Shown here: piece after piece, positions 1-40,213 of the stretch
How positions within the stretch are numbered: position 1 is the first letter of the stretch
How the letters are laid out: each line of letters begins with the position of its first letter
The notes under the pieces: generated by a model
Seen by the model: only the letters and a program-made list of their open reading frames with translations
Told to the model about the DNA's origin: nothing
Databases searched by the model: none
Source of the DNA: an uncultured euryarchaeote
Lineage (GTDB): Archaea; Thermoplasmatota; Poseidoniia; Poseidoniales; Poseidoniaceae
Assembly: GCA_937894115.1 (NCBI GenBank)
Contig: CALBFP010000179.1
Span: 1-40,213, forward strand
Length of the DNA: 40,213 bases
Reading direction: 5' to 3'
Translations under genes and position numbers: made by a program

Positions 1-1
1 T

Positions 2-637
2 AAAGGCATCGCTGAATTTGTAGGAACTTTCTTTTTGACACTCACTATCTTCTTAACAGCTGTAATAGGACTAGCTGGATCAAACGCCCCTTTCGCAATC
101 GGCCTAACGCTCATGGTTATGATTTATGCACTCGGTCATATTTCTGGTGCTCACTTCAATCCCGCAGTATCCATTGGACTTTTTGTTAAAGGAGACTGCA
201 GCAAAGATGAGTTACCCTACTACCTTGTTGCACAGCTCCTAGCGGGTGTTCTCGCCTTCTTTGTTGGCTCTGAACTCGTCCTTGACGGGGTAACAGTCCC
301 AGATATCATCGCTGCGGATTTCTCATCCGCCATAACTGTGGTTTCAGCCGAAGCGCTATGGACGTTCGCCCTCATGTTCGTGATCATCAATGTCGCAACC
401 GAACAATCGGGCAACCAGTTCTACGGAGCGGCCATCGGTTTGACGGTCATGGCCGGTGCGTTCACCGTCGGAGGTATCTCGCTCGGCTCGTTCAACCCTG
501 CTGTCACGACCATGCTAACGGTCAGCGGTAAAATGGCTGTAGCAGATGTTTGGATGCACATCGTGCCGCAATTGGCTGGTGCTGTTGGCGCTGTATTCGT
601 TCACAAATACATGATGATGAGTGAAACCACTGATTGA
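2..637 (+). CDS. MIP/aquaporin family channel, 5' end cut by the window
   Basis: Membrane channel of the major intrinsic protein family, expected to pass water or small neutral solutes. The reading frame is open from the first bases, and the signature AEFVGTFFLT at the window edge is the family's first-helix motif, so only a few N-terminal residues are missing. Two half-helix motifs are visible: HISGAHFNPAVS in the first half and SLGSFNPAVTT in the second. Hydrophobic segments around them fit the six-helix fold. The residue after the second NPA is Val, where classical aquaporins and GlpF carry the selectivity-filter Arg, so substrate preference cannot be assigned. The gene ends in a TGA followed by a T-rich run and is about 210 bp from the next gene. 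Family assignment is firm; substrate is unknown. Confidence 0.9.
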   Translation, partial: KGIAEFVGTFFLTLTIFLTAVIGLAGSNAPFAIGLTLMVMIYALGHISGAHFNPAVSIGLFVKGDCSKDELPYYLVAQLLAGVLAFFVGSELVLDGVTVPDIIAADFSSAITVVSAEALWTFALMFVIINVATEQSGNQFYGAAIGLTVMAGAFTVGGISLGSFNPAVTTMLTVSGKMAVADVWMHIVPQLAGAVGAVFVHKYMMMSETTD

Positions 638-650
638 AGCAAGCATTTCG

Positions 651-660
651 AGTATTTTTG
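651..660 (+). terminator. T-rich run after the aquaporin gene
   Basis: A short T-run (gtatttttgt) lies about 15 bp past the stop codon. Oligo-T tracts serve as intrinsic termination signals in archaea. There is no clear stem-loop. The remaining bases up to the next gene are AT-rich (about 700-725) and then mixed; I see no gene in them. Confidence 0.3.
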
Positions 661-845
661 TTGGCGAATTTCCTCGTCGCATTGCGTTGTTTTGATACAA
701 AATTATTCAATAAAATATTTTTCATTCTCGTGGCCTATTAGATACGTTCATTAAAGGGTTTAGGGAGCCCAAAAACAGGGGATGTTCGAGGTCATGTGCC
801 GCCTGATTGCACCAACTTTGATACCGCCCCAGTGGAGTGAACGCA

Positions 846-2603
846 ATGACAAATGAATACCGAACGAGAATCTGCAATGTCCTAATTATTGGTTCAGGTG
901 GAGCTGGACTCAGGGCAGCCATATCTGCACACGAAAGCGGCTGTGAAGTGTTGGTCATTGGGAAGCGAATCAGGAACGATGCGCACACAACGTTAGCCGC
1001 CGGAGGCATCAACGCTGCTCTCGGAACGGTCGATCCTGATGACGACTGGATTCAGCATTTTGTTGACACGTATCAAGAAGGATACAACATTGGCGATCCG
1101 AAAACGGTGGAAATTTTGGTCAAAGATGCTCCTGAGCGGGTTCACGAACTCGTGGACTGGGGCGCACCTTTTGCAAGGACTGCCGATGGCGAACTCGATC
1201 AGCGATATTTCGGTGCTCACACGCATCGAAGGACCTGTTACGCAGGTGACTACACCGGACGCGCAATTCTCAACACACTGGTCTCAAAAGTTGAAGAATT
1301 GAGAATACCTATCATCGATATGACCTACGTCTCAAAATTGTTGGTCAACACGCAAAACGGACAGAAACAGTGTTTCGGAGCGGTTGGCTTTGACATCAAC
1401 TCTGGGAACAGAACGGTGTTCCTTTCCGACTCGGTTGTCTTGGCCGCTGGAGGACATACTCGAATCTGGAGGAGAAGTTCATCCAGAAGGGACGAAAACA
1501 CTGGAGACGCCATGAGACTCGCCCTTCATGCTGGCTGCAAACTTGCAGATATGGAAATGGTACAATTCCACCCGACGGGAATGGTCCACCCCGAGTCGCT
1601 TGCAGGTACACTTGTGACCGAAGCTGTTCGTGGCGAAGGAGGGCACTTGGTGAATGCTGACGGTCGTCGATTCATGGAGGATTACGATTCAGTAAGAATG
1701 GAATTGTCGACACGCGACAGAGTTGCACTGGCGAACTACACAGAAATTCAAGAGGGTCGTGGAACGCCGAACAACGGCGTCTTCTTGAACATCAGCCATG
1801 TGGAAAAAGAAATCATCTTGGAGAAACTTCCACGTATGTATCGTCAATTTATGGAATCGCAAATGCTGGACATTTCCAGAGATCCAATGGAGGTTGCCCC
1901 CACAGCACATTACAGCATGGGTGGCGTCGTTGTCGATGCAGAAACCCACTCAACGGACGTTCGAGGACTCTATGCTGCAGGGGAATGCACCTCGGGAGTA
2001 CACGGTGCCAACCGTCTGGGGGGTAATTCTCTTGCAGAAATCTTGGTCTTCGGTAAAATTGCCGGCGAGTATGCGGCAGGATTCTCCAAAGACTTGGACC
2101 TCCAGATGCGAAACCGAAGCATCATCAATGACGCCCTCAAGGAATTGGATCAACTCACATCCAACGGTGAGCAATTGGCAAGACCTCTGCAAAGAGCGGT
2201 TCGCAACATTATGTGGAATTTCTGTGGAGTGATTCGCTCAGGTGAAGGCCTTGAAGAAGGATTAACCGAACTCATGAAGGTCAAAGAAGCTTCCAAAGAT
2301 GTTGACGTTCGACCGAGTGCTGAAGGCTTTTCCGACCTTGCCCTTGCCCTCGATCTCCTCGGTTCAATCGACAGTGCAGAAGCCACAATTCGATCTGCAA
2401 TCGCTCGGAAAGAAAGTCGCGGTGCACATCAACGAAGTGATTACGTGGAAATGGATAATTCAGAGAATGTCAACTACATTGTTGAGCTCGTTGATGGCAA
2501 CCAATCGATTTCCAAAACCGAGGTTGAGAAACTTCCTGAATTGCTGCAAGATGCAATGGATGCATACGAGGAACTGAGCGTCGAGGGACGTCTTCTCGAG
2601 TGA
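846..2603 (+). CDS. Succinate dehydrogenase / fumarate reductase flavoprotein family (SdhA/FrdA/NadB-like)
   Basis: FAD-dependent oxidoreductase of the SdhA/FrdA/L-aspartate oxidase family. The N-terminus has the dinucleotide-binding motif VLIIGSGGAGLRAA (residues about 12-25). AHTTLAAGGINAAL follows; its His47 occupies the position of the covalent flavin-linking His of SdhA/FrdA, which NadB lacks. Active-site motifs are present: QFHPTG, TEAVRGEGG, STRDRVA, AHYSMGGV, and the FAD motif HGANRLGGNSLAE. The C-terminal helical domain is complete, with ARKESRGAH. Length (585 aa) is normal. No iron-sulfur or membrane-anchor subunit lies beside it, so it may belong to a complex encoded elsewhere, or act as a soluble fumarate reductase or aspartate oxidase. 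The ATG at 846 is chosen; an in-frame GTG at 837 is possible. It is convergent with the Spt5 gene, 7 bp away. Confidence 0.85.
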   Translation: MTNEYRTRICNVLIIGSGGAGLRAAISAHESGCEVLVIGKRIRNDAHTTLAAGGINAALGTVDPDDDWIQHFVDTYQEGYNIGDPKTVEILVKDAPERVHELVDWGAPFARTADGELDQRYFGAHTHRRTCYAGDYTGRAILNTLVSKVEELRIPIIDMTYVSKLLVNTQNGQKQCFGAVGFDINSGNRTVFLSDSVVLAAGGHTRIWRRSSSRRDENTGDAMRLALHAGCKLADMEMVQFHPTGMVHPESLAGTLVTEAVRGEGGHLVNADGRRFMEDYDSVRMELSTRDRVALANYTEIQEGRGTPNNGVFLNISHVEKEIILEKLPRMYRQFMESQMLDISRDPMEVAPTAHYSMGGVVVDAETHSTDVRGLYAAGECTSGVHGANRLGGNSLAEILVFGKIAGEYAAGFSKDLDLQMRNRSIINDALKELDQLTSNGEQLARPLQRAVRNIMWNFCGVIRSGEGLEEGLTELMKVKEASKDVDVRPSAEGFSDLALALDLLGSIDSAEATIRSAIARKESRGAHQRSDYVEMDNSENVNYIVELVDGNQSISKTEVEKLPELLQDAMDAYEELSVEGRLLE

Positions 2604-2610
2604 AGTTGAT

Positions 2611-3525
2611 TCAACCGACTCGCTCGATAACACGGACGTGGTCACCGCGCATGTTGAGCGTCATAGGGATAGGCTGTTCGTACAACTCCATGCTGACCTC
2701 TTCTTTGGTTTCAGATACGCTGGTAACTCGGGCTTTTTCACCCTTGAATGCTCCTGATACGATTTCAACAATGCATCCCACTTCGATACCAGAAGTGACC
2801 GCTTTGGGTTCCAAATACGGCAAGATATCCATCAAGGGCGCCTCACCTGGAAGAACTTGTTTTGCGTTCTTTAACGGAGTCTGAGAGATTCCACGACGTG
2901 CTGTTGGATCACGTCCTCCAGAACGGCCGATGAGTTTCTCAACGTGATGAAGCGCACTGGATTCAACAAAAACGTAGCCTCGCATGTTGTTGGGATGGAG
3001 AACGGAGAAGATTTCACCCTGCAAAGCAGTGAGTGAACCGCTGCCGTGAAGGCGAGCATACATCTCATCAGCAACCCGGTGTTCGGAGCCGATGGCTGTT
3101 TTGACGATGTAAAGAAATGAACCAACCGAACCGTACATTTCGCGGAACAGGACATCCGCTCCGTCCATATCCATATTCGAAAACAGGCAATTCTTCTCTT
3201 GAAGCGTTCCTGGGTCGACCCATTCATGGGCAACATAGCGTCCTGTGGGCGTGACGTCCTCCGAACTGGTCGCCACAAGAATCGGCATTACATCGACGAG
3301 GTTTCGACCCATATCGATACCGCGTTCTGGCCCATTTCCGATGTATTCGAGCGTGTCAAGAGGAAGACCTGTTGCTTCAGAAACGCGATTGAGGACTTCT
3401 TCTGGAGTGTCCCCCACGCCCCAAACACCATCCCAGAGTCCTGGGAAATCGTTGTCGTCTTTGCTTCTGCTAAGGAGCAAAAGTTTCTCTTCAAATCGTA
3501 CAAATGCGATAAATGCTTCAGTCAT
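2611..3525 (-). CDS. spt5: Transcription elongation factor Spt5 with an N-terminal Nudix-like domain
   Basis: The C-terminal half is archaeal Spt5, which binds the RNA polymerase clamp with Spt4 and promotes processivity. The NGN domain spans about residues 134-200 (FLYIVKTAIGSEHRVADEM, then MRGYVFVES), and the KOW domain spans about 246-300 (VEIVSGAFKGEKARV, ending GDHVRVIERV). Archaeal Spt5 is usually about 150 residues; this one is 304. The extra residues 1-112 look like a Nudix fold: a first strand AFIAFVRFEEKLLLLSRS, then FPGLWDGVWGVG, PEE and EATGL, resembling MutT-type sequences. The Nudix box is shortened and lacks the canonical REUXEE glutamates, so hydrolase activity is doubtful. 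The gene lies 18 bp downstream of secE, the usual archaeal pairing, and both read from the secE promoter. Spt5 identity is firm; the Nudix-like call is from pattern only. Confidence 0.88.
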   Translation of the reverse strand: MTEAFIAFVRFEEKLLLLSRSKDDNDFPGLWDGVWGVGDTPEEVLNRVSEATGLPLDTLEYIGNGPERGIDMGRNLVDVMPILVATSSEDVTPTGRYVAHEWVDPGTLQEKNCLFSNMDMDGADVLFREMYGSVGSFLYIVKTAIGSEHRVADEMYARLHGSGSLTALQGEIFSVLHPNNMRGYVFVESSALHHVEKLIGRSGGRDPTARRGISQTPLKNAKQVLPGEAPLMDILPYLEPKAVTSGIEVGCIVEIVSGAFKGEKARVTSVSETKEEVSMELYEQPIPMTLNMRGDHVRVIERVG

Positions 3526-3543
3526 GATACCACCACCTGATCC

Positions 3544-3810
3544 TCAAATGCCGAAAACGTCGTGAATCAGCCAAGGAATGAAGTTGTCCATAATGACAAG
3601 AAGAATGAATCCAATCGCACCAAGAACGAACAAACCAATACCGCAGACAATGCTGGTCTGCTTGAATTCTTGCGGGGTCGGCTTTCGAGCCATTCGGATG
3701 ATTCGTGCCCATGAGCCGCGAGAAATCTTGCGGAATTGGGCTTCAATCCAGTCTTGACGGTCCTGAACTGCATCCTCAAATGTGCGTGATTCGGTTTTTT
3801 CATCAGACAT
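3544..3810 (-). CDS. secE: Preprotein translocase subunit SecE (Sec61 gamma)
   Basis: Small essential subunit of the SecYEG/Sec61 protein-conducting channel in the cytoplasmic membrane. The product is 88 aa: an amphipathic cytoplasmic part including RIIRMARKPTPQEFKQTS, the family hallmark of an Arg-rich helix then KPT..EF, followed by a single transmembrane helix (about residues 55-77: GIGLFVLGAIGFILLVIM). The ATG at 3810 is chosen because the 48 residues in frame upstream are uncharacteristic and because a TATA-like box lies about 37 bp upstream. It is followed at 18 bp by spt5, a gene pair conserved in archaea; the ribosomal protein genes (L11, L1) often found next are absent here. Confidence 0.92.
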   Translation of the reverse strand: MSDEKTESRTFEDAVQDRQDWIEAQFRKISRGSWARIIRMARKPTPQEFKQTSIVCGIGLFVLGAIGFILLVIMDNFIPWLIHDVFGI

Positions 3811-3846
3811 GGTACAACCTCGTGCTTTCCTAGCGACCCAACCCCC

Positions 3847-3854
3847 TATTATAA
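3847..3854 (-). promoter_or_regulatory. TATA-like box for secE-spt5
   Basis: On the minus strand this reads ttataata, a good archaeal TATA element, preceded by a purine-containing stretch compatible with a BRE. It sits about 37 bp upstream of the secE ATG, which would place the start of transcription about 12-15 nt before the gene. It lies in the divergent region between secE and the DnaJ-like gene. Confidence 0.5.
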
Positions 3855-3929
3855 CCGCTTCCATCGACAATCGAGTTGATTTCCATTCAAAATCTCGGCA
3901 AGAGTTGATGAGGGGTGGATGCATCCTAC

Positions 3930-4820
3930 ATGCATATGGCTTCACCGGACCCATACACGACTCTGGGTGTTTCTCGCGATGCTTCGGATGCCGAAATCAA
4001 GCGCGCATTTCGCAAATTGGCGCGGAAATATCATCCTGATCGGAATCCAGATGACAATGCTGCTGAAGCGAAATTCAAGGAAGTCCAAGCAGCATATGAG
4101 ACCATTGGTGACGCTTCCAAGCGCCAGGAATACGACCAAAAGAAACGCATGGAAAACATGTTCGGAGGAGGAGGCCGTTCGCCGTTTGGAGGAGGGATGG
4201 GCGGAGGTTTTGACGACTTTATCGGACAGATGTTCGGTGGACAGCAACAAAACCCATTCCAGCAACGGCGCAGACCAAATCCCCCGCAAGCAAAAGGCAC
4301 TGACGTACATGTTTCTGTCGACATTGACCTCAACACTGCAGAGCGAGGGGGAGAACTGCAATTCCAAGCCCAACGCCTCAAGGTTGGAGCAAACAACGTA
4401 GCATCAAAAGTTCACCAGAATTTCAAAATTCGAATAAAATCCGGCGAGCCGCACGGTACGGTAAAACGGCTCAAACAGCAAGGGAACGAACATCCACAAG
4501 GAACACCGGGTGATCTTCACGTTACCATCCGTATCGATGCAGGTGAAGGCCGGCGATGGGAAAATGGAATTTTGATACAGGAAATTTCGATTCCGTTCTC
4601 GACCATGATGCTCGGTGGGAAAGTGAAAATCGAATTGCCAAACGGGAAATCTGGATTGCTCAAGGTTGCTGAGAACAGCCAACCTGGTGATCGACGGCGA
4701 ATGGCAGGCGCAGGTTACAACGGCGGCGACCTTGATCTCGAGTTTGTTCTCGAAGAACTGGAAGAATTGACACCCGAACAAAAGGCAGCAATCGAATCTT
4801 TACGGGACGTAGGACTGTGA
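3930..4820 (+). CDS. DnaJ-like co-chaperone without zinc finger (type II J protein)
   Basis: Hsp40 co-chaperone expected to stimulate a DnaK/Hsp70 ATPase and deliver substrates. The J domain is at the N-terminus ([20 protein letters not shown], then YHPDRNP with the essential HPD, then DASKRQEYD). A Gly/Phe-rich linker follows ([20 protein letters not shown]), then a Gln/Pro-rich stretch. Next come the two C-terminal beta domains ([49 protein letters not shown]). The CxxCxGxG zinc repeats of DnaJ are absent, so the architecture matches CbpA/DnaJB rather than DnaJ. Start ATG 3930 (or ATG 3936) lies behind a ggggtgg stretch; an in-frame GTG at 3915 is also possible. The stop is 4 bp before the RNase R-like gene, suggesting co-transcription. 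No dnaK or grpE is in the window. Confidence 0.88.
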
Positions 4821-4824
4821 ACCT

Positions 4825-7047
4825 ATGCGTCGCAAAACTCGAGACAAATCCGCACGAGGTCCAGATTCGGAACGCATGTGGCGTCGTTTGACATCCTTGT
4901 TCAAGGCTGAATCCGATTGGGAGAGGTGTTGGACGTCGAACGATATTGTGGAATTTCTGCTCAAACATGAAGCCTTGCCCCCAAGTCGAGAGGATCCCAA
5001 AGCATATCGAAAACGACTCACTTCAGAACTTGATGAGATCGTTCGCAGTTCTCGCAAGCAGGCTGGTCATTTCAAGTGGGAAGGTAGCAACACAATCTCA
5101 GCTCGCCGGCGAGATGTCATCATCGAAATCGAACAATCCGTTGCTGATTGGTCCTCTCGGCTAACACGTCTTGAACAAACGCCCATTGAGGACAAAGACG
5201 CATGGAACGAAGTCCTCGATTCTTTGGAAGCCTTGCTTCTTAATCGACCGCTCACTGAGTCCATTCAGATTCACCCAGAGATTGGCCTCAACTGGAAAAA
5301 ATTTGACCTGAAATTGGAATTGAAACGTCTTGCAGCCAGAGTTTCGGGCCTTCGATTCCCAGAGTTTGAACCCGCCCTTGCAATGATGCTTGTTCAATCG
5401 GAACGGTGGTCTGTTCTCGATTTGCTTGTTCATCGACTTGACTGGCGCAGAAACCATCGAGACAATCCATTTCCATCAACGTACGATGCAAGTCTCGAAC
5501 AATGGGCCAAACGTCTCCCTGACGTTGATGGAGATGCAGCATTAGCAGAAGGAAGAAAGGATCTTCGGCATTTGCACTTCGTTACCATCGATCCTCCTGA
5601 TGCAAAGGATTTTGATGATGCAATATGCCTTGAAGAGCACGATAACGGAAAGACGCTTTGGGTTGCAATTGCCGATGTTGCTCATTACGTCGCAAAAGAT
5701 TCGTCCCTCGACGCAGCAGCCCAATCACGGGCAACATCGGTATACCTGCCTCATGCAGTACTCCCGATGCTGCCGTTTCGGCTTGCTGATGATTTATGCT
5801 CGTTGCGGGAAAATGTTCCACGTCTTGCCATGGTGATTGAAATGGTGCTGGACAGCAACAACAACGTCGTTTCATCCAAAGCCCACGAAGCGATTGTTTT
5901 GGTGAAGGAAAATTTGGCGTACGAAGAGACATTGGGCGATACGCGTTGGGACAGGTTGTTTGCATTGGCAGACGCATGGCAGCAAGATGAACTTCGTTTG
6001 AACGTACAGCAAGGTGAACAACGCCCAAGAATTCATGGTAAGAACGAAGTGTCCATCGATGTCAAATGGCCCAACAAAGCGACAAAAATGATTGAAACAT
6101 TCATGGTGAAAACCAACAACATTGTTGGCGAAATGCTTGGAGCTGCTGGCGCACCACTCCCGTGGCGTTGCCACCCCATGCCAGATTCAGCCGATGTTAA
6201 CAACCTCAACAAGCAACTCCAAGCCCTGGATATTTCAATCCAACTTCCTGAACCTCGCACCAAATCGAAAAGTCAGGACGAAACAGATGAGCTTGCTGGG
6301 TTGTTGGGTGCATGGGCCGGTCAAGATATCGATTTAAGCGGGCTTTCTACGGAGGAAACGAAGACTCAGGTTCCTGATTATGTTGCCAACGTTTCCGCTC
6401 AAGATGCGCGAGATGAAATGTTGGATGGACTGCGACAAGCACAAGAACAAGCCAGTTCACTTCGCTCATCCTTACGTCGTGTTGTTGACCAAGGTCTGTT
6501 TCAGTTGATGAATCGCGCACGATACGATGCGATCAACATTGGCCACTTTGGCTTGAATCTGGATGCTTATGCTCACTTTACAAGTCCAATTCGACGTTAC
6601 CCTGACCTCGTTGTTCACCGTCAACTCAAAGCGATGTTGCACAAGCAAAACTGGGACTACACCGAAGACGAAATGGTTGAATTAAGCGAACATTGTTCCC
6701 AACAGGGTCGAATGGCTCAAGTGCTTGAATGGGAGCTTGTCGCAATGACGCTCAATTACCATCTTTTGAATACGGAACAACAAACTTGGAACGCTCGAGT
6801 CGTTGGATTGAGAACACCTTGGATTTTCCTCGATCTCAACGACGATGGTTCGATGCATGGACGAATGCATCTTAAGCAACTCTCAAGCAAGAGAAATCTC
6901 TTCATTGATGAACATGGATTGTGTTTGATGGGAGAGGAGCGGAACGGCCAAACAGAAACGGTCGTTCTTGAATTGGGCCAAGTGTTTCCTTGCCGCATTC
7001 GTGGATTGGACCTCTGGTCGGGCCGTCTTGACCTCGCACCAGTCTGA
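4825..7047 (+). CDS. RNase II/RNase R family 3'-5' exoribonuclease
   Basis: Processive 3'-5' exoribonuclease of the RNB family. The RNB domain starts at about residue 253 with TIDPPDAKDFDDA, whose aspartates coordinate the catalytic Mg2+. It continues through LWVAIADVAHYV, SRATSVYLPHAVLPMLP and LCSLRENVPRLAM, and closes with YAHFTSPIRRYPDLVVHRQL at about residue 581. The final 85 residues (from TWNARVVGL) look like an S1-type OB fold. The first 250 residues are a charged, helical region (MWRRLTSLFKAE, YRKRLTSELDEIV); I cannot see the two cold-shock domains of bacterial RNase R there. Among archaea this family is patchy, and the gene is probably of bacterial origin. It sits 4 bp after the DnaJ-like gene. 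Family assignment is firm; naming it RNase R rather than RNase II is uncertain. Confidence 0.88.
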   Translation: MRRKTRDKSARGPDSERMWRRLTSLFKAESDWERCWTSNDIVEFLLKHEALPPSREDPKAYRKRLTSELDEIVRSSRKQAGHFKWEGSNTISARRRDVIIEIEQSVADWSSRLTRLEQTPIEDKDAWNEVLDSLEALLLNRPLTESIQIHPEIGLNWKKFDLKLELKRLAARVSGLRFPEFEPALAMMLVQSERWSVLDLLVHRLDWRRNHRDNPFPSTYDASLEQWAKRLPDVDGDAALAEGRKDLRHLHFVTIDPPDAKDFDDAICLEEHDNGKTLWVAIADVAHYVAKDSSLDAAAQSRATSVYLPHAVLPMLPFRLADDLCSLRENVPRLAMVIEMVLDSNNNVVSSKAHEAIVLVKENLAYEETLGDTRWDRLFALADAWQQDELRLNVQQGEQRPRIHGKNEVSIDVKWPNKATKMIETFMVKTNNIVGEMLGAAGAPLPWRCHPMPDSADVNNLNKQLQALDISIQLPEPRTKSKSQDETDELAGLLGAWAGQDIDLSGLSTEETKTQVPDYVANVSAQDARDEMLDGLRQAQEQASSLRSSLRRVVDQGLFQLMNRARYDAINIGHFGLNLDAYAHFTSPIRRYPDLVVHRQLKAMLHKQNWDYTEDEMVELSEHCSQQGRMAQVLEWELVAMTLNYHLLNTEQQTWNARVVGLRTPWIFLDLNDDGSMHGRMHLKQLSSKRNLFIDEHGLCLMGEERNGQTETVVLELGQVFPCRIRGLDLWSGRLDLAPV

Positions 7048-7091
7048 CATCAAACCTTTTTACAACCGGCATTGAGCAGTGGACGAGACCT

Positions 7092-9350
7092 ATGACATCT
7101 GAGGCAACTTATCGCATCGGGGGCATGACATGTGCCGCTTGCGTCGCTTCAGTTGACTCCATCATAACACAGATTGACGGTGTTGAACATGTGCGAGTCA
7201 ATCTCGCTTTGGAAAAGGCCGTTGTGCGGTGGAAAGAAGGTGCGCATCAAAACGACGATGCTGTTCATCGTGCGGTGAATCAAGGAGGATTTTCGGCACA
7301 ATCGATGCCAACGCCGCAACAAATTCGTAAGGAACGGGAACGTGTTGTTCGCCAACAAGGAACAACTGCAGGACTTGCTCTGCTTTTTGCGATTCCAACG
7401 CTGATTGTGAGCATGTTTCTTTCGGAACTTGGAAGCAACAATGGAATGAGTTCAAACTGGCTTATAGCGTTCATTCTAACCCTTCCAGTCTACACCTACT
7501 TTGGCCAACAATTCCATGTCGGGGCATGGAAGGCATTGCGGAATGGTCGAGCAAATATGGACGTTCTTGTGCACCTTGGAACCTCAACAGCCTTCATTTG
7601 GTCGACACTGGTTTTGTTCGATCCCCTTCTTCCGTTCCTTCCCGACGTTTTTGCTGAAACAGAGCACGTTTACTTCGATGGTGCTTCGCTCATCATCGCT
7701 TTTATCTTGCTTGGGAATTACCTTGAAGGAAAAGCGAAATTGCAGGCAACAGATTCAATCTTCTCGTTGATGAATCTACAACCCAAAACCGCAAATGTCC
7801 TTCGTGAAGACGGGAAGGTCGACGTCACTCCTGTTGAGGAAATCGAACCAGGGACAACAATCCTTGTAAAAACAGGGCAAACCGTTCCTCTTGACGGAGA
7901 AGTGGTTGACGGATCAGCACTGATGGACATGTCAATGATGACCGGTGAAACCTACCCCGTTCGGGTAAACGTGGGTGATGAAGTTGTTGGCGGGACCATT
8001 TTGATCGATGCCTCGCTGACGATTTCGACCACACAACCGTACCACCAAACCGTTCTTTCCAACGTGATCAAACTGGTTGATGAAGCCCAAATGGGGAAAG
8101 CTCCAATTCAGCGACATGTTGACCGTATCGCTTCAATATTCGTACCAATCGTCATCGTTTGCGCTCTCGCCTCTGTGATCTATTGGGGCGTTTTCAGCAA
8201 CGGATTCGGTTCTCGCTCTGGAGGTGATGTTGCCGTCCTTGCTCTGGTATCCACATTGGTCATCGCATGTCCATGTGCTCTTGGCTTAGCGACGCCGACC
8301 GCATTGATGGTAGGGACTGGTGTTGGTGCTCGATACGGATTGCTGATCAAAGGCATCGAAGCATTGGAACAATCGCATGCAACGACAACGCTCGTGCTGG
8401 ATAAGACTGGGACTTTGACAACCGGAAAACCAAAAGTTTCCCACATTGAATTTCTTGAAGGTGAAGTTCGAGAGATTCTCGGCATTGCCGCATCACTTGA
8501 ACACGGCAGCACGCATCCACTTGCCGATGCCATCGCCGCTGCTTGGTCCAATGTAACAAACGAGCGACCGGAAATCAACAACATCGAAAACGTTGGAGGC
8601 ATGGGGATAACGGGCACCATTGAAGACGATGTTGTCGCAATCGGTAACGAACCGTTGATGCAGAAATGCAACATCGATTTGACCCCTTATCAAGAGAAAA
8701 TCCGAACTGCTGCGGCCAAAGGTGTCACCCTGTCCTTTGTCTCAAGAGGTGAACATTTACTCGGCTGGATTGAGGTGACGGACCGGCTGCGTCCGTCGAC
8801 GAAAAAGGCTCTCACCTACGCCAAACAAAATCAACTTGAAGTCATCATGCTCACCGGTGATCGAATTGAAGCAGCACAACAAATTGCAAAGGAATGTGGA
8901 ATTGAGGAAGTCGTTGCTGGTGTACGACCTGACAAGAAAGCAGCCTTCATCGCTTCATTGAAAGAACAAGGAAAGTGCGTGGCAATGGTCGGTGATGGTG
9001 TTAACGATGCTGCGGCGTTAGCCACCGCGGATGTTGGTATTGCAATGGGTGGAGGAAGCGATATTGCGCTTGATTCAGCCGATATTGTCCTGCTTCGCAA
9101 CGATTTGATGGACGCCATGAGCGCACTCGAACTTGGACGCATCACGGTAAAGAAAATTCGAACGAATCTCGGATGGGCTTTTGTTTACAACATCATTGGG
9201 ATTCCACTCGCTATGGGGTTGTTGTTTCCTTGGACGGGTTGGCTCTTACCACCGGCCTTTGCAGCAGCAGCAATGTCGCTTTCCTCAATCAGTGTGGTCA
9301 TGAATTCATTAACACTGAAATGGTGGCGTCCAAGAGCAATGGATGCTTAA
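7092..9350 (+). CDS. copA: Copper-translocating P1B-type ATPase (CopA family)
   Basis: ATP-driven Cu+ efflux pump of the cytoplasmic membrane. One N-terminal heavy-metal domain has GGMTCAACVAS (residues 13-23). Eight transmembrane helices are recognisable. The intramembrane metal site is CPC (ACPCALGLATPTA, about residue 392), with YN in helix 7 (WAFVYNIIGIP) and MSLSS in helix 8, the Cu+-type pattern. The actuator motif is MMTGETYPV. The phosphorylation site is DKTGTLT with Asp at about residue 437. The nucleotide domain has EHGSTHPLA, including the HP dipeptide, and the hinge is MVGDGVNDAAALA. Length (752 aa) is typical. A small HMA protein follows within 31 bp, as expected for a copper export cassette. 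No metal-responsive regulator is adjacent. Confidence 0.95.
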   Translation: MTSEATYRIGGMTCAACVASVDSIITQIDGVEHVRVNLALEKAVVRWKEGAHQNDDAVHRAVNQGGFSAQSMPTPQQIRKERERVVRQQGTTAGLALLFAIPTLIVSMFLSELGSNNGMSSNWLIAFILTLPVYTYFGQQFHVGAWKALRNGRANMDVLVHLGTSTAFIWSTLVLFDPLLPFLPDVFAETEHVYFDGASLIIAFILLGNYLEGKAKLQATDSIFSLMNLQPKTANVLREDGKVDVTPVEEIEPGTTILVKTGQTVPLDGEVVDGSALMDMSMMTGETYPVRVNVGDEVVGGTILIDASLTISTTQPYHQTVLSNVIKLVDEAQMGKAPIQRHVDRIASIFVPIVIVCALASVIYWGVFSNGFGSRSGGDVAVLALVSTLVIACPCALGLATPTALMVGTGVGARYGLLIKGIEALEQSHATTTLVLDKTGTLTTGKPKVSHIEFLEGEVREILGIAASLEHGSTHPLADAIAAAWSNVTNERPEINNIENVGGMGITGTIEDDVVAIGNEPLMQKCNIDLTPYQEKIRTAAAKGVTLSFVSRGEHLLGWIEVTDRLRPSTKKALTYAKQNQLEVIMLTGDRIEAAQQIAKECGIEEVVAGVRPDKKAAFIASLKEQGKCVAMVGDGVNDAAALATADVGIAMGGGSDIALDSADIVLLRNDLMDAMSALELGRITVKKIRTNLGWAFVYNIIGIPLAMGLLFPWTGWLLPPAFAAAAMSLSSISVVMNSLTLKWWRPRAMDA

Positions 9351-9380
9351 TGCAAAATACCTGTTCCCAGTGGGGCGTTC

Positions 9381-9593
9381 ATGGATCAAGTGGCTTATGC
9401 TCTGAAAATAACCGGCATGACGTGCGGATGTTGCTCAGGTAGGGTTACACGTGTGCTTGAAGCCACACCTGGCGTGATTCAGGCCGACATCTCATGGCAG
9501 AGCAATGCAGGAGTGGTTGTTACCACATCACAGATTACCAAGGAACAAGTTATGGCTGTTGTTGAATCGACTGGCTTTGGTGTTTCAGCCTAA
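9381..9593 (+). CDS. Small heavy-metal-associated (HMA) protein, likely copper chaperone
   Basis: A 70-residue single ferredoxin-like HMA domain, the size of CopZ/Atx1 chaperones. The metal loop reads ITGMTCGCCSGRV, so the CxxC pair is C-G-C-C with one additional cysteine inside the motif. The rest follows the fold: VTRVLEATPGVIQADISW, then VVVTTSQITKEQVMAVVESTGFGV. Directly downstream of copA, it most plausibly passes Cu+ to that pump; this is inferred from location. The ATG at 9381 is the only sensible start. Confidence 0.85.
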   Translation: MDQVAYALKITGMTCGCCSGRVTRVLEATPGVIQADISWQSNAGVVVTTSQITKEQVMAVVESTGFGVSA

Positions 9594-9627
9594 TCTTCAA
9601 AACCAAGTTTGACCGCCCTCTGTTTGC

Positions 9628-9711
9628 GCGGGGGTCGCCCAGCTTGGTCAACGGCGGTGGGTTTAGGTCCCATTCCTTATTGGTTCGCAGGTTCGAATCC
9701 TGCCCCCCGCA
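9628..9711 (+). tRNA. tRNA-Leu (anticodon UAG)
   Basis: Folds as a class II tRNA of 84 nt with no intron. The acceptor stem gcggggg pairs with cccccgc and the discriminator is A, as in leucine tRNAs. The D-stem is gcc/ggc. The anticodon stem gtggg/cccat encloses the loop tttaggt with anticodon TAG. A 13-nt variable arm contains a small cc/gg stem, and the T arm is gcagg-ttcgaat-cctgc. The 3' CCA is not encoded. A short T-rich stretch (ctcttttctt) follows as a likely terminator. Confidence 0.93.
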
Positions 9712-9732
9712 CTCTTTTCTTCACTCCGAAGC

Positions 9733-9740
9733 AATTATAC
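9733..9740 (+). promoter_or_regulatory. TATA-like box for the secreted repeat protein
   Basis: The sequence aattatac is centred about 26 bp before the ATG at 9763. At the usual archaeal spacing this would start transcription at or next to the start codon, giving a leaderless mRNA. That fits the absence of a ribosome binding site there. Confidence 0.4.
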
Positions 9741-9762
9741 ACGCCTTCGCTTTGAAGGACAT

Positions 9763-12432
9763 ATGGCACCAAGTCGTAAATCGCTCGCCCTCTTTTTGAC
9801 CATATTGCTTGCACTCTCAACTGTTGCTCTATCAAGTTCAACGAATGCGGAGGAAACGAATGCCCGAACTACTGGCAATGAAGAATTGATCGTTTCTCTC
9901 CCTTCAAATACCAAACACATCGAGAGAGGTTCATCATTCGCTGTAACAATTCTTGCCACAAACCTTGACCCATCATCAGAATACGAAGTCGAACTATCAT
10001 TATGCGATGTCGATTGGCAAAATGAATATGATGAAAACGGAGAAGAAATCTACACACATACTTGCAGTAACGTCAAGCACACGTTTGATCTTATCGACAT
10101 TGGCTCTGGTAACTCGTTCACGACGGTGATAGAAACTGTTGATGATCCCGGATACAACAATGGAGCAAATCTCTACAACGAAACGTACCTAATTCTTGGA
10201 TACCTACGAATTCAAGGAGCACCTGTAACCTCCAACGTAACAAATGCGTTTGTTATGGGAGGAGAGGCGTATAATTGGAACATGAACGGTGTTAGTAATG
10301 TATTGCTCGGCAGTAGCCTCAACCTCTTCGGCGATGTGCAGTACAGAACCATGGACAAGTACGTTGACGCATACCACGTAACATGTTCAATTTATGCCGA
10401 TGGAAGCACCACACCAATCACTACTGTCGATGGAACCAGTTATGGCCCGTCTTGGCAGAATAACAAGTACTTCGACATCATTATCCCGAGTCCAACCACA
10501 GCGGGAACCCACTACCTCACCTGCGATTTGATTCGGGAATCCACCTCTCAATCGATGGGAACGTGGACCAGTGAAAACATCCAGGTCATTGATGAAGACT
10601 ACACAGGCAATGAACATATTCAGCAAAACGGAGTTCTTCCTTTGCATTTCGAACGAACCGATGCAACCAATACCGTCCAAATTCAAGTAACCTTTGATAT
10701 TGAAAATCTCTATGTTGGCACAACCTACAGTCTCAATGGATCATACTGTTCTGTCGATTGGCAAAATGAATATGATGAAAACGGAGAAGAAATCTACACA
10801 CATTCATGTCAAGATATACTGGACGGTTTCGTCAATGAATTCACAATTGATTTTACTCCAACTTCCTCAACGCAATCGGTTACATTGACCATTGATGATC
10901 CCGGATACAACAATGGAGCAAATCTCTACAACGAAACGTACCTAATTCTTGGATACCTACGAATTCAAGGAGCACCTGTAACCTCCAACGTAACAAATGC
11001 GTTTGTTATGGGAGGAGAGGCGTATAATTGGAACATGAACGGTGTTAGTAATGTATTGCTCGGCAGTAGCCTCAACCTCTTCGGCGATGTGCAGTACAGA
11101 ACCATGGACAAGTACGTTGACGCATACCACGTAACATGTTCAATTTATGCCGATGGAAGCACCACACCAATCACTACTGTCGATGGAACCAGTTATGGCC
11201 CGTCTTGGCAGAATAACAAGTACTTCGACATCATTATCCCGAGTCCAACCACAGCGGGAACCCACTACCTCACCTGCGATTTGATTCGGGAATCCACCTC
11301 TCAATCGATGGGAACGTGGACCAGTGAAAACATCCAGGTCATTGATGACACATCAAACCAAGATGATGCGACAATTGTGGTTGGTGCTACAATGAACCTG
11401 CAAGAAGCATGGGGCACTGTTACCATCGATGCGATTGATCTCGATGCTGGACAAGAATACACGCTTGATTGGGTTGTTGAGGACTATTCGCTCTCACCAC
11501 CAACAGTCATGATGCAGAACGATCACATCTGGGTTGCTGGTAACGATGGAACGTACACCTACGAACTCGAATTCCATGATCTGGCTGATACGACTGATGC
11601 ATGCATCACCGTTACGTTTACCGCTGGTGATGACGAATTGCAAGTTGTTGACAGCGTTTGCTGGATGTCCGCCTCAACTGCTGACGGCGATGGTGATGGC
11701 GTCTATGACAAGAACGACCTTTGTCCGGATACGACAGCAGGACTTGCTGTAACATCCGATGGATGTTCTGACTCAGACAACGATGGATTCGATACCGATT
11801 TGGAAATCGATTGCAATACCGATCCAAACGATGCTTTGAGTTTCCCAACGGATCTTGACAGCGATGGAACCTGTGACTACTTGGATACCGATACCGATGG
11901 TGATGGCTATCTCGATGTTGACGAACTTGCTGCAGGAACCGATCCATTCGATGCGACGTCAAAACCTGCCAACCGTTTGCCAGAGTGCGCTGTCTATTAC
12001 AATCTCGAGATTGATGGTATCCCTACCTCATTCGATGGGGAAGCGGCTATTCCTGCATTGTCTGGAGTAACTGCAACCACAGCTGCTGCTTCTTTGACAC
12101 CAACAACGGTCACGATTCCTGCTGGAAGATATTACATCACTGCACACTGCATCGACCCTGATGGAGATGATGTCACAGTCACGGTCAATGAGATCACAGT
12201 TGGCCCAGTTGCAGGAGAAGTGAGTGGAGCGGTCCTTATCGAAATTGGTGAAGATGTGGATGAAACCATGGATGTTCAGATTACGTGGTCTGATGGTACG
12301 GATTCACTCACTGCTTTGGTCACTGTTGAACTTGATGGAGATAGTCCTGGCTTTATTCCTGGATTTGGTACAGCCTTGACAGTCATGGCCTTGCTGAGTG
12401 CGGGCTTTGTTCTTGTTCGAAGAGATGATTGA
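9763..12432 (+). CDS. Large secreted surface protein with duplicated module, Ca-binding-type repeats and PGF-CTERM-like tail
   Basis: Predicted cell-surface protein of 889 aa; specific function unknown. It starts with a signal peptide (KSLALFLTILLALSTVALSS). A module of about 250 residues occurs twice (roughly residues 80-277 and 330-528). Of this, residues 126-277 and 377-528 are identical, also at DNA level, and each copy begins with VDWQNEYDENGEEIYTH. Asp-rich segments resembling thrombospondin type 3/calcium-binding repeats follow (DGDGDGVYDKNDLCP, DSDNDGFDTD, DTDGDGYLDVDE; about residues 640-735). Several NxT/NxS sites could be glycosylated. The C-terminus SPGFIPGFGTALTVMALLSA, then VLVRRDD, has the PGF motif, hydrophobic helix and Arg pair of archaeosortase-processed PGF-CTERM proteins. 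It lies between tRNA-Leu and an aminotransferase gene, with no apparent functional link. Confidence 0.85.
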   Translation: MAPSRKSLALFLTILLALSTVALSSSTNAEETNARTTGNEELIVSLPSNTKHIERGSSFAVTILATNLDPSSEYEVELSLCDVDWQNEYDENGEEIYTHTCSNVKHTFDLIDIGSGNSFTTVIETVDDPGYNNGANLYNETYLILGYLRIQGAPVTSNVTNAFVMGGEAYNWNMNGVSNVLLGSSLNLFGDVQYRTMDKYVDAYHVTCSIYADGSTTPITTVDGTSYGPSWQNNKYFDIIIPSPTTAGTHYLTCDLIRESTSQSMGTWTSENIQVIDEDYTGNEHIQQNGVLPLHFERTDATNTVQIQVTFDIENLYVGTTYSLNGSYCSVDWQNEYDENGEEIYTHSCQDILDGFVNEFTIDFTPTSSTQSVTLTIDDPGYNNGANLYNETYLILGYLRIQGAPVTSNVTNAFVMGGEAYNWNMNGVSNVLLGSSLNLFGDVQYRTMDKYVDAYHVTCSIYADGSTTPITTVDGTSYGPSWQNNKYFDIIIPSPTTAGTHYLTCDLIRESTSQSMGTWTSENIQVIDDTSNQDDATIVVGATMNLQEAWGTVTIDAIDLDAGQEYTLDWVVEDYSLSPPTVMMQNDHIWVAGNDGTYTYELEFHDLADTTDACITVTFTAGDDELQVVDSVCWMSASTADGDGDGVYDKNDLCPDTTAGLAVTSDGCSDSDNDGFDTDLEIDCNTDPNDALSFPTDLDSDGTCDYLDTDTDGDGYLDVDELAAGTDPFDATSKPANRLPECAVYYNLEIDGIPTSFDGEAAIPALSGVTATTAAASLTPTTVTIPAGRYYITAHCIDPDGDDVTVTVNEITVGPVAGEVSGAVLIEIGEDVDETMDVQITWSDGTDSLTALVTVELDGDSPGFIPGFGTALTVMALLSAGFVLVRRDD
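10008..10059 (+). repeat. 52-bp direct repeat, copy 1
   Basis: In-frame DNA segment encoding VDWQNEYDENGEEIYTH. It is identical to 10752-10803, at a spacing of 744 bp. Between this and the longer perfect repeat the two copies diverge and differ in length by 9 bp. Confidence 0.9.
10139..10595 (+). repeat. 457-bp perfect direct repeat, copy 1
   Basis: By eye, every base matches 10892-11348 (offset 753 bp, in frame), including synonymous positions. The sharp borders and unrelated flanks suggest a recent duplication or gene conversion inside the surface-protein gene. Confidence 0.93.
10752..10803 (+). repeat. 52-bp direct repeat, copy 2
   Basis: Second copy of the segment at 10008-10059, identical over 52 bp. 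Confidence 0.9.
10892..11348 (+). repeat. 457-bp perfect direct repeat, copy 2
   Basis: Second copy of 10139-10595; see that entry. The two copies encode the same 152 residues. Confidence 0.93.
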
Positions 12433-12442
12433 AAGAGAAGTT

Positions 12443-13624
12443 ATGTCGAGTGATCTCTCTCAATTTTGGTCGTTTGAGAAAGGCAGGACCTTTCTTAATC
12501 ATGGATCGTTCGGTGCATGCCCGGATTTTGTCATTGCTGAACAACGAATGTGGCAGGATTTGATGGAAAAGGAACCCGTTCGATTCTTTGAAGAATTGAT
12601 GCCTAACCTCCTTTTGAAATCAAGAGAGGCATTGGGGACATTTCTTTCCTGTTCACCGAATGACTTGGCCTTTGTATCCAATGCAACCTCAGGCGTCAAT
12701 ACAATTTTACGATCTTTGCAATTCAAGCAAGGTGATGAGATACTCGTTCCGAATCACGCGTATCAGGCATGTCGGAACAGTATTGATTTCGTTGCCCAGC
12801 GAAGTGGGGCAACCGTCGTCGTTGTCGCTATCCCTTTTCCTATCGATGGACCTCAAACGGTTATTGAGGTGATGAAATCTGCATACACTGAGCGAACGAA
12901 ATTGGTGATGATTGATACTGTAACAAGCCCAACTGGACTTCGAATGCCGTTTGAGGAATTAACTTCGTTTTTTGAAAATAAAGGAGTGGAGGTTCTTCTT
13001 GATGCAGCACATGGTATCGGGATGATTCCTCTCGATTTGGAAACTCTTGGTGCCTCTTATGTTACAAGTAATTGTCATAAGTGGCTCTGTGCTCCAAAAG
13101 GTACTGCGTTTCTCTACGTTCGAGAAGACAAACAGGACAAGATTCAGCCGCTCACAATCAGCCATGGACATACATTTCCACTAGGGAACACGACCAGATT
13201 TCGACACGAATTCGATTGGACGGGAACGCAAGATATCTCGGGATGGTGCGCCCTTCCTGCCGTGATTGAAGGAATGGCTAAACTGGTTGATGGAGGATGG
13301 GAGGCGATCATGCAGCACAATCATGTTCTTGCTCTCCAAGGCCGGGATATTCTCTGTGAACGTCTTGGAATTGAACAGCCATGTCCGGACGAAATGATTG
13401 CTTGCATCTCAACCATTCGGCTTCCTGGTGAGATTCCCTCTCAGGAAAAAATGCATGAGCCTGACCCTCTGCACTACCTTCTTTCTGAGAAATACAACAT
13501 TCAGGTTCCGGTTTGGTCGTGGCCATCACCAGCGGGTCGTTATCTTCGAATCTCGGCCCAACTTTACAATTCAATTGAGCAGTACGAACAACTCGCAGAT
13601 GCACTTGTGAATGAGTTGAAGTAG
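12443..13624 (+). CDS. PLP-dependent class V aminotransferase (isopenicillin-N epimerase-like)
   Basis: Fold-type I PLP enzyme of the class V aminotransferase/cysteine desulfurase superfamily, closest in pattern to the isopenicillin-N epimerase-like branch. Family features are FLNHGSFGACP near the N-terminus, the cofactor-contacting NATSGVNTILRS, the PLP Asp in VEVLLDAAHGIGM, and the Schiff-base Lys213 in SNCHKWLCAPKG. A later FDWTGTQD corresponds to the phosphate/substrate loop, and the C-terminal small domain ends RYLRISAQLYNS. The substrate cannot be read from sequence; the desulfurase active-site Cys loop is not evident. ATG 12443 is chosen; ATG 12425 would overlap the upstream gene by 8 bp. 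The rhodanese gene starts 20 bp downstream, so a sulfur-related role is possible but unproven. Confidence 0.85.
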   Translation: MSSDLSQFWSFEKGRTFLNHGSFGACPDFVIAEQRMWQDLMEKEPVRFFEELMPNLLLKSREALGTFLSCSPNDLAFVSNATSGVNTILRSLQFKQGDEILVPNHAYQACRNSIDFVAQRSGATVVVVAIPFPIDGPQTVIEVMKSAYTERTKLVMIDTVTSPTGLRMPFEELTSFFENKGVEVLLDAAHGIGMIPLDLETLGASYVTSNCHKWLCAPKGTAFLYVREDKQDKIQPLTISHGHTFPLGNTTRFRHEFDWTGTQDISGWCALPAVIEGMAKLVDGGWEAIMQHNHVLALQGRDILCERLGIEQPCPDEMIACISTIRLPGEIPSQEKMHEPDPLHYLLSEKYNIQVPVWSWPSPAGRYLRISAQLYNSIEQYEQLADALVNELK

Positions 13625-13644
13625 GAGCCTCGAATGGTCGGTGT

Positions 13645-14037
13645 ATGACCAAGTCATTCAGCGACCGAGTATCAGAAGCAAAAGCCGAACACGGAACAAT
13701 CACCCCTGCCGAGTTGAAAGAAAAACTCGACTCGAACGAAGCGGTTACAGTCGTTGATGTCCGAGACGCAAACGCACTGGGCGGCGGCGTCATACCCGGA
13801 GCCAAGAACGTATCCCTAGGAACACTGTTCTACAAAGCCGACCCTCAAAGCGCATTCCATGACAAGGAAACCTTCCAATCCACAGACCAACCGATCGTCT
13901 GCACATGTGGCGGTGGTGGCCAAGCGGCTGTAGCAGCAAGCGTTCTCGCCGACTACGGTTACACCAACGTGACCATCGTTGAAGGTGGGACAAAGGGTTG
14001 GGCTGCTGAAGGTTTGCCTACCGAAGAAGCAGAGTAA
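13645..14037 (+). CDS. Single-domain rhodanese-like protein
   Basis: A 130-aa rhodanese (sulfurtransferase) domain: TITPAELKEKLDS, VTVVDVRDANALGGGVIPGA with the DVR and the G-x-I-x-G-A motif, and the active-site loop at residues 86-95 (CTCGGGGQAA). It ends YTNVTIVEGGTKGWAAEGLP, the usual C-terminal Gly-Trp motif. The catalytic Cys is present (Cys88, with Cys86 nearby), but the usual loop Arg is Gln. It is a probable sulfane-sulfur carrier or detoxifier. It lies 20 bp after the class V aminotransferase, a plausible partner given how often such enzymes supply persulfide; this is inference. Confidence 0.88.
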   Translation: MTKSFSDRVSEAKAEHGTITPAELKEKLDSNEAVTVVDVRDANALGGGVIPGAKNVSLGTLFYKADPQSAFHDKETFQSTDQPIVCTCGGGGQAAVAASVLADYGYTNVTIVEGGTKGWAAEGLPTEEAE

Positions 14038-14098
14038 ACCACTCAAATTTAGGCCACAAATCCAGTAAAGGATTAAGTGCTGGAAATAGAAATTGCAG

Positions 14099-14116
14099 CA
14101 TGACGTGAACGTCATG
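14099..14116. promoter_or_regulatory. Inverted repeat spanning the start of the membrane-protein trio
   Basis: Perfect 8-bp arms catgacgt / acgtcatg separated by two bases. The right arm contains the start codon of the gene at 14114. A two-base loop is too tight for an RNA hairpin, so a dimeric DNA-binding protein's operator is the more natural reading. No regulator is encoded nearby. Confidence 0.4.
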
Positions 14117-14545
14117 GAAATAAAAGAGATATTGAATCCAAAAGGTTGGCTTATTGGTATGGGCATCGTTGTGATGTTGTTAGGTACTGCGAATGTGTTT
14201 ACTGCAGCAGATGTTGCAGAAATGGGATGGGGCGAAGATAACGTTCAGCCCCACGATGAAGCGTATGAGCAAATGTGGGGTCTTCACATGATCCCATACG
14301 GAATTCTGGCAATCGCTACAGGATTGCTTGTGAAAGGCAAAGCTCTGTCGCAAATGGCAATGACCGCATCTGGTGCGATAATTGTGATTGTTGGCGGAGG
14401 AATGATGTGGCTTACGAACAAGCACGATTACAGCAACGATGGAACCGCTGCAATGGTTGTTCCGTTGATTGTAATTGGTCTCACAATCTTGATGGGCGTC
14501 TCCGGATACCTTCACATGAACGATGATGAGGAAGGGGGCGTTTGA
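14114..14545 (+). CDS. Small four-helix membrane protein, function unknown
   Basis: 143 aa, not recognised. Hydrophobic segments are at about residues 13-31 (WLIGMGIVVMLLGTANVF), 55-75 (MWGLHMIPYGILAIATGLL), 82-100 (MAMTASGAIIVIVGGGMM) and 115-134 (MVVPLIVIGLTILMGVSGY). The product begins MEIKEILNPKGWLIG, and the next two proteins also open with a short stretch then a K-x-WLI helix, so the three look like one family or operon. The ATG at 14114 follows an inverted repeat; a TTG at 14093 is in frame but less likely. The next gene starts 1 bp after its stop. Confidence 0.7.
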   Translation: MEIKEILNPKGWLIGMGIVVMLLGTANVFTAADVAEMGWGEDNVQPHDEAYEQMWGLHMIPYGILAIATGLLVKGKALSQMAMTASGAIIVIVGGGMMWLTNKHDYSNDGTAAMVVPLIVIGLTILMGVSGYLHMNDDEEGGV

Positions 14546-14546
14546 A

Positions 14547-14933
14547 ATGGAACAACTGAAAAAAATCTGCAACGTCAAAATATGGCTGATCATTCTCGCC
14601 GTAATTCACACTGTGGTTGGCGTGCTTGCACAAATGGATTTTGGTGTTGACGCACAAATGGAAGTATCCGGTGTGTTTCTAGCCATCTCTGTTTACATCC
14701 TTTACGCCGCTTTCGGCACTTCTGGGCAAGAGCAGGCCAGGTGGGCTACCGTATTGTGTGGACCGATCTGGGTTTGGTTCGTAGTTTGTGGAGCTCTTGA
14801 ATTGGAGGGCGTTGGCAACAACAGTTGGTCGTTGTCTGCAGAGTTGATTCCTCCTCTCTTTGTTTGGGGGATGACGGCGCTCAGTGGTATCCTGCACTGG
14901 AACGCAGATGAAGCATCTGCGACTGAGGCTTGA
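14547..14933 (+). CDS. Small membrane protein, paralogue of the next gene
   Basis: 128 aa, about four transmembrane helices, function unknown. It shares its layout with the following protein: VKIWLIILAVIHTVVGVL versus PKIWLILVAFVHAIVGII near the N-terminus, EQARWATVLCGPIWVWFVVC versus EQARLALVIGGPVWVWFVVC in the middle, and IPPLFVWGMTALSG versus IPPLILWGLVALSG at the end. This is a tandem duplication. The ATG at 14547 follows a gaggaaggggg purine tract; the in-frame ATG at 14523 would overlap the preceding gene by 23 bp. Confidence 0.72.
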   Translation: MEQLKKICNVKIWLIILAVIHTVVGVLAQMDFGVDAQMEVSGVFLAISVYILYAAFGTSGQEQARWATVLCGPIWVWFVVCGALELEGVGNNSWSLSAELIPPLFVWGMTALSGILHWNADEASATEA

Positions 14934-14935
14934 CC

Positions 14936-15301
14936 ATGTTGGACACGATTCTCGATCCGAAGATTTGGTTGATCCTTGTCGCCTTTGTCCACGCCATTGT
15001 AGGAATCATCATTCCTACGGATTGGTCCAAAGACAACAACAAGATGATGGCTGGTTTTACACTTCTTACATCGGTTACCATGCTCTATGCTGGTCTTTGT
15101 CTTGATGGGGAAGAACAAGCGAGACTTGCGTTGGTAATTGGAGGTCCGGTATGGGTCTGGTTTGTTGTTTGTTGCTCGATGGAATTGGAATTTGATATAG
15201 CAAAAGAACCGATGAAGATGACCTGGAAGCAGAATATACCTCCATTGATTCTTTGGGGCTTGGTGGCACTAAGTGGCCTGCTTGCCTCTGGGTGGATATA
15301 A
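14936..15301 (+). CDS. Small membrane protein, paralogue of the preceding gene
   Basis: 121 aa with about four hydrophobic helices. It is clearly homologous to the product of 14547-14933 (shared K-IWLI start, EQAR then W-VWFVVC, and IPPL-W-ALSG at the C-terminus). Function unknown. It begins 2 bp after the stop of its paralogue; a TTG at 14930 is an alternative start. Conserved Asp and Trp residues at the helix ends (HAIVGIIIPTDW, GEEQAR) may matter for whatever the pair does. It runs into the M28 peptidase gene, 38 bp downstream. Confidence 0.72.
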   Translation: MLDTILDPKIWLILVAFVHAIVGIIIPTDWSKDNNKMMAGFTLLTSVTMLYAGLCLDGEEQARLALVIGGPVWVWFVVCCSMELEFDIAKEPMKMTWKQNIPPLILWGLVALSGLLASGWI

Positions 15302-15339
15302 GGCGAATTGATAAATGGAAGCGTATTGACGATGAAGTG

Positions 15340-16677
15340 ATGCGTCCAATCCTTCTTGCTGCAATCATCGTACTTGCGATGTTCAGTGGATGCTTTGGAG
15401 AGGACGTGGAGCCGGTTCAAGTCTCCGAATTCAGTGTTGAAGCTCCTGAATCTGTTCTTCGTGGACAATACTTCAGCATTGAGGTCTCTTCAGATGTTGA
15501 CTGGACAATGAATCGGAGCCCTGGTTTCTACTTCATGGATGAATATGATGTGTTGCGAGACGATGTCGAAGCAACCTTTGATGCATCGCAAACGAGTCTT
15601 ACGTTCCTCGTCCTTGATTCTGAACGCAGTGATATTGCACTTTCGATTACTTCTGGCGAGGACGTGTGGAATGCAACGCTCACGCTTTTAGACAGCGAGG
15701 AATACATGCTCGTCGATGGCCGCCGTGCCTATGAAACCATAGACATGCTCACAACTGATTACAACAATCGTTGGTGTGCGAGCGCATCGATTCACGAGGG
15801 AGGGGCTGCGTACGAAGCCGCCGCACTAAAAGCGGAAGAAATGATGTGGGACATGGGCTTTGATCATGTCGAAATCACCCAATATCCCGATGACCCAGAC
15901 CAGTTGAACATTGTCGGTTACAATTGGGGAAGGGTCAATCCTGATGAATACATTGTCATTGGTGGTCACTTCGACATTGCCTACATGTTTACGCCACCTG
16001 GCGGGGGAACAAACGAAGGAGCGAACGACGACACCTCCGGTTCTACTGTGTCGCTCGAGGTGGGACAAGCACTCGCACGCATGGAGTTCGACCACACAGT
16101 CGTGGCAGCATTGTGGGCATGCGAAGAGGAAGGCCTCTTGGGCTCCCTCGCCTATGTTGCAAATCTTCCAGAGAATGTTTCTGTACGCACCTACATGAAC
16201 TTCGATATGGTATCGCTCAATTACCCAATCATTCCCATAACTGAACCTCTTATCGACCCACTTACAGGGGACATTTTTGAACCAACCAAGTACGATTGGA
16301 GTATTAGCATCGCAGGTGCAAGTGTTGAGAACATGGATCGAATGTACGACTGGGTGACGCAAACAATCGATGAAAATCTAGCCTACCAACCGACGGAAGG
16401 AAATCCAATTATGTGGCAAAAGGCAGAATCGTGTTCCTCAGATCATTGTTCCTTCTTTTCTGCAGGTTATCCGACCTTTAACTTCTTCAGCCCGGGTGGA
16501 GACATTTCTTTTTGGCAAGAATGGCACTCTCCATCGGACACGTTTGAATTTATGACGGCAAAAGCCGGTGGCCCCGATGGTATGGCATCCGGTTTCAACA
16601 GTTTAGCATGGTCTTCTCTTGACTTGTTCATTCGGGTCGATAACGCTGAAGACTTCCATGGTAATTGGAAGGAATGA
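15340..16677 (+). CDS. M28-family zinc aminopeptidase, predicted lipoprotein
   Basis: Secreted, lipid-anchored metallopeptidase of 445 aa. The N-terminus MRPILLAAIIVLAMFSGC is a lipoprotein signal with Cys18 in a lipobox-like FSGC. The first domain (to about residue 120) is a beta-rich region of unknown type. The peptidase domain has all co-catalytic metal ligands of M28: GGHFD (His210), GANDDTSG (Asp about 230), CEEEGLLGS (Glu262-264), NFDMVSLNYP and EWHSPSDT near the end. It should release N-terminal amino acids from peptides outside the cell, fitting the protein-degrading lifestyle reported for marine Group II archaea. ATG 15340 is chosen because it places the signal peptide at the very N-terminus; a GTG sits one codon earlier. 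Confidence 0.9.
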   Translation: MRPILLAAIIVLAMFSGCFGEDVEPVQVSEFSVEAPESVLRGQYFSIEVSSDVDWTMNRSPGFYFMDEYDVLRDDVEATFDASQTSLTFLVLDSERSDIALSITSGEDVWNATLTLLDSEEYMLVDGRRAYETIDMLTTDYNNRWCASASIHEGGAAYEAAALKAEEMMWDMGFDHVEITQYPDDPDQLNIVGYNWGRVNPDEYIVIGGHFDIAYMFTPPGGGTNEGANDDTSGSTVSLEVGQALARMEFDHTVVAALWACEEEGLLGSLAYVANLPENVSVRTYMNFDMVSLNYPIIPITEPLIDPLTGDIFEPTKYDWSISIAGASVENMDRMYDWVTQTIDENLAYQPTEGNPIMWQKAESCSSDHCSFFSAGYPTFNFFSPGGDISFWQEWHSPSDTFEFMTAKAGGPDGMASGFNSLAWSSLDLFIRVDNAEDFHGNWKE

Positions 16678-16678
16678 A

Positions 16679-16694
16679 CAAATTTTTCTTTCTG
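16679..16694 (+). terminator. T-rich run after the M28 peptidase gene
   Basis: The T-rich stretch caaatttttctttctg starts within a few bases of the stop codon, typical of archaeal oligo-T termination. No stem is needed or seen. Confidence 0.4.
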
Positions 16695-16706
16695 ATTGGA
16701 ATACAT

Positions 16707-16720
16707 TCCTTCATGAAGGA
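16707..16720. promoter_or_regulatory. Perfect 14-bp palindrome upstream of the RND-type gene
   Basis: The sequence tccttcatgaagga is its own reverse complement. It is 18 bp before the start codon at 16739 and just after an AT-rich ggaatacatt that could serve as a TATA box. That places it where an archaeal repressor would block initiation. Confidence 0.4.
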
Positions 16721-16738
16721 TAAGTCAATCCTTCGTGC

Positions 16739-19700
16739 ATGGGCACTCGATTTGCGAGGTTTTCAGAACACATGGTTGCCCATCGAAAACGTGTTCACAT
16801 CGCCGTTTTTGTACTCACTTTATTCATGATTCCTGGTGCGCTTACCGCTCTCCAACCCATCGATATGGAATCCTATGAGATGGAATCTCCTGAACTAACC
16901 GCTCAAACCACTATTGACAGTGAATTTCCAACAAGTGAAATCATACTCGGCTTTGTCGTCTCTGTGCGAGACCCATCTGAAATCGAGGCCTTGGATTCGT
17001 GGGAGCCTGCACCGTCGATTGACGGTGGCACGCCCGATTACACCAATGTACCTCCAGCGAACCAAATCGTTGCGGCCGGTGAACCTTGGGTTGGCATTTC
17101 CGAGCCCAATGGAGGAATCCTTAACCTAACCATCCTCAAGGAAATTGATGGAAAAGCGAAACTCATTCAGGACCACCCGCTCGGTCAATCCCTGAAGCCC
17201 CTTGTCAACGAGGTTACCGGCCATCAGACCGCTGGCGTCATGTCGTTGGCTGATATATTTCGAGGATTCATGAACAACACCTCCATCCTCACACAACCCG
17301 GTCTTTCGCCGCTTGGTGTTCCAGAACCGGCACCAACCAATTGGACAGACTGCTTCCCTCTCGATTGTTTGAGTTTTGATGACGTCAACGTCACGCAAGC
17401 GCACATCGATATGGCTGCAGCTAGAATGGCTGAAGGTAGCAACAACGACTTCCTACGCTGGGTTTCCCTCGATCGCGGCTTTGTCTATGACCCGACCTCG
17501 ATTCAACAAGGACCAATTGGAGGTTCACTGGATTCTGAAGGGAACTGGGAAAATGAAACGATGGGGTACGGTCGTTGGAGTGGTTCTGCTTCATGGTTGC
17601 TGGTGCAACTTGATCGGGCATCGCTTGAACAAGGCGGATGGGAAATCGCATGGAAAGACGCAAAACAGGAAAAATCGATCCGAAATTCAGATGACGGTTT
17701 CATTATCGGTGGTTACCGACTCGCAAACAGCGAGCTTGTCCTACACCCTCCTCAATATTCTGAAGAATACTGTCAAGAGCTCAAGGACGATACGGGATCG
17801 GGGTGTTCTGTCGAGTGGACTTACATGGACCTCGAGGGGCTTCTTCGATCACACGACCGCACCTCACTGACACTGTTGGTTGGTCAAGGGGTAAACGTTG
17901 AAGTGAATCGTGAACTGCAATCCTCGACTGGCTTAATCGTCCTCATGGGCTTCATCATTCTCGGCTTGCTGTACGTCAGTTTACGGCGTGTAAGTGACGT
18001 CGCTATCGTCGTTGTAGCACTTGGCGGTGCATTGCTGTGGATGCAAGGATTCATTGGTCACATCTCAAATCTAACGGGATTTTTCGGCGTCGACATCATT
18101 GCTCGCTCGCAATTCTCGAACCTCCTGCCCATTCTGGTACTTGCACTGGGAATTGATGACTCTCTCCATGCTCTTCATCGTTACAAGGAAGAGCGAAAGC
18201 TTGGAAAGACTGCTTCAGAATCCGGAACAATCACTCTAACAAGGGTCGGCCGAGCGATAATGCTCACCTCAATTACAACCATGGCTGCGTTTTCTGCTAA
18301 TTTGTTCTCAGACATCGCGGCCCTTCGCAGCTTCGGCGTTGAGGCGGCGATGGGAATTCTCGCCGCGTTCCTGCTTACCGGTTTGTGGGTTCCCTTGCTT
18401 CGGATGAGTTTGGATGAATGGCTTGAAAATCAACGCGGGAAGAAAATCGAAGAGCGGCAGATCACACACCTCGTCCCTGAACGTTGGCTTCGTGGTCTAA
18501 CCATCCAGAGCGGTCGGTTCCGAAATTCGATTGTTATCGCCGTCTTAGCGCTACTGATTACCGTTCCTGCAAGCATCGCAATGTCCAATCTTGAGGGCGA
18601 TTTTGCAGTCGAAGATTTCCTTGATGAATCCTCAGACTTCGCTCTCGGCGTCAACATTGTTAACGAAAGATTCTCTGATGAAGGCGAGCCAGCGATGCTT
18701 CTAATCGAAGGAGATGTTCTTGATCCCAGAGTGTATGCTGGCATCGACGAATTGCGACAACGGATGAACACGCCAGAACCGGGTGTTCCAGAAAAGATAA
18801 CAAAAACGCCTGATGGGAACATCGATTTGCTGGCCCTTGACGAACTGGTGTTTGCCGCCCAAGGCTCACTGGTGCTTAACGACGAACCGTTCAGAGCTCG
18901 CGGATGGAACCCTGATGTTGAGGGAAACGGCGTTGGGTGCAACACCACAATGATTGGATTCATCGATACCGACGACCGGGATTGTCTTGCGTTCATGTAC
19001 GGTTTCCTAACGCTGGAAGGTGTACCTGGAATCGGCCCTATTCCAGACATTCCAGCCAGTCTCGTCAGTCTGTACATCATGCCGAAGGTCGAACTTAACC
19101 AAACACAGCCATGGCTCGACATCAACGGTCAAGCCGCTGAATATGAGCACATGTTGATTCGTTTTGGTATCACAAGTCCGGAAGATTTCCCAAGTCTTGC
19201 CCCAGCTATGGATAAACTCTGGCGAGACCTCGAAGTGTTTACCAACCTCTCGACCGGAACACATGAAACTGCTGGAACTGCCCCTACCGAAGAGAAACCC
19301 TTGACTTGGGTTATGACCACAGGGCGGCCCGTTACTCGTTTTGTTGCATCGACAGAAATGCAAGATGAGATGCAATCCTCACTTGTTCTCGGCTCGCTGT
19401 TCGTATTTGTTTCACTTGCGATTGGTTTCAGGTCAATAAAACAAGCCCTGGTCACACTTGGTCCAATCCTTCTTGTTGTTGTTTGGCTGTACGGACTCAT
19501 GGAAGTTTCTGGTGCAAGCCTCAACATCGTTACCGTCACCATTGCAACAATCTCTTTGGGCGTTGGCATCGATTATTGCATACATGTGACCGAACGGTAT
19601 CGTGAAAGTCGTGAGAAAGGTGAATCGCATAAGCAAGCACTGCACGCCGTCGGTGGTGCGTGCAGTCTCGCTCTTATTGGGAGCGCAGCTTCCGACATCG

Positions 19701-19864
19701 CTGGATTCTCCGTCATTGCCCTTTCTCCGATGGGTCTGTTCAGCAATTTTGGCATCTTTTCTGCTGCGATGATCTTCTTGTCACTGATTGCCAGTCTTGT
19801 ACTGACAACCGCAGCACTTGGTCTGCTTCACCAATTTACAAAGTCAAATTCGGAAGAAGAATAG
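16739..19864 (+). CDS. RND superfamily (MMPL-type) membrane transporter
   Basis: 1041 aa with the two-fold RND layout: one N-terminal helix, a large extracytoplasmic loop (about residues 45-390), five helices, then a repeat with a helix at about 598, a second loop (about 615-870) and five closing helices. Both halves carry the RND helix-4 signature: ALGIDDSLHALHRYKEE (about residue 470) and SLGVGIDYCIHVTERYRES (about 940), where the Asp takes part in proton relay. Related archaeal proteins are called predicted exporters; substrates could be lipids or hydrophobic compounds, but nothing here decides that. The start ATG 16739 follows the palindrome. The gene is alone on its transcript as far as can be seen; the Pus10 gene starts 78 bp later. 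Confidence 0.88.
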   Translation: MGTRFARFSEHMVAHRKRVHIAVFVLTLFMIPGALTALQPIDMESYEMESPELTAQTTIDSEFPTSEIILGFVVSVRDPSEIEALDSWEPAPSIDGGTPDYTNVPPANQIVAAGEPWVGISEPNGGILNLTILKEIDGKAKLIQDHPLGQSLKPLVNEVTGHQTAGVMSLADIFRGFMNNTSILTQPGLSPLGVPEPAPTNWTDCFPLDCLSFDDVNVTQAHIDMAAARMAEGSNNDFLRWVSLDRGFVYDPTSIQQGPIGGSLDSEGNWENETMGYGRWSGSASWLLVQLDRASLEQGGWEIAWKDAKQEKSIRNSDDGFIIGGYRLANSELVLHPPQYSEEYCQELKDDTGSGCSVEWTYMDLEGLLRSHDRTSLTLLVGQGVNVEVNRELQSSTGLIVLMGFIILGLLYVSLRRVSDVAIVVVALGGALLWMQGFIGHISNLTGFFGVDIIARSQFSNLLPILVLALGIDDSLHALHRYKEERKLGKTASESGTITLTRVGRAIMLTSITTMAAFSANLFSDIAALRSFGVEAAMGILAAFLLTGLWVPLLRMSLDEWLENQRGKKIEERQITHLVPERWLRGLTIQSGRFRNSIVIAVLALLITVPASIAMSNLEGDFAVEDFLDESSDFALGVNIVNERFSDEGEPAMLLIEGDVLDPRVYAGIDELRQRMNTPEPGVPEKITKTPDGNIDLLALDELVFAAQGSLVLNDEPFRARGWNPDVEGNGVGCNTTMIGFIDTDDRDCLAFMYGFLTLEGVPGIGPIPDIPASLVSLYIMPKVELNQTQPWLDINGQAAEYEHMLIRFGITSPEDFPSLAPAMDKLWRDLEVFTNLSTGTHETAGTAPTEEKPLTWVMTTGRPVTRFVASTEMQDEMQSSLVLGSLFVFVSLAIGFRSIKQALVTLGPILLVVVWLYGLMEVSGASLNIVTVTIATISLGVGIDYCIHVTERYRESREKGESHKQALHAVGGACSLALIGSAASDIAGFSVIALSPMGLFSNFGIFSAAMIFLSLIASLVLTTAALGLLHQFTKSNSEEE

Positions 19865-19942
19865 CATCGGTGTCTTCTTGAAGGGTATTGATGACGGTTG
19901 TACGCGGTCGAGTGGGTGGTCCCGTCGGCGGTAGGTGATGCA

Positions 19943-21652
19943 ATGGTTGATGAAACGACGCCTGAGGACGATGAGGATTGGATGAAATACGCCAACTCAG
20001 GATTCGGTTCAACCGATTACTCGCTATGGGATGACGTCCAAGATTACGAAGAGGAACCTGAGGCTTTCCATGAACCAGAACAACTTGATTCGCATACCGA
20101 AGAAATCCCCCGTGCCCCATCCCCTGCAGGTCTGAAGCACCTCGTTCGTATGGGTATCTGCAATTCGTGTTTGGGGCGTCTTGGCGGGAAACGTTCGTTT
20201 CAACAAAGCAACGAAGTCTCGGGTCAGAGCATACGTGATTCAATTGTTGAGGGAAACCAACGACTGATGAACATCCGTAACGAAATTCCATTGTGTCCAT
20301 TCTGTGAGAATTTATTCGAAGAAGTGGATTTACTGGCGGATCTGATCGAGGACTCCATTCGCGGATATGAAATTCGGAAGTTGCAGATTGGTACCCGTTT
20401 CCCAAAAGATCAGGTTGAACAGGAAGAAGGGATTCGAAAACAGTATGCTGCCGTCGGCTCAGATGCTTTGAAACCGTCGCTTGTAAAGTCAATTTCGACA
20501 ATCCTCAATGAACGATTGGATGACGTTTCCATCGTCAACGACAAACCTGACATCCTCGCTCTCATCGACGTTCTTACCCTTACGGTGAAGCTCGATGTTC
20601 GCAGTGCTTACATCTATGGACGTTACAAGAAGCATGAACGGGGAATTCCACAGACGCGGTGGCCATGTCGGGCATGCAAAGGTCGAGGGTGTGTCAGATG
20701 CAACAACACTGGACAGCAATATCCCTCAAGCGTTCAAGATTTGATCGGTAATCCATTACTTGAGTTGTTTGAAGGAGCCGAACATGCATTTCATGGAATG
20801 GGTCGTGAGGATATCGATGTTCGCTGCCTAGGTCGCGGACGCCCATTTGTCCTGGAGATTAAGGAACCAAAGCGTTGGGACATCGATTATGAGATGGCGA
20901 TGGCGGTTGTCAACCAACAAGCCGATGGCTCCGTGGAGGTCACCGACCTTCGAAAATCGAATCGAAGTGAAGTCGTTCGTCTCAAAGACACACCTGCTGA
21001 AAAGTCCTACACCATTCGTTTCCGAATCGAACCTCTCACTCAACCGGAGTTCGACATCTTGACGGCACCGCTCGACATGACCAATGAAGACGTGCAAAAG
21101 CGCGGGCGTGGGCGTCGAAAACATCGTCGAAGAGGCGATCGTAAAGACAATCCAAGCAAACCTTTGGAACGCGTCGAGCGCTCAGTGCTTGAAGAAACCG
21201 AACTTAAGAAAATGAAAAAATTCGAGTTGGTTGAGTTGTGCGTTGAACGTGAATGTGAGGGGAAAGGTGTCAAAGCAGTCCTCATCGAAAACCTCCTTGC
21301 AACAAACCCACTACCTGTTGAAACCTTACCGCTTCCGGATGAGGCAACGATTCTTGCGATGATTGAAAAATTGCAGGGCACCAATCTCGCTCAGCGGACG
21401 CCGGAACGTGTTGCTCACCGACGTGCAGATTTGGTCCGAAGAAGAAAAGTGGTTGAGACGAACGATGCGAGGGTTGAATCCAATGAATCTGGTCCAATCG
21501 CAGTTGAATTTACACTTCGCTGCGAATCGGGAACCTACGTCAAGGAAACCGTTCACGGAGACGACGGTAGAACACAACCCTCGATCGCCTCACTGATTAA
21601 AGCAAAATGTACCGTTGAGTGGCTTGATGTTGGAGATATCCACGCCGATTGA
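19943..21652 (+). CDS. pus10: tRNA pseudouridine synthase Pus10 with SAP-like insertion
   Basis: Makes pseudouridine at tRNA positions 54/55 in archaea. The N-terminal zinc-binding part has GICNSCLGRL and CPFCENLF, preceded by an acidic leader of about 60 residues. The RNA-binding middle has the second Cys cluster RWPCRACKGRGCVRCNNTGQ. The catalytic domain has GREDIDVRCLGRGRPFVLEI, in which Asp (about residue 290) is the nucleophile, and IRFRIEPLT. The conserved QRTPERVAHRRADLVRRRKV is reached only after an insertion of about 100 residues (about 380-480). The insertion holds a strongly basic patch (KRGRGRRKHRRRGDRK) and a segment resembling a SAP helix-loop-helix (ELKKMKKFELVELCVEREC, then GKGVKAVLIENLL). 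ATG 19943 is preferred, with ggtgat upstream; a TTG at 19898 is in frame. It stands 98 bp ahead of rpl21e. Confidence 0.92.
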   Translation: MVDETTPEDDEDWMKYANSGFGSTDYSLWDDVQDYEEEPEAFHEPEQLDSHTEEIPRAPSPAGLKHLVRMGICNSCLGRLGGKRSFQQSNEVSGQSIRDSIVEGNQRLMNIRNEIPLCPFCENLFEEVDLLADLIEDSIRGYEIRKLQIGTRFPKDQVEQEEGIRKQYAAVGSDALKPSLVKSISTILNERLDDVSIVNDKPDILALIDVLTLTVKLDVRSAYIYGRYKKHERGIPQTRWPCRACKGRGCVRCNNTGQQYPSSVQDLIGNPLLELFEGAEHAFHGMGREDIDVRCLGRGRPFVLEIKEPKRWDIDYEMAMAVVNQQADGSVEVTDLRKSNRSEVVRLKDTPAEKSYTIRFRIEPLTQPEFDILTAPLDMTNEDVQKRGRGRRKHRRRGDRKDNPSKPLERVERSVLEETELKKMKKFELVELCVERECEGKGVKAVLIENLLATNPLPVETLPLPDEATILAMIEKLQGTNLAQRTPERVAHRRADLVRRRKVVETNDARVESNESGPIAVEFTLRCESGTYVKETVHGDDGRTQPSIASLIKAKCTVEWLDVGDIHAD

Positions 21653-21674
21653 ATGGACTTGATTCATCGCGGTG

Positions 21675-21682
21675 CTTATATG
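21675..21682 (+). promoter_or_regulatory. TATA-like box for the rpl21e-rpo4 operon
   Basis: The element cttatatg lies in the 98-bp gap between Pus10 and rpl21e, about 70 bp before the ATG. It would give a leader of about 45-50 nt that contains the strong ribosome binding site ggaggt at 21738-21743. Confidence 0.4.
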
Positions 21683-21750
21683 CAGTGGGTAGGTCGCAGA
21701 AATGCCTCGAATCAGCGTAATGCAATTTTCGAACCGTGGAGGTCAGTCAA

Positions 21751-22041
21751 ATGAAGCGATCCAAGGGACAACGAGTTGGAACACGAAGCATTCTTCGTCG
21801 ACGTCGAAAAGACCGTTCTCGAACGTACATTAACCGCATTATGCACAACTATGAGGAAGGCGACAGGGTTGCCATCGTCTTGGACGGAAGTCAGCAGATG
21901 GGCATGCCCCACCGACGTTTTAATGGCCGAACAGGATTCATCCAGAAGCGCCAAGGTGTAGCGTGGGTTGTCTCCGTAAAGGACGGAAACATGCAAAAAA
22001 CCGTGATTGCACGTCCAGAACACCTACGACCTCTTGAGTGA
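21751..22041 (+). CDS. rpl21e: Large ribosomal subunit protein L21e
   Basis: Archaeal/eukaryotic-type 50S protein. The 96-aa basic product has the family pattern: MKRSKGQRVGTRSILRR at the N-terminus, NYEEGDRVAIVLDGSQQMGMPHRRFNGRTG in the SH3-like barrel, and KTVIARPEHLRPL at the end. The start ATG is fixed by ggaggt seven bases upstream; an in-frame GTG at 21736 overlaps that site. It heads a gene string rpl21e-rpo4-DUF655-ksgA, an arrangement widely conserved in euryarchaea, which supports the calls for its neighbours. Confidence 0.95.
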   Translation: MKRSKGQRVGTRSILRRRRKDRSRTYINRIMHNYEEGDRVAIVLDGSQQMGMPHRRFNGRTGFIQKRQGVAWVVSVKDGNMQKTVIARPEHLRPLE

Positions 22042-22050
22042 GTGATCAAC

Positions 22051-22413
22051 ATGACAGAACAAGAAAAAATCGTTGACTTTGCAACCGTTCGCGACCTGCT
22101 ACTCGGTGCACAAGAGCGACGCAAAGATTTGACATACGAACAACGCGCTGCGCTCTTTCACGCTGAGTGGGCTGCAAGTAACAATCGCAATGGATACCCA
22201 ACCGATGCTGCTGTTTTTGCAGACCTGAAGGATGCCATCGCACAGCTTCCTGCATTCGAAAAGTATCCAGAACTCGCTGCAAAGCTCGCTGAACTCATGC
22301 CAATCAGCGAAATCGAAATCAAGGCAGTCATGGCAAGCCGACGGGCTTCCATTGACGATGGAGACATAAACGCCATTATCGAACTTGTCCGACAACATGT
22401 TGGCATTGAATAA
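22051..22413 (+). CDS. rpo4: DNA-directed RNA polymerase subunit Rpo4 (RpoF)
   Basis: Subunit F of archaeal RNA polymerase, which forms the stalk with Rpo7 and corresponds to eukaryotic Rpb4. The product has 120 aa and is mostly helical, with the HRDC-like C-terminal half: FEKYPELAAKLAEL, then EIEIKAVMASRRASIDDGDI and IIELVRQHVGIE. ATG 22051 is chosen, 9 bp after the L21e stop; GTG 22042 is also in frame. The position between L21e and DUF655 is the conserved archaeal one and strengthens a call that sequence alone would leave moderate, since this subunit diverges quickly. Confidence 0.88.
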   Translation: MTEQEKIVDFATVRDLLLGAQERRKDLTYEQRAALFHAEWAASNNRNGYPTDAAVFADLKDAIAQLPAFEKYPELAAKLAELMPISEIEIKAVMASRRASIDDGDINAIIELVRQHVGIE

Positions 22414-22437
22414 ACACAGTAACTGGAAGTGATTGCC

Positions 22438-23187
22438 GTGAGCCGCCCAGGCCGTGATTACACGCCTCGAAAATTCAACAAATCAAAACCGAGTGTCGAC
22501 ACCTCGATGCCGGCTCCTGCCACCGGTCGCAGAGAGATTGCTCAGCCACAGAAAAAACCCAACAACGCACCCAATCGAGCTCAGCGACGTCAAGGCGGTC
22601 GAGCAGGTCAACGTCAACAACGATCCCAACAGCGTCGACGCGAGGGGCAGCCACTTTACGATGCAACGTGGATTCGCGTTGTGGAACACGACATTGCAGA
22701 AGGCGTTGTGACTGGATTCACTGAAGACAGTGTCATTCCTTGCCGCATTGCCATCGAATCAAATGAAGCACTTTTGCCAAGTACGAGAGTATACGTCGGA
22801 GGAGATGGAAAGGGCTCTCCAAAAGGATCCATCCTCGGTGGTGCTCGGATGGATAAGATGTCCAATTCTGCGAAACTTGATTTCCCGCTGATTCTTCAGT
22901 TGTTCGTCGAAGAGCACGGGCTACACTTTGTTGAGGCCTTTTTCAACAAAGCAGGGAATCTCTCCTTGAAGCAACATGCTTTTGAATTGCTCTCGGGTAT
23001 CGGCAACAAAAAAGCGTTGCAAATGGCAGCATTGAGAGGTTCGTCAGGATTCTCTTCCATGCAAGAACTCGATGAAAAATGTGGAATTGAATCAGCCGAA
23101 CTTCTTGCTCGACGGTTCTTTGCAGAAGTTGAAGACCGTACGCTTCAGCCTCGACTCATCGACCACCTGTTCCCGGTGAATGCATGA
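22438..23187 (+). CDS. DUF655 family protein, probable nucleic-acid-binding
   Basis: 249 aa. The first 75 residues are low-complexity and very basic (RAQRRQGGRAGQRQQRSQQR). The conserved domain follows: an OB-like strand set (WIRVVEHDIAEGVVTGFTED, then LLPSTRVYVGGDGKG). A helix-hairpin-helix-like region comes next (LKQHAFELLSGIGNKKALQM, then FSSMQELDEKCGI). DUF655 proteins are conserved archaeal neighbours of rpo4 and ksgA; their role is not established, though the fold suggests RNA or DNA binding. GTG 22438 is chosen, eight bases behind ggaag; GTG 22429 is possible. The stop overlaps the ksgA start by ATGA. Confidence 0.85.
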   Translation: MSRPGRDYTPRKFNKSKPSVDTSMPAPATGRREIAQPQKKPNNAPNRAQRRQGGRAGQRQQRSQQRRREGQPLYDATWIRVVEHDIAEGVVTGFTEDSVIPCRIAIESNEALLPSTRVYVGGDGKGSPKGSILGGARMDKMSNSAKLDFPLILQLFVEEHGLHFVEAFFNKAGNLSLKQHAFELLSGIGNKKALQMAALRGSSGFSSMQELDEKCGIESAELLARRFFAEVEDRTLQPRLIDHLFPVNA

Positions 23188-24050
23188 AATCTGCACGAGA
23201 TTTGATCGATCGTCTCCGGTCCTATCAACCTCCAAATACCGACCTAGGTCAACACTTCCTTCATAGCGATGACATGATTGATCTTATGGTCAGCATTGCA
23301 AAGGTCGATGCCCACGATCACGTCTTGGAGATTGGTCCTGGACCCGGTACGCTCACGCATCGATTGCTGGAGACGGGTGCAAAAGTCACTGCAATCGAAA
23401 TTGATGATGCACCAGTATTTCATCTCAACGAAACGTTCCGTAAAGAACTGCAGGCAAACCAACTGACGCTTCATCAAGGTGATGCATTGAGCATTGACTG
23501 GCCAGAAGACGTTAACAAAGTTGTAGCAAACATTCCATACCAAATTTCCTCTCCGTTAATTGAGAGATTAACCCAACATCTCAAGCAACAAAATACGCCA
23601 ATGGTTCAAGTCGTCATTATGGTTCAACTTGAATTCGCCCAACGCCTTACGATGCGTCATCCATCAGACGTGGGTTCACTTGGTCTAACCGTTGCATTGG
23701 ATTGGAATGTTCACGAGCATCACACGGTCCCACCCCACCACTTTATTCCACAACCCGATGTTCAATCGATGGTCGTTGAGTTGCAGCCGCATGAAAGGAC
23801 GTTTTCCGTCGATAAACGACTCTTGCGTCAGATAATCCATCATGTGTTCAATCAACGGAGAAAGAAACTTCGAACAATACTCAAGAACCCCCCTCGCCGT
23901 ATTTCTCGAATTAAAGGATGGCACAAGCAGCGATGGAAGAATGCATTTCAAGCACTGCAAAATCTTGAGGTGATGGACGCTCGTCCAGAGGAATTGCAAA
24001 TGGAAGATTGGATTGCGCTTGCGGAGAAGGTTGAAAAAGGCTCGATGTGA
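23184..24050 (+). CDS. ksgA: 16S rRNA adenine dimethyltransferase KsgA/Dim1
   Basis: SAM-dependent enzyme that dimethylates two adjacent adenines near the 3' end of 16S rRNA and checks small-subunit assembly. The product has 288 aa: DLGQHFLHSDDMIDLMVSIA, SAM motif I LEIGPGPGTLTHRLL, the acidic AIEIDD, the motif IV variant NIPYQISSPLIERL (NLPY in bacteria), then QLEFAQRLTMRHPSDVGSL. The C-terminal helical domain is RQIIHHVFNQRRKKLRTIL. All catalytic motifs are intact. The start overlaps the DUF655 stop (ATGA), implying translational coupling. Confidence 0.95.
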   Translation: MKSARDLIDRLRSYQPPNTDLGQHFLHSDDMIDLMVSIAKVDAHDHVLEIGPGPGTLTHRLLETGAKVTAIEIDDAPVFHLNETFRKELQANQLTLHQGDALSIDWPEDVNKVVANIPYQISSPLIERLTQHLKQQNTPMVQVVIMVQLEFAQRLTMRHPSDVGSLGLTVALDWNVHEHHTVPPHHFIPQPDVQSMVVELQPHERTFSVDKRLLRQIIHHVFNQRRKKLRTILKNPPRRISRIKGWHKQRWKNAFQALQNLEVMDARPEELQMEDWIALAEKVEKGSM

Positions 24051-24126
24051 TGTTCATTACTAACCAAGGGCATGGGAGGGTTTTCTTAGGAAGGTCCCCT
24101 CGGCTGGGATTGTCGGAGAGGATGAT

Positions 24127-25218
24127 ATGGCAAAGAAAGACACCTACCTCGCACTACTTCGTCGAGGAATCGATGACTCAACCGCACAGCTTCTTGCTGA
24201 TGCGGGCCTCAAAATCGGCGACCTCAAGAAGATTGATGCCGATAAACTGGTTGAGAATTACGGTCTCAAACAAGACATCGCAGAAGGGGTCATCAGCATT
24301 ATTGCCGCAGGACCTCAAAGTCACGGCAAAGAGCGTTTTCTCGCAAAAGTACTTGCTCCAGATCGTAAGCAGGAAAGTCGCATTGAGGAAATGCGCTTCA
24401 AGCGAAAACAGAAAGACGTGCTCAGCGAACTTGCAGAGCAAAAGGAGCGAATCAAACTCGCGAAGGTTACCGCGTTCAAGGACAAGAAACTCATCATGAA
24501 CCGCCTTGGCAAAACCGTTGAATTGATTGTCAAACTGGAAAACAGCCTCGACGATGAAGGAAAAGACGATCAGAAAGTAAAGATTCGAGATCAACTTGAG
24601 ACTCGTGGCCTAGAAGCTGCACGAGACCACGAATTGCTTGAACTTGAAGGGACTCCCCAGGACATTGTTGACTTCCGTCGCAAGCACGTTCCATCCCTCA
24701 TCTTCCATGCCTGTCCTGAGTGCGGGGAGGAAATGGATCCTCGACAGTCCCGTGACATGGATCGAGGTAACGACTATGCTCTCATCTGTTGGGAATGCGA
24801 ACAAAGCTTCACACCATCGCTCAGCGATATGGTCAATCTACGTCTCGAAAACGGGACAAGAATCACCATCGATGTTGACAAACCGCCACGTAATCCTGTT
24901 CCACCTAAACCAGCAAACATGGGCTATGCTGACGTAAATGAGCAACTCCGCAAGGATCTGGAAGCAACGGGTGCAACAGCCGACCTTATCAGTGCAGAGA
25001 TTGAGTCTGCTGGCCTCACCGGCGGATTGATGGACATCAACGACTGGATTGACCAAACCCTTGCAGTCAAGGGTTACATTCAGGCACAGGAAGACCGAGA
25101 AGATTTCATTCTCCGTACCGGTGCTGGTGCAACCAAATTCAACAAGTGGATGAAGAAGGCTGGCCTGTTCTTTAACAAGCAAACAGGCCGCTGGACTCGA
25201 AACAAACCAAGTCGTTGA
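24127..25218 (+). CDS. Unknown protein with HhH-like N-terminus, coiled coil and zinc ribbon
   Basis: 363 aa, not recognised as a named family. Residues 1-60 (LLRRGIDDSTAQLLADAGLK, then KIDADKLVENYGL and ISII) resemble the small helix-hairpin-helix domain at the N-terminus of Rad51/RadA-type proteins. Residues about 75-180 are highly charged and probably coiled coil. A zinc ribbon is formed by HACPECGEEMD (about residue 195) and LICWECEQSF (about 222). Two further helical segments end the protein, the last with WMKKAGLFFNKQTGRWTRN. No membrane segment or signal is present, so it is cytoplasmic and may bind nucleic acid. It starts 76 bp after ksgA; the purine stretch gagaggatgat precedes the ATG. 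The ferredoxin gene follows almost directly. Confidence 0.75.
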   Translation: MAKKDTYLALLRRGIDDSTAQLLADAGLKIGDLKKIDADKLVENYGLKQDIAEGVISIIAAGPQSHGKERFLAKVLAPDRKQESRIEEMRFKRKQKDVLSELAEQKERIKLAKVTAFKDKKLIMNRLGKTVELIVKLENSLDDEGKDDQKVKIRDQLETRGLEAARDHELLELEGTPQDIVDFRRKHVPSLIFHACPECGEEMDPRQSRDMDRGNDYALICWECEQSFTPSLSDMVNLRLENGTRITIDVDKPPRNPVPPKPANMGYADVNEQLRKDLEATGATADLISAEIESAGLTGGLMDINDWIDQTLAVKGYIQAQEDREDFILRTGAGATKFNKWMKKAGLFFNKQTGRWTRNKPSR

Positions 25219-25227
25219 GGTGTTACC

Positions 25228-25524
25228 ATCACTCAGGAAGACGTCATTCGATTCTTCCGAGGGATTCAGTTGCTTGGACAAGTCACCGTTAAGCCGGATA
25301 TACCGCTTGCAAAACTTGCAAAATTGGCAGGTGTTGACATCCCAACCAACTGCACCTCAGGCACATGTGGAACATGCATGATCACGCTGATCAAAGGCGA
25401 CGTACCGCTTCCGGAAACACTTCCTCCAGGTCTTGATGAAGACATGGTTGAGGAGCAAGCACGACTCGGTTGCATTGGATGTCCAATGGGGGACGTTGAC
25501 ATCGACGTGCGCCCTCCCCTTTGA
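25228..25524 (+). CDS. 2Fe-2S ferredoxin, start codon uncertain
   Basis: Plant-type [2Fe-2S] ferredoxin, an electron carrier. The cluster loop is CTSGTCGTC (Cys-x4-Cys-x2-Cys), with the fourth ligand in ARLGCIGCP; one extra Cys sits beside it. The fold opens with VIRFFRGIQLLGQVTVKP and PLAKLAKLAGVDIP. The frame is open back to the upstream stop, but there is no ATG or GTG in it. The first standard initiator, TTG 25270, would delete the first beta strand. ATC 25228 stands six bases behind gaggtg and would give a complete domain beginning ITQEDVIRFF, so I use it provisionally. Partner reductase unknown. It lies between a zinc-ribbon protein and a tiny membrane protein. Confidence 0.82.
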   Translation: MTQEDVIRFFRGIQLLGQVTVKPDIPLAKLAKLAGVDIPTNCTSGTCGTCMITLIKGDVPLPETLPPGLDEDMVEEQARLGCIGCPMGDVDIDVRPPL

Positions 25525-25533
25525 GGTAGTGGA

Positions 25534-25689
25534 ATGTTTGAGGAATGGGGAGCAGTTGAATGGGTACTCCTCGTCATCAACGTTTTAGCCTTGTTCATTG
25601 CTGGACGATTTTTGGTTAACAAACTGAAGAGCAAACTCAAGGAAGTTGAAGACCGACAAGCCTTGCATCGACGGATGAAAAACTCTTGA
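25534..25689 (+). CDS. 51-residue single-helix membrane protein
   Basis: A short gene that fills the gap between the ferredoxin and xseA. The ATG at 25534 follows gaggtagtgga. The product begins MFEEWGAVEWVLLVINVLAL, continues with FIAGRFLVNK as one transmembrane helix (about residues 8-28), then a charged helix (KLKSKLKEVEDRQALHRRMK) likely to lie in the cytoplasm, possibly as a coiled coil. Function unknown. The 9-bp gap to the ferredoxin stop, and a stop that just touches an alternative TTG start of xseA, suggest a real operon member. Confidence 0.6.
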   Translation: MFEEWGAVEWVLLVINVLALFIAGRFLVNKLKSKLKEVEDRQALHRRMKNS

Positions 25690-25724
25690 GTTGGGTTCAA
25701 GAACCTTCGACAACAAGCATTTGC

Positions 25725-26966
25725 ATGGGCGAAAATGAACCAACCCCCGTTGGCAAATTTGTCCAATCATTGCGCGCCCGTATACGGTCAGACAATCGCA
25801 ACCAACATTGTCTGTTGAAGGGAGAAATCAGTCAATGGAAACCCTATCCTTCTGGACACACGTACTTTACTTTACGCGATGATGGAGGTCAAATCAGTGC
25901 AGTCATTTGGAAAGGGAGGTGTCGAATTCCATCTGGAATTAAAGACGGCCAAGAAGTTCTTGTCATCGGGAGTGTCGATCTGTATCCGGCTCGTGGTCAA
26001 GTGCAAATTGTTGTTGAACGAATAGAACCCATTCAGAAAATCGGTTCGTTGGAACAACAAAAACAGAAGCTTTTGCTCCAATTGCGACAAGAAGGTGTGC
26101 TCGATCGACCAAGGAAATCCCTCCCCACATTTCCAAAACATCTCGTTATCGTAACTGGAAAGGGTTCTGCTGCATTAGCAGACATGCTCCAATTGTCTCA
26201 ATCGCGGTGGCCTGGTATTCGGACAACGGTAATCGGCGTTACCGTTCAAGGCGACCGAGCGGTTGAGGAAATCGTTCGGGGACTTGCCGTTGCTCGTATG
26301 CTCAATCGCGAAAGCGTTGCAACGTCGCTCTCAGTCCCACCATGTGATGCCGTTATCGTAGGACGTGGAGGTGGGTCACCCGAGGATTTGTGGGCATTCA
26401 ATCTTGAACCCGTAGCACGTGCTATTGCTGCAATGCCAATGCCTGTTGTTTCCGCCGTCGGTCACGAATCCGATGTACTCGTTAGCGATCTGGTTGCCGA
26501 TGTTCGGGCATCGACGCCAAGTCATGCAGTGGAATGTTGTGTGCCCTTGGTCGATGATCTTCTTGCCTATCTTTTGGATTGTGAAGACCGGATGATGCAA
26601 GGTTCGCTACGGCAACTGAGTGATTCACGTCAACAATTGGAGCAACTCAGACTCCGCTTACAGCTCGCCCCACAAAAAGGAGTTTCACTAGCGGTTCGTC
26701 ACCTTGAACGTCTTGGCAATGACCTCCATCAGAGAACAAGCGCTGTGCTTCAAAGTCACAAACAACAATTGGCTGTGCTTGCAAGTGCATTGCAACTGTC
26801 TCATCCAAAGCGCGTCCTTGAACGCGGTTATTTGATGGGAGTTGATGACGACGGCAAGGTCATTTCCAGTGTCTCTGAATTGAACGAGGGACAAAGCGTA
26901 TCGCTCCAGTTTGCAGATGGTGAAGCACATGCAAACATCGAGAACATAAAACAAAACGAGGAATGA
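25725..26966 (+). CDS. xseA: Exodeoxyribonuclease VII large subunit
   Basis: Catalytic subunit of exonuclease VII, which degrades single-stranded DNA from both ends to oligonucleotides. The product has 413 aa. An N-terminal OB fold carries LLKGEISQWKPYPSGHTYFT, then LRDDGGQISAVIWKG and RGQVQIVVERIEP. The catalytic domain has KSLPTFPKHLVIVTGKGSAA, VGRGGGSPEDLWAFNLEPVA and VSAVGHESDVLVSDLVADVR, all strongly conserved. RASTPSHAVE follows, and then a long coiled coil (about residues 270-370) of the kind that binds the small subunit. It ends LERGYLMGVDDDGKVI. ATG 25725 is preferred; TTG 25686 is in frame. It is a bacterial-type enzyme, uncommon in archaea. xseB follows after 3 bp. Confidence 0.95.
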   Translation: MGENEPTPVGKFVQSLRARIRSDNRNQHCLLKGEISQWKPYPSGHTYFTLRDDGGQISAVIWKGRCRIPSGIKDGQEVLVIGSVDLYPARGQVQIVVERIEPIQKIGSLEQQKQKLLLQLRQEGVLDRPRKSLPTFPKHLVIVTGKGSAALADMLQLSQSRWPGIRTTVIGVTVQGDRAVEEIVRGLAVARMLNRESVATSLSVPPCDAVIVGRGGGSPEDLWAFNLEPVARAIAAMPMPVVSAVGHESDVLVSDLVADVRASTPSHAVECCVPLVDDLLAYLLDCEDRMMQGSLRQLSDSRQQLEQLRLRLQLAPQKGVSLAVRHLERLGNDLHQRTSAVLQSHKQQLAVLASALQLSHPKRVLERGYLMGVDDDGKVISSVSELNEGQSVSLQFADGEAHANIENIKQNEE

Positions 26967-26969
26967 AAC

Positions 26970-27191
26970 ATGACTGAAGAAACCTACACCGATGCATTAC
27001 GACGTTTGGAAGCAATTGTTGCCGAATTGGAACGAGGAGGGATGGATTTGGAAACCACCCTTAACCGATTTGAAGAGGGTTCAAAATTACTTGAACGGTG
27101 TCAGGCTGAATTGAAAGAAGCTGAAGGACGCCTTGAGAATTTACGCCTTCCCGATGCTGAAGCTGCAGTTAAGCGTGCGACTCAGGATTGA
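26970..27191 (+). CDS. xseB: Exodeoxyribonuclease VII small subunit
   Basis: A 73-aa helical hairpin that coats the coiled coil of XseA. The family pattern is complete: YTDALRRLEAIVAELERGGM, LETTLNRFEEGSKLLERCQ and LKEAEGRLENL. It starts 3 bp after the xseA stop, so subunits are made from one message. It is convergent with the membrane-protein gene on the other strand, 22 bp away. Confidence 0.94.
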   Translation: MTEETYTDALRRLEAIVAELERGGMDLETTLNRFEEGSKLLERCQAELKEAEGRLENLRLPDAEAAVKRATQD

Positions 27192-27213
27192 GAACCTTCG
27201 TACAACTACAAGC

Positions 27214-28053
27214 TTATCCGATTGTCAAATCGTTCGTTGATGCTTGACGCCACTGGAGATAGTAATACGCAGGAAGAGTCCAGCCAATTATGCAAGCAAG
27301 CCAAGTTACAACAGAGCCGATTGCGGGTCCGAGCAGTGGAAACAGGACGATGGCTAAAATTGCGAATACGCCGACACTTGCCCCGCCTAACATCATAGGA
27401 CCAGCAGCGCCTTGAGGAACGTCTCGTCCTTGCGCGAGCCACAATGCAATCATCGATGTCAAAAAGATTGCAGGGAAGGTGCTGATCAATCCTGAAATGA
27501 ATGGATAGGACAAGCCAGCAAACCACACTGCAATTCCTATGGCAAGTGCAGCAGCAAAACCTCGTAGTGCAAGAACAAACGGACGTACCGGTTGGCTACC
27601 TTTGGGTGCCGGACGAGAGGTCCACGTCGTCCAAACGCCAAGAACGATCAACAACACCAACACACTTAATCCATAACCGATTGGATGGAGTCCAAAGGAC
27701 TGAACCTCACTCGAAACAAAGAGGCTCAAACCACCCATCACTGCCCACGCAATAAGTGATAACATCGTCGTCCCAAACAACGACAAGCCATACCGCTGCG
27801 GAGCGTACATCCAAATCAGGAGAAAGACGGCATTCACCATCATCCCGAGAGGTACAATCGACATCGATTGAGCAAACTCCGATTGATTGGAGAGACTGTA
27901 CATTCCATATGCTGCAGGCACAATTGTGGTTGGTATCGTTGCGAGGACACCGCCTGTGCGGCCTCCATATCGTTCGATGGCTACGGTCACCAATATTGCA
28001 ACCATTCCCGCAAACAACGCAGAAAGAAGAATCGACGAGATCAACATGCTCAT
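27214..28053 (-). CDS. Multipass membrane protein of unknown function
   Basis: 279 aa with about eight hydrophobic helices. Two halves look related: ERYGGRTGGVLATIPTTIVP near residue 28, and a similar FISGLISTFPAIFLTSMIAL near residue 185. Such small-residue-rich re-entrant patterns are common in transporters, but I do not recognise the family. A weakly charged linker (SRPAPKGSQPVRP, about 146-158) separates the halves. Its ATG overlaps the stop of the histone-fold-like gene (ATGA), so the two are likely translated together; no functional link is evident. Confidence 0.72.
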   Translation of the reverse strand: MSMLISSILLSALFAGMVAILVTVAIERYGGRTGGVLATIPTTIVPAAYGMYSLSNQSEFAQSMSIVPLGMMVNAVFLLIWMYAPQRYGLSLFGTTMLSLIAWAVMGGLSLFVSSEVQSFGLHPIGYGLSVLVLLIVLGVWTTWTSRPAPKGSQPVRPFVLALRGFAAALAIGIAVWFAGLSYPFISGLISTFPAIFLTSMIALWLAQGRDVPQGAAGPMMLGGASVGVFAILAIVLFPLLGPAIGSVVTWLACIIGWTLPAYYYLQWRQASTNDLTIG

Positions 28054-28838
28054 TCAAACGGATCGATGTGAACGATTTGTTCAATGTCGATGCGTGAATA
28101 TCCACGTTCTCGAGCATTGTCTGCTGCTTTGATGAGCATACGACGAATCCACCCAAATGCCATCAGAGCGCTCAACCTGTTGACAGAATCGATAAAAAAC
28201 ATCGGGTCACGACCTAGGTTCGCATGTTGACGAATATCGGATTCAAGTTCTGAGACCATGTCGCCATAGGTGAGCAACAAATCCTCTGCTGCTTCATCCG
28301 TAATCGCCATTTTTGCATGCGTTCTTGACATTGATTTGACATGAGTCACCGTGATTATTCCTCCACCTTGCACCTCAACGCCTGCTTCTTCACCATGCTC
28401 TGCTTGCTCTTCGTCCGATGTTGAAGACCCTTTTCCAATCGATGCTAGGGCAATTTGAAGGTGTCGTGGCTTAATTGTTGAAACGCGATCCCGACTCGCA
28501 GCCTCTTCACAATGACGTATCAACCGAGCAAGGAATTTTTCAAGATGCTCAATTCCTCCTTGAACGGCAGCTGAACCTACCGATTCAACGTGTTCGATTC
28601 GGTCGATCATCAATTCTCGAGTTCGATTGTAATTCAATCGCGTTCGCTGCGCATCATCAAGCGTTTTTCGTTCCGCATCGTTCTCCAAGGTTGCTGCCTC
28701 CATCACAGGGACAAGTCGGTCCAATTCCTCACATACCAACGTCACAAGATCCTGCTTTACTGCACCAGATATTCGCATTGACGTGTACGTGGACGCTACA
28801 GATCCAATGTGACTTGATGCGTAAGGCTTTGCGGGCAT
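28050..28838 (-). CDS. Protein with histone-fold-like segments, function unknown
   Basis: 262 aa, soluble and mainly helical. Three segments resemble the second helix, loop and third helix of archaeal histones. The first is LVTLVCEELDRLVPVMEAA, then RKTLDDAQRTRL (about residues 31-68). The best is EKFLARLIRHCEEAASRDRV, then STIKPRHLQIAL (100-131), comparable to the A-x-x-AGRKTI-x-x-x-D-I-x-x-A pattern of HMf histones. The third is LSALMAFGWIRRMLIKAADN, then RGYSRIDIEQIV (222-256). An acidic, low-complexity linker (about 135-157) divides the protein. I infer a DNA-binding or histone-like scaffold, but no characterised family was recognised and helical proteins can mimic this pattern. It is 49 bp downstream of the M24 gene and overlaps the next membrane-protein gene by 4 bp. 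Confidence 0.65.
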   Translation of the reverse strand: MPAKPYASSHIGSVASTYTSMRISGAVKQDLVTLVCEELDRLVPVMEAATLENDAERKTLDDAQRTRLNYNRTRELMIDRIEHVESVGSAAVQGGIEHLEKFLARLIRHCEEAASRDRVSTIKPRHLQIALASIGKGSSTSDEEQAEHGEEAGVEVQGGGIITVTHVKSMSRTHAKMAITDEAAEDLLLTYGDMVSELESDIRQHANLGRDPMFFIDSVNRLSALMAFGWIRRMLIKAADNARERGYSRIDIEQIVHIDPFE

Positions 28839-28887
28839 AGGACACGCTCACATTCCACCTCTTTGAACGCACCGAGGTGTTTTGTTC

Positions 28888-30144
28888 CTACCATTCTGTA
28901 AGCCACGGCCAGGCGCCGTCAGATGTCACAGGGCGCAAACCATCCTCTTCACGAATCCACGTGTCTTCCGACCCAATGCTTCCTTCTTCATAGACCAATT
29001 TAGGTTCAATTGCCATTACTCCACCGAGAGGTAGAGGATGGTCAAATCCAGCCGCAACAACAGGAGATTCATCAAGTTGCAATCCCACAGAGTGACCGAG
29101 AAATTTCGATTGGTTTGGTTGCTTGCCCATAAGATGTTCTTCATAACCCATTTCATGGGCAAGACTCTGCCCCTTTTCCCATGCTTCACTGCACAAACCG
29201 CCACGATCAAGCACATCAACAACCCGTTCCTTGACCGTGAGCATGTCTTCAAGCCGTTGATGCCATTGCTTTGATAATGAACCGAGTGAAAACATTCGCG
29301 TCATATCGACGACATAACCTCGGTGAACATGAACGAGGTCTACAAGAACGGGTTCGTTTGGCTTGATTTTCTTAAATCCAGAACCCATCCCTGCCAGTGG
29401 ATGTGGTCCCACTCCTCCCACTGCGGAGTCAAAGAACGAGGGCACACCACCTGCACGACCGGATACAATTACAGCACGATTGCACTGCAAAGGAAATCGA
29501 CGCATCTGAACCTGCCCTCCAAAACCTTCGCTTCGACTAATGGCCTCCGCAGCAGCAACGAGTTCAAGTTCGGATACTCCATCCCCGCCAAGCCGAGATA
29601 CGGCGTCAAACATTCGGTATTGCACTTCAGCAGCGTAAGCCATCTGTTCTTTTTCCCACGAAGATTTGATTTCCCTTAATCCGTGAACAATGCCAGTAAC
29701 ATCCTTGCATTCCCCAAGCGATGAAAGAGCTGATGCGAATCGCTTTGCAAAAGAGAAAGGTAAGGATTGAAGTTGCAATCCTGGTGCAGCAGAGACGCCT
29801 CGTGCACGCAACACATCTGCGAAGTGACGAAGACGAGGAAAAGGTTCGACCTCAAACGGCGCATCGTCACCTCCTGCCTCGTATTGCGCCCGTTCAAGTG
29901 AACGTCGAACGAAAAACACAGGACCGTCTCCTTCCAAACCCTCTGCGGGAACGAACAACGAACCGTCTTGTCGCCCTCCAGCAAAATAGTACAAATCGAT
30001 GGGGTGTTGAATCAGAGCACCTGGTATTTCTGCCGTACGCAGCGCTTGTGCAAATCGATTCAGACGAGATTCGAGCTCAGAAACTGGAACACGCCAATCC
30101 TCGCCCTCAGGTCCAGAGAGAACAGTCGTATCCCAATCGCCCAT
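28888..30144 (-). CDS. M24-family metallopeptidase (Xaa-Pro aminopeptidase-like)
   Basis: 418 aa, cytoplasmic pita-bread-fold peptidase. The N-terminal creatinase-like domain (about residues 20-160) includes GALIQHPIDLYYFAGGRQDG. The catalytic domain has the five dimetal ligands: Asp in PVLVDLVHVH, Asp in YVVDMTRMFS, His in FLGHSVGLQLDE, Glu in MAIEPKLVYEE and Glu in GSEDTWIREEDG. Members cleave N-terminal residues preceding proline, or related dipeptides; exact specificity is not readable. It lies 49 bp after the methyltransferase gene and 49 bp before the histone-fold-like gene on the same strand. Confidence 0.9.
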   Translation of the reverse strand: MGDWDTTVLSGPEGEDWRVPVSELESRLNRFAQALRTAEIPGALIQHPIDLYYFAGGRQDGSLFVPAEGLEGDGPVFFVRRSLERAQYEAGGDDAPFEVEPFPRLRHFADVLRARGVSAAPGLQLQSLPFSFAKRFASALSSLGECKDVTGIVHGLREIKSSWEKEQMAYAAEVQYRMFDAVSRLGGDGVSELELVAAAEAISRSEGFGGQVQMRRFPLQCNRAVIVSGRAGGVPSFFDSAVGGVGPHPLAGMGSGFKKIKPNEPVLVDLVHVHRGYVVDMTRMFSLGSLSKQWHQRLEDMLTVKERVVDVLDRGGLCSEAWEKGQSLAHEMGYEEHLMGKQPNQSKFLGHSVGLQLDESPVVAAGFDHPLPLGGVMAIEPKLVYEEGSIGSEDTWIREEDGLRPVTSDGAWPWLTEW

Positions 30145-30193
30145 GCTTAACCTCCTGCGTCGTTATTGAAAATCACTGCGCCTGTGTCAGACA

Positions 30194-31153
30194 TTAGGCC
30201 ACGGGTTTTGATTCAGGCACCTCAAATACAGGAGTTTGCTTGAGTCGTTCCTCTGCTATCTGACAGTACTCGGATGACAAATCAACGCCGATGTACCTTC
30301 TTCCTGTTTGTTTGGCTGCAACACATGTTGTTCCTGAACCATTGAACGGATCGAGGACAACATCACCTGCAAATGTGTACAATTCAATACATCTTCTTGG
30401 CAGTTCGACCGGAAATGGTGCAGGGTGGTTCACTCGGCTTGCGCGTTCAGTTGCAAACCTCCAAATCGACTTGGTGTGATCGATGAATTCTTGTTTGTCA
30501 ATCGTATCAATTCGACCACCATCGCGCTCGGTTTTTGAACGAGGCATCTTGTAATCGCCTTTCGAAAACACGAGCAAGTATTCGTGAATGTCTCGCAAAC
30601 AAGGGTTTGAAGCGCTTTGGAACGAGCCCCAAGCGCAGGATGAGCCAGCACTTGCCGATTTGTCCCAGATGATTTCCCCACGCATTAGGAAACCAAGACT
30701 GAGCATGATGTTGTTGATGTGGGTTGAGAGTGGAATGTAGGGTTTGCGCCCAAGGTTTGCAACGTTAACAACCATACGTCCTCCAGGTGAAAGTACCCGA
30801 TAGCATTCAGAGAAAACCTGCGCAATCATCGACAAATATTCTTGCAACGACAAATCCTCATCGTACGATTTTGAAGCGTTGTATGGAGGTGATGTGACAA
30901 CCAACTGTATGCAATTATCAGGAAGGGAAAGTTTTCGAGCGTCTTGGGTGAGAATGATGTTTTCAAATTCAGTGGGCAGTTTTTGTACCGACCCAACATC
31001 TCGACTGGATGCGAGATCTGCATTCATCCGACTGTTGTAGTACATGGATGCATCGTGGCTTTCTCGCTTGGAAACACCAAACGCAGACGTTGCTGTATTG
31101 GCGCGCTTTCGGGCACCTCCTAGCGATGATTTGTCGCCGGGTGGATTTGCCAT
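30194..31153 (-). CDS. Site-specific DNA methyltransferase (beta-class, N4-cytosine or N6-adenine)
   Basis: SAM-dependent amino-group DNA methyltransferase. The catalytic motif IV, VVTSPPYNASKSY, precedes the SAM-binding motif DPFNGSGTTCVAAKQTGRRY near the C-terminus. That motif order marks the beta class, and TSPPY is common among N4-cytosine enzymes. The region between (about residues 150-235) would hold target recognition. The first 60 residues are Ser/Arg-rich and poorly conserved-looking, so the start is uncertain: ATG 31153 is used, GTG 31183 is possible, and a later Met could serve. No restriction endonuclease lies on either side, so it appears to be a solitary methylase. Its target cannot be read from sequence. 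Confidence 0.88.
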   Translation of the reverse strand: MANPPGDKSSLGGARKRANTATSAFGVSKRESHDASMYYNSRMNADLASSRDVGSVQKLPTEFENIILTQDARKLSLPDNCIQLVVTSPPYNASKSYDEDLSLQEYLSMIAQVFSECYRVLSPGGRMVVNVANLGRKPYIPLSTHINNIMLSLGFLMRGEIIWDKSASAGSSCAWGSFQSASNPCLRDIHEYLLVFSKGDYKMPRSKTERDGGRIDTIDKQEFIDHTKSIWRFATERASRVNHPAPFPVELPRRCIELYTFAGDVVLDPFNGSGTTCVAAKQTGRRYIGVDLSSEYCQIAEERLKQTPVFEVPESKPVA

Positions 31154-31325
31154 AGAATCCAACAATGTTGCTTGCCTTATCACTTTTCGCGCTTCAAACG
31201 TGCCTCCCGCGATTGTTTTGGCACCCTTCTGAAATAACCAAACGCTCCGCTTTCATGTAAGGTTCGAACGAATCGGACGAATGGCAACAACAGCAATCAA
31301 AAACTTCCTTCATCTGGAAAGAACA

Positions 31326-32588
31326 ATGGCGAACGTCCTAACACTGGACAACATCAACGTCGATGGCAAGACCGTCTTGGTTCGCATCGACATCAACAGT
31401 CCATTGGACCCATCGACGAGAGCGTTTCTCGATGACACGCGCATTCGTTCAATCCTTCCTACCATCAACCGACTTTCGAAAGCAAAGACGGTCTTGATTG
31501 CACATCAGTCCCGACCTGGGAAAAACGACTTTACCAGTACCTTAGGGCACGCACGTGAGCTTGGCCGTTTACTTGGCCGTCCAATCAAATGGGTGCAAGA
31601 CATTCACGGTGAAAAAGCAATGAAAGCAATTGAAGAGATGAAGATTGGCGACATCCTCATGCTCAACAACATTCGAATGGACCCCGAAGAGGTCGGTTCA
31701 AAGGGAGATTCGTTGGCACTTTCTGAAACGACATTGATACAGGATTTAGCAAGCGTAGCTGACGTTTTTGTCAACGATGCTTTTGCTTGTGCACATCGAA
31801 AAACACCGAGTATCGTTGGTTTTTCCCACCATCTTCCGTGTGTTGCGGGCGAACTTATGGCACATGAAATTCGACAACTCGATGTTGCTCTTGAATCTCC
31901 TTCACGTCCGTGTATCGCTGTTCTTGGGGGGATTAAAGTTGACGATAGCATCGAAGTTGCAATGAACATGCTCAGCAAGAACATCGCTGATGAAGTGTGG
32001 TTAACAGGGGGCGTTGCCAATCTTGCCATACATCTTTCTGGATACGATATAGGAGATTCCAACGTGGAATTTCTCAAGAATGAATTGAAAGATGCTTGGG
32101 GGCCAACTGTTGAGGCTGCAAAGTCGCTCCTTGCTACGTATTCTGAGAACATTATGCTCCCTGTTGATGTCGCAGCAAATGTGGAGGGAAATCGAATCGA
32201 TTTAAATGTCAAAGAATTACCCATTCATGCTCCATTGTTCGATTTGGGATTGCAGTCGATCCGAGCACTGTCAACGCGAATCAAAGAGGCGAATACGGTG
32301 ATTCTTAACGGCCCAGCAGGTGTGTTCGAACTGCCAGATTTCGCTCTGGGAACCATTGAGATGCTCAACGCATGTGCAGAAACCAAAGGATATGCACTGA
32401 TGGGCGGAGGTCACACAGCCACATTGGTCAGTCAACGCGGTATAAGTGACAGAATGGGGCATGTATCGACTGGAGGAGGGGCTTGTTTGGATTACATAGC
32501 GGGCCGAGTTCTTCCTGGAATACAAGCGCTTGAGACGAGCGCAAAACGTTACCAATTGGAAATTACACCGGTTCTCCACGACGAATGA
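31326..32588 (+). CDS. pgk: Phosphoglycerate kinase, archaeal type
   Basis: Interconverts 1,3-bisphosphoglycerate plus ADP with 3-phosphoglycerate plus ATP in glycolysis/gluconeogenesis. The product has 420 aa. The N-domain opens NINVDGKTVLVRIDINSPLD, with DDTRIRSILPTI, IAHQSRPGKNDF, LNNIRMDPEE and VNDAFACAHRKTPS. The C-domain has AVLGGIKVDDSIEV, VILNGPAGVFEL and ALMGGGHTATLV, with STGGGACLDY at the nucleotide phosphate loop. ATG 31326 places the start where archaeal Pgk proteins usually begin; an ATG at 31281 would add 15 residues. It is divergent from the methyltransferase gene and ends 2 bp before the tRNA-Thr gene on the opposite strand. Confidence 0.95.
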   Translation: MANVLTLDNINVDGKTVLVRIDINSPLDPSTRAFLDDTRIRSILPTINRLSKAKTVLIAHQSRPGKNDFTSTLGHARELGRLLGRPIKWVQDIHGEKAMKAIEEMKIGDILMLNNIRMDPEEVGSKGDSLALSETTLIQDLASVADVFVNDAFACAHRKTPSIVGFSHHLPCVAGELMAHEIRQLDVALESPSRPCIAVLGGIKVDDSIEVAMNMLSKNIADEVWLTGGVANLAIHLSGYDIGDSNVEFLKNELKDAWGPTVEAAKSLLATYSENIMLPVDVAANVEGNRIDLNVKELPIHAPLFDLGLQSIRALSTRIKEANTVILNGPAGVFELPDFALGTIEMLNACAETKGYALMGGGHTATLVSQRGISDRMGHVSTGGGACLDYIAGRVLPGIQALETSAKRYQLEITPVLHDE

Positions 32589-32590
32589 GG

Positions 32591-32663
32591 AGCCACAGGG
32601 GAGACTCGAACTCCCGACCTTCTGATTACGAATCAGACGCTCTACCAGCTAAGCCACAGTGGC
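32591..32663 (-). tRNA. tRNA-Thr (anticodon CGU)
   Basis: 73 nt, intronless. The minus-strand acceptor gccactg pairs with ctgtggc apart from a U-U at position 6-67. The D arm is gctt-agctggta-gagc. The anticodon stem tctga/tcaga encloses loop ttcgtaa with anticodon CGT. The variable loop is aggtc, and the T arm is gggag-ttcgagt-ctccc. The discriminator is U, as expected for archaeal tRNA-Thr, and CCA is not encoded. It is squeezed 2 bp past the pgk stop. Confidence 0.93.
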
Positions 32664-32690
32664 GCAATTCAAGCGCATGAACGTACGGTC

Positions 32691-32696
32691 ATAATT
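32691..32696 (-). promoter_or_regulatory. TATA-like box for tRNA-Thr
   Basis: Minus-strand aattat lies 28 bp upstream of the mature tRNA 5' end, the standard archaeal TATA position. Confidence 0.4.
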
Positions 32697-32745
32697 CCAC
32701 CGATTCAAACACTAGGCTCATGAAGAAGCAGAACTAGGATACTCC

Positions 32746-34005
32746 ATGGGCGATGATGCTGTCGTACGTTATTCCAACACCGTGCTTTATGACGACCATT
32801 TGAACAAAGTTGTTGGCGATGTTCTCATCCACAAAGACGGTTCTTGGTCCAAATCTAATGGTGATGAGGATGTTATCGAAGAAATTGATGGTTCGAATCG
32901 CGTGTTAACACGTTCGTTACAAAATTGGCATACGCACTTGGCGATGCAGTTGAATGCTCGTGACTTTAGCGACGGATACCCACTGCACCGATGGTTGAAT
33001 GAGGCCATCTTTCCTACCGAGGCGCGAATCACGCCGGAATTCGTTCGGATTGGCACGAGTGCAGCAGCAGCCGAAATGATTCGAACCGGATCAACATTTG
33101 CTGCTGACATGTACTTCTTTCCAGCCGTTACGGGAGGTGTTCTAACCGACGCAGGATTACGAGGTCTTATTGGTGGGCCAGTCAGCGACGCAGCCCTACC
33201 ATCGCATGACGATGCCGAATCGGCACTCTCAGAGCTTGATCACCTCCTCTCCCAAAACAACGAGAACGATTTGGTTCAGTATGCAATAGCCACGCATTCT
33301 GTATATCTTTGTTCTCAAGAAACACTCCTACGAGCAAGTGACTTGGCGCAACGAAGAAACGGACGCATTCACATTCATGTCAGCGAAACCAGAAAAGAAA
33401 TCGCTGATTGTAAGGAAAAAAATGGGCTATATCCCATTGAATACCTCGATTCAATTGATTTCATCCAACCCGGTACCATATTTGCTCACGCATCATGGGT
33501 CAAGAAAAACGAGATTCAAATCGTTGCAGATCGTAGCGTTACCACCGTTCACTGCCCATCCTCAAACATGAAATTGGCATGCGGAGGAACACTTTCCTTC
33601 CCTCCATATCGCGATGCTGGTGCAGATGTTCGAATTGGAACGGACGGGGCTGCGTCAAGTGGAAACGGTTTGAATATGCTGCATGAAGCACGACTTGCAA
33701 GCCTCCTTCAACGACACGATCATTGGGATTCAACCTTGTTTCCAGCACAAGATGTGTTCAAGCTTGCAACAAAGGGAAGCAAAGATTGGGTTGCTTGGAA
33801 TCTCGACGACGTCCGAATGCGACCTGTTGGTCGCTCAAACAATCGTCACATAGCCAACCTCATCTACAACGGAGGGGATTGTCTTGATGTCTGGGTCAAC
33901 GGACAAGCGTTGCGAAAGAATGGTGCTACCTTGACTCTTGATGAGCACAGCATCATCGAGGAATTGGATGAAGCAGTTCAGACTTACTATGATGGTTTAG
34001 AGTGA
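32746..34005 (+). CDS. Amidohydrolase, probable SAH/MTA (adenosine-type) deaminase
   Basis: Metal-dependent hydrolase of the TRZ/ATZ (MtaD/DadD-like) group. These enzymes deaminate S-adenosylhomocysteine, methylthioadenosine or related purines in archaeal SAM recycling. Metal ligands are LQNWHTHLAM (HxH), HIHVSETRKE with the conserved His-x-x-Glu, IFAHASWV and IGTDGAASSGN, where Asp activates water. HCPSSNMKLACG completes the substrate pocket. The N- and C-terminal parts form the companion beta-sandwich. Length (419 aa) is typical. Substrate choice within the group is inferred, not shown. The stop overlaps the convergent membrane-protein gene by 9 bp. Confidence 0.85.
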   Translation: MGDDAVVRYSNTVLYDDHLNKVVGDVLIHKDGSWSKSNGDEDVIEEIDGSNRVLTRSLQNWHTHLAMQLNARDFSDGYPLHRWLNEAIFPTEARITPEFVRIGTSAAAAEMIRTGSTFAADMYFFPAVTGGVLTDAGLRGLIGGPVSDAALPSHDDAESALSELDHLLSQNNENDLVQYAIATHSVYLCSQETLLRASDLAQRRNGRIHIHVSETRKEIADCKEKNGLYPIEYLDSIDFIQPGTIFAHASWVKKNEIQIVADRSVTTVHCPSSNMKLACGGTLSFPPYRDAGADVRIGTDGAASSGNGLNMLHEARLASLLQRHDHWDSTLFPAQDVFKLATKGSKDWVAWNLDDVRMRPVGRSNNRHIANLIYNGGDCLDVWVNGQALRKNGATLTLDEHSIIEELDEAVQTYYDGLE

Positions 34006-34560
34006 TGGATCTCGACCATAATAGATCAAAACACCACCAGCCACGATACCACCGAAGGACAACACGACACTCAACAGCGAATGGCCAAGATGGACGTCGT
34101 AGGAAACGATCACCGCTGTCCCACTTGGTAAACCGCTTTCCTTTGCACCAAGTGCGGCGAAATAGGTTCCAGATTCCATCTCCCAAGTGAATCCTTCAGT
34201 TGCTGTTGCGCTTGGATTACCGGCAACAAAATCCAACGATGCTCCGTCACAACCGAGCCCTGAACTGAAGTAATTGCTCGGAACATCCTTACACCGTTCC
34301 TTCTCATCTTCATGGACGATACCCATCCAGACATCGTCGCGATCCCATGTGATGGTCACCTCAGCAGCAACAAGCGGTGAAAGAAAATTTTTCGGGAGAG
34401 GTTCATCTGCGAAGAATGCTTGATTTGGAGCGTTTGGAGTTGGAACATCCTCAATAACACCCGAAAAAGTGTATCCGATTGTTCCAGCCAGCAGCAAAAG
34501 AACGCCGATTACGGATAAAACCAAGCCAGCCTTTCCTTTCGAATCGAATGAGTCCAACAT
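33997..34560 (-). CDS. Small membrane protein with two helices and an extracytoplasmic domain
   Basis: 187 aa, function unknown. A first hydrophobic helix (GLVLSVIGVLLLLAGTIGYT, about residues 12-31) and a last one (LLSVVLSFGGIVAGGVLIYY, about 160-180) flank a 125-residue domain. That domain is beta-rich, with two cysteines (KERCKDVPS and GLGCDGASL) that could form a disulfide outside the cell. The ATG at 34560 lies just past the stop of the Ca2+/H+ antiporter gene; a GTG at 34566 would overlap it. Co-transcription with the antiporter is likely, and an accessory role is possible but unproven. Confidence 0.7.
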   Translation of the reverse strand: MLDSFDSKGKAGLVLSVIGVLLLLAGTIGYTFSGVIEDVPTPNAPNQAFFADEPLPKNFLSPLVAAEVTITWDRDDVWMGIVHEDEKERCKDVPSNYFSSGLGCDGASLDFVAGNPSATATEGFTWEMESGTYFAALGAKESGLPSGTAVIVSYDVHLGHSLLSVVLSFGGIVAGGVLIYYGRDPSL

Positions 34561-34562
34561 TT

Positions 34563-35687
34563 TCACGCCTCAAGGAACGAAAGAGCAAGAATAACGTAGC
34601 ATGCGAGTAACATAACACCCTCAAGCCAGTTGGTTTTACCGTCATTGAGAATAAAATTAGCAACGAGCACAGACATGAACGTTGCTGCGGTTTCAAGAAT
34701 ACCGAATTTAAGTGAAATATCGACACCCATAACCCAAGCAAAGAGCACCATAAGAGGAGCGACAAAGACTGCGATTTGAACGCTGGAACCGATCGCTATA
34801 GCTAGTGAAAGGTCCATCTTGTCTTTACCAGCAACAAGAACAGCAGTGAAGTGTTCTGCTGCATTACCAAAGAATGGGAGAAGGATGACGCCGATGAACA
34901 AGGTTGGAAGGCCCCATCCTTTGGCAGCTTCATCAACACTGTGAACCAGCACTTCAGCCATCCATCCAACAAGCACGGTTGCTAAAATAAGGAGAACCCA
35001 AGCATCTTTTGTTGTCATCTTTGGTTCTTCTTGTTCTTCGATTTCTGATTTCACATCAAAGAGGTGTGAATGTGTTTTAAATTGGAAAAACAAGGACAAA
35101 CCGTACATCAAAAGAAGCACTAGAGACGCATATCGCGACAAATTGAGGATGTTTTCATCGACCAGTTCAGTATGAGACGCAGCCGCTGGAATAATCAAAG
35201 CAAGAACTGCCAGCAAAAGTAGACTACCGTTAATTGAGAGTGCCTCTTGGTTAAAGGTTTGAGTTTGATATTTGTAACCGCCCCACAGCAATGCAAGTCC
35301 CAACACAAGCAGAAGGTTTCCAAGGATGCTTCCAATCAGACTTGCTTGGACAAGTTCAATCATGACATCGGCCTGATCGGCGTTGTTAGCCGCTGTCCAA
35401 ATGGCAAGACTTGCGATGATGATCTCAACAGCATTTCCAAACGTTGCGTTCAACAAACCGCCAAGATTTTCCCCCGCCCGCAGTGCAATTTCTTCCGTAG
35501 CATGCCCCATGAGAAAAGCAAGTGGCATAATAGCAATCATCGAGAAGAGAAAAGTCATCTCTACGTTACCCGAATATTGGAAGTAAAGCGTTAACGGAAC
35601 AGCGAGAAGAAGCCAGTTCAACCGGTTTTGAAGCGGATTAAACGCATCGAGAACAGAATGATGATGGTGTTCGATATGTTCAGACAT
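34563..35687 (-). CDS. Ca2+/H+ antiporter (CaCA/CAX family)
   Basis: Exports Ca2+ in exchange for protons across the cytoplasmic membrane. The 374-aa product has about eleven helices in two homologous halves, each with the cation-binding alpha repeat: GHATEEIALRAGENLGGLLN with TFGNAVEIIIA, and PFFGNAAEHFTAVLVA. The GNA(V/A)E motifs hold the ion-coordinating Glu. A His-rich N-terminus (EHIEHHHHS) and a Glu-rich central loop (SEIEEQEEPKM) are typical acidic or metal-binding additions. It starts 17 bp after the large surface-protein gene. Confidence 0.92.
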   Translation of the reverse strand: MSEHIEHHHHSVLDAFNPLQNRLNWLLLAVPLTLYFQYSGNVEMTFLFSMIAIMPLAFLMGHATEEIALRAGENLGGLLNATFGNAVEIIIASLAIWTAANNADQADVMIELVQASLIGSILGNLLLVLGLALLWGGYKYQTQTFNQEALSINGSLLLLAVLALIIPAAASHTELVDENILNLSRYASLVLLLMYGLSLFFQFKTHSHLFDVKSEIEEQEEPKMTTKDAWVLLILATVLVGWMAEVLVHSVDEAAKGWGLPTLFIGVILLPFFGNAAEHFTAVLVAGKDKMDLSLAIAIGSSVQIAVFVAPLMVLFAWVMGVDISLKFGILETAATFMSVLVANFILNDGKTNWLEGVMLLACYVILALSFLEA

Positions 35688-35704
35688 TGAACAACACCTA
35701 CCGA

Positions 35705-38700
35705 TCAGTCATCGCTCTTCTTGCGACGAGTGGGGCGCTTGCGGGCTGGTGCAGCCTTTCGGGCGGGTCGCTTGCGAACGGGCCGCTTGCGTGGCTTGGA
35801 CTCTTCCTCATCATCATCGTCATCGTCATCATCATCATCGTCAAGTCCAGCCCAAGAGAGGTCATCGTCGTCGTCATCATCGTCGTCGTCCTCTACCTCT
35901 ACCTTCTTTTTGCGTCGCGTTTTCCGTTGCAAAACATTGACTGCAAACGGATCGTCTTCATCTTCAGATTCCGTGGATTCTTCTTGGGTTTCTGGTTTTG
36001 CATTTTGCGTTGAACTGGTTCCCGTAATTTCGTCCATATCCAAGTCTTGGGTTGTTCCTATGAATTCCGACATCCAATCGTCGTCATCATCGTCTCCACT
36101 CTTCTTCTTCTTTGGGCCTGTAAGACTGATTTGTACGATCATTAAGGCGACTACGAAAATGACGATGTTGACCGCAACCGCAATCCAAACCAAGACATAC
36201 GGTGGCTCACTCATGCTTGGTTTGATGACTTCAGGTTCAGCTTCTGGCTTCAGTGCTTCCTCATACTGACATATGGTTTCACCGAACTCGTCGTTCCGAC
36301 AATAATCAACAATAAACTCCACTTCGGCAGTTTCTTCATTTCCTGCCGTATCAAGTGCGCGAACCGTTACCGCATGCAGACCTGGCGGAAACGACCCTGT
36401 AGTGAATTCCATACTGCTTACCAGTGAGGTTCCATCGCCGTTGACATCTGTAATTCCTTCCGCATCAGCCCACGCACCGGAATCTCTTGAACCACTGGAA
36501 TCGGTCACCAATCGGTACTGCAATCGAGCGATTTGTACGTCGTCTTCAGCAGAAAACATGAGATTGATTTTTCCTCCGTAGAGATATTTCGATCCGACAT
36601 CGTTACCTGAAGGCGCAGGTGAAGGTGAATAAACTGTGACGGTAGGTTTTTTTGCGTCAATCTTAAACGATGTGTTGGTGATAACACCAAGGTTATCGGC
36701 CTCATCAATGAGTGTCATTCGAATGACCAAATCACTTGCGATTTCTGTTGCTGAAAGTCGGAACTCGTATACGTACTCAGGACCTTTTTCAGGGTTGAGG
36801 AGGTTGTCTGCTGTCTGAGTCATCACTGTTTTTCCTCCTGTCGCATTGTAACCCTCCAACGAAAATATTTCGATTTCGGGTGTTGTCTTGAGGTATTCAC
36901 TCACTTCGATGTTGACTGTGTAGAGACCTGGAACCAAGGAGGGACTTGTGTAGGGAACGCCGTCCTCATCGACCAACTCAATTACGACGCTCGGAGCACG
37001 AGCATCCTCACGAATCAAACGAGCGTTTCCAGTCAATCCTTCGATAATTTCTGGATTGCAATTGTTGTATTGATCGCAAACCGTAATCCCGTAGTAGGCA
37101 TCCTGCTCCGAGCCGGATTCGATAGGAACATTTCGAATGATGGTTGAGGAGCTTTGGAGGCCAACATTGATGTCGTCGAGAACAAGCTCCCAGCCTTCTT
37201 CATCACTGGAGGTAATGGAGGACTCAACGAAAGGATCTCCGTTGTGGCGCCATATTTGGTAGGATTCGTTTAGTTCCTGTAAGTTCCCCCACTCCATCGC
37301 AACGATTCCAAGATCGCCTCGACTTTCAGCGTTCACAATCTGGGGAATCGAGGGCCGAGTGATATCGATTTCAACCGGACCTGCTTCATTCTGGTCGAGA
37401 CCCAGATACTCAAACGAACCGTTTGCGTGTATGTATTGAGCTTCACTTGTGACGTAAATGTACCAATTGAGAACGGCCCCCGTTTCCGAAACGATATCTG
37501 GCCCGATGACAATATCAAACACTTCTGTGTTGTCGTTAACAAAGCCATGATAGGTTGTCTGTGTAGCAAACTGTGATGGGTTTGTGGGTACGCCATTGCT
37601 CGAGTAAATGTGGTATCTCTCACCCTCGACGCCGAGTTGATCGGTCCATGTAACGCGAATCGTTCGGTCGCCGATAAACTCAGCATGGACGTTGGTTGGC
37701 TCCTTTTGCCAGTTACTAAAGGCATCCTCCTCGATGGAATCGCAAGAACCGCCGCTTGTAGAGGCGTCGAACAATCCGATAGCGTCAACCGTTACAACGC
37801 AATAATATGCCATTCCTAACGTTCCAATCGGAAGTTGGCGAGGGTACTTGTAAGGAGTGTTCGAATTCTCAAGCGTCTGATTTTCATACACTGAAGCAAT
37901 GAACGTCACACCCGTATCGTAAATCGACGTAAATGCTGCTCCTGATACATAAAGATCGTAACGTTCTCCTGATTCACCTGAAACGCCAAACCATGTCAAC
38001 TCGGTCTGCCCGGTTCCATCGCTTTCCGAGGAAGTACCTACGCTGAACACGCTAACATGGCTCGGAGGTCGATTGTCCTCCAACACAGGAACCGTGAGCG
38101 CATTGTTCGACAAGAAGCGTAAATCAACAAAATCTTCGCCGTCTCCGGTTTTGTTGGGTATGAAGTACGTAATGGCATAGTAGGCGTCTTCGTTTGTGCT
38201 CGGAGGCACTGTGTAAACGTACGACTCCATATCGGAACTGATGTTCGCAATCAGCGTGGCGACCGTGAGTCCTTGGTAGACTAAGCCCCCATTGGAACGT
38301 GAAATTTCTGACGTCGAACGCCAAATCAGGATACTGGTGTTCTCCAAAGCCGGTTCCGTGTTCGGTAAGAGAGGGGAATGGTAGTTGATCCATGTGAGCG
38401 TCGTTTCGCTATCAGCAAGCGAGTATGAGGCTTGGAAGTACAACGGTGTTTCGATTGGAGAAGTTTCTTCTTGAACACCTATTGTTAAGGTGGATACGTC
38501 TGGGTCGAGTTCTTGATGGCTTACAGTGGTACCGTCTTGATCCCATTCAACAGTAACTGCATAGTAAAACGTGCTGTTCGTACCAGCATCGACAAGATAT
38601 GAAACGCTGTGACCGGGATGTTGCCCTCCATTGCCTCCAGCGGAGCTTAAACACCATGCATATTGAACGTAAAGATTCGCTTGACAAGCTACGACGGAAT

Positions 38701-39001
38701 CAATTACTTGTGCGGAATCAATGTTGGATGTTGTGATTGGTTCGGTGAAACGATGAACAAAGTAAATTGCTGAATGATAGTAAGGCACATTCCCATTGTA
38801 CGTGTCGATGTTTTGCCAAGTGATGGTCGTCGTCTCTGAAACGGAATCGAAAACTGCAGCGATATGTTGGGCTTGTAAATTGTCGGGATTTGTATCTACT
38901 GCCGTTGTTGTTGGTGTCAGAGGAGCAAGCATTAGCATCATGAGCAAGACCATGATGACGGCTTTTGGTCGGAGCCTACGGTTCAGCGCGTTCGCACCCA
39001 T
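35705..39001 (-). CDS. Giant beta-sandwich surface protein with membrane helix and acidic/basic cytoplasmic tail
   Basis: 1098 aa, type I membrane topology; function unknown. A signal peptide (KAVIMVLLMMLMLAPLTPT) leads into some 880 extracellular residues. These form repeated fibronectin-III-like and Ig-like sandwiches, for example ETTITWQNIDTYNGNVPYYH, TELTWFGVSGESGERYDLYV, IRVTWTDQLGVEGERYHIYS and VAMEWGNLQELNESYQIWRH. The last two domains resemble bacterial-type Ig repeats (HAVTVRALDTAGNEE). A single helix follows (VLVWIAVAVNIVIFVVALMI). The cytoplasmic tail of about 150 residues has KKKK, then three Asp runs (6, 10 and 11 residues) and a final Arg/Lys/Pro/Ala-rich end (RKRPVRKRPARKAAPARKRP). 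Adhesion or surface structure is likely. The tail is unlike a PGF-CTERM signal. ATG 39001 is used; GTG 39004 is adjacent. Confidence 0.8.
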   Translation of the reverse strand: MGANALNRRLRPKAVIMVLLMMLMLAPLTPTTTAVDTNPDNLQAQHIAAVFDSVSETTTITWQNIDTYNGNVPYYHSAIYFVHRFTEPITTSNIDSAQVIDSVVACQANLYVQYAWCLSSAGGNGGQHPGHSVSYLVDAGTNSTFYYAVTVEWDQDGTTVSHQELDPDVSTLTIGVQEETSPIETPLYFQASYSLADSETTLTWINYHSPLLPNTEPALENTSILIWRSTSEISRSNGGLVYQGLTVATLIANISSDMESYVYTVPPSTNEDAYYAITYFIPNKTGDGEDFVDLRFLSNNALTVPVLEDNRPPSHVSVFSVGTSSESDGTGQTELTWFGVSGESGERYDLYVSGAAFTSIYDTGVTFIASVYENQTLENSNTPYKYPRQLPIGTLGMAYYCVVTVDAIGLFDASTSGGSCDSIEEDAFSNWQKEPTNVHAEFIGDRTIRVTWTDQLGVEGERYHIYSSNGVPTNPSQFATQTTYHGFVNDNTEVFDIVIGPDIVSETGAVLNWYIYVTSEAQYIHANGSFEYLGLDQNEAGPVEIDITRPSIPQIVNAESRGDLGIVAMEWGNLQELNESYQIWRHNGDPFVESSITSSDEEGWELVLDDINVGLQSSSTIIRNVPIESGSEQDAYYGITVCDQYNNCNPEIIEGLTGNARLIREDARAPSVVIELVDEDGVPYTSPSLVPGLYTVNIEVSEYLKTTPEIEIFSLEGYNATGGKTVMTQTADNLLNPEKGPEYVYEFRLSATEIASDLVIRMTLIDEADNLGVITNTSFKIDAKKPTVTVYSPSPAPSGNDVGSKYLYGGKINLMFSAEDDVQIARLQYRLVTDSSGSRDSGAWADAEGITDVNGDGTSLVSSMEFTTGSFPPGLHAVTVRALDTAGNEETAEVEFIVDYCRNDEFGETICQYEEALKPEAEPEVIKPSMSEPPYVLVWIAVAVNIVIFVVALMIVQISLTGPKKKKSGDDDDDDWMSEFIGTTQDLDMDEITGTSSTQNAKPETQEESTESEDEDDPFAVNVLQRKTRRKKKVEVEDDDDDDDDDDLSWAGLDDDDDDDDDDDEEESKPRKRPVRKRPARKAAPARKRPTRRKKSDD
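35801..35843. repeat. Trinucleotide repeat encoding an Asp/Glu run
   Basis: A (cat/cgt/ctc)-type codon repeat on the plus strand encodes an 11-Asp run and adjoining Glu residues in the minus-strand protein. Mixed GAT/GAC codons show it is not a simple slipped homorepeat. Confidence 0.85.
35861..35893. repeat. Second trinucleotide repeat encoding an Asp run
   Basis: Like 35801-35843, it encodes a 10-Asp run followed by acidic residues in the tail of the same protein. Confidence 0.85.
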
Positions 39002-39080
39002 CACGCAATACGTCTCCGCCGACCGTTAAGAGTATGCCGCATGTAAAGTTGAACAAGAACCGTATTTCTTTATCGCGTTT

Positions 39081-39821
39081 TTATTCCGATTCGTCGCCTT
39101 TTGATTGAGTAAGTGGGTCTTCTTTGTCGAGCGCTTGGATTTCTTTTCTTGCTTGTGAAAAGCGAACCAAAAACGTGTAGATTCCTCCGATGCCAGACAC
39201 GATGACGATGACGGTAAGCGGGTTCATTTCAAGATGGTCGAACGGGTTTGGGGCTGAGGAAAAATCTTCGACGCCAATGAGCCAAAAAATTCCAGTCAAG
39301 GCAAGTGCTGCAATTGTGAGGATGGTTCGGTCGGCACGAGAAAAACCTCGATAGTTTCGCCCTCCACTGACAGCTTGGGCTTGAGTCCCCATGTAGGAGC
39401 CAAGTATCGTAAACCATGCTGCCGCCCAACCCAAAGCGGGTTCGTCAACCCAAGCAGGACTCGATGCGATAGCAATCACCCACATCGCGTCAAGGAGACG
39501 ATCAAGCGTATGGTCAAGATAATCTCCCCATCGAGACACTTGACCTGTTTGGCGGGCAAGTTGACCGTCGAGGCCATCCAGAATCATCGAGAACGTGATC
39601 AGCAGAGCGGATCCAATGAGCATCAACGCCCCAGCATCGCTTTTTGGTGCAAAGAAAACAAGCACGCTGGCGGCGATGCCAATTGGAAGCGCAAACCATG
39701 TTAGTATGGCTGGATTGGTTTTACCCAAACCAGAAACAAGGGGTGAAGCAAGGGCTTCCCATCGTTTCCTGAGTTGTTCCAGCGCCATCTCTATCGACTC
39801 TTCGAAGTGAAGAAGGGTCAT
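39081..39821 (-). CDS. CDP-alcohol phosphatidyltransferase
   Basis: Integral membrane enzyme that moves a phosphoalcohol from or to a CDP-lipid in phospholipid headgroup synthesis. The family signature D-x2-DG-x2-AR-x8-G-x3-D-x3-D is intact (MILDGLDGQLARQTGQVSRW, then GDYLDHTLDR), and all its Asp residues bind metal and substrate. About six helices are present. The acceptor alcohol (inositol phosphate, glycerol phosphate, serine and so on) is not readable. ATG 39821 overlaps the stop of the kinase gene (ATGA); an internal ATG at 39788 is an alternative. The C-terminus is charged and cytoplasmic. Confidence 0.9.
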   Translation of the reverse strand: MTLLHFEESIEMALEQLRKRWEALASPLVSGLGKTNPAILTWFALPIGIAASVLVFFAPKSDAGALMLIGSALLITFSMILDGLDGQLARQTGQVSRWGDYLDHTLDRLLDAMWVIAIASSPAWVDEPALGWAAAWFTILGSYMGTQAQAVSGGRNYRGFSRADRTILTIAALALTGIFWLIGVEDFSSAPNPFDHLEMNPLTVIVIVSGIGGIYTFLVRFSQARKEIQALDKEDPLTQSKGDESE

Positions 39822-40213
39822 ATGCTTTCGGCACCATATTCTGTGCTCATCCAATCTCTTGCATCCTGAATGCAGTTTTCCACTGTAGTCTTGGTGTTCT
39901 CTGCGTCCAGGAACTCCAGTACTCTGGTAATTGAGATGGGTTCGGTTGTGGTATCGATTTCTAAAACGTTGATTTTAGGATGAAGATTCAGAAGGTCGGA
40001 CCATGTTCCCGCCAAAAGTTCCCACTCTAGATTTTCACGTAGTTTATCGGCCGAATAATCTTCACGTTGTTCCAATCTTTGGCGCAACACGTTTGGTTTA
40101 CATCGAAGCACAATGGCCGCATCAATGGAGCAATGGTGGGACAAGTGCCCATCTATGAAACAAACCTGCTTCTCATTCCAACTCCAATTTGCAAGGCTTG
40201 TTGTGTCAACAAC
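39818..40213 (-). CDS. AK6/Fap7-type adenylate kinase, N-terminus cut by the window
   Basis: The frame is open to the window edge, so the P-loop part lies outside. What remains shows the broad-specificity NMP kinase AK6/Fap7 pattern: VCFIDGHLSHHC, then AAIVLRCKPNVLRQRLEQRE with the lid, DYSADKLRENLEWELLAGTW, and LEIDTTTEPI. In eukaryotes and archaea this protein helps small-subunit ribosome maturation with ribosomal protein S11 as well as binding ATP. The stop overlaps the next gene's start (ATGA). Confidence 0.85.
   Translation of the reverse strand, partial: VVDTTSLANWSWNEKQVCFIDGHLSHHCSIDAAIVLRCKPNVLRQRLEQREDYSADKLRENLEWELLAGTWSDLLNLHPKINVLEIDTTTEPISITRVLEFLDAENTKTTVENCIQDARDWMSTEYGAESI

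Follow-up and report, generated by a model that had tools for sequence, protein, structure and literature searches.

A catalytically degenerate Nudix domain fused to the N-terminus of Spt5 throughout the archaeal order Poseidoniales

In archaea other than those described here the NGN domain of Spt5 binds RNA polymerase and Spt4. The canonical archaeal protein, known from Pyrococcus (3p8b) and Thermococcus (9bct), consists of this NGN domain and one KOW domain. The Poseidoniales form has both domains in common with it, as well as the partner Spt4 and the neighbouring gene secE, but adds an N-terminal Nudix domain of 113 residues, a conserved linker helix and two insertions in the NGN domain. 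Within the NusG/Spt5 proteins, Aquifex NusG likewise has an additional domain peculiar to its lineage (PMC3382729). The Aquifex mini-domain, however, sits inside the NGN domain at the position of Spt4, whereas the Poseidoniales domain is an N-terminal Nudix domain. Another archaeal Nudix domain on an information-processing protein is found in HVO_1934 of Haloferax, a Nudix/eIF-2B domain protein whose partner is eIF2B-like and which is likened here by its description; it was reported to have been isolated together with a subunit of RNA polymerase (PMC8576121).

The eukaryotic cleavage factor Im protein CFIm25 (NUDT21), which binds RNA and nucleotides in the machinery forming pre-mRNA 3' ends and is the precedent for the function proposed below, likewise has a dead Nudix fold tied to transcript processing, a state which for the Poseidoniales domain is predicted from its residues. 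Human CFIm25 lacks two glutamates and hydrolase activity and still binds nucleotides, and in the Entamoeba protein Lys replaces three of the glutamates (PMC3695940). Binding of Ap4A by CFIm25 excludes RNA (PMC7705103). CFIm25 is a separate protein which binds UGUA RNA, whereas the Poseidoniales domain is fused to Spt5 and may bind RNA by analogy. We found no specific sequence kinship to CFIm25, which is not among the PDB profile matches of the N-terminal domain; the best of these are of the NADH pyrophosphatase and MutT types, and the closest relatives are archaeal stand-alone Nudix proteins. In the open-access literature we found neither a Nudix-Spt5 nor an Ig-like-Spt5 protein described, although domain databases may list the combination computationally. 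Nudix goes unmentioned in a 2026 survey of elongation factor domains which covers 40 archaeal proteomes (PMC13289920).

The window, that is the whole stretch of 40,213 nucleotides analysed here, contains the following features of interest, given in window coordinates:

2611-3525, minus strand: spt5 gene, 304 aa, with N-terminal pseudo-Nudix domain (open reading frame, Pfam and TIGR matches, orthologues)
3187-3525, minus strand: Nudix-fold domain, residues 1-113, catalytically degenerate (PF00293, Foldseek, hhalign)
3361-3420, minus strand: degenerate Nudix box, residues ~36-55 (GVGDTPEEVLNRVSEATGLP), with shortened loop, E16 replaced by R47 and E20 by A51 (alignment with relatives)
3115-3186, minus strand: linker, residues 114-137; contains the conserved MYGxVxSFL and a predicted helix at 123-134 (alignment, AlphaFold2)
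2806-3114, minus strand: NGN domain, residues ~138-240 (PF03439, TIGR00405)
3031-3048, minus strand: NGN insertion 2, about 6 residues, 160-165, HGSGSL (Spt5 alignment)
2881-2928, minus strand: NGN insertion 1, residues ~200-215 (GRSGGRDPTARRGISQ), basic and Gly-rich (Spt5 alignment)
2614-2805, minus strand: KOW domain region, residues 241-304 (PF00467 at 252-278)
3544-3810, minus strand: secE (Sec61 gamma), likely start ATG at 3810 (TIGR00327, E 9.2e-11)

The first-pass annotation had described a single frame of 304 residues with a normal archaeal Spt5 in its C-terminal half. The frame is confirmed, and lies on the minus strand, which had not been stated. The C-terminal half is indeed an Spt5: the equivalog TIGR00405 matches residues 139-302 with 94.5 bits (cut-off 69.95), the NGN domain (PF03439, Spt5-NGN) residues 138-199 with E 2.3e-10, and the KOW domain residues 252-278 above the cut-off with E 2.1e-5. 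The best solved relatives of residues 138-304 are the Spt5 proteins of Thermococcus, Pyrococcus and Methanocaldococcus. It departs from the normal form in the two NGN insertions. Orthologues of spt5 were identified in 55 of 60 related genomes. An identical copy (100%) of the window's Spt5 is encoded in a marine Euryarchaeota MAG, and its close matches are labelled Poseidoniales, Poseidoniaceae or Euryarchaeota, with the one exception of a MAG labelled Rhodobiaceae. The window belongs to a genome of the Poseidoniaceae (marine group IIa). Spt4 is encoded in the window's genome and in all 24 Poseidoniales genomes of our Spt4 survey; binding of the Poseidoniales Spt5 to RNA polymerase and Spt4 is predicted from the conserved domains.

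Both NGN insertions occur only in Poseidoniales among the Spt5 proteins aligned. The GRSGGRDPTARRGISQ insertion comprises up to 16 residues and is shorter in the second family of the order. In Thermococcus the NGN residues 12, 13 and 68 contact the non-template strand of the DNA immediately upstream of the bubble (PMC11616081). Because the GRSGGRDPTARRGISQ insertion lies only a few residues from the equivalent of Thermococcus residue 68 (in an alignment whose Pyrococcus sequence is approximate and which otherwise agrees with the alignment of the PDB match), it may add a DNA contact. Other Thermoplasmatota Spt5 proteins (L175-L182) have lineage-specific insertions of their own before the linker to the KOW domain, for example GKGYGRSKEPDTFG in marine group III; these sit elsewhere than the Poseidoniales NGN insertion.

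The spt5 gene follows directly on secE, with a gap of 18 nt to its start. Across the loci the start codon is ATG in 106 cases and TTG in 6, and the gap between the upstream frame (SecE in the window) and the spt5 start is 9-22 nt in nearly all of them. The dN/dS ratios of residues 2-113, calculated after Nei-Gojobori for congeneric and confamilial genome pairs, are about 0.015-0.2, and those of the NGN-KOW part in the same pairs roughly 0.005-0.08; as many dS values are near saturation, these ratios are indications and not precise rates. Evolution of the Nudix domain is faster than that of NGN-KOW by a factor of about 2-4, yet the N-terminal alignment has 17 invariant columns. The N-terminal domain is under purifying selection and is real coding sequence. 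An internal start near residue 130, which the first-pass annotation had named as a finding that would overturn its reading, is contradicted by the dN/dS ratios and by the conserved start codon and intergenic spacing. In one Poseidoniales MAG (L096:2501-3413) the Nudix-Spt5 match spans the frame, yet the open frame starts within the domain; this interruption is probably an assembly frameshift.

The Nudix assignment of the first 112 residues, originally made from a motif pattern, is borne out by Pfam, by profile-profile comparison, by the predicted fold and by phylogeny. The pattern itself is present as described between residues 27 and 54, with FPGLWDGVWGVG at residues 27-38, PEE at 41-43 and EATGL at 50-54. 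A Pfam search with the window sequence alone gave no Nudix match, and for that reason 54 Spt5 N-termini from both Poseidoniales families were aligned (alignment A1). Scanned singly, 38 of these 54 match PF00293 (NUDIX; best E 2.4e-6), so that the search with Nudix profiles, proposed in the annotation, fails for the window protein and succeeds for most of its orthologues. The AlphaFold2 model calculated from the full-length alignment has pLDDT values of mostly 70-94 over residues 1-110, and the order of its elements in the N-terminal domain, strand-strand-strand-helix(41-52)-strands-helix, is Nudix-like. Helix 41-52 lies between strands as in the loop-helix-loop of the Nudix fold, in agreement with the Foldseek matches. 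Most of the top Foldseek matches in the PDB are Nudix proteins, among them the MutT-related 3grn of M. mazei (E 1.6e-7, TM(target) 0.72) and BdRppH 3ees (TM(target) 0.71). The fold search suggested beforehand leads from the N-terminal domain mostly to Nudix structures. The NGN part of the full-length model is poorly folded and of low confidence, and therefore we make no inference from it on the placement of the Nudix domain. The linker motif MYGxVxSFL runs straight into the first NGN strand. We regard it as close to certain that Spt5 is fused here to a pseudoenzyme with the Nudix fold.

For the catalytic site the 54 fused domains were compared with 20 stand-alone or swivel-fused relatives. The enzyme box GX5EX7REUXEEXGU with its catalytic glutamates is found in none of the 54 fused sequences. 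The position of E16 is Arg in all 54 and Glu in all 20 relatives; E20 is likewise Glu in 20/20 relatives and without Glu in 54/54 fused domains. The Glu of the 'DWEH' loop is present in every relative and gone from every fused domain. E19 is Glu in the 20 relatives and is still Glu or Asp in 50/54 fused domains. The box loop is shorter in the fused form by two to four or more residues. Both the shortened box and the missing catalytic glutamates, noted at first in one sequence, therefore hold across 54. Among the residues that are invariant in the fused form and not in the relatives are R10, D32, R47, Y97 and D104, of which R47 occupies a former catalytic position and Y97 lies beside the former metal loop. 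Because the catalytic glutamates are lost and purifying selection is retained, the N-terminal domain is, as judged from its residues, a pseudo-Nudix domain and not an active hydrolase. The alignment shows an apparent loss of catalysis before the Poseidoniales radiated, with the altered site then fixed.

Outside Poseidoniales the A1 profile matches stand-alone proteins of about 133 aa and Nudix domains which follow an AcnX swivel domain. The consensus of these relatives reads VVT..L...KILILKRS..V.TYKGKWAGVSGY.E...PLERA.KEIEEETGL ... VHPFLF ... IDWEHTEY.WI.P.EI..YDTVPKL. The stand-alone family of Thermoplasmatota (DWEHTEY-W-TVPKL type) is homologous to the fused domain over its whole length, and hhalign aligns the two family profiles over 114 columns with a probability of 99 and E 2.7e-18. 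It differs from the fused domain in its complete box and loop Glu, and it is not linked to Spt5. Its closest solved relative is the Ap4A hydrolase 5cfi (E 9.6e-12). In the tree the fused domains form one clade (support 100/100) which groups with the stand-alone family (97/96); the stem of the fused clade is long, with 2.67 changes per site. The five further Nudix proteins from this genome that aligned were included and fall outside the group of fused and stand-alone proteins, so a recent paralogue within the genome is rejected as the source. We show a single in-frame fusion, on the stem of the Poseidoniales, of an archaeal Nudix gene of the stand-alone family ahead of spt5.

In other Thermoplasmatota (L236, L237, L253, L255) a Nudix domain of the parent family with intact box is located C-terminal to an AcnX swivel domain. 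The latter corresponds to the small subunit of enzymes of the aconitase X/phosphomevalonate dehydratase type, hinting at a link of the parent Nudix family to the isoprenoid pathway.

The Nudix-Spt5 fusion was found in more than 100 genomes, including one single-contig genome and assemblies named as single cells; an assembly artefact or an oddity of a single genome is thereby rejected. Full-length matches start at residue 1-4 in both Poseidoniales families, and the fusion is seen in both wherever the 5' end of spt5 is present. In a sample of 390 genomes of the phylum, ten Poseidoniales genomes gave no N-terminal match. Seven of them have no detectable spt5 and three have a C-terminal piece only, with no sequence ahead of it (G174 and G027, both at a contig edge, and G227), and a loss of the fusion in some Poseidoniales is rejected on these grounds. 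The Nudix domain on Spt5 is absent from marine group III and from the other Thermoplasmatota. Marine group III (family f3) is the sister lineage; its Spt5 has a short acidic tail only, and one genus of that group encodes the Nudix gene as a separate protein. A search of IMG/VR with the N-terminal profile found no viral relative. The Nudix-Spt5 fusion is real and order-wide, and gives a universal factor a domain architecture that is new. One Poseidoniaceae genus (L028:1273-2394, plus strand) has a further N-terminal extension ahead of the Nudix domain, in which CSWCG...HKLLH may be a C2H2 zinc finger (Pfam E ~0.15).

A check of Spt5 lengths, as recommended in the first-pass annotation for Poseidoniales, revealed frames of 270-320 aa in several other families of Thermoplasmatota. 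These longer proteins have an extra N-terminal domain of about 125 aa. It is modelled by AlphaFold2 as an all-beta sandwich (mean pLDDT 93.9), matches the PapD/ASH-like domain 6fvi in Foldseek (E 1.7e-5) and gives FixG_C and NPCBM_assoc/NEW3 matches in Pfam; these matches point weakly to an Ig-like (NEW3-like) fold. A profile survey of 145 genomes places this domain directly before the NGN domain in the families f6, f17, f24, f27, f30 and f35 (loci L156-L162, L164, L166-L170, L174, L186-L192, L195, L132 and L154). Judging from gene length and the known features of these groups, f17 resembles Thermoplasmatales, f27 Methanomassiliicoccales and f24 Aciduliprofundum. A common origin of the Nudix and the Thermoplasmata Spt5 N-terminal domains is rejected (hhalign probability 0.1). 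As the two domains are unrelated and share one position, Spt5 has gained an N-terminal domain at least two times in Thermoplasmatota. The initial statement that such a part is normally missing from archaeal Spt5 is hence correct for Nudix but not for N-terminal domains as such, since many Thermoplasmatota Spt5 proteins have a different one.

The explanation we prefer, to which we give a probability of roughly 60% as a whole, is that the fused pseudo-Nudix domain is a binding module on the polymerase. A sensor or scaffold on the polymerase, the function put forward in the first-pass annotation, is likewise a proposal. The fused Nudix domain lost its metal-binding glutamates and would since have served for binding. 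As the NGN domain would hold Spt5 on the clamp, the Nudix domain would travel on every elongating polymerase, probably adjacent to Spt4 and to the bubble's upstream edge. A replacement of Spt4 by the Nudix domain is rejected, given that Spt4 is encoded in every genome of the Spt4 survey. The exchange of a catalytic Glu for an invariant Arg, together with new invariants at or near former catalytic and metal-loop positions, suggests that the pocket is reused to bind an anion. From Nudix topology the new invariant residues should line this pocket, and the old substrate pocket (R47 with R10, D32, Y97 and D104) could bind an anionic ligand without metal, most likely nascent RNA or a nucleotide. Ligand binding would then tune elongation or termination via Spt5. 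That the job of the domain is RNA or nucleotide binding in particular is a tentative proposal to which we give slightly less than an even chance. Still more speculative, and on balance unlikely, is the specific version that the polymerase carries, via Spt5, a metal-free reader of nucleotides or RNA 5' ends derived from a dead Nudix enzyme of the Ap4A/NTP type.

The main rival, doubtful in our view, is a pure protein docking surface for a termination factor such as FttA, for the ribosome or for an RNA polymerase subunit, with no RNA or small ligand. Spt5 bridges to FttA in Thermococcus (PMC11616081), and in other families of Thermoplasmatota this place on Spt5 is taken by an Ig-like beta-sandwich, a typical protein-binding fold. 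The presence there of an unrelated domain suggests that a docking module is needed at the N-terminus and not a particular chemistry, and the faster evolution of the Nudix domain would also fit a looser scaffold role. Several of the newly fixed residues, however, fall on the former catalytic (R47) or near the metal-loop (Y97) positions, which a reused pocket explains better. It is very improbable that the domain, by means of a rearranged metal site, still hydrolyses nucleotides or RNA 5' ends in the vicinity of the polymerase: the acidic residue at E19 is mostly kept and the fold is intact, but the Arg at E16 and the absence of E20 and of the loop Glu are without exception. A functionless passenger or an untranslated N-terminus can practically be dismissed, for although the domain evolves faster than the Spt5 core, this reading is already contradicted by dN/dS ratios well below 1, by the invariant columns, by retention in both families and by the conserved start and spacing.

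Poseidoniales are among the most abundant planktonic archaea of ocean surface waters, and with a repurposed Nudix pseudoenzyme fused to Spt5 across the whole order they would have a new means of controlling elongation. If the domain did read nucleotides or RNA 5' ends, a nucleotide signal or the chemical state of the RNA end would influence elongation or termination. That other families carry an unrelated Ig-like domain in this place suggests that in Thermoplasmatota the N-terminus of Spt5 has repeatedly been the site at which new modules were attached to the polymerase.
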